Shown: piece after piece, positions 1-58,981 of the stretch
Position numbering within the stretch: position 1 is the stretch's first letter
How the letters are laid out: the number at the start of each line of letters is the position of its first letter
Assembly (NCBI GenBank): GCA_017549125.1
Contig: JAFYVL010000002.1
Coordinates: forward strand, 1 to 58,981
Direction of reading: 5' to 3'
DNA from: Oscillospiraceae bacterium
GTDB lineage: Bacteria > Bacillota > Clostridia > Oscillospirales > Oscillospiraceae
DNA: 58,981 nucleotides
Notes under the pieces: generated by a model
Told to the model about the DNA's origin: nothing
Database searches by the model: none
What the model saw: only the letters and a program-made list of their open reading frames with translations
Program-made: the position numbers and the translations under genes

Positions 1-570
1 GAGCTGCACATCAAGTTGGGTGTTGACTCCCGTCACGCTGACCAGCAGGTCCGCGGCGCCGTGGTTCTGCCCAACGGTACCGGTAAGACCGCTCGCGTTC
101 TGGTCTTCGCTAAGGACGCTAAGGTCGAAGACGCAAAGGCTGCAGGCGCAGATTACGTCGGCGGCATGGAGCTGGTTGAGAAGATCACCAAGGAGAACTG
201 GTTCGAGTTCGACGTTGTTGTTGCTTCCCCCGACATGATGGGCCTGGTTGGCCGTCTGGGTAAGGTTCTGGGCCCCAAGGGTCTGATGCCCTCTCCCAAG
301 GCTGGCACCGTTACCCCCAACGTTGGCGCTGCAGTTCAGGAAATCAAGGCCGGTAAGGTCGAGTATCGTCTGGACAAGACCAACATCATCCACTGCCCCA
401 TCGGTAAGGTTTCCTTCGGCGCTGAGAAGCTGTCCGAGAACATGGATACCCTGATGAACGCTGTTGTTAAGGCTAAGCCCGCTGCAGCTAAGGGTCAGTA
501 TATCAAGTCCTGCGTGGTCGTTTCCACCATGGGCCCCGGCGTTAAGGTTAACACCGCTAAGTACGCCTAA
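1..570 (+). CDS. rplA: 50S ribosomal protein L1 (5'-truncated by the window edge)
   Basis: Large-subunit protein of the L1 stalk near the ribosomal E site; in bacteria it also often represses its own mRNA. The frame is open from base 1, and 189 residues are visible, so about 40 N-terminal residues are missing compared with the usual length near 230. The segment with [19 protein letters not shown] followed by PKAGTV is the family signature. An internal TTG at 16 is in frame but is not the start, because the upstream codons read as typical L1 sequence. A strong terminator follows directly and the next gene is on the other strand, so rplJ/rplL do not follow rplA here as they often do. Confidence 0.97.
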
Positions 571-581
571 TTGATGATTGT

Positions 582-614
582 AAAACCGGAAGCAGAAATG
601 CTTCCGGTTTTTCT
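582..614 (+). terminator. Rho-independent terminator of rplA
   Basis: Perfect 12-bp stem (AAAACCGGAAGC / GCTTCCGGTTTT) with a 6-nt loop and a T-rich tail, 11 bases after the rplA stop codon. Confidence 0.93.
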
Positions 615-635
615 ATAACATGATACATACAAGAG

Positions 636-665
636 AAACCCGCTGCTCGTGTGAACAGCGGGTTT
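636..665. terminator. Hairpin between convergent genes, probable bidirectional terminator
   Basis: A 10-bp stem (AAACCCGCTG / CAGCGGGTTT) with a 10-nt loop. It lies just past the stop of the minus-strand isomerase gene. The T-run is better on the plus strand, so it may also back up the rplA terminator. Confidence 0.7.
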
Positions 666-675
666 TGATATTGAT

Positions 676-2010
676 TTAGGCCAGAGTCAGGGCACCGAGG
701 ACAATCTTGTCATATTCGGTTGTCATGGGGTACTGTTCCACACCGGAATCAAAGAACTCTGTGAAGCGCTCATTGAGCATCTGGCTACTGGTATTGGTAT
801 ACCAAACATCCTGGCCGCTGACATAGTACATAAAGTGATAACCGGCATAATTGGTAGATTCAACCTTTACAAGCTCTGTATCGCCAGACTGACGGGATGC
901 GTCTGCTGCCCATTTTTCAAAAGGCTCTACATAACCAGAACCAATCGAAACACCTTCGTACAAGCCGCCTGTCTCGGCAGAGCCGGGATCGTCTGTATGT
1001 TGCGCTACCATAGCAACAAAGCTGTTTTCGGTTGCTTCGCCATCCTTCCAAAGCTTGTAAACCTTCTCGGCTTCCTCCAGGCACTTTGCCCAATCCTCTT
1101 CAGAATATACCGGGTTGCCATTCTCATCTGTGGTACTAGCCTCTGCCTTGATCAGGATATGACGAACATTGGCAATCTTGCCGGATTCTTTAGTGATACC
1201 GGAAGCCTCAAATTCGTCCTTGTGCTCTTCAAAATAGGCATTGATTTCCTCATCGGTAGGCGTCATGCCATTATACTTTACATCAAAATACTGCATTGCC
1301 TTATACATAACAGTACGATAGGAAATAAAGCCTGCTTCTGTGGCACCAGGGCCACCCTGATCTGCCAGCATTGCAGCCACAGACTCATAACCATAGCTTG
1401 TTGCTTCCTCCGCAATCGTAGTAGGCAACTTTTCTAAATAAGCCTTGTCCTCATCACTCTGTGCAAATCCTTCGGCATTTGCCATCTCAACCAGAACCGC
1501 ATAGCTCTTCCAGCTTTCCAGTGCCTGATCCAGGAAGTATTCTTCCCAGGTCTTGGTGGTATCCATGCCGCAGGTTTGCTCACCCAGCGGTAATGTAGTA
1601 TCCAAACCAACCGCACTCAAATAATAGTAGTAATTATTAAGGAAGGTATATACTGCGGAACGATAATGCAGCTGCAATTCGCTGTTGGTAAGCTTTTGCT
1701 CGCCAATAACAGCAACAACCGCATCGGCCTTGGCCTTGGCGGTTTCATCATCCACTTCATAGTCAGACTTCAGCGCAACAGCTTCTGTAGGTTCGCTTTC
1801 AACTGTAGGCTCTTTCGTAGCTTTCTCTTCCTTGCCACCAATCACACCAGTTCCAAACAATACAGCTACCACTAATGCTGCGCCCAGGATCACTGCGCAC
1901 AAAGCAATGACAGCAATCTTCCAGCCCTCACCATTTTTTGCAGCTTTGCCACATTCGGGGCACACATTGCTTGTGTCCGGCATTTCGCTGCCACAAAATT
2001 TACAAAACAT
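676..2010 (-). CDS. Zinc-ribbon, membrane-anchored parvulin-type peptidyl-prolyl isomerase
   Basis: 444 residues. The N-terminus has a zinc ribbon (Cys3, Cys6, Cys17, Cys20), followed by one transmembrane helix at about residues 31-55 and an acidic, Thr-rich linker. The large outer part has a SurA/PrsA-like helical region, then a rotamase PpiC domain, recognisable by VRHILIKAE and by the DPGSAETGG stretch. This predicts a cytoplasmic zinc ribbon with an extracytoplasmic folding domain acting on secreted proteins. Unlike PrsA it has no lipobox and is held by a transmembrane helix. The start ATG has an AGAGGAAA ribosome site. It is a single gene with its own promoter. The fold assignment is firm; the client proteins are unknown. 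Confidence 0.85.
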   Translation of the reverse strand: MFCKFCGSEMPDTSNVCPECGKAAKNGEGWKIAVIALCAVILGAALVVAVLFGTGVIGGKEEKATKEPTVESEPTEAVALKSDYEVDDETAKAKADAVVAVIGEQKLTNSELQLHYRSAVYTFLNNYYYYLSAVGLDTTLPLGEQTCGMDTTKTWEEYFLDQALESWKSYAVLVEMANAEGFAQSDEDKAYLEKLPTTIAEEATSYGYESVAAMLADQGGPGATEAGFISYRTVMYKAMQYFDVKYNGMTPTDEEINAYFEEHKDEFEASGITKESGKIANVRHILIKAEASTTDENGNPVYSEEDWAKCLEEAEKVYKLWKDGEATENSFVAMVAQHTDDPGSAETGGLYEGVSIGSGYVEPFEKWAADASRQSGDTELVKVESTNYAGYHFMYYVSGQDVWYTNTSSQMLNERFTEFFDSGVEQYPMTTEYDKIVLGALTLA

Positions 2011-2058
2011 ATTTTCCTCTTTCCCCTAAAGTGACACCTCTAGGTATATGATTTTGCA

Positions 2059-2087
2059 ATTGTATCATGTATTTTCCATAATTGCAA
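2059..2087 (-). promoter_or_regulatory. Promoter of the zinc-ribbon isomerase gene
   Basis: On the minus strand, TTGCAA (2082-2087), 17-nt spacer, TACAAT (2059-2064), about 50 bases before the start codon. Confidence 0.6.
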
Positions 2088-2125
2088 CAAAGAATCTGTA
2101 AACAAATTATTTTCTATGGTTATAC

Positions 2126-2154
2126 TTGAAAATTTACATAAAAAATGCTATTAT
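2126..2154 (+). promoter_or_regulatory. Promoter of the miaB-mutS-mutL-miaA-hfq operon
   Basis: TTGAAA (2126-2131), 17-nt spacer, TATTAT (2149-2154) in an AT-rich stretch. The predicted transcript start near 2161 lies after an in-frame ATG at 2116, which is why the later ATG at 2191 is taken as the miaB start. Confidence 0.7.
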
Positions 2155-2190
2155 TATATATTAAGAGAGTATTGTTTAAGGAGCATACCC

Positions 2191-3594
2191 ATGAGCAACA
2201 AAACTACCGTTATCAGCAAAGAGTTACTGGAACAACAGCTTGCTTTTTGTAATCATATTCGCCAGTATTGGCTGGATCGAGATACCACTCCCCTGGCCTA
2301 TGTAGAGACCTACGGATGCCAGCAGAACGAGGCTGACTCTGAAAAAATCCGCGGTCTTTTGATCGAGAGTGGATATTCTATTGTACAGGAAGCCGAGGGC
2401 GCAGATGTCGTAGTTATGAACACCTGTGCCATCCGTGAACATGCGGAGCAACGCGTATTTGGCAACCTGGGTGCATTGACCCATACCAAGCGTCGCCATC
2501 CCGGTCAAAAAATATTCCTTTGCGGTTGTATGGCCGGACAGGATCATGTGGTACAACGGATCAAGAAAAGCTATCCCCATGTGGACGGTGTATTTTCCAC
2601 ACATCACCTCTGGCAATTTCCGGAGCTATTGGATCGGGTATTGTACACCGGCAAGCGCAGCTACTTTGTAGAGGATGAGCCTGGTTCTATTGCAGAAGGC
2701 ATCCCTCAGCAGCGAGACAGCGGTCTGAAGGCCTGGGTTTCTATTATGTACGGCTGTAATAACTTCTGTACCTATTGCATCGTACCTTATGTGCGTGGCA
2801 GAGAAAGAAGCAGAAAGTCCGCAGATATTATACAGGAATGTAAAAATCTGATTGAAGCCGGTGTGAAGGATATTACCTTACTGGGTCAGAATGTAAACTC
2901 CTATGGCAAGGATCTGGATGAGGGTATGGACTTTGCCGATCTTTTACAGAAGATCGTGGAGATTCCCGGTGAGTATTTGATCCGCTTTATGACAAGCCAT
3001 CCCAGAGATGCATCCCAGAAGCTATTTGACACCATGGCCGCATCTAATAAAATTGCAAAGCAATTGCATCTCCCCTTCCAATCCGGTTCCAGCCGTGTGC
3101 TGAAGGCTATGAACCGGCACTACGATCGGGAAGCTTATCTGGAAAAGGTAAATTATGCAAAATCTGTCATGCCGGATCTGGTATTGACCTCTGACGTCAT
3201 CGTGGGTTTCCCCGGTGAGACAGCGGAAGAATTTGAGGAAACCATTTCTCTGATTCAGCAGGTACGGTACGATTCCCTCTTTACCTTCATCTTCTCTCCC
3301 AGAGCCGGTACACCAGCCGCCTCTATGGAAGATCTCACACCTAAGGAAGAAAAAAATCGTCGTTTTGATCGGCTGTGCGCTGTTCAAAACGAAATCTCTG
3401 AACAGATCCACAGCGAATATGTGGGCAAAACCCTTCGCTGTCTGATCGATGGCACCGACAAAGAATTTCTCACTGCACGCACCGAAGGTGGACGCCTAGT
3501 TCGTTTCCACGGAGCGCCTTCCCTGGTTGGCACATTTGCAGAGATTACGATCACTGGATCGAACACCTGGAGCCTGATTGGCGAATTCAAATAG
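2191..3594 (+). CDS. miaB: tRNA-2-methylthio-N6-dimethylallyladenosine synthase
   Basis: Radical-SAM methylthiotransferase that adds the methylthio group to i6A37 of tRNAs reading UNN codons. 467 residues from the ATG at 2191, which has AAGGAG 7 nt upstream. The N-terminal UPF0004 domain carries the [4Fe-4S] cysteines (in YGCQQNEADSEK, NTCAIREHA and LCGCMAG). The radical-SAM Cx3Cx2C triad is in YGCNNFCTYC, and a TRAM domain forms the C-terminus. It lies two genes upstream of mutL-miaA, whose last product makes its i6A37 substrate. It needs two Fe-S clusters, which suits an anaerobe. Confidence 0.96.
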   Translation: MSNKTTVISKELLEQQLAFCNHIRQYWLDRDTTPLAYVETYGCQQNEADSEKIRGLLIESGYSIVQEAEGADVVVMNTCAIREHAEQRVFGNLGALTHTKRRHPGQKIFLCGCMAGQDHVVQRIKKSYPHVDGVFSTHHLWQFPELLDRVLYTGKRSYFVEDEPGSIAEGIPQQRDSGLKAWVSIMYGCNNFCTYCIVPYVRGRERSRKSADIIQECKNLIEAGVKDITLLGQNVNSYGKDLDEGMDFADLLQKIVEIPGEYLIRFMTSHPRDASQKLFDTMAASNKIAKQLHLPFQSGSSRVLKAMNRHYDREAYLEKVNYAKSVMPDLVLTSDVIVGFPGETAEEFEETISLIQQVRYDSLFTFIFSPRAGTPAASMEDLTPKEEKNRRFDRLCAVQNEISEQIHSEYVGKTLRCLIDGTDKEFLTARTEGGRLVRFHGAPSLVGTFAEITITGSNTWSLIGEFK

Positions 3595-3609
3595 AAAGAA
3601 GTTGTTTCT

Positions 3610-6213
3610 ATGGCAGCAAACAAGTCTGAACTGACACCTATGCAGCGTCAGTATTTCCAAATTAAAGAGCAGAATCAAGACAGTATTCTTTTCTTCCGTC
3701 TGGGCGATTTCTACGAAATGTTCAATGATGACGCCATCGTAGCCGCTAAGGAGCTGGACTTAACGCTGACAACCCGTGACCGCAGCAAGCCCAAGGAAGA
3801 GCAGACACCCATGTGTGGTGTCCCCTATCACTCTGTGGATTCCTATATCGCCCGTTTAGTGAACAGGGGCTATAAAGTTGCCATCTGTGAACAAACATCC
3901 GATCCTGCCGCCACCAAAGGTCTGGTAGAGCGTGAGATCACACGAATTGTCACCCCCGGCACGGTCACCGAAAGCTGCATGCTGGACGAGAGCAAGAACA
4001 ATTACATGGCCTGTCTGTACGGACAAGGCAATCGTTACGGTCTGGCATTTTGCGATGTTTCCACCGGTGCATTCTATGCTACCATCTGTGCAGATGCCCA
4101 GACCGCCGCATCGGAATTGGGTCGTTTTGCCCCCTCCGAAGTCATCCGTGGCGGTAACGGTGTGGACGATGCTATCTTGAATGATGCACTGTTTCATCGT
4201 CTAAACTGCTGTGTGGACGAGGGAAAACCCCAACAGTTTGATTTAGAGCAATCTCAAACGCTGTTGGAAAATCATTTTGAACAGCCCCTTTCCCAGCTGG
4301 GGCTGACCGGTATGCCGGAGACCATCATTGCTTGCGGTACTTTGTTGCAGGCATTACTGTTTGTGCAGAAAAATGATTTGAAGCACATTCGCAATCTGGA
4401 ATATTACACCACCGGTAAGTTCATGGAATTGGATCTGGACGCCAGACGGAATCTAGAACTGACCGAGACCCTTCGTAGCAAGGAAAAGAAAGGCACGCTG
4501 CTCTGGGTATTGGACAAGACCAAAACCCCCATGGGTGGCCGTCTGATCCGTAGTTGGCTGGAAAAGCCCTTACTGGATTCCAACCAGATCCAGCGTCGTT
4601 TGAACGCTGTGGAGGAACTGGTAAATTCCACCATTTGCCGTGGTGAGCTACAGGAAGCTCTGAAGCACGTCACCGATCTGGAGCGTGTGATGACACGCAT
4701 CGTCACCGGTTCTGTCAACGGCCGGGAATTACTGGGTCTAGCAAACGGTTTGAGAGCATTGCCTGCGGTTAAGCAACAACTGCAGCAAATGGACTCTCCC
4801 CTGTTGAAGCGTTTGGAAGAATCCATTGATGCATTAGACGACTGCGCAGATCTGATTGAAGCCACTTTAGTGGATGAGCCTCCCATTACCGTTCGTGAAG
4901 GCAAGCTGATCCGTCCCGGTGCCAATGCCGAGGCTGATCGTTTGCGTGATATTATGAATGGCGGCGAGGGAACGATCCTGGCCATTGAAACTGCCGAGCG
5001 CGAAAAGACCGGTATCCGTACTTTGAAGGTCAGCTACAACCGTGTATTCGGTTATTATATTGAAGTTTCCAAGTCCTTTATTGATCAAGTGCCTGCCCAT
5101 TACATCCGCAAGCAGACCCTTGCCAATAACGAACGTTACATTACCCCTGAATTGAAGGAGCTGGAGGATCAGGTTTTAACGGCAAAGGATCGCCTGACCG
5201 CTCTGGAATATCAAATTTTCAGCCAATTACGTGAGCATCTGGCACAGCAAGCCGCTCGTGTCCAGATTTCTGCCGCAGCCGTTGCAGAAGCCGATGCGCT
5301 TTGTTCTCTGGCTGTAGTCGCCGCCCAACGTGGTTACTGCCGTCCCGAGATCTCTCTGGGCAACGAAATCTCTATTGTAGATGGACGTCATCCGGTGGTA
5401 GAGCAAATGCTCAAGGACAACCTGTTTGTGCCCAACGACACCCATTTAGGCGCATCGGACAATCAAGTTTCCATTATCACCGGTCCTAACATGGCTGGTA
5501 AGTCTACCTATATGCGCCAGGTTGCGCTGATCGTATTGATGGCGCAGATCGGCTCGTTCGTACCTGCCAGAAGCGCAAAGATCGGTTTGGTGGATCGTGT
5601 ATTTACAAGAATCGGCGCCAGCGACGATCTGGCATCCGGTCAATCTACCTTTATGGTGGAAATGGCAGAGGTTGCCTCTATTCTCAAGTACGCAACCGCG
5701 CGCAGCCTTTTGATCCTGGATGAGATTGGACGTGGCACTTCTACTTATGATGGCATGGCCATTGCCAGAGCGGTTCTGGAATATGCCGCCAATCCCCGTC
5801 AATTGGGTGCAAAAACCCTGTTTGCCACCCATTATCACGAACTTTCCACCATCGAGAACGAACTGCCCAATGTAAAGAATTACAATATTGTAGTAAAAAA
5901 ACGCGGGGATAAGATGATCTTCTTAAGAAAGATTGTTCCCGGTGCTACAGACGACAGCTACGGAGTAGAGGTTGCCAAGCTGGCTGGACTACCCAGCAGC
6001 GTGGTCAATCGTGCCCGTCAGATTCTGGAAGAACTGGAGCAGCAAGGTGTGAAAGCACCTGCAAGAGTCGAGGTTGAAGCAGATGATCAGATCAGTATGC
6101 TGGATCTTCGTTCCCAGCAGGTCTGCGCTGCCCTGGAAGGCTTGTCCGTGGAAACCCTAACCCCTATTGAAGCTATGAACGAGCTGTACAAGTTAAAGAA
6201 AATGCTGGATTGA
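3610..6213 (+). CDS. mutS: DNA mismatch repair protein MutS
   Basis: Recognises mismatches and small loops and recruits MutL. 867 residues, a normal MutS1 length. The mismatch-wedging F-x-E motif is in RLGDFYEMF near the N-terminus, the Walker A motif is GPNMAGKS, and the Walker B region is LLILDEIGRGTS; an ATHYHEL motif follows. The C-terminal tail after the ATPase is short. It starts 15 bases after miaB with only a weak ribosome site (GAAAGAAG), so translation may partly depend on miaB. The gene order miaB-mutS-mutL-miaA-hfq is conserved in many Firmicutes. Confidence 0.98.
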   Translation: MAANKSELTPMQRQYFQIKEQNQDSILFFRLGDFYEMFNDDAIVAAKELDLTLTTRDRSKPKEEQTPMCGVPYHSVDSYIARLVNRGYKVAICEQTSDPAATKGLVEREITRIVTPGTVTESCMLDESKNNYMACLYGQGNRYGLAFCDVSTGAFYATICADAQTAASELGRFAPSEVIRGGNGVDDAILNDALFHRLNCCVDEGKPQQFDLEQSQTLLENHFEQPLSQLGLTGMPETIIACGTLLQALLFVQKNDLKHIRNLEYYTTGKFMELDLDARRNLELTETLRSKEKKGTLLWVLDKTKTPMGGRLIRSWLEKPLLDSNQIQRRLNAVEELVNSTICRGELQEALKHVTDLERVMTRIVTGSVNGRELLGLANGLRALPAVKQQLQQMDSPLLKRLEESIDALDDCADLIEATLVDEPPITVREGKLIRPGANAEADRLRDIMNGGEGTILAIETAEREKTGIRTLKVSYNRVFGYYIEVSKSFIDQVPAHYIRKQTLANNERYITPELKELEDQVLTAKDRLTALEYQIFSQLREHLAQQAARVQISAAAVAEADALCSLAVVAAQRGYCRPEISLGNEISIVDGRHPVVEQMLKDNLFVPNDTHLGASDNQVSIITGPNMAGKSTYMRQVALIVLMAQIGSFVPARSAKIGLVDRVFTRIGASDDLASGQSTFMVEMAEVASILKYATARSLLILDEIGRGTSTYDGMAIARAVLEYAANPRQLGAKTLFATHYHELSTIENELPNVKNYNIVVKKRGDKMIFLRKIVPGATDDSYGVEVAKLAGLPSSVVNRARQILEELEQQGVKAPARVEVEADDQISMLDLRSQQVCAALEGLSVETLTPIEAMNELYKLKKMLD

Positions 6214-6226
6214 TTGAGGTTTTAAC

Positions 6227-8167
6227 ATGCCTAAAATTATTCAACTCTCTCCCCATATTGCCAATTTAATAGCTGCCGGTGAGGTTGTAGAACGTCCTGC
6301 AAGTGTTGTGAAAGAACTGTTGGAAAATGCCGTGGATGCCGGTGCTACCCAGGTAACCATTGAGATCCGTGACGGTGGCATGACCTTTATGCGTGTAACC
6401 GACAACGGCTGTGGTATGACACCAGAGGATGCTAAGACCGCATTTTTGCGCCATGCTACCTCTAAATTGCGCACCGCAGAGGATTTGGTATCCATTGCCA
6501 CCATGGGCTTCCGTGGTGAAGCTTTGGCCGCCATTGCATCCGTAAGCCGCATTGACTTAATGACCAAAACGGCAGGTGCGATTTCCGGTATCAGCCTACT
6601 GTTGGAAGCCGGTAACATTACGGAGGAAACAGAGGTGGGTTGCCCGGAAGGCACCACCATCATTATCCGTGACCTTTTCTATAATACCCCTGCCCGTATG
6701 AAGTTTATGAAATCCGATACGGTGGAAGGCAGTAAGGTAACCAGCGCTGTGCAAATGCAAGCCCTTGCCCATCCGGAGGTTGCTATCCGTTTTCTGCGTG
6801 ACGGCAAGGAAGTATTGTCCACCCCCGGTACCGGTGATCTGGAAGCAGCTGTATACTGCATCTACGGCAGAGAAAGCGGAAAAATGATACCTGTGAATAG
6901 TCGTTGGGAGAATTACACCCTTACCGGCTATGTAAGCAAACCCACCGACGCCCGTCCCAGTCGCAATCTTCAGACCTTCTTTGTCAACGGAAGACCTGTC
7001 AAGTCCAGACTTTTGATTGCCGCCCTGGAAGAGGCCTACCGCAATCGTATCATGGTGGGTAAATTCCCTGCCTGTGTACTGCATCTGACTTTACCTGCTA
7101 CCATGGTGGATGTGAATGTGCATCCTGCTAAAACCGAGGTAAAATTCCTCAATGAAAAATCCGTATTTGATTGCATTCATTACGGAACATTGGGTGCATT
7201 AAACAGCACCAGCGATCGTCCCCAGGTGCAGTTTAAAAACACCAATGCTGTTCCTGCACCCCAGAGTGTACCTGCCCCGGCAGCAAAACCTGCGCCTACT
7301 ATGGCAGCAAAGCCTGCACCCAGCGCACCTGCTAAGCAGGAGAATTTCTTCCGCACCATGAATGCTGAGGAATATCGCAATTTCACACAGGTGATCAAGG
7401 ATGCCCCCAAGCCTACACCCCAGGTTGCAAGTGCAGTTACGAAGGCCGTGGTACAGGACACCAAGCCTGTGCTGCGTAGCCCGGTCTTAATTCCCGACCT
7501 CCCTGTGGTCTCCAAGCCGGTTGAACAAACCCCAGAGCCCCCTGTAGAACCTCAGATCGTCACCGAGCCGGAGCAAACAAAACTTCCCATGCCCCAGGAG
7601 ATTCCCTGGCGCATTGTAGGAGAACTGTATCGTTCCTATGTTATTGTGGAGCAAGGCGAGGAAGCCTTTCTCATCGACAAGCATGCCGCCCACGAACGCA
7701 TTTTGTTTGAGAAGCTGAAAGCAAATCAAGAGGCTATCACTTCCCAGTCCTTGCTCACTCCCATCCCTTGCCGATTGAGTGCAGAGGCCTGTGGAGAGGT
7801 TTTAAACAACAAGGAATTCTTGGAGGAATTGGGATTCGAGGTGGATGCCTTTGGAGAGAATACCATTCTGATTCGACAAGTACCTATGGATCTTTCTCCG
7901 GAAAATGCCCAGAATGCGCTGGAGTCTTTGGCCGCAGATCTGTTAAACGGCCGACGGGAAAACAAAGCCAATATCCGCGACGAGATCCTGCACACCGTTG
8001 CCTGCAAAGCTGCCATCAAGGCCGGCTGGAATACCAGCAGTAAAGAGCTGGAAGTTCTGGTCAAGCAGGTCATGAGCAACGAGGATCTAAAATACTGCCC
8101 CCACGGCAGACCCATTTGTATCACATTAAGCAAGAAACAGCTGGAAAAGCAATTCAAGCGCAGCTAA
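6227..8167 (+). CDS. mutL: DNA mismatch repair protein MutL (endonuclease type)
   Basis: GHKL ATPase that links mismatch recognition to strand incision. 646 residues. The N-terminal ATPase has GEVVERPASVVKELLENAVDAG, DNGCGM and GFRGEAL. A Pro/Ala-rich linker covers roughly residues 340-440. The C-terminal domain has the metal-dependent nicking motif (DKHAAHERILFE, matching DxHAxxERxxxE), plus an ACKAA box and CPHGRP. It is therefore predicted to be the nicking MutL found in bacteria without MutH. It starts 13 bases after mutS. Confidence 0.97.
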   Translation: MPKIIQLSPHIANLIAAGEVVERPASVVKELLENAVDAGATQVTIEIRDGGMTFMRVTDNGCGMTPEDAKTAFLRHATSKLRTAEDLVSIATMGFRGEALAAIASVSRIDLMTKTAGAISGISLLLEAGNITEETEVGCPEGTTIIIRDLFYNTPARMKFMKSDTVEGSKVTSAVQMQALAHPEVAIRFLRDGKEVLSTPGTGDLEAAVYCIYGRESGKMIPVNSRWENYTLTGYVSKPTDARPSRNLQTFFVNGRPVKSRLLIAALEEAYRNRIMVGKFPACVLHLTLPATMVDVNVHPAKTEVKFLNEKSVFDCIHYGTLGALNSTSDRPQVQFKNTNAVPAPQSVPAPAAKPAPTMAAKPAPSAPAKQENFFRTMNAEEYRNFTQVIKDAPKPTPQVASAVTKAVVQDTKPVLRSPVLIPDLPVVSKPVEQTPEPPVEPQIVTEPEQTKLPMPQEIPWRIVGELYRSYVIVEQGEEAFLIDKHAAHERILFEKLKANQEAITSQSLLTPIPCRLSAEACGEVLNNKEFLEELGFEVDAFGENTILIRQVPMDLSPENAQNALESLAADLLNGRRENKANIRDEILHTVACKAAIKAGWNTSSKELEVLVKQVMSNEDLKYCPHGRPICITLSKKQLEKQFKRS

Positions 8168-8187
8168 GCCCATAAGGAGGCACAGCC

Positions 8188-9123
8188 ATGAAAAACATAA
8201 TATGTATTGCAGGGCCTACTGCCTCCGGCAAAACAGCATTGTCCATTGCACTTGCCAAACAGCTGGATGCAGAGGTGGTATCCTGCGATTCCATGCAGAT
8301 CTATAAGCGCATGGATATCGGTACAGCGAAGCCCTCCTATGAAGAGAGGGAGGGTATCCCCCACCACATGTTGGATGTGGTAGAACCCTGGGAGGATTTT
8401 TCCGTGAGCCGATACTGCGAAATGGCCACTCCCATTGTGGATGATATTTTGTCCCGTGGCAAAACTGCCATCATCTGCGGCGGTACCGGTCTATATATGG
8501 ATAGCCTTATCAAGGGCAACGACTTTGCCCCCTTCCCCTCTACCGGTGTCCGGGAAAAGTTGGAACAGCGAGCAGATACCGAAGGTATGGAGATCCTGCT
8601 CTGGGAACTGGAAACTGTAGATCCGGATGCTGCCGCAAGATTGCACTTAGCGGATCGCAAGCGGATCATTCGGGCTTTAGAAGTCTATCTAGAAACCGGA
8701 GAGACCATCACCGCCCATAATATTCGTACGCAAAGCATTCCTCCCAGGTATAACCCCATTTGGTTTGGCCTTGAGGATGAAGATCGGGCTGATTTATATG
8801 CACGCATCGATCGTCGGGTGGAAATCATGCTGGATAATGGGTTGATGGAAGAAATCCAAAGCCTATTAGCCGAAGGCATTCCCGAAAAATGCACGGCTAT
8901 GCAAGCCATTGGATATAAAGAATTCCTGGATGTGGTGCATGGGGATCTGTCCATTGCAGATGCCTGCGCACAAGTGCAGCAAGCCTCCCGAAAATACGCC
9001 AAACGGCAGTTGACATGGTTCCGCAGAAATCCCAAAATGAACTGGCTTCGTCGCAGCAAAACCTGCGGTACTGATGAAATTTTGGAAAAAGCCCGACAGA
9101 TTATTCGGGATATCGACAACTAA
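8188..9123 (+). CDS. miaA: tRNA dimethylallyltransferase
   Basis: Transfers the dimethylallyl group to A37 of tRNAs, making the i6A37 that MiaB then methylthiolates. 311 residues with the P-loop GPTASGKT, the [16 protein letters not shown] motif, and C-terminal [10 protein letters not shown], all diagnostic. The start has a strong AAGGAGG at 8174-8180. It lies 20 bases after mutL in the same operon. Confidence 0.97.
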
Positions 9124-9167
9124 ATAATGATAAGATGTATGTATCCCAACAGAAAGAAGGAATACAT

Positions 9168-9398
9168 ATGTCAGACACTATCAATCTTCAGGATGCCATT
9201 TTAAGAGAGGTATGCACAGAACGTGTTCCCGTGACGCTTTTTCTTATGAATGGCTTCCAGCTCCGGGGGATCATCACAGGCTTTGACAGCTTTGTGGTTG
9301 TATTGGTAACAGACGGCAAGCAGCAGATGATCTACAAGCATGCCATCTCTACCCTCGCCCCTATTCGGCCTCTGAAAGCCGCAGCACCCACTGCATAG
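9168..9398 (+). CDS. hfq: RNA-binding protein Hfq
   Basis: Sm-like hexameric RNA chaperone for small RNAs. 76 residues from the ATG at 9168, preceded by AGAAGG; an in-frame ATG at 9135 gives an unlikely N-terminal extension. The Sm1 region ([18 protein letters not shown]) and Sm2 region ([13 protein letters not shown]) are intact, including the YKH motif of the uridine-binding pore. Only a short tail follows the core. It is the last gene of its operon, followed at once by a terminator. Confidence 0.96.
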
Positions 9399-9399
9399 C

Positions 9400-9433
9400 A
9401 AAAAGGCGACGGAGCATTCTCCGTCGCCTTTTT
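9400..9433 (+). terminator. Terminator of the miaB-hfq operon
   Basis: Perfect 15-bp stem (AAAAAGGCGACGGAG / CTCCGTCGCCTTTTT) with a 4-nt loop, ending in five Ts, immediately after the hfq stop codon. Confidence 0.95.
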
Positions 9434-9463
9434 CTATCAAAATTTGTAAATGAGGAAATAGAA

Positions 9464-10159
9464 ATGTCTATTGCTGAAAATATAAAGAGAATCAAAGAAA
9501 AAATTGCACAAGCTGCCATTGCCGCAGGACGCAATCCGGAAGATATTTTATTATGCGCTGCTACAAAGATGAACGACGCAGAAAATGTTTGTCAGGCCAT
9601 CGCTGCAGGCGTGGATTGTTGCGGCGAAAACCGTGTACAGGAACTAACAGCAAAGCTGTCTGACAATGCATACGAAGGTGCGCCTGTGCACTTTATTGGC
9701 CATTTGCAGACAAATAAGGTAAAACAAGTAGTTGGCAAGGTGGATTTGATCCAAAGTGTAGATTCCCTTCGTTTGCTGGATGCTATCAAAAAAGAAGCAA
9801 GCCGTCAAGGTATCTGCCAAGACATTTTGCTGGAGGTAAATGCCGCCAACCAGGAAAGTAAATCGGGTTTTACTACCCAAGAAATTCCCAGCGTTATCGA
9901 ACAATTGAGCGAATATAGCAGTATACGGGTGCTTGGTTTCATGACCATACCCCCAATTTGTGAAAAAAGTGGGGATAATGACAAATTTTTTCAAGAAATA
10001 TTGCAGCTTTCTGTTGACATAACGGCAAAAAAATACGATAATGTATGTGTCAAGATTCTGTCCATGGGAATGTCCGGTGATTATGAGGATGCGATCCGGT
10101 GCGGCAGCACCATGATCCGCATAGGCACCGCCATCTTTGGATCCAGAGACTACCATTAA
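9464..10159 (+). CDS. YggS/YlmE-family pyridoxal phosphate-binding protein
   Basis: 231 residues with the fold of the alanine-racemase N-terminal barrel and no catalytic second domain. The probable PLP-binding lysine lies in LLCAATKMNDAENV; GENRVQEL, HFIGHLQTNK, SVDS and the C-terminal MSGDYEDAIRCGSTMIRIGTAIFG are family signatures. The family maintains PLP supply and amino-acid balance rather than catalysing a known reaction. As in B. subtilis (ylmE), it sits just upstream of sepF. The start has GAGGAAA upstream. It is the first gene after the hfq terminator, so it needs its own promoter, which I could not place with confidence. Confidence 0.93.
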   Translation: MSIAENIKRIKEKIAQAAIAAGRNPEDILLCAATKMNDAENVCQAIAAGVDCCGENRVQELTAKLSDNAYEGAPVHFIGHLQTNKVKQVVGKVDLIQSVDSLRLLDAIKKEASRQGICQDILLEVNAANQESKSGFTTQEIPSVIEQLSEYSSIRVLGFMTIPPICEKSGDNDKFFQEILQLSVDITAKKYDNVCVKILSMGMSGDYEDAIRCGSTMIRIGTAIFGSRDYH

Positions 10160-10204
10160 ATTTTTGTACGCACAAATGCGAACATAATAGGAGGAAATAG
10201 AAAA

Positions 10205-10696
10205 ATGAGTTTTTGGGACAATGTGAAGAAGTTTGCCCAACCCTATTCCGACGAGGAATATGATGATTTCGAGGACGAGCTGGACGAATACGCAGAACCG
10301 GAAGAAGAAACCACTCCCCGGAAGCGTCGTAGCCCCTTCTCCTCTGATCGCGATACAGAGAGCACCCCTGCAGCACCTGCTGCCGGTAACTTTAACGGCC
10401 AGGTTCTGAACATGAACTCCGGTAAGCAGGAGGTCGTGCTGTTCCATGCCAAGACCTTTGACGATGCTGCAAGAGCAGCTGACGAGCTGCGTAAGCGCAA
10501 GGCTATTATTCTGAACATGGAAAACGTGGACAAGTCTTTGACTCGTCGTGTTGTAGATTTCCTGTCCGGTAGCGTTTATGCTATGGACGGCAGCGTCAAA
10601 AAGATCGCCCAGTCTACTTATTTGTTCTGCCCCCACAATATGGATGTTGTCGGTGATTTGGAGAACATTCGTAACGATGCAGAAAGCTACATCTAA
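10205..10696 (+). CDS. sepF: Cell division protein SepF
   Basis: Membrane-tethering and bundling partner of FtsZ. 163 residues: an N-terminal amphipathic-helix region (MSFWDNVKKFAQPY), an acidic low-complexity linker, then the compact SepF domain from about residue 75 (EVVLFHAKTFDDAARAADELRKRK, LSGSVYAMDG). Ribosome site AGGAGG. It lies between the yggS-like gene and divIVA, as in the dcw-adjacent cluster of other Firmicutes. The usual ylmG and ylmH between sepF and divIVA are absent. Confidence 0.93.
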   Translation: MSFWDNVKKFAQPYSDEEYDDFEDELDEYAEPEEETTPRKRRSPFSSDRDTESTPAAPAAGNFNGQVLNMNSGKQEVVLFHAKTFDDAARAADELRKRKAIILNMENVDKSLTRRVVDFLSGSVYAMDGSVKKIAQSTYLFCPHNMDVVGDLENIRNDAESYI

Positions 10697-10719
10697 TCTA
10701 TAAACGAAAGGATCAAGCT

Positions 10720-11421
10720 ATGTTTACTCCCCAACAAATCGATCAGATCTCCTTTGGTCGTGCCACCTTCGGCGGTTATGACATGCAGGCTGTGGACGAG
10801 TTCCTGGAGCCTTTGACCGAGGACTACATTACCCTGTACAAAGAAAATGCCCTGCTCAAGAGCAAAATGAAGGTTCTTGTGAGCAAGCTGGAAGAGTATC
10901 GCAATAACGAGGCCAGCATGAAGGATGCCATCGTAAACGCACAGAAAACCTGCGATAAGATGGTTAAGGAAGCTGAGGCTAAGTGCACACAGATGCTCAG
11001 CGATGCCAACGCAGCAGCTGCTGAGAATGCAAAGAATGCAGATGCACTGATCGCTGCCGAAAATGCTCGCGTAGAAGAGGCTAAGCGTGTTGCTGCAAAC
11101 AAGATCGACGAACTGCAAAAGCAGATCCAAAGTTGCATTCAGGCTCTGGATCGGATCAAGGAGGCCAACAAGCCCGCCGCAACCGGTGCATTTGATTATG
11201 ACCAGGACGAAGGTAAGAACGAAGGCGCTTCTAAGGCCAGCGTTTCCAGCAACACCGTCACCGACGATGTAGCAGATGAAATTTCCGCAAGCCTGCAGGC
11301 TCTGGTTGGTAGTACCAACGATATTCCTCACAAGATCGAGCCTAACCACCCTGTGTCTGACACTACCAGCAAGTTTGCAAATTTGAAGTTCGGTCGTAAT
11401 TACGATCCCGCTAATCCCTAA
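10720..11421 (+). CDS. divIVA: DivIVA-domain cell-pole/division protein
   Basis: 233 residues. The N-terminus (TPQQIDQISFGRATFGGYDMQAVDEFLEPL) is the DivIVA lipid-binding module; residues about 40-155 form a long coiled coil rich in Ala, Glu and Lys, and the tail is low-complexity. It marks curved membrane at poles and septa and recruits partners. It is 23 bases after sepF, and an isoleucine T-box leader and ileS follow, so read-through may help to transcribe ileS. Confidence 0.9.
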   Translation: MFTPQQIDQISFGRATFGGYDMQAVDEFLEPLTEDYITLYKENALLKSKMKVLVSKLEEYRNNEASMKDAIVNAQKTCDKMVKEAEAKCTQMLSDANAAAAENAKNADALIAAENARVEEAKRVAANKIDELQKQIQSCIQALDRIKEANKPAATGAFDYDQDEGKNEGASKASVSSNTVTDDVADEISASLQALVGSTNDIPHKIEPNHPVSDTTSKFANLKFGRNYDPANP

Positions 11422-11460
11422 TATTCCAAAAGCTACGACGAGGACAAATACCCCTGTATA

Positions 11461-11672
11461 TTGACTTTTAGAGAGCTGCCATATTGGTGCAAGGCAGTAG
11501 CAGTTGCAAGGTGTATATCCCCTCCGAGCCGCACACCGAATCCATAGTAGGCTGTGCCGGGCATGCCCGTTATCGCATCAACGAGTGCCGGGAAACCGGA
11601 ACGAGAGTGGTACCGCAGAGGTATATTATGCCTTTGTCTCTTGCGTCAGCAGAGACAAAGGCATTTTTTCTA
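11461..11672 (+). promoter_or_regulatory. T-box leader (tRNA-Ile sensing) of ileS
   Basis: This fills the 277-base gap between divIVA and ileS. Stem I begins near AGAGAGCTGCC. A candidate isoleucine specifier codon ATC lies at 11517-11519, just before CCTCCGAG. The T-box sequence GAGAGTGGTACCGC is at 11603-11616, followed by a terminator hairpin. The known mechanism is that uncharged tRNA-Ile pairs with the T-box and prevents terminator formation, inducing ileS on isoleucine shortage. Element boundaries are approximate, and the exact specifier register was judged by eye. Confidence 0.9.
11628..11670 (+). terminator. Terminator/attenuator hairpin of the ileS T-box
   Basis: A 14-bp stem (ATGCCTTTGTCTCT / AGAGACAAAGGCAT) followed by six Ts, directly after the T-box sequence. 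Confidence 0.92.
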
Positions 11673-11698
11673 TGAATTTTTAACGGAGGAATCATCCA

Positions 11699-14488
11699 AT
11701 GGAATACAAAAACACAATCATTACTCCTAAGACCGACTTTCCTATGAAGGCCGGCCTGCCTGCTCGTGAGCCTGCTATGCTGGATCGCTGGAATGAGCAG
11801 AATCTGTATGGCTTGATGCTGGAGAAGAACAAGGATCTGCCCCCCTTCATCCTGCACGATGGCCCTCCCTTCTCCAACGGCTACATCCACATGGGTCACG
11901 CTCTGAACAAGACTCTGAAGGATTTCATCGTTCGCAGCCATGCCATGATGGGCTATTACACCCCTTATGTTCCCGGCTGGGATAACCATGGTCTGCCCAT
12001 TGAAAGAGCTATCGAGAATTCCAAGAAGAAGCTGAACAAGGATATGTCCGTGCCGGAATTCCGCAAGGCCTGCGAGGACTTCGCCGAGGATTTCATTCAG
12101 AAACAGATGGGCGGTTTCCGTCGTCTGGGTGTTGTTGGTGATTGGGCTCGCCCCTATCGCACCATGGACAAGCATTTCGAGGCGCAGGAAGTGAAAGTCT
12201 TTGGCCGTATGTTTGACAAGGGCTTTATTTACAAGGGTCTGAAGCCTGTTACCTGGTGTCCCTTCTGTACCACCGCTGTGGCAGAGGCTGACATTGAGTA
12301 CAAGGATGATCCCTGTACCTCCGTCTATGTTAAGTTTGCCGTAAAGGACGACCAGGGCAAGCTGGGTATGCCTTTGGATAAGGTGTACTTCGTGATCTGG
12401 ACCACCACCATCTGGACGCTCCCCGGCAACATGGCAATCTGCCTGCACCCCAGAGATTCCTATGTGCTGGTCAAGCCCGATTACAGTGACGAGACCTTCA
12501 TCGTTGCAGAGGCTCTGTGTGAGAAAGTTATGGGCTTCGGCGGCTATACCAGTTATGAGATCCTGGCTCGCTACCCCGGCAATTTCTTTGAGAATATGAT
12601 CGCTCAGCATCCCTTCCTGGATAAGACCAGTCAGTTGGTCAACGCTGAGTATGTTACTATGGATTCCGGTACCGGCTGTGTCCACACTGCTCCCGGCTTC
12701 GGCGCAGACGACTATCAGACCTGTATGCGTTACGGCATTGAGCTGGTTGTTCCTGTGGATGACCACGGTCGTCACACAGAATATGCCGGCAAGTATGCTG
12801 GCATGAAGACCGAGGAATCCAACCCCGTCATTCTGGAGGATATGAAGGCTACCGGTGCTCTGTTTGCCTCCGAGGAGATCGTTCACTCCTATCCCCACCA
12901 TGACCGTTGTAAGAAGCCCGTTATCTTCCGTGCCACTCCCCAGTGGTTCTGCTCTGTGGAATCCTTCAAGGATCAGGCTGTGAAGGCTATCGAGGACGTT
13001 AAGTGGTATCCTGCATGGGGCGAAGATCGTATGATCAGCATGATCCGTGAGCGTGCCGACTGGTGTATCAGCCGTCAGCGTCGCTGGGGTCTGCCCATCC
13101 CTGTATTCTACTGCCAGGATTGCGGCAAGCCCGTATCTACCCCCGAGTCTATCGAAAAGATTTCTCAGTTGTTTGATGTCCACGGCTCTAACATCTGGTT
13201 TGAAAAAGAGGCTATGGAGTTGGTTCCCGAAGGCTTCACCTTCCCCCACTGTGGTGGCAAATCCTTCGAGAAGGAGACAGATACACTGTACTGCTGGTTT
13301 GACTCCGGCTCTACCCCCTATGCCTCTCTCATGAAGGACACTCCCGAGCTGTGGCCTGCTGATGTCTATCTGGAAGGCGCTGACCAGTATCGTGGCTGGT
13401 TCCAGTCTTCCCTGCTGACCTCCGTTGGTGCTTTGGATCAAGGCGCTCCCTTCCGCCAGGTGCTGACCCACGGCTGGGTTGTTGACGGCCAGGGTCGTGC
13501 TATGCACAAGAGCCTGGGCAACGGTGTCGATCCTGCCGATCTGATTAAGGATTTCGGTGCAGACATCGTTCGTCTGTGGGCTGCGTCTTCTGACTATCAT
13601 GCTGACGTGCGCTGCTCTAAGGAGATCTTCAAGCAGATCGCCCAGAACTATCTGAAGTTCCGTAACACCGCTCGTTACTGCCTGGGCAATCTGAACGATT
13701 TCGACCCCAACAACTTGGTTTCCGCACAGGATATGGCTGAGCTGGATAAGTGGGCTCTGACCAAGCTGAACAGCTTGATCGCCACCTGCCGCAAGGCTTA
13801 TGAGAACTACGAGTTCCATATGATCACCCACGCAATCAACGATTTCTGCGTTGTGGAATTGTCCAGCTTCTATCTGGATATTATCAAGGATCGCCTGTAC
13901 TGTGACGAAGCCAATGGTTTGAGCCGTCGCAGCGCCCAGACCGCTCTGTATCTGATCGTGGATGCCATGGCAAAGCTGTTTGCTCCCATCCTGGCCTTCA
14001 CCTGTGATGAGATCTGGCAGGCTATGCCTCACGCAGTAAACGACGATGCTCGTAACATTCTGCTGAACCAGATGCCCACCGATTGCAACGCCTACACCCT
14101 GTCTGAGGATATGATGGCAAAGTGGGATATGATCATGAAGCTGCGTCAGGATGTCAACGGCGTGCTGGAGCTGGCTAGAGCTGAGAAGCGTATCGGTAAG
14201 GCATTGGAAGCTAAGGTTACTCTGCAGACCGATAACGAGCAGCTGAAGGCCGCTTGCGAGTCTGTGGATCTGGCTCAGATCTGCATTGTATCCGCTTGTG
14301 CATGGGACGCTCCTGCCGAGGGCGCATTGACTGGCCAGGGTACTAACTATCCCGCATTGACCATCGGTGTCTCTGAAGCTCCCGGCGAGAAGTGTCCTCG
14401 TTGCTGGATGCATTCTCTGGAAGCTGACGAAAACGGCTTGTGCAAGCGCTGTGCCGCTGTTATGGCCAAGTTGGATGTAGAAATCTAA
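11699..14488 (+). CDS. ileS: Isoleucyl-tRNA synthetase
   Basis: Charges tRNA-Ile and edits misactivated valine. 929 residues. The HIGH motif is GYIHMGHALN; the editing (CP1) domain includes TWCPFCTTAV and WTTTIWTLPGN. The KMSKS loop reads AMHKSLGN, so the first Lys and the first Ser of the consensus are replaced. A C-terminal zinc finger (CPRCWMH...CKRCAAVM) places it with bacterial-type IleRS rather than the mupirocin-resistant eukaryote-like type. GGAGG lies upstream of the ATG. It is controlled by the T-box just upstream and ends at a strong terminator. Confidence 0.97.
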   Translation: MEYKNTIITPKTDFPMKAGLPAREPAMLDRWNEQNLYGLMLEKNKDLPPFILHDGPPFSNGYIHMGHALNKTLKDFIVRSHAMMGYYTPYVPGWDNHGLPIERAIENSKKKLNKDMSVPEFRKACEDFAEDFIQKQMGGFRRLGVVGDWARPYRTMDKHFEAQEVKVFGRMFDKGFIYKGLKPVTWCPFCTTAVAEADIEYKDDPCTSVYVKFAVKDDQGKLGMPLDKVYFVIWTTTIWTLPGNMAICLHPRDSYVLVKPDYSDETFIVAEALCEKVMGFGGYTSYEILARYPGNFFENMIAQHPFLDKTSQLVNAEYVTMDSGTGCVHTAPGFGADDYQTCMRYGIELVVPVDDHGRHTEYAGKYAGMKTEESNPVILEDMKATGALFASEEIVHSYPHHDRCKKPVIFRATPQWFCSVESFKDQAVKAIEDVKWYPAWGEDRMISMIRERADWCISRQRRWGLPIPVFYCQDCGKPVSTPESIEKISQLFDVHGSNIWFEKEAMELVPEGFTFPHCGGKSFEKETDTLYCWFDSGSTPYASLMKDTPELWPADVYLEGADQYRGWFQSSLLTSVGALDQGAPFRQVLTHGWVVDGQGRAMHKSLGNGVDPADLIKDFGADIVRLWAASSDYHADVRCSKEIFKQIAQNYLKFRNTARYCLGNLNDFDPNNLVSAQDMAELDKWALTKLNSLIATCRKAYENYEFHMITHAINDFCVVELSSFYLDIIKDRLYCDEANGLSRRSAQTALYLIVDAMAKLFAPILAFTCDEIWQAMPHAVNDDARNILLNQMPTDCNAYTLSEDMMAKWDMIMKLRQDVNGVLELARAEKRIGKALEAKVTLQTDNEQLKAACESVDLAQICIVSACAWDAPAEGALTGQGTNYPALTIGVSEAPGEKCPRCWMHSLEADENGLCKRCAAVMAKLDVEI

Positions 14489-14501
14489 TATGAAACGCTA
14501 A

Positions 14502-14540
14502 AACTGAGCCAACCCGATTTTTGGGTTGGCTCAGTTCTTT
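14502..14540 (+). terminator. Terminator of ileS
   Basis: A 14-bp perfect stem (AACTGAGCCAACCC / GGGTTGGCTCAGTT) with a short loop and a CTTTTT tail. Confidence 0.93.
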
Positions 14541-15533
14541 TTATGGATCTTTTTTAGCGTTGCATACGGTACAAATATAACCCGTCACAATGGTTTCGTC
14601 ATAGGCCTTTTGGTCTACAACCCATTGCTCCACCGGCCTGGTTGCCCAAATCTCTCGGGTATTCGCCAACATATCCGGTACACTCATGACATAATTATAG
14701 TCGATCTTATTGGAATGTACCGGCATATGGTTGCGCAACTCCTCCAACGATTCAAATCCTTCTTGATTATATCCGTCAAAGAAGCATAAATAGATCGTTT
14801 TTTTATAATATTCCTCTACGATCTCATAATGCCCCACTTCTTCATGATGGACAACCGCAGTAATAGGTTTCCAGATATGAGCTGATGTGTTTACCGTACC
14901 TACAGTATCCCCACAAATGGTACAGCTCATTGGGGCAATACAAGTGGCAGCCGTATAATAATGATTGCAGGACTGTGGCTGTGTATTTTGTGTCTGCTTT
15001 GTGGGCTCTGTTGTTGTATTGGTTTCCGGCTTCTTTGTAGGGTCAGTTGTTGTGTTGTTTGCCGGTGTTTTTGTAGGTGTAGTCTGAGGCTGAGTGGTTG
15101 GATTTACGGGCTTCACGGTATTGACAGGCTGTTGTATGTTCTCTTGCCCGTCCTCAGAGAGGATTTCCTGTTTTGATTCTACCGGGGGCTCAGTTTCTTC
15201 CATGGAGCCAGTCTGCTGTGTATCCTCCCGGGTATCCTCTGAAGCTATGTCCTGTGTGCCATGCAAGGGCTTTTCCGTGTTGCTCAGCTCATGCTGTGGG
15301 GTAGGATTATCAATACTTGATAACTGTTTGATACCGAAATATGCGCACACCATAAACCCCAACAGCAGGATCACCGTTAGAACCACCGTACCTATAACGA
15401 CCCAGCTTCTTTTTGGGGGATCTTCCGGAGTAATATCGTCTTTGGGATATAGGACGGTCATACAATACATACAGTATTGGGCTTTTTCATGGAGTTCTCT
15501 GCCACAGGACGGGCATTTTATTACATCATTCAT
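14541..15533 (-). CDS. Zinc-ribbon single-pass membrane protein with Cys-rich outer domain (function unknown)
   Basis: 330 residues. N-terminal zinc ribbon (Cys7, Cys10, Cys21, Cys24), a transmembrane helix at about residues 47-69, then a long Thr/Pro/Gln/Asn-rich spacer, as in wall-spanning linkers. The C-terminal region has a CNH...ATC...CxxCG pattern and a final GYICTVCNAKKDP. The pattern of paired cysteines in CxH/CxxCG recurs in lipoproteins nearby. No catalytic motif was recognised. Its start overlaps the stop of the upstream helical gene by 4 bases (ATGA), so the two are translationally coupled. Confidence 0.7.
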   Translation of the reverse strand: MNDVIKCPSCGRELHEKAQYCMYCMTVLYPKDDITPEDPPKRSWVVIGTVVLTVILLLGFMVCAYFGIKQLSSIDNPTPQHELSNTEKPLHGTQDIASEDTREDTQQTGSMEETEPPVESKQEILSEDGQENIQQPVNTVKPVNPTTQPQTTPTKTPANNTTTDPTKKPETNTTTEPTKQTQNTQPQSCNHYYTAATCIAPMSCTICGDTVGTVNTSAHIWKPITAVVHHEEVGHYEIVEEYYKKTIYLCFFDGYNQEGFESLEELRNHMPVHSNKIDYNYVMSVPDMLANTREIWATRPVEQWVVDQKAYDETIVTGYICTVCNAKKDP

Positions 15534-15952
15534 CCGAGGGTCTCCATTCCATAATCAAACAACAAATAATTGATATCCGCAACGGAAAGCTTCTTGCAAA
15601 TACCATAAATCAGGATGCAATCAAAGGGATTTTTAACGTACAGCTGCGCATATCCTGCTGTTTTCAGAAGCGTCTGCATTTCCTCTAGGTTTAACAACAT
15701 ACCGATTGCCAGGCTCAACAACTTTTTTCGCTCCGGCACTCGCAAGCCTGAGAAGATTTGATACGCATAATCTTCGTTCAGTTCTGATCTTCGAATCGCA
15801 TCGGCCTTTTTCAGACCATGCTTTTCAAGAAGCATTGCTAACAATTGGGATAAAGACAGGGATATGATACTGTTTTCATTCTCACGATAGAAACAGTTAA
15901 AATCAGAGCAATTCTTTAGCTCATCTATTAAATTAGCCGTATCCTTCTGCAT
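15530..15952 (-). CDS. Small helical protein, probable HTH (XRE-like) regulator
   Basis: 140 residues from the ATG at 15952, whose AAAGGAG is correctly spaced; an ATG two codons upstream is too close to it. The middle (LSQLLAMLLEKHGLKKADAIRRSELNEDYAYQIFSGLR) reads as an XRE-type helix-turn-helix, followed by helices that match the C-terminal extension of a recurrent Clostridia protein which I recall near Ser/Thr kinase genes. It could bind DNA or act as a signalling partner; no ligand domain is visible. First gene of a two-gene operon with a strong promoter. Confidence 0.6.
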   Translation of the reverse strand: MQKDTANLIDELKNCSDFNCFYRENENSIISLSLSQLLAMLLEKHGLKKADAIRRSELNEDYAYQIFSGLRVPERKKLLSLAIGMLLNLEEMQTLLKTAGYAQLYVKNPFDCILIYGICKKLSVADINYLLFDYGMETLG

Positions 15953-15975
15953 AATCATTCTCCTTTGCTACCACA

Positions 15976-16004
15976 ATTCTACACATTTCCAGAAAAAAGG
16001 TCAA
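15976..16004 (-). promoter_or_regulatory. Promoter of the HTH-like/zinc-ribbon operon
   Basis: Minus strand: TTGACC (15999-16004), 17-nt spacer, TAGAAT (15976-15981), about 24 bases before the start codon. The rest of the 15,959-16,178 gap holds the divergent XRE promoter. Confidence 0.72.
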
Positions 16005-16116
16005 TACCCTTTCTATTTCCGTGCTGGCAGCACGACAAATCTTTTGAGTTTCTATTATAATAGAGATACGCCTTAAGGAGCATGTCATTTTCGGATAATT
16101 GTACTCAGAAGCAGTC

Positions 16117-16152
16117 GAATTACAGCGATGCTGTAATTCCCTGTGGTATAAT
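16117..16152 (+). promoter_or_regulatory. XRE gene promoter with a perfect palindromic operator
   Basis: A perfect 10-bp inverted repeat, GAATTACAGC / GCTGTAATTC with a 3-nt centre (16117-16139), covers the -35 position. A consensus TATAAT is at 16147-16152, and the start codon is 26 bases later. No good -35 hexamer is visible. There is no T-run, so this is not a terminator. The position suggests autoregulation by the XRE protein. Confidence 0.65.
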
Positions 16153-16178
16153 ATGGAAAAAATACAGGAGCATACCCT

Positions 16179-16538
16179 ATGTATGATCTCGGTTCCCGAT
16201 TAAAACAAACACGACTCAGGCGCGGTATTACACAAAAAGACCTGGCTCTGCGAATCAACAAAAGCATATCTGCCATCAGCAGTTATGAATCCAATGCACA
16301 ATTGCCGCCTTTGGATGTAATCAGGGATATCGCCCTGGTATTGCATGTTTCTTTGGATTACTTGGTTGGAATTGATAACGCCTATATCGTATCTACCAAA
16401 ACCCTTAAAGAGGAGCAAAGGGAGATCCTGGATCTTCTGCTTTATGAGTTTCACGACAATCAACCAAACAGCCAACAGTTAACGCATAAACAGATATACC
16501 TGCTGCAAAAATTAATTTATTATTTTACATTTAAATAA
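16179..16538 (+). CDS. XRE-family HTH transcriptional regulator
   Basis: 119 residues. The N-terminal HTH_3 domain is clear: LGSRLKQTRLRRGITQKDLALRINKSISAISSYESNAQLPPLDVIRDIALVLHVSLDYLVG. The C-terminal half is helical, and no ligand-binding domain is evident. Ribosome site CAGGAG. First gene of a four-gene plus-strand operon with three lipoproteins (gaps 16, 27 and 54 bases), and a palindrome overlaps its promoter. Probable local repressor; the target beyond itself is unknown. Confidence 0.88.
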   Translation: MYDLGSRLKQTRLRRGITQKDLALRINKSISAISSYESNAQLPPLDVIRDIALVLHVSLDYLVGIDNAYIVSTKTLKEEQREILDLLLYEFHDNQPNSQQLTHKQIYLLQKLIYYFTFK

Positions 16539-16554
16539 AAATGGAGGTGTCACC

Positions 16555-16815
16555 ATGCAAAAGAAAACCATTATAACGATCATCCTGGTTATGTTACTGC
16601 TCACAATTCTATGCGGCTGCGAAAAAGACCTTTACACCACCGGCTGCAGAGTCATTCACGAGGAAGGCGACTATGTAACCTATCAAACCGTCTGTGACAA
16701 CTGCGGTTATGAATACGGGGATCCAACAACGACCTCTGTATACAGCAAGCTTTTTTACACCGTAAACTGCACCAGATGTGGCGAAATCATCTATGTTCGC
16801 TTAGAGCGAAAATAA
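16555..16815 (+). CDS. Small lipoprotein with paired cysteines
   Basis: 86 residues. Signal peptide of type II with lipobox TILCGC, so the mature chain starts at about Cys20. The remainder has VCDNCGYEYGD and NCTRCGEIIY, two CxxCG knuckles that could bind a metal ion outside the membrane. GGAGGTG precedes the ATG. Function unknown; the same CxxCG theme appears in the 202-residue lipoprotein downstream and in the zinc-ribbon protein across the divergent promoter. Confidence 0.7.
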   Translation: MQKKTIITIILVMLLLTILCGCEKDLYTTGCRVIHEEGDYVTYQTVCDNCGYEYGDPTTTSVYSKLFYTVNCTRCGEIIYVRLERK

Positions 16816-16842
16816 AGCAAATCCATCTAAAGGAGAATTATT

Positions 16843-17376
16843 ATGAAACTGAAAAAATTACTCGGCTTTTTATTAGCGATGACCATGATAGTTGCCTTGC
16901 TGAGCGCCTGTGGAAGCAAGGAAAAAACCATAAAATCCTCCATAAATCCGGAGCTGATCTCCGCCTTTGGTGAAGAGATGATCAAGAGCGAAGAGGATAA
17001 CATCGCCGAACTGGTGGGCGAACTGAAAACTGCCTATAAGCAGTACAAGGACGATTATGATCTGGATGCCTTTGTGATCAGTGTGGATGACACCATAAAA
17101 TCCTACGAGGGTTACCTGGGAGAAATTTCCGATGAACTGATGAATCTGTACGAAGAAGCCAAGGCAGCAGACAATCAGGAAAAAATGATGGAGCTGCTTA
17201 GCACCCATATGGCGTCCATTGCCTATTTTGCCGATGCAACCACCATTTCCATTTATCGGATGAATATCGATTGGGGTCAGGAACAATGGCACACCGACCG
17301 GGAAATTGAAGAAGCCCTGTGCAACTGCATCAATGAGATTTCCGAATTCTTCTACTGCAAGCCCATTGCAGAATAA
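16843..17376 (+). CDS. Lipoprotein of unknown function, helical
   Basis: 177 residues. N-terminal signal peptide with lipobox LLSAC (about Cys23). The mature part is acidic and predicted mostly helical (long Glu/Lys/Asp-rich runs), with no recognised enzymatic motif. Ribosome site AAAGGAG. Third gene of the XRE operon. Confidence 0.7.
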   Translation: MKLKKLLGFLLAMTMIVALLSACGSKEKTIKSSINPELISAFGEEMIKSEEDNIAELVGELKTAYKQYKDDYDLDAFVISVDDTIKSYEGYLGEISDELMNLYEEAKAADNQEKMMELLSTHMASIAYFADATTISIYRMNIDWGQEQWHTDREIEEALCNCINEISEFFYCKPIAE

Positions 17377-17430
17377 AAACTTAAATGAAAAATGAAACAT
17401 GAAATCATGTAAAATTCAGAGGAGATAATT

Positions 17431-18039
17431 ATGAAGAAGACACTCTTAGTACTTTTGATCGTTATGATGCTGCTCCAAACAGGTTGTGGCACAAGCGACA
17501 GCGCATCCACTACACCGCCAACCGCAGAATGCTACCACACCTATGAATCTACCATCATAAGAGAAGCGACATATGACAAAACAGGTCTCATCCAGAACAC
17601 CTGTACAAAATGTGGTGACGCTTACACAGAAGATATTCCTAAATTAGAAAAACATTTGGTTCCGGAATCTATTTTAGCCAAAGCTGTATCAAACACAAAA
17701 TACAGAGCGTCCGCTTTCTCCATTTCTGTTGGCCAATTGGTTAATTCTGCTATGGATGGTTATACCCTAACCCATTACACCGGACAAGAAGCCATTGAGA
17801 AAGGATATTTGTCCAAAAGTAATATCGACAGTTCTGTGGATCTGGATTATTTATACTGTTCCATCATTTCCGGAGATACCATGATGAATCCCGATATTCC
17901 ATATATGACCGCCTACGAACCGGTGGCAGTTAAGGTTTGGATGATTTTTGACGAAAATGATACCCTCCTCAATAGCGGTGTAGAGCTTTGCGATAATCTG
18001 CAAACCTGCGCGATTCTCATTATGACCAGGGGCTATTAA
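17431..18039 (+). CDS. Lipoprotein with CxH/CxxCG surface-repeat motif
   Basis: 202 residues with lipobox LLQTGC (about Cys19). Residues about 35-70 carry ECYHTYESTIIREATYD, then NTCTKCGDAYTEDIPKL. This resembles one copy of the H/C-rich repeat found in many surface proteins of gut Firmicutes. The C-terminal part has no recognised domain. Ribosome site AGAGGAG. Last gene of the XRE operon. Confidence 0.7.
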   Translation: MKKTLLVLLIVMMLLQTGCGTSDSASTTPPTAECYHTYESTIIREATYDKTGLIQNTCTKCGDAYTEDIPKLEKHLVPESILAKAVSNTKYRASAFSISVGQLVNSAMDGYTLTHYTGQEAIEKGYLSKSNIDSSVDLDYLYCSIISGDTMMNPDIPYMTAYEPVAVKVWMIFDENDTLLNSGVELCDNLQTCAILIMTRGY

Positions 18040-18049
18040 AGTATCTGTT

Positions 18050-18122
18050 ACATACTGTGGGCGAGTTGCAAAATCCACGCAACTCGCCCTTAGTTTATGC
18101 TATGTCTACATCCACAGTATGT
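18050..18122. repeat. Nested inverted repeat, includes probable terminator of the lipoprotein operon
   Basis: Outer arms ACATACTGTGG (18050-18060) and CCACAGTATGT (18112-18122) are perfect complements. Inside is an 11-bp hairpin, GGGCGAGTTGC / GCAACTCGCCC (18059-18069 / 18079-18089), followed by TTAGTTT. The inner hairpin may terminate the lipoprotein operon; the outer arms are unexplained. Confidence 0.6.
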
Positions 18123-18128
18123 AGAGGA

Positions 18129-18178
18129 GATCAATGATCGCCCGCGGGCGACATAATAGTCGCCCCTACGGATCATAA
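18129..18178. repeat. Palindromic intergenic repeat (TAGGGGCGAC type)
   Basis: The segment has GGGCGAC / GTCGCCC arms followed by CCTACGGATCAT, and a leading ATGATCGCCC. It resembles the short TAGGGG-bordered palindromes scattered between genes of gut Clostridia. With the nested repeat it fills the gap of about 200 bases before the convergent kinase gene. Confidence 0.5.
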
Positions 18179-18239
18179 CAAACATATTGCATATTTTGCA
18201 ACATGCCTATTTCCATCTTCCGTAAGCGCCAAAACAGCT

Positions 18240-18935
18240 CTATAACGACTGCATAAGTTCCGTGGCGGATGCATAGCGGCTATCGGGGTCGATGCTGGTG
18301 CATTTTTGCACGATCTTCCCTGCCCTGCCCTTTGCCAAAACCTTACTGGGGTGCTGACCGGTGAGCATCACATTGAGCAGTACCCCAATGGCATAGATAT
18401 CGCTTCGCTCATCACTTTCACAGACACCAAGCTGTTCCGGTGAGGCATAGCCTATGGTGCCAAGCATCACCGTGTCCTTACTCTTGCCAGTAGGGATCCG
18501 GGAAGCATTCAAGTCGATCAGCTTCACCGTTCCGTCGGGCGCAATCAAAATGTTTTCCGGTTTGATATCCCGGTGAATAATTTTGAGGTTATGCAGGCTT
18601 TGAACCGCCTTGCAAACACCCATCACCACTTTTTTGGCGCCCTCATAGGTGTACCGTCCCGCCACGTCCGCCACGGAGATGCCATCAATATATTCTTCCA
18701 GAACGATATGTCCATCCTGGCACAGGATGCTGTCCAGCACCTCAGGCAAATTCTCATGGGAGCAGGTCTTCAGCCATTCATAGGCCGGCACAGGCGTGTG
18801 GTACTGCTTGGCGATCAGATCTTTTTCCAGGGTCTTATGGCGCAGACGCATGACCCTGGCACCGTTTTTATTGGACAGGACACTGATCAGCCGATACTGC
18901 TCCCAAAGGCTTTGCAAATACGCTTCACATTTCAT
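18240..18935 (-). CDS. Small cytoplasmic Ser/Thr protein kinase
   Basis: 231 residues, only the kinase domain: no transmembrane helix and no PASTA repeats. The invariant Lys is Lys43 (IAKQY), the catalytic loop is HRDIKPENIL at 121-130, and the Mg-binding DFG motif reads DLN (141-143), keeping the Asp. GTIGYASPEQLG is the activation segment, with SPE in place of APE, and DERSDIYAIGVLL follows. Lys, HRD Asp and the Mg-binding Asp are all present, so it is probably active. It starts one base after the uvrB stop, so it is the last gene of the hydrogenase-trx-uvrB operon. It faces the XRE-lipoprotein operon tail to tail. Substrates are unknown. Confidence 0.9.
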   Translation of the reverse strand: MKCEAYLQSLWEQYRLISVLSNKNGARVMRLRHKTLEKDLIAKQYHTPVPAYEWLKTCSHENLPEVLDSILCQDGHIVLEEYIDGISVADVAGRYTYEGAKKVVMGVCKAVQSLHNLKIIHRDIKPENILIAPDGTVKLIDLNASRIPTGKSKDTVMLGTIGYASPEQLGVCESDERSDIYAIGVLLNVMLTGQHPSKVLAKGRAGKIVQKCTSIDPDSRYASATELMQSL

Positions 18936-18936
18936 A

Positions 18937-20898
18937 TCATTGTCCCCGCAGTTCGATAATTTGGTCGCGCAAGATGGCGGCGTATTCGTACTCCATCATT
19001 CTTGCGGCTTCCTTCATCTGCTTTTCCAAACGGGCAATTTCCTTCTCCTTCTCCGCCTTGGTCATCTTCACTCCAGTGCGACCCTTGCGTTCGGCAGTGG
19101 GCGAAGAAATTTCAATCAAATCACGAATGGATTTAATAACGGTTTTCGGTTCAATACCATGAAGCTGGTTATATTCGTCCTGGATCTTTCGACGTCGTTC
19201 CGTTTCGCTGATAGCCGCCTGCATAGACGGTGTGATGCGATCTGCATACATCACAACCAAACCATTGGCATTACGGGCGGCTCGGCCAATGGTCTGGATC
19301 AGGCTGGTCTCCGATCTGAGGAAACCTTCCTTATCTGCATCCAGGATAGCAACCAAACTGACCTCCGGTAGATCAAGGCCCTCACGGAGCAGGTTGATGC
19401 CGATTAGAACATCAAATTTCGCCATGCGCAGATCCCGGATGATCTCCATCCGTTCCATGGCACCGATATCGGAGTGCATATAGCGCACACGGATACCGGC
19501 CTTTTGCAGGTAGACCGTCAGATCCTCTGCCATCTTCTTGGTCAGCGTAGTGACCAAGACACGCTCTTCCTTGGCGGTGCGTTCATTGATCATACCGATC
19601 AAATCGTCGATCTGGCCGTCAATGGGGCGAACCTCCACAATGGGGTCCAGCAAACCTGTGGGACGTATCACCTGCTCCACCGTCTGGGCAGACCGGGTCT
19701 GTTCATACTCGGCCGGTGTGGCAGAAACATAGATAGCCTGGTTGATCTTGCTGTCAAATTCCTCAAAATTTAGTGGGCGATTATCGTATGCAGAAGGCAG
19801 ACGGAAACCATAGTTTACCAGGGCATCCTTACGGCTGCGGTCACCTGCGTACATGGCTCTGCATTGGGGCAAGGTCACATGGCTCTCGTCTACGATCAGC
19901 AGAAAATCCTCGGGGAAATAATCCAGAAGGGTTGTAGGCGGTGTTCCGGGTTCACGACCCTGGATCACTCGGGAATAATTCTCAATGCCTGTACAGAATC
20001 CAATTTCTGTGAGCATTTCCAGGTCATAGGCTGTACGCTGGGAAATGCGCTGTGCTTCCAGCAGTTTATCCTGACTGCGGAAGAATTCCACCTGCTGGTC
20101 GCATTCCTTACGGATCTCCGCCATGGCACGTTCCAGCTTTTCACGGGATGCCACATAGTGACTGGCCGGATAAATGGCAATGTGGTCGATATAGCGCTCC
20201 ACCATGCCGGTTACCGCATTGATCTCAGAAATTCGATCGATCTCATCCCCAAAAAACTCCACACGAATGGCACGTCCTGTCCAATAGGCAGGATAGACCT
20301 CCAGAGTATCACCACGGACACGGAATTTATTACGGGAGAAATCAATGTCATTACGCTCGTAACGAATCTCGGTCAGCTTCTTTAGGATGCCATCCATCGG
20401 CCGCTCTTGTCCCACACGAAGGGAGATCACCATGCTGCGATAGTCAATAGGGTCACCCAGACCATACAAGCAGCTTACAGAGGACACCACGATCACATCC
20501 CGCCGTTCAAACAGCGCCGCTGTGGCACTATGACGCAGACGGTCGATCTCCTCGTTGATGGCGGAATCCTTTTCGATATAGGTATCTGTGTGGGCAATAT
20601 ACGCTTCCGGCTGATAGTAATCGTAATAGGATATAAAATACTCTACCGCATTGTCCGGGAAGAATTCTCGAAACTCAGAACAAAGCTGAGCGGCCAGCGT
20701 TTTATTGTGCGCCAGCACCAGGGTGGGTCTATTGACCTTTTCGATCACCGATGCCATGGTAAAGGTCTTACCGGAGCCGGTAACACCCAACAGAACCTGC
20801 TCACGCAAGCCCATATCCACACCCTGGCTCAGTAGCTCAATGGCTTGAGGCTGGTCGCCGGTAGCCTGATAGGGTGATACAAGTTTAAATTGATCCAC
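18937..20898 (-). CDS. uvrB: UvrABC excision nuclease subunit B
   Basis: Damage-verification helicase of nucleotide excision repair. 653 residues from a GTG at 20898 ([20 protein letters not shown]), with GGAAGGGGG as ribosome site; an upstream in-frame TTG at 20916 would include that site in the coding sequence. Walker A GVTGSGKT, the [11 protein letters not shown] beta-hairpin, and a C-terminal UVR domain ([20 protein letters not shown]) are present. It is 26 bases downstream of thioredoxin and directly upstream of the kinase. uvrA and uvrC are not in the window. Confidence 0.97.
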
Positions 20899-20924
20899 GA
20901 CGCAGCCCCCTTCCAAAGTAATGA

Positions 20925-21230
20925 TTAACCAATAAACTGGAGAATATCGTCCTTGGGTCTGAAGCCGATGATTCTCCCCTGTTCCTTACCATCTTTAAAC
21001 AGGATCATGGTGGGAATATTCACCACCTGGTATTTGGCCGCCAGGATGCCGCTCTCATCCACATTGATTTTGCCGATCAGAACATCTTCCCGTTCCTGTG
21101 CGATCTCTTCCAGAACAGGAGCTACCATCTTACAAGGGCCGCACCAATCTGCATAGAAATCGACCAACGCCAGGCCTTGTGCCTGCAGCACTTCTTTTTC
21201 AAAATTTTCCACATTTAATTTCATCAGCAT
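20925..21230 (-). CDS. trxA: Thioredoxin
   Basis: 101 residues with active site WCGPCKM (Cys30, Cys33), the cis-Pro segment [13 protein letters not shown], and normal thioredoxin length. GAGGAAT lies upstream of the ATG. It starts 12 bases after an FTR-like gene, which suggests that it may be reduced from ferredoxin; no NADPH thioredoxin reductase gene is in the window. Confidence 0.95.
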
Positions 21231-21242
21231 AACGGATTCCTC

Positions 21243-21443
21243 TCAATCCTTAGATTTGAAATAGAGCATACAGTGACAGTAGCCCTCAAATTCCGGATCG
21301 GCAATTTGATCCTTGAACTCCTGGCACATGCACTTAAATTCCGGCAATTTGGGAATTCTACAGGGACAATAACCATCCTTCGCCTTTAAGCCTTGGCGCA
21401 CATGCTCTACGATTTCTTTATCTTCGTTTAGTCTGACTGCCAT
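21243..21443 (-). CDS. Ferredoxin:thioredoxin reductase catalytic (beta) subunit-like protein
   Basis: 66 residues from the ATG at 21443, chosen because AAAGGAG lies 8 bases upstream; an ATG eight codons earlier would include that site. Six cysteines form three CxC pairs: CPC (26-28), CMC (38-40), CHC (56-58). The plant/cyanobacterial catalytic subunit has CPC-x16-CPC-x8-CHC, so the pairing is alike but the spacing differs. The family carries a [4Fe-4S] cluster next to a redox disulfide and passes ferredoxin electrons to thioredoxin. It is directly upstream of thioredoxin and downstream of a hydrogenase with ferredoxin-like domains. No separate FTR alpha subunit gene is nearby. It could be a non-FTR Fe-S protein, but the context favours FTR. 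Confidence 0.8.
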   Translation of the reverse strand: MAVRLNEDKEIVEHVRQGLKAKDGYCPCRIPKLPEFKCMCQEFKDQIADPEFEGYCHCMLYFKSKD

Positions 21444-21483
21444 GTATTCCACTCCTTTATATTGCATTTATATGGGGTTTTTA

Positions 21484-22992
21484 TTACTCTTCCAGCATTT
21501 TAGCAAGATCTTTATATTCGCTATCCAGAGGACTTTCCTTTTGGGCTTCATTTTGATAACGACCCACAACGGCAGATGCCAACTCTACAGGCAACAATGT
21601 ACCTGCGCCAGCCACACAGCCACCGGGACAGGCCATGCCTTCCAGCAGATGACCCTTATACTTTCCGGCCTTAGCCAGGGTCATCAATTTACGGCACTCT
21701 CGCAGGCCTTCTGCGCGGGCGGTTTTTACCTCCATATCCGGGTTGGTCTCGTGGATCATATTTTCCACAGCCTTGGCTACACCGCCGGATACCGCAAAAC
21801 CACGCCCCTTTGCAGAAGCTTCATTCAGATCGTACATGGGCTCAATGGTCTCAAAGTCAATTTCCTTGGCTTCAAACATGCCTTGCAGTTCTTCAAAGGT
21901 CAACACAAAGTCCACATCAGAGCGAATATCCTCACGGATGGCTTCCAGCTTCTTCGCAGCACAAGGGCCAACGAATACCACCTTGCAATCCGGGTATTTC
22001 TGCTTCATAAGGCGAGCGGTAAAGACCATGGGTGTCAAGGTCATGGAGATCTTGTCGGACTCTCCCGGGAACAGTTTATGCACCATGGAATGCCATGCCG
22101 GACAACAGGATGTGAGCATATAATCCTGCTGGGAAGGCACTTTCTCCACAAAGTCCTTGGCTTCCTCCATGGTACACAGATCTGCACCCACCGCGACCTC
22201 GACAATACGGGCAAAGCCCAGCTGCTTCATGGCCGCAATGAACTTACCGGGGGTGGAATGCTTACCGAACTGACCGATAAAAGCAGGCGCAACAATAGCA
22301 ATCACCTTATGTCCCTGCAAAATAGACTGAATGACCTGGAAGATCTGTCCCTTATCCACAATGGCACCAAAGGGGCAGCTGACCAGGCACTGGCCACAGG
22401 CGACGCACTTATCCTGGTTAATGGTGGCTCTGCCATTGGCATCGGACTCGATGGCATCCATACCACAGGCCGCCGCACAGGGTCGCTCCAAATGAACAAT
22501 GGCATTATAGGGGCAAGCCTTTGCGCACTTGCCGCAACGAATACACTTATCCAGGTCAATATAGGAGCGGTTATTCTTAAAGGTGATAGCATCCTTGGGA
22601 CATACCTTTTGGCAGGAAGCTGCCAGGCAGTTTTGGCAATAATTACTGACCTTATATTGGTTAGTGGGACAGCCGTGGCATGCATAGGGAATGATATTGA
22701 TCAGCGGAGGGGTATAATACTGCTCCGCAATGGCCGCCTCGTCCATACCCTCGGTCATCATATGCCGGGTCTGGATGGGGTTAATATTCAAACCCATGGC
22801 CAGACGAACACGTTCGCTGGCAATGGCTCTTTCCAAAAACACAGATTCACGGTGCAAAGGCTGGTCTCCGGGGACGATAATATAGGGTAGGTCATCCACA
22901 CCCTCATAACCCTTGCCGGAATAGGCCATTCGTGCAACCTCTGTAAATACTTTTTTTCTGATATCCGTAATCAGAGACGGAATTCCTCTCAT
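21484..22992 (-). CDS. Monomeric [FeFe] hydrogenase, group B-like
   Basis: 502 residues. The N-terminal half has Cys-rich Fe-S regions: CHGCP (105-109) with YCQNCLAASCQKVCP, then two ferredoxin clusters, C150-C153-C156-C160 and C196-C199-C202-C206. The H-cluster domain has L1 TSCCPAW (294-300), L2 GPCAAKK (342-348) and L3 EGMACPGGC (451-459). The GPC form of L2, instead of MPC, is what I associate with group B enzymes. Likely reaction: reversible H2 formation with reduced ferredoxin, in the cytoplasm; the physiological direction of group B is uncertain. Maturation genes hydEFG are not in the window. First gene of the operon; strong AGGAGG. Confidence 0.9.
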   Translation of the reverse strand: MRGIPSLITDIRKKVFTEVARMAYSGKGYEGVDDLPYIIVPGDQPLHRESVFLERAIASERVRLAMGLNINPIQTRHMMTEGMDEAAIAEQYYTPPLINIIPYACHGCPTNQYKVSNYCQNCLAASCQKVCPKDAITFKNNRSYIDLDKCIRCGKCAKACPYNAIVHLERPCAAACGMDAIESDANGRATINQDKCVACGQCLVSCPFGAIVDKGQIFQVIQSILQGHKVIAIVAPAFIGQFGKHSTPGKFIAAMKQLGFARIVEVAVGADLCTMEEAKDFVEKVPSQQDYMLTSCCPAWHSMVHKLFPGESDKISMTLTPMVFTARLMKQKYPDCKVVFVGPCAAKKLEAIREDIRSDVDFVLTFEELQGMFEAKEIDFETIEPMYDLNEASAKGRGFAVSGGVAKAVENMIHETNPDMEVKTARAEGLRECRKLMTLAKAGKYKGHLLEGMACPGGCVAGAGTLLPVELASAVVGRYQNEAQKESPLDSEYKDLAKMLEE

Positions 22993-23005
22993 ACCGAAAT
23001 CCTCC

Positions 23006-23017
23006 TGAGGTACCTCA
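23006..23017. promoter_or_regulatory. Palindrome in the 5' leader of the hydrogenase operon
   Basis: TGAGGTACCTCA, a perfect 12-bp palindrome lying between the predicted transcript start and the Shine-Dalgarno sequence and touching the latter. It could be an operator or a small RNA fold that masks the ribosome site; chance is possible for 12 bp. Confidence 0.4.
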
Positions 23018-23030
23018 AATATTTCTTTTT

Positions 23031-23059
23031 ATTATACCGAAAAAGCCACTATCCGTCAA
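23031..23059 (-). promoter_or_regulatory. Promoter of the hydrogenase-FTR-trx-uvrB-kinase operon
   Basis: Minus strand: TTGACG (23054-23059), 17-nt spacer, consensus TATAAT (23031-23036). It lies 38 bases before the start codon. Confidence 0.8.
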
Positions 23060-23126
23060 CCAAATCCACAAATTCCCTGGGAAGAATATTTTGTAGATTC
23101 CGTTTTCAATTTTCTTTATTTTTTGA

Positions 23127-23154
23127 TTGCATTTTTTTAAAAATGGTGTATAAT
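23127..23154 (+). promoter_or_regulatory. Promoter of tRNA-Pro
   Basis: TTGCAT (23127-23132), 16-nt spacer, TATAAT (23149-23154), placing transcription start about 8 bases before the tRNA. Confidence 0.65.
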
Positions 23155-23169
23155 CTTTTCTATATGTTT

Positions 23170-23246
23170 CCGGACTTAGCGAAGTTTGGTATCGCGCTTG
23201 ATTTGGGTTCAAGAGACCGTGGGTTCGAATCCCGCAGTCCGGACCA
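23170..23246 (+). tRNA. tRNA-Pro (anticodon TGG)
   Basis: 77 nt with encoded CCA. Acceptor arms CCGGACT / AGTCCGG with discriminator A; anticodon stem CTTGA / TCAAG around loop TTTGGGT, giving anticodon TGG; T-arm GTGGG-TTCGAAT-CCCGC. All stems pair. It is a single tRNA gene with its own promoter and terminator. Confidence 0.95.
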
Positions 23247-23292
23247 TTTATCCACACACCGCCATAACAGGCGGGGTGTGGATAAATTTTTT
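23246..23292 (+). terminator. Terminator of tRNA-Pro
   Basis: An 18-bp stem with one G-T pair (ATTTATCCACACACCGCC / GGCGGGGTGTGGATAAAT), 6-nt loop and T-run. Its left arm begins on the final A of the tRNA. Confidence 0.88.
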
Positions 23293-23383
23293 AGATCGCG
23301 GGATTTGGTATCTTACTGCACAACAACATAAAATACCGCATGCGTACATAAAATTGTTATATCAAAAAACGGGCGGTATGGTT

Positions 23384-23914
23384 ATGCAAAAAAGGCTATT
23401 GGGTTGGCTGGTGAAAAGTTTTGGGCTCAGTACCCTGGGCGGTACGCTGTTACACTTTCTTTATGATTGGAGCGGCGGAAGTATGCTGGTTGCTCCTTTT
23501 TCCGGAGTGAATGAATCTACCTGGGAGCATATGAAGCTATTATTCTGGCCCTTATTGATTTTGGCATGGGTACAGCAAAAGGATTTTAAAGAATTTCAGA
23601 ATTATTGGTGCATCAAGTTTTTGGGCATTCTCGTTGGTTTATTTGCAATCCCTGTTTTATTCTACACCTACAATGGAATGTTCGGGAAATCTCCCGATTG
23701 GGTTAATATTGCCATATTCTATGTGGCCGTCGGGTTGGCATTTCTCCTTGAAGGGTATTTGTTTCAAAAGAATGCCGTTGTTTGCAAGCGCTCCACCGTA
23801 CCGATAGGAAGCCTGCTATTTCTGGGGCTTCTTTTTATCCTGTTCACCTTCTTCCCTCCCCTGCTTCCTCTGTTTCAAGATCCAGTTGCCGGCACTTATG
23901 GAATCCATAACTAA
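23384..23914 (+). CDS. DUF6512-type integral membrane protein
   Basis: 176 residues from the ATG at 23384; GGGCGG is better spaced for it than for the ATG two codons upstream. Four to five hydrophobic helices. The segment LLHFLYDWSGG...APFSGVNESTWEHMKLLFWP matches the conserved core I recall for the DUF6512 family of anaerobic Firmicutes. Function unknown. The ribosome site is weak and no promoter was clear. Confidence 0.72.
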   Translation: MQKRLLGWLVKSFGLSTLGGTLLHFLYDWSGGSMLVAPFSGVNESTWEHMKLLFWPLLILAWVQQKDFKEFQNYWCIKFLGILVGLFAIPVLFYTYNGMFGKSPDWVNIAIFYVAVGLAFLLEGYLFQKNAVVCKRSTVPIGSLLFLGLLFILFTFFPPLLPLFQDPVAGTYGIHN

Positions 23915-23963
23915 GTATCGATCCCCACGGTGTGGTTAATACTAGACCAAAGGAGTGATACAG

Positions 23964-24248
23964 ATGGACGGACAAGAACTGGCAAAACAAACCCTGGATC
24001 AAATTCCCACCCCAAATCCCAATGCCTGTCACATCATCGGTTTGGTAAAACAAGGTGGCAGGGTCACAGGCTACCAATTATCCAACGACTGCAAAGTCGA
24101 TAAACAACAGGCCGTTGCAATGGCGAAGCAAGGCTTGATCGCCGGAGTGGGTATTGCACACCGAAAGGGTACGGAATATCTGAAATCGATCCCCAACGAT
24201 TCAGAAGGCGACAACCTCAGCAATCTGCCTTCGGTCTCACCACGTTGA
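23964..24248 (+). CDS. DUF3892 domain protein
   Basis: 94 residues from the ATG at 23964, preceded by AAAGGAG; an in-frame GTG at 23955 overlaps that site. The sequence IIGLVKQGGRVTGYQLSND...VDKQQAVAMAKQGLIAGVGIA...KGTEYLKSIP is the DUF3892 pattern, ending in NLSNLP. A small soluble protein of unknown role, 49 bases after the DUF6512 gene. Confidence 0.85.
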   Translation: MDGQELAKQTLDQIPTPNPNACHIIGLVKQGGRVTGYQLSNDCKVDKQQAVAMAKQGLIAGVGIAHRKGTEYLKSIPNDSEGDNLSNLPSVSPR

Positions 24249-24256
24249 CAACCAGA

Positions 24257-24278
24257 TATGCCCCCTAGAGGGGGCATA
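24257..24278. terminator. Short hairpin after the DUF3892 gene
   Basis: TATGCCCCCT / AGGGGGCATA separated by two bases. No direct T-run follows, so as a terminator it is weak. Confidence 0.4.
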
Positions 24279-24292
24279 CGTAAAGATTCTTG

Positions 24293-24320
24293 TTGTTTTT
24301 TCCGGGATTTTCGCTATAAT
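24293..24320 (+). promoter_or_regulatory. Promoter of the exonuclease gene
   Basis: TTGTTT (24293-24298), 16-nt spacer, TATAAT (24315-24320), 29 bases before the ATG, which has AAGGAG. Confidence 0.6.
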
Positions 24321-24348
24321 TAAGGCAAGCAAACATAAGGAGTTCTCT

Positions 24349-24900
24349 ATGAAAACCATTGCCGTTATAGATACAGAAACCAACTGGGCTGACCAGGTCA
24401 TGTCCATCGGCACGGTCATTGCCGACGGCTGCACCTATCGCCCCATTGAAGCCAAATATCATATACTGCCTATTGAATGTGCCGTGGGCGGTATGTACGA
24501 ACACACGCTGTTTATAGACACGCCTGTTCAGCCCACCCTGTGTACCAGAGCAGAAGCCATGCACGATCTGAAAACTTGGTTTTCCAGCCATAGTGTGGAT
24601 TCTATTTTTGCGTACAATGCGGCTTTTGACCGGAATCATTTGCCGGAGCTGCGGCATATGCAATGGTATGACATTATGCGGCTGGCCGCCTACCGTCAGT
24701 ATAATCCCAGAATCCCCACTTGTGCAGACTGCTGCTCCACAGGGCGGCTTAAGCGAGGCTACGGTGTGGAGCCTATGCTCCAATTGCTTTCGGGCAGGTT
24801 TACATACCGGGAATCTCACAACGCCTTCCACGACGCTATGGACGAACTGGAGATTATGCAGCTGCTGGGCTATCCCCCGGAAAAATATATACCGCTATAA
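24349..24900 (+). CDS. DEDDh-family 3'-5' exonuclease (DnaQ-like)
   Basis: 183 residues. Exo I is VIDTETN, Exo II is AYNAAFDRNHL, and Exo III is HNAFHDAMDE, giving the D-E-D-H-D set of catalytic residues. Several cysteines in the middle (CADCCSTGRLKRGYG) are an unusual insertion. It could be a proofreading-type exonuclease, an RNase T-like or an oligoribonuclease-like enzyme; the substrate cannot be told from sequence. Single gene with its own promoter and terminator. Confidence 0.85.
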   Translation: MKTIAVIDTETNWADQVMSIGTVIADGCTYRPIEAKYHILPIECAVGGMYEHTLFIDTPVQPTLCTRAEAMHDLKTWFSSHSVDSIFAYNAAFDRNHLPELRHMQWYDIMRLAAYRQYNPRIPTCADCCSTGRLKRGYGVEPMLQLLSGRFTYRESHNAFHDAMDELEIMQLLGYPPEKYIPL

Positions 24901-24904
24901 GAAT

Positions 24905-24950
24905 ATGCCGATCCAGGCTCCGGAAACGGAAGCTGGATCGGCATTTTTTA
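24905..24950 (+). terminator. Terminator of the exonuclease gene
   Basis: Stem ATGCCGATCCAG / CTGGATCGGCAT with a partly paired interior, followed by TTTTTT. Confidence 0.9.
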
Positions 24951-25139
24951 GCAAAAAACCATGATCACACATATCATTGCTACTATTACGGACACCAAAA
25001 CAAACATCCAATCCCGAAGGGACTCAATGGGTTCTTTGGCGCCGTGATTTTGTGTTTGTTTCTTTTGCTGACTTCCATTGCGACTATTTCGCACTTCCTG
25101 ATAGATCAATATCGCTATGGCAAGTACAAATATCAGCAT
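24948..25139 (-). CDS. Possible small two-helix membrane protein
   Basis: 63 residues from an ATG at 25139 (a GTG eight codons upstream is also possible). Two hydrophobic helices (MLIFVLAIAILIY and WMFVLVSVIVAMICVIMVFC) flank a polar, Gln/Lys-rich middle. The 3' end meets the exonuclease terminator tail to tail. No recognised family and no clear ribosome site, so this may be a chance frame; it otherwise fills the gap of about 350 bases before the PadR promoter. Confidence 0.4.
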   Translation of the reverse strand: MLIFVLAIAILIYQEVRNSRNGSQQKKQTQNHGAKEPIESLRDWMFVLVSVIVAMICVIMVFC

Positions 25140-25248
25140 CAATTTCCACACCTGCCAACACACCTTTCTGTATTGAGATTTCTTACGTTGATTATAGAAT
25201 AAACAACTATTTGTGTCAATGAATTTTACCCCGGAAACGATTTTACAC

Positions 25249-25284
25249 TTGACATTCGTGATACTTCGTGTTACGATGTATTAC
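25249..25284 (+). promoter_or_regulatory. Promoter with 27-bp dyad operator for the PadR operon
   Basis: TTGACA (25249-25254), 17-nt spacer, TACGAT (25272-25277). A dyad spans 25258-25284: outer arms GTGATAC / GTATTAC, inner arms TCGT / ACGA, with 20 of 27 positions symmetric. It covers the spacer and the -10 box, as expected for a PadR repressor site. Confidence 0.8.
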
Positions 25285-25301
25285 ACATAAGGAGGTATGG
25301 T

Positions 25302-25625
25302 ATGGATATACAGTTAAAACGAGGTCTGTTAGATATTTGTGTACTGGCTGCCATTCGAGATCAGGATTCTTATGGATATCAAATCATTAAAGATATGAAA
25401 CCCTATATTGAATTATCTGAATCTACCCTGTACACCATTCTAAAACGACTGGAAATCGCCCAAATGCTCACTGTACACACCGTTGAGCATAATGGAAGAC
25501 TCCGTAAATATTATCATATTACGGCTCTAGGCCGGGATCGCATACGAGAATTTAAGGAAGAATGGAATGAGATCCTGTCCATCTATCAATTCGTGACAAA
25601 GGAGGATACCCATGAAAAAACATGA
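25302..25625 (+). CDS. PadR-family transcriptional regulator
   Basis: 107 residues. The winged-helix PadR domain is clear: LKRGLLDICVLAAIRDQDSYGYQIIKDM, then SESTLYTILKRLE and a wing with HNGRLRKYYHITALGRDRI. It is the short PadR form without a long C-terminal helical domain. GGAGG precedes the ATG. It overlaps the DUF1700 gene by 14 bases. PadR-DUF1700-DUF4097 is a recurrent Firmicutes arrangement and is thought to respond to envelope stress or ligands, by analogy only. Confidence 0.93.
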   Translation: MDIQLKRGLLDICVLAAIRDQDSYGYQIIKDMKPYIELSESTLYTILKRLEIAQMLTVHTVEHNGRLRKYYHITALGRDRIREFKEEWNEILSIYQFVTKEDTHEKT

Positions 25626-26211
25626 ATTTTTGGATCAGCTACATAAAGCTTTATCCGGCTTGCCCCCAAAAGAGATCGATGAGCAACTGATTTATTATAG
25701 CGAGATGATCGACGATAAAATGGAGGAAGGCATCAGCGAAGAAGAAGCAGTTGCGCAAATTGGGCCTATTGAGGAAATCGCCGCCCAGTTCAAAACCGAG
25801 TTACCACGAAAGGATACGCTTAAGGAGGCTATCTTCAAGAACTACTCCCTCCCCCTTTGGGCTATTATCTGTTTGATCATTGGTATTCCCGTCTGGGGTT
25901 CTCTGCTGATCGGTGCAATCTGCGTAGCGGCTGCAATCCTTTCCACCATTTTCGCAGGTATCATCGCCCTGTGGGCTGTTAGCGTTGCCATAGGCGGCTG
26001 TGCCATAGGTGCAGTGGTGCTCGCTGTTATGCAATTCATTCACGGACAGGCCGCTACCGCCATCTGCCTATTGGGTGGTGCGCTGGTATGCATGGGCTTG
26101 ACTATCCTTTTGGTTTTGAGCAGCAAGGCCGTCACAAAATGTATCCTGTGGTGCATAAAGCGCATCATATCTGAAATAAGGAATTTCATTGCAAAAAGGA
26201 GGCGTTCATAA
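25612..26211 (+). CDS. DUF1700 (HAAS-domain) membrane protein
   Basis: 199 residues. The soluble N-terminus (KKHEFLDQLHKALSGLPPKEIDEQLIYYSEMIDDKMEEGISEEEAVAQIG) is the HAAS/DUF1700 helical domain. Three to four membrane helices follow (about residues 80-170), then a basic tail. Ribosome site AAAGGAGG lies inside padR. Its stop overlaps the next start by one base (TAATG). Function unknown; probably works with the DUF4097 protein at the membrane. Confidence 0.9.
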   Translation: MKKHEFLDQLHKALSGLPPKEIDEQLIYYSEMIDDKMEEGISEEEAVAQIGPIEEIAAQFKTELPRKDTLKEAIFKNYSLPLWAIICLIIGIPVWGSLLIGAICVAAAILSTIFAGIIALWAVSVAIGGCAIGAVVLAVMQFIHGQAATAICLLGGALVCMGLTILLVLSSKAVTKCILWCIKRIISEIRNFIAKRRRS

Positions 26212-26882
26212 TGGCAAAGAGAACGAAAATTTGGTTGATTTGCGCCCTGTGTCTGATCCTTGTTGGTGGTCTGGTCTTTGTGGGTGGATTGGCCTCCATG
26301 GATTTTGATTTTACCCTACTAAGTTCCACACAATATACGACCAGCACATATCAGATTCAAGAACCCTTCCAAAAAATCATCCTGGATGTAGATCTGTCCC
26401 ATGTGGAACTTCTCCCCTCTGCAGACAACACATGCAAGATCGTGTCGAAAAGTGCAGAGAAGATTACGCATCAGTATTTTGTGAAGGATGATACCCTATT
26501 CATCCGGGAGTTAGACGCCCGAAAGTGGCATGATTATATTGGTGTAAATCTTGGGAGTCCAAAGATTACTGTACATTTGCCTGTAAAGGATTATGAGGCC
26601 ATTTCCATTGAAGTCGACACAGGTAATGTGGTCATGAATGAAATCTATGCCACAAAGATGGTCATAGAAACGGATACCGGAGACGTGAAATTAAATGCCT
26701 GTGATGGCGCACAGATCTTCATCGAAACAGAAATTGGCGATGTGACAGGTACGCTCCGCTCAGGAAAACTGTTCCTCTGCTCCAGCGATACCGGCGATAT
26801 TCATGTTCCAAAATCCGAGCCTCTAGGACAATGCGAAATTGAAACCGATACCGGTGATATTGAAATAAGAATTGCTAAATAA
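26211..26882 (+). CDS. DUF4097 beta-strand repeat protein, membrane-anchored
   Basis: 223 residues. An N-terminal hydrophobic anchor (about residues 7-28) precedes an outer beta-helix-like region whose repeats read TDTGDVKLNA, TEIGDVTGTL, SDTGDIHVPK and TDTGDIEIRI, typical of DUF4097. Third gene of the PadR operon. A hairpin at the edge of the following 305-bp element may terminate it. Confidence 0.9.
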   Translation: MAKRTKIWLICALCLILVGGLVFVGGLASMDFDFTLLSSTQYTTSTYQIQEPFQKIILDVDLSHVELLPSADNTCKIVSKSAEKITHQYFVKDDTLFIRELDARKWHDYIGVNLGSPKITVHLPVKDYEAISIEVDTGNVVMNEIYATKMVIETDTGDVKLNACDGAQIFIETEIGDVTGTLRSGKLFLCSSDTGDIHVPKSEPLGQCEIETDTGDIEIRIAK

Positions 26883-26886
26883 TCAG

Positions 26887-27191
26887 AAGCGGCTGGTCAG
26901 ACCAGCCGCTTCGGAGTGTCAAAAAAGCCGTCAATCGTCAAAACACAGGTTTTGATGATTGGCGGTTTCTTCTGTTGTAGGGAATGCTGCGAACAGCGTT
27001 CCGCAAGATGCAAAATCGTAAAAATGCTTGCTACGCAAGGTGTTTTGACTTACTGCTTAGGCTCGAACCACTCGAGTATCCACATACACTTCGGGGTCGA
27101 GTTGCTTGTCTTGACGGCTTTATTGACCTCTGCCAGTCTGCCAAAAAACTCTTTTTTGACAGACTGAAGCGGCTGGTCAGACCAGCCGCTT
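26887..27191. mobile_element. 305-bp MITE-like element with 41-bp terminal inverted repeats
   Basis: Left end 26887-26927 and the complement of right end 27151-27191 match at 37 of 41 positions. Each end also contains its own hairpin (AAGCGGCTGGTC / GACCAGCCGCTT). Inside, AGCCGTCAA (26926-26934) mirrors TTGACGGCT (27114-27122). The interior has no convincing gene; a short frame at 26916-27167 follows the repeat. No target-site duplication was clear. It fills the gap between the DUF4097 and ABC genes and may serve both as terminator. Confidence 0.55.
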
Positions 27192-27194
27192 GTT

Positions 27195-28082
27195 TTAATT
27201 CTTAGATTTGTGTAGCAGGATATAGCCGCCCATGAGGAGAATCACAGCTCCAACTAAAATACCATACATAGCATAGGTAGTGACCTCAGTTCCAAAGAAA
27301 TAGAGATTACAATCCAGCATATCCTGTAAGGGCTTCACTGCCTGGGCGGGCAGCCCCTGTTTCTGCATTTCAGCAAATACACCACTGACGCAATGGTTAC
27401 GCAGAAGCGATGTACCGTAAGTGCCAGGCAGGAACATGACAGCCTTTTGCAGCCCTGTACCAAAGGAAGATATGGGCATATACGCACCGCAAATAAAGCC
27501 GTAGCCGCCGCTGATCACAGAGCCAACTGCAGAGATCTGTCCCTGGGTAGACAAGAACAGGTTAATAATGGACGACAATGCCGTACCAAACAACACCAGC
27601 AGAAACACATCCAGCATCACGCTGAGCACATCCCCGGCAGACAGATACCAGCCCATTGTCCATACATAGAACAGAGAAACGACGGTTGCGATCATACAAA
27701 TGATCCAGGCAGAGAGAAAGCTGGATATATAATAGCTAAGAGAAAGGATTCCGGTTCTGACCGGCGTGATTCTAAGATCTTTAATCACACCATTTGCCTT
27801 ATCCTGCACCATTAGGAAGTTGGCACAAAAGGACACCGTAACACAGGACACGGCCAGCAACGACGACATTAACTGTCCGGCCACTAAGCCGTCAATGAGT
27901 TTGGATGGCAATCCGTGATTTTCCGGCAATGCCGCCAGGAAGGAATCTGCATACACATTTCCTAAAAAGGTCGCATAGAGTACAAGCAGAATACAGGGCG
28001 TAATCAAGGATGTGAAAAACATCCCCTTATCCTTGAAAAACAATTTTACATTACGACGAATCAGAATTTTGAGGATGGTCAT
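27195..28082 (-). CDS. ABC-2 type exporter permease
   Basis: 295 residues with about six membrane helices. The N-terminus (ILIRRNVKLFFKDKGMFFTSLITPCILLVLYATFLG) and the central GVIKDLRITPVRTGILSLSYYISSF are typical of the ABC-2/DrrB-like permeases. It overlaps the ATPase gene by 4 bases. Likely exports a drug, peptide or lipid; the substrate is not deducible. Confidence 0.88.
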   Translation of the reverse strand: MTILKILIRRNVKLFFKDKGMFFTSLITPCILLVLYATFLGNVYADSFLAALPENHGLPSKLIDGLVAGQLMSSLLAVSCVTVSFCANFLMVQDKANGVIKDLRITPVRTGILSLSYYISSFLSAWIICMIATVVSLFYVWTMGWYLSAGDVLSVMLDVFLLVLFGTALSSIINLFLSTQGQISAVGSVISGGYGFICGAYMPISSFGTGLQKAVMFLPGTYGTSLLRNHCVSGVFAEMQKQGLPAQAVKPLQDMLDCNLYFFGTEVTTYAMYGILVGAVILLMGGYILLHKSKN

Positions 28083-28993
28083 TTTTCAGCACCCCCTTCC
28101 AGCTTCTTACCGGTCACAGCCAAAAATACATCATCCATTTTTCCCTTGGTGATCTCGTAATCCTTGAAGATGTGCGGATACTGTATAATCAGTTCTGTGG
28201 CCTTTTGAGTATTGGGTACGGCAAGCTGCCAGGTATCTTTACTACCTGCATAAGAGACTTGCATGGATTGAACAACCTCTTCGTCCACCCCATACAATGT
28301 AACATGGTCTGCGGTATATGCGTTCTTCAGTTCCAGGGGTGTACCCTGGGCGGCAATTCTACCGCTATCGAGAATCACAACATAATCCGCTTCGCCCGCT
28401 TCTTCCATATAATGGGTTGTGAGAAACACCGTGAGATTTTCATTTTTTCTCAGGTCTGTGATCACGTTCCAGAGAATGTTCCGGGTTTTGGGATCTAAGC
28501 CGGTGGTAGGCTCATCCAAAATCAACACCTTGGGTTTATGGATCAACGCTCGGGCGATATCTACCCTTCTGCGTTGTCCGCCGGACAGCTTGCCCACGGC
28601 ACGCTTCAGAAGATCCTTAAATTCCAGCAGTTCTGACAGTTCCTCCATGCGCCGGACAAAAGCCTTGCCTGTCAGGCCATACAAGGCCGCCCTGGACTGC
28701 AGATTATCATACACACTCAAGGCGCTATCCAGCACAGAATTTTGGAATACCACACCCAGTTTCTCCTTGATATGCTGGGGATTCTGATCCAAGTCTGCAC
28801 CATCTATGCAAATATGGCCACCGTCTTTGGAAAGCTGACCGCACATAATATTGATGGTAGTGGATTTACCTGCGCCATTGATGCCCAGAAAGGCAAACAG
28901 TTCGCCCTCTCTGACCTGCAGGCTCAGATCCTGGACGGCTTTGACATCTCCAAAGCTTTTGGACAAATTCTTAATTTCTATAATGGGATCCAT
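28079..28993 (-). CDS. ABC exporter ATPase (DrrA-like)
   Basis: 304 residues. Walker A GINGAGKST, signature LSGGQRRRVDIAR, Walker B VLILDEPTTGLD and the switch His in TTHYMEEA are intact. The C-terminal extension (VVQSMQVSYAGSKDTWQLAVPN) is the regulatory tail seen in DrrA/CcmA-type exporters. AAAGGAGGG precedes the ATG. It pairs with the permease downstream. Confidence 0.93.
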   Translation of the reverse strand: MDPIIEIKNLSKSFGDVKAVQDLSLQVREGELFAFLGINGAGKSTTINIMCGQLSKDGGHICIDGADLDQNPQHIKEKLGVVFQNSVLDSALSVYDNLQSRAALYGLTGKAFVRRMEELSELLEFKDLLKRAVGKLSGGQRRRVDIARALIHKPKVLILDEPTTGLDPKTRNILWNVITDLRKNENLTVFLTTHYMEEAGEADYVVILDSGRIAAQGTPLELKNAYTADHVTLYGVDEEVVQSMQVSYAGSKDTWQLAVPNTQKATELIIQYPHIFKDYEITKGKMDDVFLAVTGKKLEGGAEK

Positions 28994-29014
28994 AAAATCC
29001 CTCCTTTGAGATGC

Positions 29015-29043
29015 AGTATATAAACGCCGGTTGCAAATTGCAA
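29015..29043 (-). promoter_or_regulatory. Promoter of the ABC exporter operon
   Basis: Minus strand: TTGCAA (29038-29043), 17-nt spacer, TATACT (29015-29020), just upstream of the ATPase ribosome site. Confidence 0.6.
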
Positions 29044-29083
29044 GGGCTTTTCTCTAAGCGGTAGCATTTTCCTTGCAAGCGGC

Positions 29084-29692
29084 TCACAGATACCCCTTGA
29101 TACGATCCAACAAAAGACCTTTGGCATACCAGGTGGTTTCATAGCGAATATATTGCAGCGTATTTTTATCCCACAAGCATCGTAGTCGAGGTGGAAACTC
29201 ATCATCTCCATGCCACAGCTGTATCAATACCTCCAGACCGTCCAGCAAGGGTATGGCATAACTTATATCTGCCGACTGAACCCTTTTACCGCCCATACGC
29301 TCACATGCTTTGCAAAATGCCTGTGGGGCATCGTCGAAGATCGCACCATAGGTGTGATCTCCATCCTCCTGTAATTGGGCATGAAATGCATGACCCAGAT
29401 CCACCATATTGACCCATTGACCGCTAATAAATCGGTCTGCCTTTCCATCACAGAGCCAATCTAACAACGTCATGACCTCCGAAAAAGAATTGCCATCTAT
29501 CCATTGCTCCTCATGCTGACGCTGCAGATCCCCTGTTTGGCGGCTAATCCGATACGGAGAAGACAGGAATTCCGTATAGAGATACCCGTCATCATAGCGC
29601 AATCGGCATTTATCAATCAGATATTGCTGATCATAGGTCAAGAACAATTTCTTTGCCTGGGCTGCCTGAATGGCATAGTTATCCCACATCAT
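29084..29692 (-). CDS. DUF3786-family protein
   Basis: 202 residues. The C-terminal segment IPLLDGLEVLIQLWHGDDEFPPRLRCLWDKNTLQYIRYET is the strongest match to DUF3786 as I recall it, and WINMVDLGHAF-like spacing (here QWVNMVDLGHAF) also fits. No catalytic residues stand out. The start overlaps the TIGR04076 gene by 14 bases, so they are coupled. Confidence 0.7.
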   Translation of the reverse strand: MMWDNYAIQAAQAKKLFLTYDQQYLIDKCRLRYDDGYLYTEFLSSPYRISRQTGDLQRQHEEQWIDGNSFSEVMTLLDWLCDGKADRFISGQWVNMVDLGHAFHAQLQEDGDHTYGAIFDDAPQAFCKACERMGGKRVQSADISYAIPLLDGLEVLIQLWHGDDEFPPRLRCLWDKNTLQYIRYETTWYAKGLLLDRIKGYL

Positions 29693-29990
29693 GGCAAATC
29701 TCCAAATAAAAGCTCACCGGGCGAAAACCGTCATTGCAGCTGAGCATAGCGGAATAGGGATCTTGCATCCAGCCATCAAAGAAATTTCCTTTTCCCTCTG
29801 CCAGATCCTTTACAAAGGGCGCAATGGTTTCCCAGGCACTCTGGCAAAAATCTTCCGGTTTTTGTGCGTCATAGGAAATCCAAACCTGCCCCTCTTTCAC
29901 CTGGCAGGCATGGTCTATGGGATTTTCGTACTTTGCCATCAGATCTGGGTAGGATGCTTTGCGTATGGCTGTGATCTTTACGATTTTCAT
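29679..29990 (-). CDS. TIGR04076-family small protein
   Basis: 103 residues from the ATG at 29990, which has an excellent AAGGAGGGG; a longer frame starting at 30188 crosses the promoter region. MKIVKITAIRKASYPDLMAKY and ACQVKEGQVWIS match the N-terminal pattern of TIGR04076; the expected cysteines (HACQV, FCQSAW, LSCNDG) are present. Function unknown. A minus-strand TATAAT lies about 25 bases upstream of the ATG. Confidence 0.75.
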   Translation of the reverse strand: MKIVKITAIRKASYPDLMAKYENPIDHACQVKEGQVWISYDAQKPEDFCQSAWETIAPFVKDLAEGKGNFFDGWMQDPYSAMLSCNDGFRPVSFYLEICHDVG

Positions 29991-30040
29991 AAAATCCCCT
30001 CCTTTTTTTCTGATTATAACATAAATTATTGGAAAAGATA

Positions 30041-30068
30041 TTGAAATTTCAAAATTCGTATGTATAAT
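30041..30068 (+). promoter_or_regulatory. Promoter of the TVP38-family gene
   Basis: TTGAAA (30041-30046), 16-nt spacer, TATAAT (30063-30068), 34 bases before the ATG. Confidence 0.6.
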
Positions 30069-30102
30069 ATATGATGATATAATTTGGAATTGAGGTAAAT
30101 CC

Positions 30103-30819
30103 ATGACAAAGAAAGTCCCAATGGATAAAATAATTATTACCGCGATCGCTTTGATTGCAGTTGCTTTGATCGGTTTTTTTCTATTCACCGGCGAGAATTT
30201 TCAACTGATTAACAGCTTGTTTTCTTCCGATATGACCGAGGATCAGTTGCGTGAAACCACCCAGCAATTGGGCTGGAACGGTTATCTGACTTTGATTCTA
30301 CTCTCCGCGATCCAAGTCATGTGTCCCTTCTTACCCTCTCAGCCTATCCTTGTGCTTGCCGGTATCGCCTACGGCTTTCCGGTCGGTTTCTTCTGCTGCT
30401 TTGTTGGCTTCTTCCTGGGAAGCACGACGATCTTCCTGTTGTTTAAGCGGTATGGCAACGGTTTGCGTCGGTTCTTTATGAAGGATGTGGATCTGGATCT
30501 GGACACTTTAGCACATTCCGGTAAGATCAGCGTGATCATCAGCTTGCTGTTCCTGATCCCCGCTCTACCCTATGCAATGATTTGTTTCTTCGCTGCCAGC
30601 ATCGGCTTTAGCTTTCGTCGCTATACCATCGTCAATATGCTGGGCGTGATTCCCTCCATCCTGGCCGGTGTAGCCTTGGGCAATATGACATTGACCTCTG
30701 ATCCCATTACCACGATTCTGGTATTTGCAGGTCTGTTGGCTTTCATGGGCTTATTACTGTATAAGCGCAAGTGGATCTTTACCAAGCTGGGCAATTTTGC
30801 CGCAAATCCGAATCCCTAA
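30103..30819 (+). CDS. TVP38/TMEM64 (VTT/DedA-like) membrane protein
   Basis: 238 residues with five to six membrane helices. The VTT core is visible: PFLPSQPILVLAGIAYGFPVGFFCCFVGFFLGSTTIFLLFKRYG, and later LFLIPALPYAMICFFAASIGFSFRRY. The family is linked to lipid scrambling and membrane homeostasis. A terminator follows, but the next gene is only about 40 bases away. Confidence 0.9.
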   Translation: MTKKVPMDKIIITAIALIAVALIGFFLFTGENFQLINSLFSSDMTEDQLRETTQQLGWNGYLTLILLSAIQVMCPFLPSQPILVLAGIAYGFPVGFFCCFVGFFLGSTTIFLLFKRYGNGLRRFFMKDVDLDLDTLAHSGKISVIISLLFLIPALPYAMICFFAASIGFSFRRYTIVNMLGVIPSILAGVALGNMTLTSDPITTILVFAGLLAFMGLLLYKRKWIFTKLGNFAANPNP

Positions 30820-30848
30820 AGGCATTGGTTTAACCAATGCCTTTTTTA
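30818..30848 (+). terminator. Terminator after the TVP38 gene
   Basis: Palindrome AAAGGCATTGGTT / AACCAATGCCTTT followed by Ts. It overlaps the TVP38 stop codon and ends at the ribosome site of the next gene. Confidence 0.85.
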
Positions 30849-30860
30849 GGAGGAATCCTG

Positions 30861-31370
30861 GTGCATAAAATATTGATCATCGGAAATGCCGGAGCAGGAA
30901 AAAGCACCTTTGCCAAAGCACTTTCTCAGAAATTGGAGCTACCGCTGGTACATTTGGATAAGCTTTACTGGTGCGGTCAATGGAATCATGTATCCCGGGA
31001 GGTTTTCAACAGTCTCCTACAGCAGGAACTTAACAAACCTGCGTGGATCATAGACGGTAATTTCAATCGCACGATCCCCCATCGTCTCCAATATTGTGAC
31101 ACGGTGTTTTTCCTGGACATGCCCACAAGAACCTGTCTATGGGGTATTACCAAACGCATTTTTACAAACTACGGAAAAGTCCGGGCAGATATGGGCGGCA
31201 ACTGTATCGAGCGATTCGACAAGCAAAAAATCAGTCTTTATAAAAATGTCCTGGGTTTTCGCAAAGCCCACGCTAAGGATTACAGGGATCTACTGGAACG
31301 TCAAACCCATGTACGTGTTATCACATTTCACAGCCGTCGAGAAATCAAGAAATATTTGGACAAATTATAA
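30861..31370 (+). CDS. P-loop kinase of the FlaR/topology-modulation type
   Basis: 169 residues from a GTG at 30861 with AGGAGG upstream; a longer frame from 30837 runs through the terminator. Walker A GNAGAGKST, then LDKLYWCGQWNHVSREVF and WIIDGNFNRTI, the pattern of the adenylate-kinase-like proteins annotated as topology modulation protein. Substrate unknown; probably a small-molecule kinase. Confidence 0.82.
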   Translation: MHKILIIGNAGAGKSTFAKALSQKLELPLVHLDKLYWCGQWNHVSREVFNSLLQQELNKPAWIIDGNFNRTIPHRLQYCDTVFFLDMPTRTCLWGITKRIFTNYGKVRADMGGNCIERFDKQKISLYKNVLGFRKAHAKDYRDLLERQTHVRVITFHSRREIKKYLDKL

Positions 31371-31417
31371 AGGTGCTGTCTCTTATGATTCTCGCAAATC
31401 ATTTTGAGACAGCACCT
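31371..31417. terminator. Bidirectional terminator between convergent genes
   Basis: 12-bp stem AGGTGCTGTCTC / GAGACAGCACCT with a 23-nt loop, 7 bases from the stop of the minus-strand lipoprotein gene. Confidence 0.75.
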
Positions 31418-31423
31418 CACTTA

Positions 31424-31942
31424 TTACTTTGTCAGCGCTTCTTCTGCCGATACAGGTTCCATTGCGGACAGATCCAATTCTATACGAAAATAAGATTGAC
31501 CGTCATCTGCTTCGCAGTAAACTCCGGAATCGTCAACACGAATGATAGCTGAAGGCTTCACCTCGCCATCCAACAAAAGAGATGCCCCTTGTCCGGTAAT
31601 GGAAATACTTTTCAGATTGCCCTCCATCTCCTGCCGATTAATGTCATAATAGCCGTCAAAAAAGTAGAAGACATCATTGTGATAAAATAGAGACGGCTTA
31701 TCTTGATTAGAAGTAAGCAAGCCCACTCTCGTGACACAGCCATCCGGTTCGTTATAGGACAAATAGTAGTCCACACCCTCATGGCGTACTTCCTCGGTAA
31801 AGAACGAGATTCTGTTGCGCACTTGCGGTGCATGGTGATCGTGTCCGGAATCCGTGGGCTCAGTCCGTCCAGCATCGGTATGCAATCCACAGCCACACAA
31901 AAGATACACCAAAAACATCAAGCTTATTATAGTCCGTTTCAT
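31424..31942 (-). CDS. Lipoprotein of unknown function
   Basis: 172 residues. Lipobox LLCGC (about Cys18), then a His/Thr-rich segment (DSGHDHHAPQ) that could bind metal. The rest looks like a beta-rich domain (FYHNDVFYFFDGYYDINRQEMEG) of no family I recognise. It overlaps trpS by 4 bases and so is co-translated with it, an odd partner for a tRNA synthetase. Confidence 0.7.
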   Translation of the reverse strand: MKRTIISLMFLVYLLCGCGLHTDAGRTEPTDSGHDHHAPQVRNRISFFTEEVRHEGVDYYLSYNEPDGCVTRVGLLTSNQDKPSLFYHNDVFYFFDGYYDINRQEMEGNLKSISITGQGASLLLDGEVKPSAIIRVDDSGVYCEADDGQSYFRIELDLSAMEPVSAEEALTK

Positions 31943-32952
31943 TTTGCTACGAAGCCTACCTTCTTGTAGACCTTACGCAGGGTCTTTTCTGCCACATAGG
32001 AGGCTTTCTGCGCACCGTCACGGTAGACACTTTCCAGATAAGCCTTATCCTTCATCAGGCGCATGGATTCCTCGCGGATGGGACGCAGATGCTCCACAAC
32101 TGCCTCACCAACCACAGGCTTAAACTTGCCATAACCGCAACCTACGAATTCATTTTCAATTTCTTCAAAGGTCTTACCGGTCACAGCAGAGTAAATGGTC
32201 ATCAAATTGGCCACACCGGGCTTATTTTCCTTATCATAGCGCACGCAGTTCTCCGTATCAGAGTCGGTGATGGCACGCTTGAATTGCTTCATCACCACTT
32301 CCGGAGGATCCATCAGTAGTACACGGCCGGTGTCCTCATTCTCAGACTTGGACATTTTGGCGGTGGGGTTGGTCAGGCTCATAACACGGGCGCCAACCTT
32401 GGGGATAAAGGGTTCGGGAATCTTGAACACGTCGCCGTAGATGCTGTTAAAGCGACGAGCGATCACATGGGTCAATTCCACGTGCTGCTTCTGATCTTCG
32501 CCCACAGGCACCAGGTCGGGCTGATACAGCAAAATATCACCGGCCATCAAGCTGGGATAGGTAAACAGACCAGCATTGATATTATCTGCGTTCTTGGCGG
32601 ACTTGTCCTTAAACTGGGTCATACGAGACAGTTCGCCAAACATAGAGTAACAATCCAGCACCCAGCCCAGCTCCGCATGCTGATGCACATGGCTCTGGAT
32701 GAACAGGGTGTTCTTCTCGGGATCCAGACCACAGGCAATGTACTGCGCCAGCTGCTCCAGGGTTCGACGGCGCAGATCCGCAGGATTCTGGCGCACGGTA
32801 ATGGCATGCAGGTCAGCCATAAAGTAGAAACAATCATACTGGTCGGCACGCTCTGCCCAGTTCTTCACAGCACCCAGGTAAGAACCCAGAGTCAGATCAC
32901 CGGAAGGCTTAATGCCGGATAACATTCTTTTCTTTGCAACGATTTCTTCCAT
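31939..32952 (-). CDS. trpS: Tryptophanyl-tRNA synthetase
   Basis: Class I synthetase, 337 residues. The HIGH region reads GDLTLGSYLGAVKNW, and the KMSKS motif is TAKMSKSEN. AIATRFNSIYG-like spacing (here VIARRFNSIYG) and the conserved LMAGDILLYQPDLVPVGEDQKQHVELT are diagnostic. No T-box or trp attenuator was seen in the 130-base gap upstream, only a weak AT-rich promoter. Confidence 0.96.
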   Translation of the reverse strand: MEEIVAKKRMLSGIKPSGDLTLGSYLGAVKNWAERADQYDCFYFMADLHAITVRQNPADLRRRTLEQLAQYIACGLDPEKNTLFIQSHVHQHAELGWVLDCYSMFGELSRMTQFKDKSAKNADNINAGLFTYPSLMAGDILLYQPDLVPVGEDQKQHVELTHVIARRFNSIYGDVFKIPEPFIPKVGARVMSLTNPTAKMSKSENEDTGRVLLMDPPEVVMKQFKRAITDSDTENCVRYDKENKPGVANLMTIYSAVTGKTFEEIENEFVGCGYGKFKPVVGEAVVEHLRPIREESMRLMKDKAYLESVYRDGAQKASYVAEKTLRKVYKKVGFVAK

Positions 32953-33021
32953 GATATATCCCTCTCAGTTGCTTAAATTTCCAATATTTTAACACAGCCC
33001 AAAGAAAAACGCAATGGGAAA

Positions 33022-33051
33022 TTGACTTTCCGGTGCAGAATATGGTATAGT
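33022..33051 (+). promoter_or_regulatory. Promoter of gltX
   Basis: TTGACT (33022-33027), 18-nt spacer, TATAGT (33046-33051), 33 bases before the ATG; AGAGG serves as ribosome site. Confidence 0.65.
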
Positions 33052-33084
33052 ATTTGGGAAATCAAAAACACAGAGGTATAAATT

Positions 33085-34728
33085 ATGGATTATCAAGCAT
33101 TAGCAGAGCTTTTGTTTCCCAATGTAACCGATACCCCGGAGTCCTTGGAGGCGCGTTATCCCCTCCGTCAACTGCCCGAAGGCGCAGTTGTGACCCGTAT
33201 GGCTCCCTCCCCCACCGGTTTTGTACATTTGGGTAATTTGGTACAGGGCTTGACCGCAGAGCGCATGGCGCACCAGAGCCAGGGTGTTCTGTTCCTGCGC
33301 GTGGAAGACACCGACGCAAAGCGTGAGGTTGCAGGTGCTGTTGAGGTATTGATCGATACCTTGAAGCATTATGGTATTGCCTTTGACGAAGGCGCAACTC
33401 ATGAGGGCGATGCCGGTATCTACGGTCCTTACCGCCAGAGACAGAGAGCCGCTATTTATCATGTCTATGCTAAGAAGCTGGTTGCAGAGGGTCAGGCATA
33501 TCCCTGTTTCTGCACAGAAGACGAACTGACCGCTATGCGTGAAAAGCAGGAAGCTGCCAAGGATAACTTTGGCTACTATGGCAAGTACGCCATGTGGCGT
33601 GACCGCGACCTGGAGGATATCCAGGGTCAGTTGGCCGCTGGCAATCCCTGGGTTCTGCGTTTCCGCTCCACCGGCAGCATTGAAAACCAGTTTAAGTTCG
33701 ATGATCTGGTGAAGGGCAAGCTGACCGTCACCGAAAATGATATTGACCATGTTCTTTTGAAGTCCGACGGCATTCCCACCTATCACTTTGCCCATGCGGT
33801 GGACGATCATCTCATGCGTACCACCCATGTTGTCCGTGGTGACGAGTGGCTTCCCACCCTGCCCTTCCACATTCAGCTGTTTAAGGCTTTGAACTTTAAG
33901 CTGCCTAAGTATGTCCACATTGGACCGCTCATGAAGATGGACGGCACTTCCAAGCGCAAGCTTTCCAAGCGTAAGGATCCGGAGTTGGCACTGACCTTCT
34001 ACAAGGCAGAAGGCTTCCCTGTGGAAGCTGTGTATGAATACATCATGACGCTGCTCAACTCCAATTACGAGGATTGGCGCAGAGCCAACCCCGATGCACC
34101 TGCCACAGAGTTTAAGTTCAGCCCCAAGAAGCTCAATCCTGCCGGCAACCTGTTTGACTATGCAAAGCTCACCGACATTTCCAAGAATGAGATCGCTAAG
34201 ATGGATGCCCCCAAGGTATACGAATTGCTGACCCAGTGGGCTGAGGAATTTGATGCAGACTTTGCCAATAAGCTGAAGGCTGACCCGGATTTCGCCACCG
34301 CTATTTTGGCCATTGGCCGCGGCGGTAAGAAGCCTCGCAAGGACATTGCCACCTGGAAGGAAGCAAAGCCTTACATGGGCTTCTTCTACGATGAGTATCT
34401 GGAAGCACCCCAGTTCGACCAGAAGTTCTCCAACGACACCGTCAAGCTGGCGCTGTCTAAGTTCCTGGAGAAGTTCGACTATACGGACGATTCCGGTGTT
34501 TGGTTCGACAAGGTCAAGGCAATTACCGAGGAAATGGGATTTACTACGGATATGAAGGCTTACAAGGCCGATCCAACCGCCTTCCCCGGCACAGTTGCTG
34601 ACGTATCTACTTTCATTCGCCAGGCTGTCACCGGTAAGACCAACTCCCCCGATCTGTATACGGTTATGCAGATCCTGGGCTATGATCGCACCGTAGCTCG
34701 CATCCAGGCTGTTATGAATACTCTTTAA
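33085..34728 (+). CDS. gltX: Glutamyl-tRNA synthetase
   Basis: 547 residues, longer than the usual 480-500. HIGH motif in MAPSPTGFVHLGNL, KMSKS in KRKLSKRKDPE, and EDTDAKREV in the catalytic core. An N-terminal extension of about 40 residues precedes the catalytic start, as in a subgroup of Clostridia enzymes. A non-discriminating enzyme that also charges tRNA-Gln cannot be excluded; gatCAB and glnS are not in the window. Confidence 0.92.
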   Translation: MDYQALAELLFPNVTDTPESLEARYPLRQLPEGAVVTRMAPSPTGFVHLGNLVQGLTAERMAHQSQGVLFLRVEDTDAKREVAGAVEVLIDTLKHYGIAFDEGATHEGDAGIYGPYRQRQRAAIYHVYAKKLVAEGQAYPCFCTEDELTAMREKQEAAKDNFGYYGKYAMWRDRDLEDIQGQLAAGNPWVLRFRSTGSIENQFKFDDLVKGKLTVTENDIDHVLLKSDGIPTYHFAHAVDDHLMRTTHVVRGDEWLPTLPFHIQLFKALNFKLPKYVHIGPLMKMDGTSKRKLSKRKDPELALTFYKAEGFPVEAVYEYIMTLLNSNYEDWRRANPDAPATEFKFSPKKLNPAGNLFDYAKLTDISKNEIAKMDAPKVYELLTQWAEEFDADFANKLKADPDFATAILAIGRGGKKPRKDIATWKEAKPYMGFFYDEYLEAPQFDQKFSNDTVKLALSKFLEKFDYTDDSGVWFDKVKAITEEMGFTTDMKAYKADPTAFPGTVADVSTFIRQAVTGKTNSPDLYTVMQILGYDRTVARIQAVMNTL

Positions 34729-34736
34729 TAAACACC

Positions 34737-34766
34737 AACCCCGGCTCGTATGAGCCGGGGTTTTCA
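34737..34766 (+). terminator. Terminator of gltX
   Basis: Stem AACCCCGGCTC / GAGCCGGGGTT with a GTAT loop and a short T-run; it may also stop the convergent isocitrate dehydrogenase transcript. Confidence 0.88.
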
Positions 34767-34791
34767 GTGCAACAAATCAGATGCACAGACT

Positions 34792-35898
34792 TTATAGCAG
34801 TTTTAGGAGGGCATCTGTATAGCTTTGACAAGTAATGCCCTTTGTCACATCCACTGTTTCCTGCTGGGTTTGCAATGCGTTTTCCAGGGTTTGTGCAGCG
34901 TCTGTACAAAGAATATGCCGCAAAAGCATAGCGGTGGCCTGCAGGATACTGCGAGGGTCTGCGTAGTCGCCCAGGCCTTCTTCCATCAGACGCGGTGCTG
35001 AGCCATGAATGGCTTCAAACATGGCATAGCGGTCACCCACATTGGCACTACCGGCTGTACCCACACCGCCTTGCAGCTGTGCCGCTTCGTCGGTGATAAT
35101 ATCGCCGTACAGGTTAGGCAGCAGCACCACCTGGAACTGATTGCGGATAGCCGGGTTGACCAGATTTGCAGTCATAATATCGATATACCAATCATCCACG
35201 GAAATATCCGGGTAGTCCTTTGCTACCTCATGGCAAATTGCTGTGAATTTGCCATCGGTTTTCTTCATAATATTAGCCTTGGTCACGATGGATACCCGAT
35301 TCTTGCCGTTATTTTTGGCATACTGGAATGCAGCCTGGGCAATCCGTCGTGTACCGGCATCGGTAGTAACCTTAAAGTCCATAGCCAGTCCCGGAAGCTC
35401 CACACCCCGGCTACCCAGAACATACTCACCCTCAGTATTTTCCCGGAAGAAGATCCATTGGATGTTTTCTTCGGGTATGGACACCGGGCGAATATTGGCA
35501 TACAGATCCAGTTCCCGGCGCAATGTCACATTGGCACTCTCCATATTGCCGCCCATAGGGGTTGTGGTAGGGCCTTTGAGCAGAACATCGCAGGTTTTGA
35601 TCTGGGTCAATACATCCTCCGGCACAGCCTGGGAAAGTGCCATGCGATTTTCAATGGTCAAGCCCTCGATCTTTTTTAAGATGATCTTGCCTGCAGAAAT
35701 CTGGGGTTGCAGCAACTTTTCCAGCACGCGCACGGCCTGGGACATAATCACAGGGCCAATGCCGTCACCATCAATGATGCCGATGGTGATGGATTCTTTT
35801 TGAGAAAAATCCGTTTTCTCCTGGTTCATATTCTGCGCCCGACGCAGTTGCTCCTCCAAAAGACAGCGGAACGCATCACAAGCTTTTTGAATATCCAT
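34792..35898 (-). CDS. Isocitrate dehydrogenase (probably NAD-dependent)
   Basis: Oxidative decarboxylation of isocitrate to 2-oxoglutarate. 368 residues with IDGDGIGP, the substrate loop SANVTLRRELDLYANIRP (Ser and three Arg contacts), and NLYGDIITDEAAQLQGGVGTAGSANVG. The adenine-binding part has HGSAPR. NAD use is inferred from general likeness to short IDH forms. An unusual N-terminal extension of about 35 residues precedes the core. Last gene of the citrate operon; it overlaps aconitase by one base (TAATG). Isopropylmalate dehydrogenase is the alternative, but aconitase and citrate synthase next door argue for IDH. Confidence 0.87.
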   Translation of the reverse strand: MDIQKACDAFRCLLEEQLRRAQNMNQEKTDFSQKESITIGIIDGDGIGPVIMSQAVRVLEKLLQPQISAGKIILKKIEGLTIENRMALSQAVPEDVLTQIKTCDVLLKGPTTTPMGGNMESANVTLRRELDLYANIRPVSIPEENIQWIFFRENTEGEYVLGSRGVELPGLAMDFKVTTDAGTRRIAQAAFQYAKNNGKNRVSIVTKANIMKKTDGKFTAICHEVAKDYPDISVDDWYIDIMTANLVNPAIRNQFQVVLLPNLYGDIITDEAAQLQGGVGTAGSANVGDRYAMFEAIHGSAPRLMEEGLGDYADPRSILQATAMLLRHILCTDAAQTLENALQTQQETVDVTKGITCQSYTDALLKLL

Positions 35899-37829
35899 TA
35901 TTGTCCGCCCTCCTTAGTATAATTTAACAGGCCGCCTGCCAGCAGGATCTTCTGCTGACGTTCCGACAGCTGACACAAGGTTTCAAAGGAAGTGCCGGTG
36001 GTCAGATTTTTTACGATCAGTTTACCCTCTGCCATACCCTCTGCCACATGGGCAATCACCAAATGGTGATTCTCGCATAGACCATCATAATCGGTCTCAT
36101 TGGCAAATGTGAGGGGCAGAATGCCTGCGTTAATCAAGTTCGCCGCATGGATACGGGCAAAACTCTTGGCGATCACACAGCGCACACCCAAATACATAGG
36201 CACCAAGGCCGCGTGTTCGCGAGAAGATCCCTGACCGTAATTATGACCGCCAATAATAATACCGCTACCGGCTTCTTTGGCTCTTTGGGCAAACTCCGGA
36301 TCACAGACCTCAAAGCAGAACTGGGACAGCTTGGGAATATTGGAACGGTAAGGCAGGATTTTTGCACCGGCAGGCATAATATGATCCGTGGTGATATCAT
36401 CCCCTACCTTCAGTACCAGGCTGGCATCCAAACTGCCCACCACAGGCTGACTCTTGGGAAATTCCTTGATATTGGGGCCACGAAGTACTTCTGCGTTCAC
36501 CGCATCCGCCTCTGCCAGGGGCAAAAGCACTGCCGAGTCGTCAATTTTATACGAATCGGGCATGTTGATGGTAACAGGGTTCAAGGTCATGGGATCGGTG
36601 ATATAGCCGCTTAGAGCAGAAGCCACGGCGGTTTCCGGGGATACCAGATACACCTGGCCGTCCTTCGTGCCACTACGTCCCAAGAAATTTCTGTTAAATG
36701 TACGCAGGCTCACACCGCCGGAATTGGGAGAAAATCCCATGCCGATACAAGGACCGCAGGCACATTCCAGAAGTCTTGCGCCGGAGGACAAAATGTCAGA
36801 CAAAGCGCCGCAATCGGCCAGCATGGTCAGTACCTGGCGAGAACCGGGAGAAATGGACAGGCTCACACCGGGGGCAACGATTTTGCCCTTGAGCATAGCG
36901 GCTACCTTGAGCAGATCCATCAAGGAAGAATTGGTACACGAACCCACGCAAACCTGGTCTACCTTCACATGGGACAGGCTATCCACACAAACCACATTAT
37001 CCGGACTGTGGGGACAAGCGATCATGGGTTTAAGAGTGGATAGGTCGATTTCGATCACACGGTCATACCGGGCATCTGCATCTGCTTCCAAGGGAACATA
37101 GTCCTGTTCCCGGTTCTGGGCTTTCAAAAATTCCCGGGTCATCTCATCGGAAGGAAATACAGAGGTAGTTGCGCCCAACTCTGCGCCCATGTTGGTAATG
37201 GTCGCCCGTTCCGGAACGGTCAGCGTAGCCACACCCGGACCACCCCATTCCATGATGGCGCCCACACCGCCTTTTACGGACAAAATGCGCAGGATTTCCA
37301 ACGCCACATCTTTGGCACTCACCTGGGGGCGCAGAGCGCCGGTGAGATGGATTTTATACACCTTGGGCATGGTGATGTGGTATGCGCCGCCACCCATGGC
37401 CACAGCCACGTCCATGCCACCAGCACCAATGGCCAGCATACCCAAACCACCGCAGGTGGGTGTATGGGAATCCGAACCCAGCAAAGTCTTGCCGGGCTTA
37501 CCAAAACGTTCTAGATGCAACTGGTGGCAGATGCCGTTACCAGGACGGGAGAACAAGACCCCGTACTTGGCGGCCACGGTCTGCAAATACCGATGGTCGT
37601 CGGCGTTTTCAAAACCGCACTGCAGGGTATTATGATCCACATAAGCAACACTTAATTCCGTCTTGACCCTGGGAATGCCCATGGTCTCAAATTCCAGATA
37701 TGCCATCGTGCCGGTAGCATCCTGGGTCAGGGTCTGGTCAATGCGAATGGCAATGGGCTCACCGGCTGCCATAGTTCCGCTCACCAAATGGGCGGCAATG
37801 ATTTTTTCCGCAATATTTCTAGCCTTCAT
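35898..37829 (-). CDS. Aconitate hydratase
   Basis: Isomerises citrate to isocitrate using a [4Fe-4S] cluster. 643 residues from the ATG at 37829 with GGGGAGG upstream, overlapping the end of the GntR gene by 11 bases. Cluster ligands lie in VGSCTNSS and ACGPCIGMG; GSDSHTPTCGG and the swivel-domain GSSREHAA are intact. The length and order fit the short aconitase type related to isopropylmalate isomerase, in one chain. An ATG 13 codons further upstream lacks a ribosome site. Confidence 0.93.
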   Translation of the reverse strand: MKARNIAEKIIAAHLVSGTMAAGEPIAIRIDQTLTQDATGTMAYLEFETMGIPRVKTELSVAYVDHNTLQCGFENADDHRYLQTVAAKYGVLFSRPGNGICHQLHLERFGKPGKTLLGSDSHTPTCGGLGMLAIGAGGMDVAVAMGGGAYHITMPKVYKIHLTGALRPQVSAKDVALEILRILSVKGGVGAIMEWGGPGVATLTVPERATITNMGAELGATTSVFPSDEMTREFLKAQNREQDYVPLEADADARYDRVIEIDLSTLKPMIACPHSPDNVVCVDSLSHVKVDQVCVGSCTNSSLMDLLKVAAMLKGKIVAPGVSLSISPGSRQVLTMLADCGALSDILSSGARLLECACGPCIGMGFSPNSGGVSLRTFNRNFLGRSGTKDGQVYLVSPETAVASALSGYITDPMTLNPVTINMPDSYKIDDSAVLLPLAEADAVNAEVLRGPNIKEFPKSQPVVGSLDASLVLKVGDDITTDHIMPAGAKILPYRSNIPKLSQFCFEVCDPEFAQRAKEAGSGIIIGGHNYGQGSSREHAALVPMYLGVRCVIAKSFARIHAANLINAGILPLTFANETDYDGLCENHHLVIAHVAEGMAEGKLIVKNLTTGTSFETLCQLSERQQKILLAGGLLNYTKEGGQ

Positions 37830-38472
37830 CAGTAAACCTCCCCAGCATATATTGCTTGGCGGACTCAATATGTTCTGTAATCAATCGCTGTGCCAGTTGT
37901 CCATCCCCAGCGACAATGGCTTCAAAAATCGCCTTATGCTGCTGTGTGGAACGCTCCAGACGGCTACGATCCCCCAAGGACAGCTTTCTGTATCTCTGGG
38001 TCTTTTTATGCAAGGGACGCAAAGTGTCACAAAATACAGTACTGCCGGAAAGGCGATAAATGGTATCATGGAACTGATCATCCATTTCACGCAGACGCTC
38101 TACATCCATTCTCTCCAGGTAAAACATCTGCAGTTCATGGATGCGACGGAGTTCCTCAATGCCTTCTGGGGTGATTTTGCGCGTGGCATAAAGTGCCGCA
38201 ATGCCCTCTATCTGCTGACGGATCTCCATAATGTCGATCAAGTCCTGGGTGGTAATTCCCAACACCACAGAGCCCTTACCGGATTCCTGGATCAACCGTT
38301 CCTGCTCCAAACGACGGAGGGCCTCCCGGATGGGGGTGCGGCTTACACCCAGCTGCTCCACTAGCTTTAATTCTGTGAGAATCTCTCCTCTTGCATACAC
38401 ACCGGAGATAATATCAGTTTCCAGCTTTTCAAATACTTGATCCGCCAGAGATACAGTCTTAAAATGTCCCAT
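37819..38472 (-). CDS. GntR-family (FCD) transcriptional regulator of the citrate operon
   Basis: 217 residues. N-terminal winged helix LADQVFEKLETDIISGVYARGEILTELKLVEQLGVSRTPIREALRRLEQERL; the C-terminal FCD domain is all-helical with metal/carboxylate-binding residues in MDDQFHDTIY and the late His of QQHKAIFEAI and ITEHIESAK. FCD regulators usually sense small carboxylic acids. GAGGAGG lies at the end of the citrate synthase gene, 2 bases upstream of which it stops. It sits inside the operon that it most likely controls, and a TTGTATACAA box overlaps the operon promoter. Confidence 0.92.
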   Translation of the reverse strand: MGHFKTVSLADQVFEKLETDIISGVYARGEILTELKLVEQLGVSRTPIREALRRLEQERLIQESGKGSVVLGITTQDLIDIMEIRQQIEGIAALYATRKITPEGIEELRRIHELQMFYLERMDVERLREMDDQFHDTIYRLSGSTVFCDTLRPLHKKTQRYRKLSLGDRSRLERSTQQHKAIFEAIVAGDGQLAQRLITEHIESAKQYMLGRFTDEG

Positions 38473-38474
38473 AC

Positions 38475-39851
38475 TTAGTCCTCCTCAAATCTTCCGGGTG
38501 CCAGCATCCGGATCTTTTCCTCCATCTCTTTATGGGAAATCATGGTCTGACGATCAGCCTCGTACTCTGCATCCACCCATTTCTTCAGTTCCAGGATCAG
38601 AGGATCGTTCTTGGCTAACAGCTGATCGCCGCTTAAATGGTAATTCTGGTTGACCCAATAGGCAATGCCAGCCAAACCGGAGGTCTTTGTGATCTCCACG
38701 GTAGCCGGACGGTTCAAAAGCTTCTTGGTATCGAAGATCGTATAGATCTCTTCGTCCTTCATCAGGCCATCTGCATGGATGCCTGCACGGGTCACATTGA
38801 AGCTTCTGCCTACAAAGGGCGTCATGGGCGGAATCTCATAGCCCATATCCTTCTGGAAATATTCTGCGATCTCCGTAATGACCGTGGGATCCATGCCGTC
38901 CATAGAACCACGCAAGGATGCGTACTCAAACACCATAGCTTCCAGAGGAATATTGCCTGTACGCTCACCAATGCCCAAAAGCGAACAGTTTACCGCACAT
39001 GCGCCATACAGCCATGCGGTAGAGGCATTGGCAACGGATTTATAAAAATCGTTGTGACCATGCCATTCCAGGTGCTCGCTGGGTACATCGGAATAATGCT
39101 GCAGGCCGTATATGATACCTGCCACGCTTCGGGGCATCGCCGCTTCCGTATAGGGTACACCGTAACCCATGGTATCACAGGCACGAATCTTAACAGGAAT
39201 ACCTGCCTCCCGGGACAATGCCTGCAGTTCATTTACGAAGGGCACCACAAAACCGTAGAAATCAGCACGGGTAATATCCTCCAGGTGGCATCTGGGAACG
39301 ATTCCCTCGTTAAAGGCATCCTTCACCACAGACAAATAATGATCCAATGCCTGCTTGCGGGTCATCTTCATTTTCTTGAAAATATGGTAGTCGCTGCAGC
39401 TGACCAGAACACCTGTCTCCTTAATGCCCAACTCACGCACCAGGCGGAAATCTTCCTTACTGGCTCGAATCCAGCTGGTGATCTGGGGGAACTTTAAATT
39501 CAGCTCCATGCACTTTTCCAGGGCTTCCCTGTCTTTCTTGCTATAAATGAAGAATTCCGTTTGCCGAATAATACCGTAAGGGCCACCCAATTTATTGAGC
39601 AGCTTATAAATATTCACGATCTGATCTACCGTGTAGGGCTCAACGGATTGCTGGCCATCACGCAAAGATGTATCTGTGATCCAGATCTCTTCCGGCATGT
39701 TCATAGGCACTCTGCGATGGTTGAAAGACACCTTAGGGACAGTGCCGTAGGAATAAATATCTCGCTGCAGATTGGGCTCAGCCACATCCTGCAAAGAGTA
39801 CTTATAAGACTTTTGTTCCAACAGATTTGTTTTAGCAGAAATTTCCAGCAT
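38475..39851 (-). CDS. Probable (Re)-citrate synthase (HMGL-like family)
   Basis: Would condense oxaloacetate with acetyl-CoA. 458 residues from the ATG at 39851 (GAAAGGAG upstream); an ATG 13 codons earlier overlaps the promoter. It belongs to the isopropylmalate/homocitrate synthase superfamily: DTSLRDGQQ at the barrel start, GGPYGIIRQTEFF, and metal-binding EWHGHND. The pattern RQ(T/S)EFF with SCSDYHIF and GERTGN is what I recall from the Re-type citrate synthase of Clostridium kluyveri. There is no LeuA-type C-terminal regulatory domain. Aconitase and isocitrate dehydrogenase downstream support citrate rather than homocitrate or isopropylmalate as product. No Si-type citrate synthase is in the window. 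Confidence 0.85.
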   Translation of the reverse strand: MLEISAKTNLLEQKSYKYSLQDVAEPNLQRDIYSYGTVPKVSFNHRRVPMNMPEEIWITDTSLRDGQQSVEPYTVDQIVNIYKLLNKLGGPYGIIRQTEFFIYSKKDREALEKCMELNLKFPQITSWIRASKEDFRLVRELGIKETGVLVSCSDYHIFKKMKMTRKQALDHYLSVVKDAFNEGIVPRCHLEDITRADFYGFVVPFVNELQALSREAGIPVKIRACDTMGYGVPYTEAAMPRSVAGIIYGLQHYSDVPSEHLEWHGHNDFYKSVANASTAWLYGACAVNCSLLGIGERTGNIPLEAMVFEYASLRGSMDGMDPTVITEIAEYFQKDMGYEIPPMTPFVGRSFNVTRAGIHADGLMKDEEIYTIFDTKKLLNRPATVEITKTSGLAGIAYWVNQNYHLSGDQLLAKNDPLILELKKWVDAEYEADRQTMISHKEMEEKIRMLAPGRFEED

Positions 39852-39880
39852 GGGTATGCTCCTTTCTCGAACTTGTATTA

Positions 39881-39917
39881 TTGTATACAATTATACACCA
39901 CAAAAGACAAATGTCAA
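39881..39917 (-). promoter_or_regulatory. Promoter and GntR operator of the citrate operon
   Basis: Minus strand: TTGACA (39912-39917), 16-nt spacer, TATAAT (39890-39895). The perfect palindrome TTGTATACAA (39881-39890), matching the TnGTnnACnA pattern of FadR-type regulators, overlaps the -10 end and the transcript start. This predicts repression by the GntR protein encoded in the operon. Confidence 0.85.
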
Positions 39918-40037
39918 TAGGATGTGGACAAAAAATTCCCATTGAATTTCTGTTATAGATGGAATGTATGCACCAAGTGTAATGTTTATGGTTAATCTAC
40001 CTGTTTTCTGCATAGTCTAGAGGGAGGTGATCGAGCA

Positions 40038-40514
40038 TTGAATAAACAGAAATGGAAGACCTACGCCCTATGGATCTTGGGTACGGAGGCTGTTGGCGCA
40101 TTATCCGGTTTTTTAAGCAGAAGCGGAACGAAATCTTTTCAGGAAACCGTTACCCAGCCACCGCTGTCACCGCCTATGTGGCTGTTTCCTGTTGCGTGGG
40201 GAATTTTATATGGGCTGATGGGTATATCCGCTGCACGGATTTATATGGCACCACAATCTGATGATCGTCGCAAGGGGCTGAATTTATATATCGCCCAGCT
40301 GATCATCAACTTCTTCTGGAGTTTGATCTTCTTTAATGCCCAGGCATTCGGTTTTGCATTTATCTGGTTGCTGATCCTGTGGGCGCTGGTTCTGGGGATG
40401 ATTCTATCCTTCCGCAAAACAGACAAGCTTGCCGGCAATTTGCAAATCCCCTATCTGCTGTGGCTGACCTATGCGGCATATCTGAGCTTCGGCGTGTGGT
40501 TTTTGAACCGCTAA
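40038..40514 (+). CDS. tspO: TspO/MBR-family membrane protein
   Basis: 158 residues, five membrane helices, rich in Trp and aromatic residues. The conserved region PPLSPPMWLFPVAWGILYGLMGISAARIYM and the later LIINFFWSLIFFNAQAFGFAFIWLLILW are the family signatures. TspO binds tetrapyrroles and affects porphyrin stress. Start taken as TTG at 40038, after GGGAGG; an ATG at 40052 is in another frame. Confidence 0.92.
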   Translation: MNKQKWKTYALWILGTEAVGALSGFLSRSGTKSFQETVTQPPLSPPMWLFPVAWGILYGLMGISAARIYMAPQSDDRRKGLNLYIAQLIINFFWSLIFFNAQAFGFAFIWLLILWALVLGMILSFRKTDKLAGNLQIPYLLWLTYAAYLSFGVWFLNR

Positions 40515-40531
40515 AAAGATTGTGATTAAGT

Positions 40532-40704
40532 CCCTCATCCGTCAAAAGACCGGCTCGAAACGAGCCGGTCTTTTGACACCTTCTCCCGGGAGAAGGCAAG
40601 GGAGGGTCAATGACCCTCCCCTACGGTGATGATTCATTCAATTTACGAAACTCCGTAAACCCCTCCGGCACGGCTTTGCCGTGCCACCTCCCCTACAGGG
40701 GAGG
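40532..40704. repeat. Composite of four palindromic intergenic repeats
   Basis: Four hairpins in a row: GTCAAAAGACCGGCTCG / CGAGCCGGTCTTTTGAC (40541-40577, also a good terminator for tspO), GGGAGGGTCA / TGACCCTCCC (40600-40620), GGCACGGC / GCCGTGCC (40667-40685), and CCTCCCCT / AGGGGAGG (40687-40704). The first, with its flanks (CCCTCATCC ... ACACCTTCTCCCGGGAGAAGGCA), recurs at 53,867. This fills the whole gap to the aldehyde dehydrogenase. Confidence 0.75.
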
Positions 40705-40712
40705 CTTGGGGG

Positions 40713-42110
40713 TTAGCGGAGGAAGATGTGCAGGAGTTTTTCGTAGAACTTACTATGGTAGGGCTGGTAGCGCATGGGCAGGTCTAGCCAGGTTTTCTTA
40801 TCTACAATAGATTTTGTATGGGAGAAGGCATCGAAGCCGTCCTTGCCGTGGTAGCTGCCCATACCACTCTCCCCGACTCCCCCAAAGCCCATCTGGCTGG
40901 TTGCCAAATGGATCACCACATCATTGATACAGCCACCGCCATAGCGCAGCTGGGTGGTCACCTGGCGGATATGCTTCTGATTCTTGGAGAACAGGTAGAG
41001 TGCCAAGGGTTTTTCTTTATTCTGCAGGTTTGCAATCATAGCATCAAAATTATCATAGGTCATGATGGGCAAAATTGGACCAAAGATCTCCTGGGACATA
41101 ACCGCATCTTCTTCGGTCACGGAATCCATAAGTGTTGGCGCAATGCGGCATTGGAATGCATCCAGCTGACCGCCCAGGATGATTTTCCGGTCATCCAGCA
41201 ACCGACACAATCTATCAAAATGCTTTTGACTGATGATCTTACCGTAATTTTCATTCTCCAGGGGATTTTCACCAAATTGGAGAGTGATCTGATTTTTCAT
41301 TTCCCGGATCAACTGATCTTTCACAGAACGATGGCACAGAATATAATCCGGTGCAACACAGGTCTGACCACAGTTTAAGAACTTACCGAACACGATTCTT
41401 CTGGCAGCGAGCGGGATATTAGCGGATTCCTCTACAATACAAGGACTTTTGCCGCCCAGTTCCAGCACCGCGGGAGTCAAATGCTCTGCCGCTGCACGTA
41501 GTACCTCTTTGCCAACCGCTTGACTACCTGTAAAGAAGATCATATCGAATTTCTGCTCCAGCAAAGCGGTATTTTCTTCTCTGCCACCGGTCACCACCGC
41601 CACATATTCCTCCGGGAAACACTCCCGGATCATCTTGACGATCACCTTGCCGGTGGCCGGAGAATAGGCGCTGGGTTTCATAATGGCAGTATTACCGGCC
41701 GCAATGGCATTGACCAGCGGTTCGATAGTCAAAAGGAAGGGATAATTCCAGGGGCTCATGATCAGCACGTTACCATAGGGAACGGCCTGACGGAAGCTAC
41801 GGGAAGGAAACTGCGCCAAGGGCGTGGAAACCGGCTGTCTTTTAGACCATTTTTTCACATGGCGAAGCATGTAGGTGATCTCCGCCAGAACCAGACCGAC
41901 CTCGCACATAAAGCCCTCGTAGGCACTTTTGCCCAGATCTGCCTGCAGTGCATTTTGAATCTCCGGTTCGTACTTTTTAACAGCGGCATAGAGCTTTTTC
42001 AGTTGTGTCTTACGAAAGGACACAGGTAATGTCTGTGCCGTATTGTAATAACTGCGTTGTTTTTCCAGCAACTCAGCAATGGCTTCTCTTGTCATAGGTT
42101 TATTCTCCAT
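40713..42110 (-). CDS. Aldehyde dehydrogenase (class 3-like, NAD(P)-dependent)
   Basis: 465 residues. GNTAIMKPSAYSPAT, FTGSQAVGKEV (Rossmann turn), catalytic Glu in LELGGKSPCIVE, and nucleophile Cys in NCGQTCVAPDY are all present. The length and the C-terminal hydrophobic tail (KFYEKLLHIFLR) resemble ALDH3-type fatty-aldehyde enzymes such as YwdH. Oxidises aldehydes to acids; the natural substrate is unknown. Single gene with its own promoter; the ribosome site is weak. Confidence 0.92.
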   Translation of the reverse strand: MENKPMTREAIAELLEKQRSYYNTAQTLPVSFRKTQLKKLYAAVKKYEPEIQNALQADLGKSAYEGFMCEVGLVLAEITYMLRHVKKWSKRQPVSTPLAQFPSRSFRQAVPYGNVLIMSPWNYPFLLTIEPLVNAIAAGNTAIMKPSAYSPATGKVIVKMIRECFPEEYVAVVTGGREENTALLEQKFDMIFFTGSQAVGKEVLRAAAEHLTPAVLELGGKSPCIVEESANIPLAARRIVFGKFLNCGQTCVAPDYILCHRSVKDQLIREMKNQITLQFGENPLENENYGKIISQKHFDRLCRLLDDRKIILGGQLDAFQCRIAPTLMDSVTEEDAVMSQEIFGPILPIMTYDNFDAMIANLQNKEKPLALYLFSKNQKHIRQVTTQLRYGGGCINDVVIHLATSQMGFGGVGESGMGSYHGKDGFDAFSHTKSIVDKKTWLDLPMRYQPYHSKFYEKLLHIFLR

Positions 42111-42127
42111 TCTCTATGATAAAACTA

Positions 42128-42155
42128 ATATTATTGAATTCCAACCCAATGTCAA
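42128..42155 (-). promoter_or_regulatory. Promoter of the aldehyde dehydrogenase gene
   Basis: Minus strand: TTGACA (42150-42155), 16-nt spacer, TAATAT (42128-42133). Confidence 0.65.
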
Positions 42156-42182
42156 GTGTATAAGATAATAATCCATCAAAAA

Positions 42183-42218
42183 GCACCTTGCGGAACGCTG
42201 AGGACAGCGTTCCCTACA
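42183..42218. repeat. Palindromic intergenic repeat (GGAACGCTG type)
   Basis: Arms GGAACGCT (42192-42199) and AGCGTTCC (42206-42213), bordered by CACCTTGC and CCTACA. A second copy, inverted, lies inside the 305-bp element at about 26,977-27,012, where the sequence reads TGTAGGGAATGCTG then CAGCGTTCCGCAAG. Confidence 0.65.
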
Positions 42219-42225
42219 ATAAAAC

Positions 42226-42254
42226 AAGCCGTCGATCGAGATGATCGACGGCTT
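42226..42254 (-). terminator. Terminator of the G3E GTPase operon
   Basis: Stem AAGCCGTCGATC / GATCGACGGCTT, with a TGTTTT tail when read on the minus strand, 6 bases after the G3E gene stop. Confidence 0.85.
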
Positions 42255-42259
42255 TCTTA

Positions 42260-43201
42260 TCAGAAGGTACAAACATCTTGCTCAGCAGGGACGGCGGGTG
42301 TTACAGACAAAGCTGTGAGCACAGGGCCGATCTCTCCTGCGTATATGGGGTGACGCTCTGCGCGGATGGTAGCCTTCAGCATGATCCAGCTTCTGGACTC
42401 CAACTCAGAAATTCTATCATATGCACAAGGTACACCACAGAACTGGATATCATCAGCACAGCAGGTCATAACGAATCTGCCAGGACCAAACATACCATCC
42501 TGCTTACGGCGAAGCAGGGCGACCTGTGCCTTAAACTCCACGGTTTTGCCCGCATATTTCTGGGGTTCTTCGGTCACATCCCGATACCAGAGGGCATAGT
42601 CCTCATCCTTGATCTGGATCACAGGGGCATTGATATCAAAGGGCAAGGGATCTTCGATCTCGTCAAACTGGGTAGTGCCGTCTGTATAGTCATAGAGAAT
42701 ATCCATGCGACGGTTGGCGGCTCTGACCAGCTTATGCAGTTCCATGGTGTCCTCACCGGGCTCAAGCCGGTTAAATACCACCATTTGTCCGCCCACCAGC
42801 TTATCCATCACCAAACTGCGCATATTGGCATTATAGGTAATAAAGGTTGTAGCATCTGCGAACACGACCTCCTGTGCCACCACCCAATCCTCGGGGAAGC
42901 GGCTATACAGATCTCCCACCAACTGCATACCGTTCAGTTCCGCAACCACACGCTGGGCTTTATATTGCTTTGCCAGTTTCTGCAGTTGCTTGGTGGTAAC
43001 AGTTTGCTGATCCAGAACTTCCAAATACACATTCTGGCTGGGATAGGTGGAAAGATCGTACTCCTCCTCACCCTCTTCAAACACCAGCAGCAGCGTACGC
43101 TCTCCGGTATTGAAACGAGGATCTTCCAGGGTCTGCTGAATGAATTTCGTTTTACCGGAATCTAAAAAGCCTGTAAAGGCATATACAGGAATCTGTACCA
43201 T
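42260..43201 (-). CDS. G3E-family (COG0523-like) GTPase fused to a DUF1980-like tail
   Basis: 313 residues. Walker A FTGFLDSGKT is at the N-terminus, but the CxCC metal motif of classical CobW/ZNG proteins is absent. The C-terminal third (YAGKTVEFKAQVALLRRKQDGMFGPGRFVMTCCADDIQFCGVPC) resembles the DUF1980/TIGR03943 domain, with its FVMTCCADD core. DUF1980 proteins occur beside permeases in metal-stress loci, so a role in metal handling is inferred. It follows the His-rich G3E gene by 3 bases. Confidence 0.8.
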   Translation of the reverse strand: MVQIPVYAFTGFLDSGKTKFIQQTLEDPRFNTGERTLLLVFEEGEEEYDLSTYPSQNVYLEVLDQQTVTTKQLQKLAKQYKAQRVVAELNGMQLVGDLYSRFPEDWVVAQEVVFADATTFITYNANMRSLVMDKLVGGQMVVFNRLEPGEDTMELHKLVRAANRRMDILYDYTDGTTQFDEIEDPLPFDINAPVIQIKDEDYALWYRDVTEEPQKYAGKTVEFKAQVALLRRKQDGMFGPGRFVMTCCADDIQFCGVPCAYDRISELESRSWIMLKATIRAERHPIYAGEIGPVLTALSVTPAVPAEQDVCTF

Positions 43202-43204
43202 AGC

Positions 43205-44479
43205 TTACACTCCAAATACAGTTGCCACACCCTGAGCATCCAGGTTCGCACCAATGACACACAGTTTGCCGGTCACCGCGGCACTACCGGAACGAATAGA
43301 GCATTCACCGGGCACATAGTCAAAGTGAATCCAACCGCCCTCCGTATCTGCCACAATGCCCTTGGCACGAAGGATATAGCCAAAACGACCGCTATCCAAG
43401 CTCAACAAGGCTGCGCTCAGCTGGGCTTCTGTAAATTTCTTGTGGGTTTCCACGCCCCAGGAAGCAAATACTTCGTCGGCATGGTGGTCGTGACCATGGT
43501 CATGTCCACAGCAGCAATGGCCATCCTCATGATGATGGTCGTGGTGGTCATGGTCATGGTGGCCACAGCAATGGTGTTCTTCGTGGTCATGGTCATGGTG
43601 GCCACAGCAATGGTGCTCTTCGTGGTCATGATCATGATGGCCGCAGCAATGGTGCTCTTCGTGGTCATGGTCATGGTGGCCACAGCAATGGTGCTCTTCG
43701 TGGTCATGATCATGATGGCCGCAGCAATGATGTTCTTCGTGGTCATGATCATGGTGACCGCAGCAATGATGTTCTTCGTGGTCATGATCATGATGGCCAC
43801 AGCAGCAATGACCGTCCTCATGGTGATGATGCTCATGATGATGGTGATGCTCATGTGCCATGTGCTCCAATTCCGCTGTCACGGAGGACACGCCCTCCAT
43901 AGCCTCTACCAGCTGCTTACCGGTCAGCTGATCCCAGGGGGTGGTAACGATGGTTGCATGGTCATTCAGGGTGCGAATCAGCTCCACACCGGTATCCAGC
44001 TTCTGCTGTGCCACAGAATCGGTACGGGACAGAACGATGGTAGAAGCGGTCTCGATTTGGTTGTTATAGAACTCGCCAAAGTTCTTCATATAGACCTTGA
44101 TCTTACCTGCATCCACAACCGCAACGGTATAACCCAAGGACACTTCCTCATTGGTGACCTTCTCCACAGCGGCAATCACATCGCTGAGCTTGCCAACACC
44201 GGAGGGCTCTATCACGATACGATCAGGCGCATACTGCTCCAGCACCTGGGTCAAGGCCTTACCGAAATCGCCCACCAGGCTGCAGCAAATACAGCCGGAA
44301 TTCATCTCCGTAATATTGATACCGGCATCCTGCAGGAAGCCACCATCAATACCGATTTCGCCAAATTCGTTCTCAATGAGTACCAGCTTTTGACCGGCAT
44401 AGCTTTCTGCAATCATTTTTTTGATCAGCGTGGTCTTGCCAGCGCCCAGAAAACCAGAGTAAATATCAATTTTTGTCAT
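43205..44479 (-). CDS. G3E-family (COG0523) metallochaperone GTPase with long His/Cys repeat tract
   Basis: 424 residues from the ATG at 44479 (AGAAGGTG upstream; an earlier in-frame ATG at 44512 lies in the promoter). Walker A GFLGAGKTT; the metal-binding CxCC motif is in GCICCSLVG; ENEFGEIGIDG is a family signature. Residues about 215-335 are a His/Cys/Asp/Glu tract with six repeats of 13 residues containing HCCGHHDHDHEE. The CobW C-terminal domain follows (FASWGVETHKKFTEAQLSAALL). Likely binds several Zn, Ni or Co ions and delivers or stores metal. Target unknown. First of a two-GTPase operon. Confidence 0.92.
   Translation of the reverse strand: MTKIDIYSGFLGAGKTTLIKKMIAESYAGQKLVLIENEFGEIGIDGGFLQDAGINITEMNSGCICCSLVGDFGKALTQVLEQYAPDRIVIEPSGVGKLSDVIAAVEKVTNEEVSLGYTVAVVDAGKIKVYMKNFGEFYNNQIETASTIVLSRTDSVAQQKLDTGVELIRTLNDHATIVTTPWDQLTGKQLVEAMEGVSSVTAELEHMAHEHHHHHEHHHHEDGHCCCGHHDHDHEEHHCCGHHDHDHEEHHCCGHHDHDHEEHHCCGHHDHDHEEHHCCGHHDHDHEEHHCCGHHDHDHEEHHCCGHHDHDHHDHHHEDGHCCCGHDHGHDHHADEVFASWGVETHKKFTEAQLSAALLSLDSGRFGYILRAKGIVADTEGGWIHFDYVPGECSIRSGSAAVTGKLCVIGANLDAQGVATVFGV
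43563..43796. repeat. Tandem 39-bp coding repeats (6 units)
   Basis: The segment CCACAGC or CCGCAGC recurs exactly every 39 bases: 43563, 43602, 43641, 43680, 43719, 43758, 43797. Units differ at synonymous positions (CATGGTCATGGTGG versus CATGATCATGATGG), in a partly alternating pattern that suggests 78-bp duplications. They encode the 13-residue His/Cys units of the GTPase. Confidence 0.95.
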
Positions 44480-44510
44480 AGTAAACACCTTCTGTTTTGA
44501 AATATATATC

Positions 44511-44538
44511 ATTATATCCTATTACAATAAAAAGTCAA
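44511..44538 (-). promoter_or_regulatory. Promoter of the two-GTPase operon
   Basis: Minus strand: TTGACT (44533-44538), 16-nt spacer, TATAAT (44511-44516). No Zur-type palindrome was seen around it. Confidence 0.72.
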
Positions 44539-44620
44539 ATTGATATTTAGGGCTTTTGTTTTTTGTCGAAATGTGATAAGATATGTGTATCTGAGGATTT
44601 TTCAGAAAGAGGGTGAAAAT

Positions 44621-45262
44621 TTGAGCAATTGTGTGATTTTTTGTGCCGGTGGTTTTCGGGAACTGATCTATCCCATCACATCGGAGGATTATATCATTGC
44701 CGCAGACGGCGGTCTCCGTCATGTGGAAAGTTTGGGACTAACGCCCCAGAGAATTCTGGGAGATTTTGACTCCCTGGGTTATGTGCCGCAAGATGCTCAT
44801 TGTTTCCCTGTAGAAAAAGACGACACCGATGCCATGCTGGCCATTCGTCACGGTCTGGAATTGGGCTATGACCGATTCGTGCTATATGGTTGTCTGGACG
44901 GCCCTCGTCTGGATCATACTTTAGCCAATTTTCAAGCATTGCAATATTTAGCAGACAATCATGCCACAGGCTATCTGGTGGGCAATGCGTATATTGCCAC
45001 GGTGATCCGAAATGAGCAAGTCTCCTTCTTGCCTGATTGCACCGGGATTCTTTCTGTATTTTGCATGGGTGCGGATGCCAAGGGAGTTACCATCCGGGGA
45101 TTAAAGTACAACCTGGAAAACGGCATTTTGACTGCCGGATTCCCTCTGGGTGTCAGCAACCATTTCGTGGGTAAGGCGGCTTCTGTTTCGGTTATGGACG
45201 GAAGCCTACTGATCCTGTATGCCAAAGAGAACGGATTCCCCCAAAAGGAGGTATCCGAATGA
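44621..45262 (+). CDS. Thiamine pyrophosphokinase
   Basis: Makes thiamine diphosphate from thiamine and ATP. 213 residues from a TTG at 44621, preceded by GAGGGTG; a longer in-frame extension to 44540 is AT-rich and unlike the family. IAADGGLRH, LGDFDSLG, EKDDTDAM and GCLDGPRLDHTLANF are diagnostic. No TPP riboswitch was visible upstream. It overlaps the P-type ATPase gene by 4 bases (ATGA). Confidence 0.93.
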   Translation: MSNCVIFCAGGFRELIYPITSEDYIIAADGGLRHVESLGLTPQRILGDFDSLGYVPQDAHCFPVEKDDTDAMLAIRHGLELGYDRFVLYGCLDGPRLDHTLANFQALQYLADNHATGYLVGNAYIATVIRNEQVSFLPDCTGILSVFCMGADAKGVTIRGLKYNLENGILTAGFPLGVSNHFVGKAASVSVMDGSLLILYAKENGFPQKEVSE

Positions 45263-47601
45263 GTAAATTCACCTATAGCGGATTAACTCAGGAACAGGTC
45301 CAACAGCGCATGGATGCCGGTTTATCCAACAAAACCTCCGTCGGTGTCGGGCGGACGGAATGGCAAATCATTCTGGCAAACAGCTTCACCTTCTTTAACC
45401 TGATCTTTGTGGTTATGGCGGTTTTAATGTTGTTGGTGGGATCTTCCATTCTGAATCTGACATTTATGGTAGTGGTGGTATTAAACACCGTCATTGGTTG
45501 TTTCCAGGAGATTCGTGCCAAACGAGCCGTGGACAAGCTTACCCTGGTAGCCGCCCAAACCGTAACCGCATGGCGAGATGGCAAGGAGCAACTACTCCGT
45601 TCTGATCTGCTGGTACAGGACGATTTGGTGGAATTTGGCCCGGGAGATCAGATTTGCGCAGATGGTATTGTCTGTGACGGTCTGGTATATGTCAACGAAT
45701 CGCTGATCACCGGCGAGGCTGATCCCATTGAGAAAAATACCGACAGCATTCTACGTTCCGGCAGTTTTGTGGTGTCCGGTCATGCTACGGTAAAGCTGAC
45801 CCAGGTGGGTGATGCCGCCTATGCCGCCAAATTGGCCGCAGAAGCCAAAGCAGATCCCAGAGCCGCAAAATCCGAGATGATGCGCTCCCTAGATCGGTTG
45901 ATCCATTTCATTGCCTATTTATTATTGCCTGTGGGTATTCTGCTGTTTTTAGGACAGATGCAACACCCGGACAGCACGGTACGCACATCCGTAGAAGCGG
46001 TGGTGGCCGCATTGGTGGGTATGATCCCCGAGGGATTGTATTTACTTACCAGCGTAGCTCTGGCGGTATCGGCCATTAAGCTGACTAAGAAACGTGTGCT
46101 GGTGCAGGATATGAACTGCATTGAGGCTTTGGCCAGAGTGGATATTCTCTGTGTGGATAAGACCGGCACCATCACCGAGCCTGCCATGGATGTGGAGGCA
46201 CTGGTGCCTTTGTATGACACAAAAGATTCTTTCTTGAAAACAATTCTATCTGCCATCTACGGCCAGCGTGAACCAGACAATGACACAGCACAGGCCATTG
46301 CAGAAGTATTTCAGGAGCAGACCCATTGGCTGTGCCAGGAATATATTCCTTTTGATTCCAAAACCAAGTGGTGCGGTGGTAGCTTCCGGGAGCATGGTGC
46401 ATTTTTGATTGGCGCACCGGAATTTATTATGGGAGATGCCTACGCTTCCATTTCAGAACTGGTACTTCCCTACTCACAGACCGGCTCTCGTGTGTTGCTG
46501 ATTGCCGCCTATGAAGATGCAACGATCCCCAAGCAACTGGATAGCAGGCAGGTTCGTCCCTTAGGCTTGGTTTTGCTGAGCAATCGCATTCGCCAGCAAG
46601 CCCAGGAAACCTTTGCCTATTTCGCAAAACAGGGTGTACATATCAAGGTCATTTCCGGTGACAATGCCCTCACAGTTTCCCAGGTGGCGCAACGGGCAGG
46701 CATTCAGAATGCCCAGCAGTACATAGATGCCCAACAATTGGAAACGCCCGAGGATTTCCGCCATGCGGTGGAGCATTACACAGTATTTGGCCGGGTAACA
46801 CCGGAGCAGAAAAAAGCTTTGATTTTGGCCATGCAGGATCAAGGCCACACAGTTGCCATGACCGGCGACGGTGTAAACGATGTATTGGCCATGAAGCACT
46901 CCGATTGCGGTGTTGCTATGGCCAGCGGCGCACAGGCCGCCAGCCAGGTAGCACGGATGGTATTGCTGGATTCGGATTTTGCCGCCATGCCCCACATTGT
47001 GGACGAGGGTCGTCGGGTGATCAATAACATTCAGCGTGCCGCCACTTTGTTCCTGGTGAAGAACATTTTCTCCCTAGGATTGGCTTTGGTCACATTATTC
47101 ACGGGACTCCGTTTCCCGTTGGAATCCTTCCATTTGAGTATTGTATCCTCTTTGACCATTGGTGTTCCCGGCTTCTTCCTTGCCATGGAACCCAATTACG
47201 AACGGGTAACCGGAAAGTTTCTGAAGACCACCCTACGCAGAGCCTTCCCCGGCGGTCTGACCGGTATGATCGTAGTTTTACTTTCCCAGATTTTTGTCAC
47301 GTACAGGCATCTGCCCATTGGGGACGCCCAGACCATTGCCACTGCTATTTTGCTGGCCAGCGGTCTATTGGTGCTTTATAAAGTCTGCACACCCTTTAGC
47401 CGATTGCGGACCATGATCTGGGGAGCTATGTGCATCTGTGTGGTGGGTGCATTCTTTGTACTGCCCCCCATTCTGGGATATTTAGCCATCCGGAATCCGG
47501 ATTCCTGGTTGGTGTTATTGGGCATGGTAGCTACTGTACCTTTGGTATCTGCCGCACTTCACGGAATCTTCCGTCTGGTGGATCGCATCACTGCAAAATA
47601 A
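45259..47601 (+). CDS. Cation-transporting P-type ATPase (CtpE/YoaB-like, probably Ca2+ or Mg2+)
   Basis: 780 residues with about ten membrane helices. Phosphorylation site CVDKTGTITE, actuator motif ITGEADP (TGEA instead of TGES), hinge MTGDGVNDVLAMKHSD and ATP-site KxxGxxP-like region are present. Helix M4 has MIPEGLYLLTS, without the CPC motif of heavy-metal pumps, and there is no N-terminal metal-binding domain. Likeness to CtpE suggests Ca2+, but the ion is inferred. Translationally coupled to thiamine pyrophosphokinase. Confidence 0.9.
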   Translation: MSKFTYSGLTQEQVQQRMDAGLSNKTSVGVGRTEWQIILANSFTFFNLIFVVMAVLMLLVGSSILNLTFMVVVVLNTVIGCFQEIRAKRAVDKLTLVAAQTVTAWRDGKEQLLRSDLLVQDDLVEFGPGDQICADGIVCDGLVYVNESLITGEADPIEKNTDSILRSGSFVVSGHATVKLTQVGDAAYAAKLAAEAKADPRAAKSEMMRSLDRLIHFIAYLLLPVGILLFLGQMQHPDSTVRTSVEAVVAALVGMIPEGLYLLTSVALAVSAIKLTKKRVLVQDMNCIEALARVDILCVDKTGTITEPAMDVEALVPLYDTKDSFLKTILSAIYGQREPDNDTAQAIAEVFQEQTHWLCQEYIPFDSKTKWCGGSFREHGAFLIGAPEFIMGDAYASISELVLPYSQTGSRVLLIAAYEDATIPKQLDSRQVRPLGLVLLSNRIRQQAQETFAYFAKQGVHIKVISGDNALTVSQVAQRAGIQNAQQYIDAQQLETPEDFRHAVEHYTVFGRVTPEQKKALILAMQDQGHTVAMTGDGVNDVLAMKHSDCGVAMASGAQAASQVARMVLLDSDFAAMPHIVDEGRRVINNIQRAATLFLVKNIFSLGLALVTLFTGLRFPLESFHLSIVSSLTIGVPGFFLAMEPNYERVTGKFLKTTLRRAFPGGLTGMIVVLLSQIFVTYRHLPIGDAQTIATAILLASGLLVLYKVCTPFSRLRTMIWGAMCICVVGAFFVLPPILGYLAIRNPDSWLVLLGMVATVPLVSAALHGIFRLVDRITAK

Positions 47602-47641
47602 AAATGTCACTGTGAACTTTGGGCTCACAGTGACATTTTTT
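47601..47641. terminator. Terminator between the P-type ATPase and lgt
   Basis: Stem AAAATGTCACTGTGA / TCACAGTGACATTTT with a T-run; it lies between convergent genes and probably serves both. Confidence 0.92.
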
Positions 47642-47642
47642 C

Positions 47643-48551
47643 TTATTCTTCTGTCTCTTCAGGTTCTTCCTGTGTATCTTCTACAGACTCCTTGGATCCT
47701 TCCTCGGCCTGTGCAGCTACTACATCCACAAACAAGGATTTTGTGCTGGGCTTGAGCCATCTGTATGCCAGAATACCCAAAGCCGCGAAGCAGCTAACAG
47801 CAGCCAGAAGCTGGCTGACACGGAACGGACCCCAGTACAGGCTATCCGTGCGCAGACCTTCAATCAAGGTTCTGCCCAAGCCGTACCATGCTACATAGCT
47901 CAGCGCCATCTGTCCGTCATACTTGCGCTTCTTGGACAGGAAGTGCAGCAATACAAATCCCATCAGATTCCACAGGGATTCATACAGGAATGTGGGATGG
48001 AAATACTGGAACTTCTGGGTATAGTCGTTAAACAGACCCATACGCATAAAGAAATTGCCGGTAATTTCGCTGCCGAAGGCTTCTCGGTTGAAGAAGTTAC
48101 CCCAACGGCCGATGAACTGACCAATCAGAAAAGCGATGGCAACTAGATCCAATACCGCCAAGGTACTGATCTTTTTGATCTTGCAATACACCACAATACC
48201 TACTGCAGCACCGATCACACCGCCATAAATGGCCAATCCGCCTTCCCAAATATGCAAAATGGAAACGGGATCTGCTGCATATATCTCCCAGGAGAAAATA
48301 CAGTAATACAAGCGTGCGCAAATAATCGCAACAGGAACGATCCACAGAACACCGTCCAGGATATCATCCTGAGTCAGGCCAAACTGCTTGCTCCGGCGCA
48401 GCGAATAGATTACTGCCAGCATGAGACCTACGGCAATGATCAAACCGTACCAACGAATTTGCATGAATCCCAAATCAATGATTCGATTGGGATTGATCTC
48501 AATGCCCAGCCAGGGAAACGAGATGGTTGAATAGTCGGAAGGATTATACAT
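47643..48551 (-). CDS. lgt: Prolipoprotein diacylglyceryl transferase
   Basis: First step of lipoprotein maturation: attaches diacylglycerol to the lipobox Cys. 302 residues with seven predicted helices, the motif GRWGNFFNREAFG, and the Tyr/Arg-containing HPTFLYESLWN. An acidic tail (EEGSKESVEDTQEEPEETEE) is unusual but harmless-looking. It overlaps the upstream M16 gene by 8 bases and ends the operon. It would serve the several lipoproteins found in this window. Confidence 0.96.
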   Translation of the reverse strand: MYNPSDYSTISFPWLGIEINPNRIIDLGFMQIRWYGLIIAVGLMLAVIYSLRRSKQFGLTQDDILDGVLWIVPVAIICARLYYCIFSWEIYAADPVSILHIWEGGLAIYGGVIGAAVGIVVYCKIKKISTLAVLDLVAIAFLIGQFIGRWGNFFNREAFGSEITGNFFMRMGLFNDYTQKFQYFHPTFLYESLWNLMGFVLLHFLSKKRKYDGQMALSYVAWYGLGRTLIEGLRTDSLYWGPFRVSQLLAAVSCFAALGILAYRWLKPSTKSLFVDVVAAQAEEGSKESVEDTQEEPEETEE

Positions 48552-49827
48552 GATTAGCCTCCTTAGGATAAATTACAGATAAACTACAGCGTTCAGGCTG
48601 AATTACACGTTCCAGGAATTCTAAAACTTCATCAACCTGTATCTGCTGATAAATAGACGGGAACCGGAAATAATCGAAACCGGAGAAATGATAGGCGCAC
48701 ATACGGAAGCATGTGGAATCAAAGCTATCCAGGTCACGCAATCTGCGACCCATGGCACTGCGTTTCATCCGCAGGAAATCTGCCTCACTAATTCCCTCTT
48801 TGAGCAAGTTCTTAGCCTGCTCCAAAATGGCATCTCGAACCTGTTCCGGATAGTCGCTGTCGCCACCGGCGGTTAGAATGGCCATGCCCTCTACCGTATC
48901 AAAGCCGCCACCAAATCCGGAATCGATAAGACCTTCATCGTACATTTTCAAATACAGTCCGGAGGACTCACCAAACAGGGCTTCTGCGGCCAGGTCGCCA
49001 ACAAATTCCCGACGAATGGCCTCAGCCCCACGTTCCAGCGGCTCACATTTAAAGCCCAGCAGGAAGTTCGGCATTGCCACCTCCATCTGGCAGGTGGTCA
49101 AGGCTTCGGGGCAAGTCATTTCCTCTTGCCAGGTACGAACAGAAGTCACCTTCTCTTCCGGTTGCGCAGGCAAAACCTCCTGGGCAATGTTGCAAATCTC
49201 GTCCATGCTCACATCGCCCACAACGCACAGCAACATATTGTCCGGACGATAAAAAGCTCTATGGGTCAGAGACAAAACTTCCGGAGTGATTTCCCCAATG
49301 CTCTGGCGCGTACCCAGAATGGGATGGGTCACAGGATGATTGCGGAATGCCGCAGACACCAACCGTTCAAAGCTTTGAGTATCCGGGTTATCCAGATTCA
49401 TATCAATCTCCTGCCCGATAATACCCTGTTCCTTTTGGACACTCTGCTCTGTGAAATAAGGTGTGCTGACAAATTCCAGCAACAGCCGCAAGGACTGATC
49501 AAAGCGGTCGGTACACATGAAATAATAGGCGGTCATATCATAGCCTGTAAAGGCATTGACATTTGCACCCAAACGAGCAAATTTCTCAGACACTTCCCCG
49601 TCGGGCATATCAAAAAGCTTATGTTCCAAATAATGGGCAATGCCGTCCGGCACGGTATAAGACTTGCCGTCTACGGTAAACTCCGTATGGATCGAACCCA
49701 TATCTGCCACAAAATATGCCAGCTTACGGGTAAATCCCGGGCGATGCACCAGAATAATAGGCAAGCCATTGGGCAATGTATGGCGGAATACGGTTTCTGA
49801 CAATTCGAGATAGAATGTTTTCTCCAT
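48544..49827 (-). CDS. M16-family zinc peptidase (YmfH-like, catalytic type)
   Basis: 427 residues. The inverted zinc motif HxxEH is present as HYLEH, with the downstream Glu region expected in M16 (QEIDMNLDNP). It pairs with the inactive-type partner directly upstream (1-base overlap), as YmfF/YmfH do in B. subtilis. Probably a cytoplasmic oligopeptidase working as a two-chain complex. Substrate unknown. Confidence 0.92.
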   Translation of the reverse strand: MEKTFYLELSETVFRHTLPNGLPIILVHRPGFTRKLAYFVADMGSIHTEFTVDGKSYTVPDGIAHYLEHKLFDMPDGEVSEKFARLGANVNAFTGYDMTAYYFMCTDRFDQSLRLLLEFVSTPYFTEQSVQKEQGIIGQEIDMNLDNPDTQSFERLVSAAFRNHPVTHPILGTRQSIGEITPEVLSLTHRAFYRPDNMLLCVVGDVSMDEICNIAQEVLPAQPEEKVTSVRTWQEEMTCPEALTTCQMEVAMPNFLLGFKCEPLERGAEAIRREFVGDLAAEALFGESSGLYLKMYDEGLIDSGFGGGFDTVEGMAILTAGGDSDYPEQVRDAILEQAKNLLKEGISEADFLRMKRSAMGRRLRDLDSFDSTCFRMCAYHFSGFDYFRFPSIYQQIQVDEVLEFLERVIQPERCSLSVIYPKEANHV

Positions 49828-51089
49828 TATTCCACCCCCTTCAGAAAATAAACAGAATGCAGTTTTAGGGTTTTGGCCGCCTCTGCAATTTCCGCCACCG
49901 TGGTCTGTTCCACAGCCTTGTGGTAATCTTCCGGTGTCATACTCAGACCACTGAGCGCATTACTGCCGTAATATCCCTCAATGGCAGCTGCAGAATCGTG
50001 CACACCACGAAGCTGACTCAGCATAGCCTCTTTTGCACTTTCCAATTCCTCGGGTGTAATCTCCCCTGCGCAGCATTTTTTCAGCTGACTCAGCACTTCC
50101 TGGCGGACAGTTTCGTCCTTATCAAAATCAATACCTGCTGAAACAGTCATGATACCCTTACTACCAAAAAAGGTAGAACCTATATCATAGCATAGAGACA
50201 TTTTCTCCCGGATGACAGCAAATAACTTTGCTGTCATACAGCCGCCAAAAATAGCATTGCACAACTGCATGGCCACAAAGCGAGGATCCCGGATGGTAAT
50301 ATCAGACACAAAGCCCATGGACAATCTGCCTTGGCTTACTTCCATGGACTCCGTCTTTTGACCAGGATCGCAAGGACAATAGGGTGTCTGGGCAGGAAGG
50401 GTCATACAATCTCTTTGGATGTTGGCAAACATGGTTTTTAACCGATCTGCCAATTCCTCCGGCTGTGCAGAACCCACATAGAACATCTCCACAGGGCTGG
50501 TTCTGAGCAGCTCCTTATAATGTGACCAGGCATTTTCCGGGGTCACCTGTTTTACATACTTACTGCCGCCCAATCTGGGAACACCGTAGGAATCATTTTT
50601 ACACATCATTCCTATGAGTCGATCAGCCGCATAGGCTCGCTTATCATTTCGCTGCGCCTCAATAGCAGCCAGCAAATTTCGTTTTTCGCCCTCTACGAAA
50701 TCCTTACAGAAGCAACCGTTTTCCTGTAAAGGCTGCAAGAACAACTCCTGCAAAAAGTCGATCATCGGTTGCAGAATCTCGTCTCCGGGCATGGCATATT
50801 TTTCCTCAATAAAGCCGCAGACCAGACCGGTGGTATGGTAATCTCCCACCTTGCGCACAAGCACACCCACAGATGCACCATACAGGTCATCCAGCCGCAG
50901 GGTGATCGCACGCAGATCCGGGCTGTTCTGCGTTCCTCGAAGCAAAATAGCCGGTATAATCGCATTCAGCGCGGCTTCCTCTTTTTTGATAGGACGCACA
51001 AACTGAATGCTGAGACAGCCCTGTTTAAACCGGGTATCCGTAAAGCAACGAAGTACCACACCGGGCTGTAATTCCATGGTCTTTATCAT
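49827..51089 (-). CDS. M16-family protein lacking the zinc motif (YmfF-like partner)
   Basis: 420 residues with the M16 two-lobe pattern ([29 protein letters not shown]) but no HxxEH at the expected N-terminal site (here [14 protein letters not shown]). This is the usual non-catalytic subunit of paired M16 peptidases. It overlaps mnmG by 4 bases and the catalytic subunit by 1 base. Confidence 0.9.
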
Positions 51090-52969
51090 AAATTCTCCTG
51101 GGTTTTATTTTGTTCCAGCCAAATCAGCAACACGGCAATATCCGCAGGGCTGACACCGGAAATTCTGCCTGCCTGTCCAATGGACATGGGACGGATCTCG
51201 TTCAGCTTCTGACGAGCCTCCATACGCAGGCCGGCAATGGTCTCATAATCCAGGTCTGCAGGCAATTGGCGGCTCTCTTCCTTACGGAATGCTTCCACCT
51301 GTTTTTCCTGTCGTGCCAAATAGCCGGCATACTTCACCTGGATCTCCACCTCCTGGGTCACCGCCAGAGGGAGTTCGGGACGATCGGTATCAAAGGGTGC
51401 AAGATCCTCATAAGTTACCTGAGGACGGCGCAGAAGGTCTGCCAGGCGCGCGGAGTTTGCCACAGGGGTAGACTCCCGGGTTTCCAGCATAGCATTCAGG
51501 GCTGGGCTGCCGGGAACACCGCTGGACTCCATTCTGCGAATTTCCTTTTGCACCGCTGCATATTTATCCTGCACCTGCTGCAAACGCTCCGGGCTGACCA
51601 AACCAACCGCTGCACCCAGATGGGTCAGTCGCTGATCGGCATTGTCCTGGCGATGCAGAAGTCTATACTCAGAACGGCTAGTCATGATGCGGTAGGGTTC
51701 TTCTGTACCCTTAGTGACCAAATCATCGATCAGCGTACCAATATAGCTGGTATCACGGGTTAAGATAAACGGATCTTTACCCTGTAATTTCAAGGCCGCA
51801 TTGATGCCTGCCACTAAACCCTGTACAGCAGCTTCCTCATAGCCGGAAGAACCGTTGAACTGGCCTGCGCCATACAGACCCGGTACGGTTTTGCACTCCA
51901 TGGTGGGCAGCAAAGCGGTAGGGTCAACACATTCGTATTCAATAGCATATGCAGGGCGCATCATCTCCGCATTTTCCAAACCAGGAATGGTGCGCAGCAT
52001 TTGCAATTGCACATCCTCAGGTAAGCTGGAAGAGAAACCTTGAATATACATTTCCTCTGTATCCAAACCGCAAGGCTCAATAAACAGCTGATGCCGCTGT
52101 TTATCCGCAAAACGCACGATTTTGGTCTCAATACTGGGACAATAACGAGGGCCAACACCGGAAATCGTTCCATCGTACATAGGGCTACGATGAAGATTAT
52201 CCCGAATAATGCGGTGTGTCTCCTCGTTGGTATAGGTGAGATAGCATACTGCTTGATTATATACATCGCCCTGGGTACGGAAAGAAAAAGGCTCTGCTAC
52301 CGGGTCACCTGGCTGCAATTCCATTTTAGAAAAGTCAATACTGCGGCGGTTGATTCTGGGAGGTGTACCGGTCTTAAATCGACGCAAGGGCAAGCCCAAT
52401 TCACGCAAACGGTCGGACAAGCCAATGGAGGCATGCATGCCGTCCGGTCCTGCGGATTGAACGGATTCACCAATGACAATGGTACTATCCAGATAAGTAC
52501 CGGTGGCGATGATCACAGCCTGTGCCGTGTACTCTGCGCCCAGCTGGGTGCGCACACCGCTCACATGACCATCTGTCAAGAGAATATCCGTGATCTGCGC
52601 CTGCTTTAACTGAAGTCTTTCCTGCTTCTCCAGGGTATGCTTCATATATTCCTGATATCTGCGGCGGTCTGCCTGGGCGCGCAGAGAATGCACAGCAGGG
52701 CCTTTGCCACGGTTCAGCATTCTGTACTGGATGCAAGCCGCATCCGCAGCCAAGCCCATCTCACCGCCCAGAGCATCCAATTCACGGACAAGGTGTCCCT
52801 TGCCTGTGCCGCCAATGGCGGGGTTACAGGGCATATTACCCACGCTGTCCAAATTGATGGTAAACAGAATGGTCTCTAAGCCCAGACGGGCAGCAGCCAA
52901 GGCCGCTTCGATTCCTGCGTGTCCGGCACCAATTACCGCAACCTGACAGGATCCAGCAAAATAGGTCAT
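51086..52969 (-). CDS. mnmG: tRNA uridine 5-carboxymethylaminomethyl modification enzyme
   Basis: FAD protein that, with MnmE, makes cmnm5U34 in tRNA. 627 residues from the ATG at 52969. FAD motif [19 protein letters not shown], then [22 protein letters not shown] and the [13 protein letters not shown] region are diagnostic. Start overlaps the trmB stop by 4 bases (ATGA). An upstream in-frame extension (to 53020) lies within trmB and was not used. mnmE is not in the window. Confidence 0.96.
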
Positions 52970-53646
52970 ACAGTTTCTTCTTTCTTCTTTTCTTCGGGAG
53001 GCATGACAAAAGGCTTGCATACCACCTCACAACGGTTAATGGGTGTACCCAGACCGTGGAACTTTTCCTCATAGCCGGTCATAATACCCACAATACCGTT
53101 TGCATGGAGATCACGGGTCAGATTATTGACCTGCAGGCCACAAGCGGCAAACTCTTCCACGCTGAATTCAAACAAGGGCGCATTGTCGGTTTTGAAATGG
53201 AATTCACCACCGGTTTTTACTACACGGCAGTACTTATCCAGGAAACCACGGTGGGTCAGACGACGTTTTGCGTTCTTCTTACGAGGCCAGGGATCGGGGA
53301 AGTTAATGAACAGGCGGTCGATTTCCTCTCCTGCAAAAATTTCCTCAATATTAGCCACATCCATATCAATGTAAAATACATTGGTCAAGCCCATTTCCTT
53401 TGCCTTCTCCATGGCAACCACCATGGCTTCCCGGCAACGCTCCACGGCGATCATCAATACATCGGGATTGGCCTGGGCGGTCTCTGCAGTAAACTTACCC
53501 TTGCCGCAGCCGACCTCTACCCACAAAGCGGTGCAATCCGGCTTCAGGCTACGCCAATTACCCTTTTTCAGAGCAGGTTCTACAATCCGGAACGCACTGC
53601 ATTTTTCCATGCGAGGCTCCAGATTACGCATTCTTCTCATTCTCAT
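52966..53646 (-). CDS. trmB: tRNA (guanine-N7-)-methyltransferase
   Basis: Methylates G46 of tRNA with S-adenosylmethionine. 226 residues. SAM motif [10 protein letters not shown], then [18 protein letters not shown], the catalytic region, and [21 protein letters not shown] lies upstream of the ATG. First gene of the five-gene operon trmB-mnmG-M16-M16-lgt, all overlapping by 1-8 bases. Confidence 0.95.
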
Positions 53647-53683
53647 ATATGTGTCCTCCAGTTGATTCTTCTCCTAATCGCAT

Positions 53684-53712
53684 ATTATAGCACAAAGCAC
53701 GGATACAGTCAA
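53684..53712 (-). promoter_or_regulatory. Promoter of the trmB-mnmG-M16-M16-lgt operon
   Basis: Minus strand: TTGACT (53707-53712), 17-nt spacer, TATAAT (53684-53689), 38 bases before the trmB start. Confidence 0.8.
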
Positions 53713-53783
53713 TTTCCCTTTTCTTCTTTTCCGCTGACAAAATTCGATTGTTTTTGCAAGTCTTATGCAGTACCCTATGAACA

Positions 53784-53848
53784 GGCGGAAATGACCCCAA
53801 ATGCGACACTCCGCCCCACCGCTGTGGCTCCCACGCAGCGGTGTTTTT
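53784..53848 (+). ncRNA. Candidate small RNA ending in an orphan terminator
   Basis: Possible promoter TTGCAA (53754-53759), 16 nt, TATGAA (53776-53781). The transcript would have one hairpin GGCGGA / TCCGCC (53784-53789 / 53810-53815), then a terminator CACCGCTG / CAGCGGTG (53817-53824 / 53836-53843) with TTTTT. No plus-strand gene precedes the terminator. Structural reading only; no known RNA family was matched. Confidence 0.25.
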
Positions 53849-53866
53849 ATTTGGTTTAAAATTATG

Positions 53867-53933
53867 CCCTCATCCATCAAAAAGGCTGGCTCTTTTGGTC
53901 AGTCTTTTGACACCTTCTTCCGGGAGAAGGCAC
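53867..53933. repeat. Second copy of the CCCTCATCC...GAGAAGGCA intergenic repeat
   Basis: Shares CCCTCATCC, TCAAAA, TCTTTTGACACCTTCT and CCGGGAGAAGGCA with the copy at 40,532, with a differing hairpin core. With the sRNA candidate and the flanking terminator it accounts for much of the 368-base gap 53,647-54,014. Confidence 0.75.
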
Positions 53934-53978
53934 GAGTGGGGCAAACCCCTTCATCGCGAAGTGAGATCATTGCAGAAG

Positions 53979-54012
53979 AACAACAGCCGGCTCAAACGAG
54001 CCGGCTGTTGTT
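53979..54012 (-). terminator. Terminator of the LamG/phosphoesterase gene
   Basis: Perfect 15-bp stem AACAACAGCCGGCTC / GAGCCGGCTGTTGTT with a 4-nt loop, 2 bases after the stop codon and with T-rich sequence following on the minus strand. Confidence 0.85.
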
Positions 54013-54014
54013 TG

Positions 54015-57000
54015 TTATTCGCTTATGGGAATGTCAATGATGGGGAAAATGTTTTCCAATTTCCATTCCTCGATGATATGACTGAAGCGGTTGCACAAGT
54101 TTCTGACCGCAGTTTTCTGGGCATCGCTATAACCGGACCAGGCGGCATCTACCATCTGCAGAGTCTGCTTCATAGAAGTGGTCTGCTGGCCGCAGGTCTT
54201 GGTATAGGTCTCGCCATTCACATTCAAGGTCACAAATGCGGTAGCATGGATATCCATTTCACCGCCGTTGTTTGCCAGGATGTTCTTCAGCCGCAAGGTC
54301 ATGGCAGAAGCTGCCTTTGTACGAGTGATCACTTGATCCTCGGTGACCCACAGGTTGAAGCCCATTTCTACGACATAGCCCTGTACGGTTTCGTCGCCTA
54401 CCAGGGCTGCCTTATAGCCCAAAGCATCGTTCTTGGGATCTAAGGTGATATGGGTAATGGTCACATCATAACTATGGGCAGAGTACACATTGTCACTACC
54501 CACCACCAGATAGGTGATGCCATCGGCTTCTGTGAAGGTCTCCACATTGCCGGTCACAGCAGCTGTACCGCCGGTGCAGGTATCGATCAGATTTAGCTTG
54601 CCGCCCTCAGCTACGGTCACGTTGGAGAGGCTATAGCCTGCCAGATCGATGGTCACATCGGTCGAAATGGTGATGGCTTCATCGGTATCAGCAAGCATGG
54701 TAATGGTCTGGCCGTTGGCATTTTCAGCCGCCTCGGTGACGGTAGAATAGACAGTCTCCCCTACCTGTGCCACATCACTTCTCTTGGGCGCAGGCAGTTG
54801 CACCGTAAACAGGTTTTCGTTGATATACTCATCCTCACCATTTTTACCATGACCGGGAGCGAAGAAAGAAACTTCTGTCTGCTGACCATCTGCGGTAAAT
54901 CGCATCAGCGCAAGCATACCTACACCGCCAAAGCCTGTATCCAGCCACTGGCCGTCAATCAGCATCTGGACAACCTGGTTACCATTGACACCTGTGTCAT
55001 ATCGGGTCACGATATCATCCATGCCAACGTGTCCGCAAAGGGTCATGATGATGTTCTCATGCTGGCTGACGAACTCATCCCACATTTCCTTTGCGCCATT
55101 GGGATCTTCCTTGCCTTCCTCATACAAGAAGCCGTAAGAAGGATTCAGAATGTAAGAACCATCCTCGTTCATGTACCCATGGGTGGCCAGGATCACCTGG
55201 TGATTGGGGTGGGCCTCAATGATTTCACTTGCCCACTGCAGTACAGAATCACGGGGCGCATACTCAAAACCAAAGACCAGGTACTGGTTGCCGCAGGCCT
55301 CAAAGGTATGCCAATTGTTCTCCACACCGCCGTCGTATGTGCCGCCAAAGCCAGGCTGGTTATCATAGATATTGCCGAAATACTTATTCATTTCCGTCAG
55401 ATTACGGTAGCCATAGTCTGCATACTTATAGCTGCCGGGAATGAAGTACTCATGGTTGCCGGGGACGAAGGAATAAGGAACGATACCCTGGATCTTTTCC
55501 AAAACTTCCAGAGAAAGGAGCCATTCCTTCTCAGAGTTGTAGTCGGTAATATCACCCAGGTTGATAGCAAACTTAATATTTTCCTTTTCGGCATTATCTG
55601 CAATCCACTGATAGATTCGATTCAAATCCTCGGGATGGAGTGCTGTCAATACCTGCTGGTCAGGAATCACGACGATGGAATAAGCACCGGGCTCAGAAGT
55701 ATCTTCTGTCCAGTTCACCACTCTCTTATACTGGACAATGGCATTGTCATTGCCGGACAAATCGCTAAAGGTAGTGGGATTTGTCTCCGTCAAGGGTGCA
55801 TTGAGCATCAGACCATCCACGCTCTGGGTATAAGCAGTATTCATGCTGCTTTGGATCTGTTGGGCACTCAAAGCCTTATTCCAAATTCGCAGATCACCCA
55901 AAATACCCATGAAGGGGTTGCCCACATACAGTTTCTGAAGGGCAATATCCTTCAATTCCACATTTTCTGTCACATGAACCGCTGTGCCGTTCACATAGCA
56001 GGTAATGGTCTTAGCGCTTGCATCGCTGACGAAGGCAACGTGTGTCCAATCGCCGGTATTTACCTTGGTATTGGAAACAACGATCTCCGTAACCTTATCG
56101 TTTTCATCCTTCCAATATAGACGAGGTGCGCCTGCGCTGGTCACGCTGAATTCATAGCGAGTAACCAGGTTATTCTGCACGATCATATTGGCAGATTTCA
56201 CGGCCTTAGGGATCTTCACCCATGCTTCAATGGTATGATCAGGAGAAATATCAGATTCCTTGGAGGTGATCCAAGTCTTGTTCTGGGAGAAATTGAAGCC
56301 TTCATTTGTATACTGCGTCTGCTCAGGCTGCTCCTGAGGCTGCTCCGCAATTCCGTCGGTCCATTCAACACCAACTGCCAATGTACCGTCATTACCGGCG
56401 GATGCAGAATCCTTGATGACAGTGCCGTTTTGCTCATCCAGCTTCCAGTAGCTCATAAGGCCTGCTTCTGTGCCGGAGAGGGTCACATTCATATTGGCCT
56501 TGATCTCTTCGGCAGTTCTGGTGGTACTCCACAAACGGACATCACGGAGTGCGCCGTCCAGGTAGTTAACATTTTCACCGCCATATTCGCAATAACCCAA
56601 TGTAGGCACTCTGGTAGACGGCGTATTCAGCACGATTTTTTCGCTTTCTACAGAAGCAGCCTCGGCACCGTTAATGTAATATTTCACGATGCCCTCTCCA
56701 CGGGTAATGGCCACATGGACCCAATCACCCGTCTTAACGGATGCGCCCTTTGCAGTAGAATACTGGCCCTTAGCGTTCTTTTCATACCACCAAAGTCTGC
56801 CGTTACCGTCAGTAAACAGCGCCCAATCACCCTTCTGGGCATCAGCGGTATAAGGACCGGTAAAGGCGCTGATAATGCCGGTTCTGGATGCTGCAGTATT
56901 CTTATCTACCTTGACCCATGCCTCTACCGTCTGCGGGATATAGTCTGTTCCCTTGCTCAAGGATGCTACTACACCACGATTGCCGGCAAATTCCAGACCC

Positions 57001-58981
57001 TGGCTGTCATCCAGCCATGCGGCATCCAGGGTGCCATGGTTGGCGGTAGCAGTAGAGTCAGCAACAGTAACACCGCCCAGCTCGTCCAGCTTCCAGTAGC
57101 TCATAAGGCCGGTTTCTGTGCCTTCCAATTCCGCGTACATGTCTGCACGGATCTGCTCTGCTGTTCTGGTGGTGGTCCACAGACGAACATCGCCCAAAGC
57201 ACCATCTAAGTAGTTATAGTTTTCTCCACCGTACTCACAGTAGCCCAGAGTAGGCACCTTGGAAGAGGTCTCGCCTAATACAATTTTAGCACTTTCTACA
57301 GAGGCCTCTTCTTTGCCGTTAATATAATACTTGATAATGCCCTCATCACGGGTAATGGCCACATGGGTCCACTCTCCGGTCTTTATAGTGGCACCCTTTG
57401 CAGTAGAATACTGACCATTGGCATTCTTTTCATACCACCACAAATTACCGTTTGCACCGGTAAACAGCGCCCAATCACCCTTCTGGGCATCAGCAGTATA
57501 AGGACCGGTGAATGCGCTGATAATGCCGGTTCTGCTGGCAGCACTATCTTTATCCAGACGAATCCATGCTTCCACAGTCTGGGGTACAGTTCCAGAAGCC
57601 TGGCTCAGTTGAACCTTTGCGCCTACTTCGTTAAATTCCAGACCCTCATTCAGCATAGAGCCTTCTGTCCAGGACAGACCTGTATTGCCTGCAATGGTAC
57701 CATGGTTACCGGTGGAAGCAGAATCCCAGAAAACAGTACCTGCCTGCTCATCCAGACCCCAATGGCTCATGAGTCCGGTCTCGTTACCGGAAGCCTCAGT
57801 AAACATATCCTCCTGGATCTGGGCATCGGTTCGGGTTGTGCTCCACAAGGTCACATCACCGATCTGACCCTGCATATAATTGTAATTCTCTCCACCATAC
57901 TCACAGTAACCAATGGTGGGTGCTTTATTGGATGCGGTATCGAGTACAACAGTACCGGTTTGGGTTGCAGCCAAAACACCGTTCACATAGTATTTGACAC
58001 AGCCCTCGCTACGGGTAACAGCAACGTGCACCCATTCGCCGGTCTTGATCGTTGTTCCCCTTGCGGAAGAATACGAACCCTGTGCGTTCTTTTCGTACCA
58101 CCACAGTACACCGGATCCATTGGTAAACAATGCCCAATCGCCCACTTTAGCATCTGCCGTATAAGGACCGGTAAATGCACCAATGATTGCTGTGCGAGGA
58201 GCGGTGCTGTCGGGGTCTACTTTCACCCATGCCTCAACGGTCTGCGGAATGGTACCGGTTGCTTTGTTGAGCTGTGCCTTAGCACCGGCTTCAGAGAACT
58301 CCAAGCCCTGATGCAGTTTCTCAGGAACCTCACGATCATAACCGATCTTGAAGTTATCAAAGCAGGTGTCGCTATTGTTAACACGCAAGCCAACAGAACC
58401 CACCAGATCCTGAGGATCGCATGCATATACGGTCTGTACATACTTGGCAGAATTGCTCACCAAGCTTAAGGTAACTGTGACCATATCTTCTTCAAAGTCT
58501 ACACGCAGATTCAGCGGCTCTTTTACACCGTTTTTAAACAACGCGTTGCCGTTGCCGGTCTCAGAGATCAGCCGATTATGTTCCTTCCAAACCGGGAACT
58601 CACCGGTAACCAGATCGATACGGTTGGGCGCATCACTCCAACCGGTGCAGAACGACTCTACCAAAAATGCCAAAGCATCGATCTGATCATTAGCATTGCC
58701 TGCATTGGATGCACCAATGTACAGTGTGGCATTGATCAAGCCGGAAGGTCCAGGGATGATATCCACAGACACAGACTTAATGTCCTGTGCATCGGTTTTT
58801 GCAATGGCTTTCAACTCACCTTCCGCACCGGACGGAACAAGCATTCCATCCTTAATAGAAAAGCTTGCTGCACCAGAAGCGTACATGTCAAAATCTGCCG
58901 CCTGAGATGCGGATTCAAAATCCCATGTCGCATAACTTGCGGCGACAGCGTCCTTTGCAGCCTTTACAGGAAAACTGATCC
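54015..58981 (-). CDS. Giant multidomain protein: LamG-like domains plus metallophosphoesterase (N-terminus outside window)
   Basis: 1,654 residues visible. The frame stays open to the window edge (ATWDFESASQAADFD precedes the first ATG at 58886), so the true start and any signal peptide lie beyond it. Order: a diverged jelly-roll-like region; three near-identical LamG (concanavalin-like) domains of about 216-221 residues (PQTVEAWVKVD, WALFTNGSG, GEWVHVAVTR, YYVNG); a fourth, diverged LamG; a calcineurin-like phosphoesterase (VVIPDQQ, NLGDITDY, PGNHEYF, ATHGY, CGHVG); and a C-terminal tail with beta-rich and helical parts. No LPxTG, dockerin or S-layer motif is at the C-terminus. Probably secreted, binding glycans and hydrolysing phosphate esters. 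The first metal motif is DQQ instead of the usual DxH. Confidence 0.88.
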   Translation of the reverse strand, partial: ISFPVKAAKDAVAASYATWDFESASQAADFDMYASGAASFSIKDGMLVPSGAEGELKAIAKTDAQDIKSVSVDIIPGPSGLINATLYIGASNAGNANDQIDALAFLVESFCTGWSDAPNRIDLVTGEFPVWKEHNRLISETGNGNALFKNGVKEPLNLRVDFEEDMVTVTLSLVSNSAKYVQTVYACDPQDLVGSVGLRVNNSDTCFDNFKIGYDREVPEKLHQGLEFSEAGAKAQLNKATGTIPQTVEAWVKVDPDSTAPRTAIIGAFTGPYTADAKVGDWALFTNGSGVLWWYEKNAQGSYSSARGTTIKTGEWVHVAVTRSEGCVKYYVNGVLAATQTGTVVLDTASNKAPTIGYCEYGGENYNYMQGQIGDVTLWSTTRTDAQIQEDMFTEASGNETGLMSHWGLDEQAGTVFWDSASTGNHGTIAGNTGLSWTEGSMLNEGLEFNEVGAKVQLSQASGTVPQTVEAWIRLDKDSAASRTGIISAFTGPYTADAQKGDWALFTGANGNLWWYEKNANGQYSTAKGATIKTGEWTHVAITRDEGIIKYYINGKEEASVESAKIVLGETSSKVPTLGYCEYGGENYNYLDGALGDVRLWTTTRTAEQIRADMYAELEGTETGLMSYWKLDELGGVTVADSTATANHGTLDAAWLDDSQGLEFAGNRGVVASLSKGTDYIPQTVEAWVKVDKNTAASRTGIISAFTGPYTADAQKGDWALFTDGNGRLWWYEKNAKGQYSTAKGASVKTGDWVHVAITRGEGIVKYYINGAEAASVESEKIVLNTPSTRVPTLGYCEYGGENVNYLDGALRDVRLWSTTRTAEEIKANMNVTLSGTEAGLMSYWKLDEQNGTVIKDSASAGNDGTLAVGVEWTDGIAEQPQEQPEQTQYTNEGFNFSQNKTWITSKESDISPDHTIEAWVKIPKAVKSANMIVQNNLVTRYEFSVTSAGAPRLYWKDENDKVTEIVVSNTKVNTGDWTHVAFVSDASAKTITCYVNGTAVHVTENVELKDIALQKLYVGNPFMGILGDLRIWNKALSAQQIQSSMNTAYTQSVDGLMLNAPLTETNPTTFSDLSGNDNAIVQYKRVVNWTEDTSEPGAYSIVVIPDQQVLTALHPEDLNRIYQWIADNAEKENIKFAINLGDITDYNSEKEWLLSLEVLEKIQGIVPYSFVPGNHEYFIPGSYKYADYGYRNLTEMNKYFGNIYDNQPGFGGTYDGGVENNWHTFEACGNQYLVFGFEYAPRDSVLQWASEIIEAHPNHQVILATHGYMNEDGSYILNPSYGFLYEEGKEDPNGAKEMWDEFVSQHENIIMTLCGHVGMDDIVTRYDTGVNGNQVVQMLIDGQWLDTGFGGVGMLALMRFTADGQQTEVSFFAPGHGKNGEDEYINENLFTVQLPAPKRSDVAQVGETVYSTVTEAAENANGQTITMLADTDEAITISTDVTIDLAGYSLSNVTVAEGGKLNLIDTCTGGTAAVTGNVETFTEADGITYLVVGSDNVYSAHSYDVTITHITLDPKNDALGYKAALVGDETVQGYVVEMGFNLWVTEDQVITRTKAASAMTLRLKNILANNGGEMDIHATAFVTLNVNGETYTKTCGQQTTSMKQTLQMVDAAWSGYSDAQKTAVRNLCNRFSHIIEEWKLENIFPIIDIPISE
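56360..58320. repeat. Three tandem LamG-domain repeats (about 650 bp each)
   Basis: The marker GCCCAATC recurs at 56821, 57469 and 58132, giving periods of 648 and 663 bp. Units 2 and 3 (56,360-57,650) are almost identical at the DNA level over long stretches; unit 1 is slightly diverged. This implies recent duplication or gene conversion. Confidence 0.88.

Follow-up and report, generated by a model that had tools for sequence, protein, structure and literature searches.

Layout of the gene run

The stretch of DNA analysed here (the window) comprises 58,981 nucleotides of contig JAFYVL010000002.1 from an Oscillospiraceae bacterium, a relative of gut Clostridia (assembly GCA_017549125.1), and harbors a run of closely spaced genes on its minus strand. 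The run is preceded by a sigma-70-type promoter-like site, TTGACG-17-TATAAT (23031..23059, minus strand), which matches 11/12 consensus bases, and begins with a monomeric group B1 [FeFe] hydrogenase of 502 residues (21484..22992, minus strand). After 40 bp follows the gene for a 66-residue protein resembling a minimal ferredoxin-thioredoxin reductase (FTR) catalytic subunit (21243..21443, minus strand; CPC-x9-CMC-x15-CHC) and, after another 12 bp, that for a thioredoxin of 101 residues (20925..21230, minus strand) with a WCGPC motif. The start of the FTR-like gene was taken as the ATG behind AAAGGAGTGG, its reading frame being open as far as 21467. A divergent tRNA-Pro(TGG) gene (23170..23246, plus strand) forms the upstream boundary of the run.

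The promoter-like site is the best of five in 3 kb; given that shuffled sequence yields 4.3 ± 2.2 such sites, their number is no evidence and only the quality and place of the best one count. Neither the 40-bp nor the 12-bp gap contains a terminator-like site, and from the hydrogenase to uvrB the junctions are tight, with ribosome-binding sites present and reading frames intact. The coordinates and the promoter scan confirm the order given in an earlier note on this DNA, with hydrogenase, FTR-like protein and thioredoxin separated by 40 and 12 bp behind one good promoter. The three-gene operon proposed there holds for these genes but overlooks that the run continues, 23 bp past the thioredoxin gene, into uvrB (18937..20901, minus strand; GTG start at 20901, TTG at 20916 as an alternative) and then into a protein kinase gene (18240..18935, minus strand), so that co-transcription is not specific to the hydrogenase, FTR and thioredoxin genes.

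The small protein and its probable thioredoxin partner

Profile comparisons identify the 66-residue protein as a predicted divergent FTR catalytic subunit and bear out the homology to FTR beta claimed from the letters of the sequence. All 52 members of alignment A2, the window protein included, match the Pfam family FeThRed_B (E up to 0.1, best 1.7e-6), and an hhalign comparison of the small-protein family with FTRs, a set that includes the 1dj7 sequence, gives 96.4% and an E-value of 1.3e-9 across 56 columns, in which the three CxC pairs line up. These three pairs (six cysteines) are invariant in alignments of 28 and of 52 sequences. The window protein alone reaches 19.7 bits against FeThRed_B, below the gathering cut-off of 22, which is a scoring threshold and not a structural trait; relatives sharing its cysteine spacing exceed the cut-off, as do three of four phage FTR-like examples (26.6, 26.3 and 23.8 bits), the fourth (L268) lying below it at 20.0. 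PDB sequence searches with the window protein and with alignment A1 returned no meaningful match. Identity as a flavin thioredoxin reductase (NTR/FFTR) is ruled out by the size of 66 residues, as compared to an FAD-binding protein of about 300 residues, and by FeThRed_B being the sole Pfam match.

Like the FTR catalytic (beta) subunit of PF02943 (1dj7), the window protein has three CxC pairs with CHC last, but it has 66 residues rather than 117 and a CPC-x9-CMC-x15-CHC rather than a CPC-x16-CPC-x8-CHC arrangement. Because of this difference in spacing (9/15 as against 16/8), we do not file it as a plant/cyanobacterial-type FTR. A Pfam scan of 15 ORFs of the window found no FTR alpha (variable) subunit. 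The altered spacing, already remarked on in the earlier note, recurs in 137 of 138 FTR loci. Longer clostridial FTR-type proteins (L223-L228) belong to the same Pfam family and also have three CxC pairs, but their spacing is 14/12, their last pair is CYC or CFC and their open frames span 165-217 residues.

The thioredoxin scores 116.1 bits against TIGR01068 (cut-off 96.8). A thioredoxin gene lies on the same strand within 250 bp of the FTR gene, on either side, in 92 of the 138 loci, window included; these loci were drawn from 30 of 44 places, 80 of at least 589 stretches and 30 of 45 places (28 new loci), and one species may recur among them. Such a neighbor is absent from the other 46, some of which are cut by contig ends, and from all 29 other FTR loci of the window's genus (30 of 59 places examined). 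The claimed pairing of the FTR-like gene with thioredoxin is supported by the 92 loci, and we regard the two as a real unit. Among the remaining neighbors, grouped as crude ORF clusters, a flavodiiron protein gene stands upstream of the FTR gene in 15 loci and downstream in one, and genes for glutathione peroxidase (GPx) and MarR together accompany it in 7 of 138; the flavodiiron and GPx neighbors point to oxygen defence.

Clostridia also possess flavin-type ferredoxin-dependent reductases (FFTR), which have the same proposed job of passing electrons from ferredoxin to thioredoxin and, in the accessible text of one study, likewise occur in trxA-trxB operons (PMC10880999). They differ in being flavoproteins (about 280-290 residues in examples) and seldom share a genome with the minimal FTR: among the matches listed, this class occurs in 1 of 45 FTR genomes vs. 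39 of 105 others (the 40 genomes concerned scoring 150 to 225 bits, with one split-NTR genome left out), and in the order sample it is the best match in 0 of 43 vs. 28 of 154. The reductase classes are score bins, HRRxxxR being present in only one of three NTR-bin proteins checked; the samples overlap and the co-occurrence tests ignore shared descent. The earlier suggestion that the FTR acts in place of NADPH thioredoxin reductase is at most partly right. In its favor, 17 of 43 and 12 of 45 FTR genomes in the two samples have no TIGR01292 match better than E 1e-30; against it, 26 of 43 and 31 of 45 have an NTR- or AhpF-like protein, and a general replacement is rejected on these counts. Within the genus, NTR exceeds the cut-off in 44 of 56 FTR genomes and in 28 of 45 genomes without FTR, and when only family genomes of 90% completeness or more are counted, those with FTR are not significantly more often devoid of every reductase than those without (3/26 vs. 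3/71, p 0.34).

The hydrogenase and the origin of its downstream neighbors

The hydrogenase scores 630.4 bits against TIGR04105 FeFe_hydrog_B1 (cut-off 450) and contains TSCCP at residue 294, GPCAAK at 342 and EGMACPGGC at 451, the H-cluster motifs. In score and motifs it is like other group B enzymes (CpIII, the Bacteroides enzymes) and differs from them only by the ftr-trx genes downstream: it is an ordinary group B hydrogenase, and only its neighbors are unusual. The maturase HydG had no match in the window's own genome, an absence that says little because this genome is only 71.5% complete.

A survey of the hydrogenase-FTR-thioredoxin order, set beforehand as a test of the earlier note's claim that hydrogen or ferredoxin is coupled to protein-thiol redox, found it only in the window genome among the loci sampled. 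No hydrogenase gene lies near the 137 other FTR loci or the 29 further loci of the genus, and neither ftr nor trx lies in the flanking sequence, up to 1.5 kb, of 38 other hydrogenase loci (30 of 90 places and, in the genus, 10 of 79); downstream, this sequence is shorter than 600 bp in seven of them and too short for ftr in two (L040, L173). Of the 76 genus genomes with a hydrogenase, among which G409 has a match of 41% and G412 a partial one, 43 also have an FTR; in a tally by eye the two genes are adjacent in the window genome and 16 kb apart on one contig in another, while in the remaining 41 they lie on different contigs, whose ends could hide adjacency. Nor do the two genes co-occur positively (order sample odds ratio 0.51, p 0.08; genus 1.2, p 0.82). 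A conserved hydrogenase-FTR-thioredoxin system is rejected on this evidence.

That the three genes nonetheless form a dedicated circuit from H2 or ferredoxin to thiols, in which the hydrogenase supplies or unloads the ferredoxin pool used by the FTR, we consider unlikely. The single promoter and the short, terminator-free gaps speak for it, as does ferredoxin use by group B enzymes: the accessible text of a 2025 report describes ferredoxin-oxidising, H2-evolving activity for this group (PMC12578642), which makes the statement that these enzymes have no settled role dated. So does a proposal for Clostridioides, in the part of the source available, that in spores a flavin-type thioredoxin reductase could have its ferredoxin renewed by PFOR and an iron-only hydrogenase (PMC10880999). 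Against it stand the missing gene order and co-occurrence, and the strong bias toward H2 production given for the group B enzyme CpIII in the accessible text of another paper (PMC9431212), which would make such an enzyme a poor source of reduced ferredoxin. Searches joining group B hydrogenase, thioredoxin and gene cluster gave, in the text available, a sole mention of thioredoxin, concerning a group A3 enzyme, and a titles-level search on FTR, hydrogenase and Clostridia found nothing useful. It seems to be by a chance of local gene arrangement that ftr-trx lies behind the hydrogenase; the link appears to be a one-off that should not be taken as a new H2-thiol system.

Sequence resemblance marks the flanking genes as native to the genus: congener identity reaches 89% for the hydrogenase and 90% for uvrB (79-90% over full-length matches). 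In 14 of 19 congener loci radC stands immediately before uvrB. The GC content of ftr (43.3%) and trx (46.4%) is lower than that of the hydrogenase (50.8%) and uvrB (51.5%) genes, and in a tree of 66 columns with unsettled bootstrap, in which 22 congener FTRs represent the 29 new loci of the genus, the window FTR groups with L061, L062, L064, L066 and L095 (100/85) and with none of these 22, four of which also fall outside the main genus group. The ftr-trx pair thus looks acquired, in the window species most likely from another clostridial lineage. That the gene order is instead an artefact of assembly or binning is very improbable: the genome bin is fragmentary (93 contigs in addition to its low completeness) and its ftr falls apart from those of congeners, but the flanking genes are typical of the genus and the junctions between them are tight, with ribosome-binding sites and intact frames.

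Possible clients of the minimal FTR in cells and phages

Genes of the NrdD and NrdG types lie near the FTR gene in 60 of 80 viral loci (phage contigs from IMG/VR; 80 of 139 stretches examined), and a glutaredoxin-like gene is also present in about 37, an approximate count as its cluster holds some unrelated ORFs. The window protein and two phage proteins (L283, L294) match phrog_38239. To this family of phage FTR-like proteins belongs crAss001 gp5, which is likewise of minimal size, shares 38% identity with the L283 protein across 94% of the latter's length, and sits among tRNA genes with no nrdD annotated within the 8.5 kb examined; it is annotated as a 'putative ferredoxin-thioredoxin reductase' in the accessible text of its description (PMC6235969). 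PHROGs itself lists family 38239 as of unknown function. No description of a phage NrdD-FTR operon was found among the top-ranked literature matches, in a collection that leaves most subscription journals outside its coverage, and searches on FTR catalytic subunits and on ferredoxin-disulfide reductase found nothing.

Archaea offer a precedent: in Methanosarcina barkeri, a ferredoxin:disulfide reductase with an FTR-type catalytic domain, alongside further domains, feeds class III ribonucleotide reductase (NrdD) together with NrdH. This precedent, the viral loci and one cellular locus (L073) with the order NrdG-like, NrdD, TrxB-like, FTR, thioredoxin favor a chief role of the minimal FTR in ribonucleotide reduction, class III NrdD receiving electrons, in cells and phages alike, from ferredoxin by way of FTR and then either thioredoxin or a protein like NrdH. 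We nevertheless think it improbable that this is the main role, as L073 is the only one of 138 cellular loci with an nrdD match (distant cellular nrdD could be missed because phage queries were used at E 1e-5) and the flavodiiron and GPx neighbors point elsewhere. Service to ribonucleotide reduction is compatible with our preferred explanation, as one module may have several clients.

Our preferred explanation, which we hold to be probable, is that the window contains a portable ferredoxin-to-thioredoxin module, acquired in this species and lying behind a native, ordinary hydrogenase. Judging from homology and gene pairing, the minimal FTR would accept electrons of reduced ferredoxin via a [4Fe-4S] cluster and use them to reduce the disulfide of the thioredoxin encoded by the next gene. 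In various Clostridia the pair stands beside varied redox genes, such as those for flavodiiron protein or for glutathione peroxidase with MarR; in phages it is the FTR alone, accompanied by a glutaredoxin-like protein, that lies behind anaerobic ribonucleotide reductase. In the window species the pair would have come from another clostridial lineage and landed between the native hydrogenase and the native uvrB. The group B hydrogenase should oxidise ferredoxin with release of H2; if co-transcribed, it and the FTR would draw on one ferredoxin pool, and dedicated coupling is not part of this proposal.

A broader idea, somewhat less likely than not, is that the single-subunit FTR, with its roughly 60-66 residues, serves anaerobes as a mobile plug-in from ferredoxin to disulfides, which may replace flavin-type ferredoxin reductases and be joined to any redox enzyme in need of electrons. 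Such an enzyme could reduce oxygen or peroxide, or belong to a hydrogenase operon or, in phages, to an NrdH-NrdD-NrdG-FTR operon that uses ferredoxin from the host's fermentation to power the phage's own dNTP synthesis. Should the minimal FTR act in the proposed way, it would be a very small disulfide reductase and would connect ferredoxin directly with protein thiols in many fermenting Clostridia, including some in which no flavin thioredoxin reductase is recognisable; if the same is true in phages, it would explain what reduces the phage-encoded anaerobic ribonucleotide reductase.

The gene run and a minimal FTR

The [FeFe] hydrogenase gene (502 residues, 22992-21484), the gene of the FTR-like protein (66 residues, 21443-21243) and the thioredoxin gene (101 residues, 21230-20925) lie on the minus strand, separated by gaps of 40 bp and 12 bp, with AGGAGG 5' of the hydrogenase ATG and a promoter-like site matching 11 of 12 consensus bases further 5' (23059-23031); the earlier note had described this run correctly. 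Promoter-like sites are no more numerous in the region than chance would give (5 versus 4.3 ± 2.2 in shuffles), so the weight rests on the quality and position of the 23059-23031 site. The run continues past thioredoxin into uvrB (GTG start at 20901, 23 bp 3' of the thioredoxin gene) and a protein kinase gene, so a common transcript is little evidence of common function.

By itself, the 66-residue protein scores 19.7 bits against FeThRed_B (the FTR catalytic family, Pfam PF02943), below the cut-off of 22, and a PDB search with its sequence and alignment returned no meaningful match. FeThRed_B is matched by all 52 alignment members including the window's (E up to 0.1, best 1.7e-6), and profile-profile comparison by hhalign of these 52 minimal sequences with six longer clostridial FTRs and the sequence of 1dj7 (a solved FTR structure) gives 96.4% and an E-value of 1.3e-9, and aligns the three CxC pairs. 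These results bear out the proposed FTR homology; as judged from sequence the small protein is an FTR, for which we infer the FTR fold and cluster. Its cysteine spacing of 9/15 differs from the 14/12 of the longer clostridial type and the 16/8 of 1dj7, and recurs in 137 of the 138 loci of the FTR neighbourhood sample (one row was not parsed). A class-wide search found FeThRed_B above cut-off in 24 of 196 genomes at 25 places, 6 with the longer type and 19 with the minimal one (9/15 in 18, 9/14 in one).

The hydrogenase and the origin of the gene order

Against TIGR04105 (group B [FeFe] hydrogenases; cut-off 450) the window hydrogenase reaches 630 bits, and it contains the H-cluster motifs TSCCP, GPCAAK and EGMACPGGC. 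HydG had no match in the window's own genome, which is 71.5% complete. One congener bin, G364, carries three group B hydrogenase copies (contigs C52, C61 and C16) with 86-89% identity to the window's. A 2025 paper attributes H2 evolution and re-oxidation of PFOR-derived ferredoxin to gut-bacterial group B enzymes (PMC12578642), and a 2022 paper cites an extreme bias of CpIII to H2 production (PMC9431212); because of these reports, the window hydrogenase would be expected to drain ferredoxin.

The earlier note had further proposed that the hydrogenase is coupled to thiol redox, a link that has no support at the other loci covered here. A hydrogenase homologue is near FTR at none of the 137 other FTR loci, for which flanks of up to 1.5 or 8 kb were covered, and at none of the 29 genus loci. 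Neither ftr nor trx lies in the flanks, of up to 1.5 kb, at 38 other hydrogenase loci, seven of which have less than 600 bp downstream. Within the genus (101 genomes), a hydrogenase match occurs in 76, an FTR in 56 and both in 43; the two are adjacent only in the window, and in bin G372 they share a contig 16 kb apart. Co-occurrence is likewise absent in the genus (odds ratio 1.2, p 0.82) and the order (0.51, p 0.08), and in order genomes at least 90% complete the association runs opposite to coupling (0.37, p 0.013). Within these samples, the hydrogenase-FTR adjacency is a local gene order that finds no support elsewhere.

The window hydrogenase and uvrB are genus-typical (up to 89% and 90% identical to congeners), and radC (identified by Pfam at one congener uvrB locus) lies directly 5' of uvrB in 14 of 19 congener loci, about 860 bp off in one and unseen in four. 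It has no tblastn match in the window at E 1e-5, where hyd-ftr-trx occupies the place 5' of uvrB (20901). In an FTR tree of 66 columns whose bootstrap had not settled, the window FTR joins five sequences from other Clostridia (support 100/85) and lies outside the 22 congener FTRs, of which 18 cluster together (97/78) and four fall elsewhere. GC content is 43.3% in ftr and 46.4% in trx versus 50.8% in hyd and 51.5% in uvrB. An assembly fault behind the order is possible but unlikely; the order is most simply explained by acquisition of an ftr-trx pair that ended up, with rearrangement, between native hyd and native uvrB. Three contigs titled Treponema or Spirochaetia (L083, L084 and L108) also carry a minimal FTR that falls within the clostridial branches of the tree, through either transfer or mis-binning.

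Thioredoxin and the other thioredoxin reductases

FTR and thioredoxin belong together, as the earlier note held, and the hydrogenase does not belong with them: in 92 of the 138 loci, window counted, a thioredoxin gene on the same strand lies no more than 250 bp upstream or downstream of FTR, and in the remaining 46 it is absent, more distant or cut off. No thioredoxin match is near FTR at another 29 loci from the window's genus, where FTR is mostly solitary (12 of the 29 viewed). Other neighbours recur in the 138-locus sample, and Pfam searches on examples identified their domains. A flavodiiron protein gene is 5' of FTR in 15 loci, with thioredoxin downstream in 14 of these, and 3' in one; most are Ruminococcus-like, including records named R. 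flavefaciens. In R. flavefaciens and relatives (L070, L106, L107, L117 and others) flavodiiron protein, ftr and trx form one run, likely an oxygen-defence operon. GPx and MarR occur jointly near FTR in seven loci.

Genomes were binned by their best TIGR01292 match as NTR-like (E up to 1e-72), intermediate (1e-72 to 1e-30) or none, in overlapping samples with kinship ignored. The order sample gives 26/0/17 for FTR genomes and 104/28/22 for others (intermediate versus none without an NTR-like match, p 2.4e-5); among the matches listed, the family sample gives 31/2/12 versus 61/33/11 (p 8e-5), and its subset of at least 90% completeness 22/1/3 versus 46/22/3 (p 0.02). A match of 150-225 bits, whether or not NTR is present, occurs among those listed in 1 of 45 FTR genomes versus 39 of 105 others (p 1.5e-6). 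Under a motif rule from PMC10880999, the intermediate proteins look like flavin-type ferredoxin-dependent thioredoxin reductases (FFTRs), with HRRxxxR missing in 9 of 9 examined and a loose GxGxxA pattern in 8 of 9. The bin counts and motif pattern thus indicate a tendency to mutual exclusion between minimal FTR and FFTR-like enzymes.

FTR doing FFTR's work fits these data well; a general replacement of NTR by FTR does not. Some nearly complete FTR genomes have neither an FFTR-like nor an NTR-like match (15 of 36 in the order sample). On the other side, the NTR-like bin is impure (HRRxxxR in 1 of 3 checked). Family genomes of at least 90% completeness show no enrichment, with FTR, for lacking every reductase (3/26 versus 3/71 without FTR, p 0.34), and in the genus NTR is above cut-off in 44 of 56 FTR genomes versus 28 of 45 without FTR (p 0.08). 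In G372 an NTR match starts about 90 bp past the FTR match on the same strand. The window genome's best TIGR01292 match is an AhpF-like fusion, reductase part first and thioredoxin domain last, that follows an AhpC-like gene (L209:1810-4004); no second was found among the matches listed. At another locus (L222:3-2661) an NrdD-like protein with a C-terminal glutaredoxin-like stretch is directly 5' of a TrxB-like protein without HRRxxxR.

Phage copies and anaerobic ribonucleotide reductase

Scanning of viral contigs gave 139 stretches encoding an FTR relative. Among the best 80 of the 139, NrdD-type genes are near FTR in 63, NrdG-type in 64, both in 60 and neither in 13; NrdG ends within 62 bp 5' of FTR in 54 and within 600 bp in 57. 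About 39 of these 80 also have a small glutaredoxin-like gene nearby, 5' of NrdD in 38 of 38 with both. The operon order glutaredoxin-like, NrdD, NrdG, FTR is seen in L283:322-3189 and similar viral loci (L268-L347). NRDD scores are 278, 301 and 302 bits in L283, L294 and L331, all with a Fer4_12 domain in NrdG (phrog_626 in L283); the glutaredoxin-like protein passes the Pfam cut-off of 22.9 in L331 (26.4), falls just below in L294 (22.6) and has no Pfam match in L283. Viral FTR exceeds its Pfam cut-off in three of four examples; the best 80 have a first loop of 9 and a second loop of 10 (39), 14 (26), 11 (10) or 15 (5). The five of these 80 most identical to the window all show neither NrdD nor NrdG, and one, L270, which resembles genus sequences, may be host DNA.

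GenBank phage matches comprise seven records only, from human faeces or Bacteroides phages; PHROGs lists the minimal family as of unknown function, and crAss001 gp5 carries an FTR annotation and is classed as auxiliary by its authors (PMC6235969). A cellular locus (L073:1149-5742) encodes in one direction an NrdG-like protein, NrdD with a C-terminal thioredoxin-like part, a TrxB-like protein, FTR and Trx. In Methanosarcina, a ferredoxin:disulfide reductase and NrdH feed the class III enzyme. Given these parallels and the NrdD, NrdG and glutaredoxin-like neighbours, phage FTR most likely passes host ferredoxin electrons via the glutaredoxin-like protein to anaerobic ribonucleotide reductase.

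More broadly, the minimal FTRs form a subfamily whose cysteine spacing hardly varies in cells. It is widespread in Clostridia, also has matches in records titled Treponema and Spirochaetia, and occurs in many phage contigs adjoining anaerobic ribonucleotide reductase; this phage context is the strongest independent hint of a disulfide-reductase role of minimal FTR for thioredoxin-fold partners.
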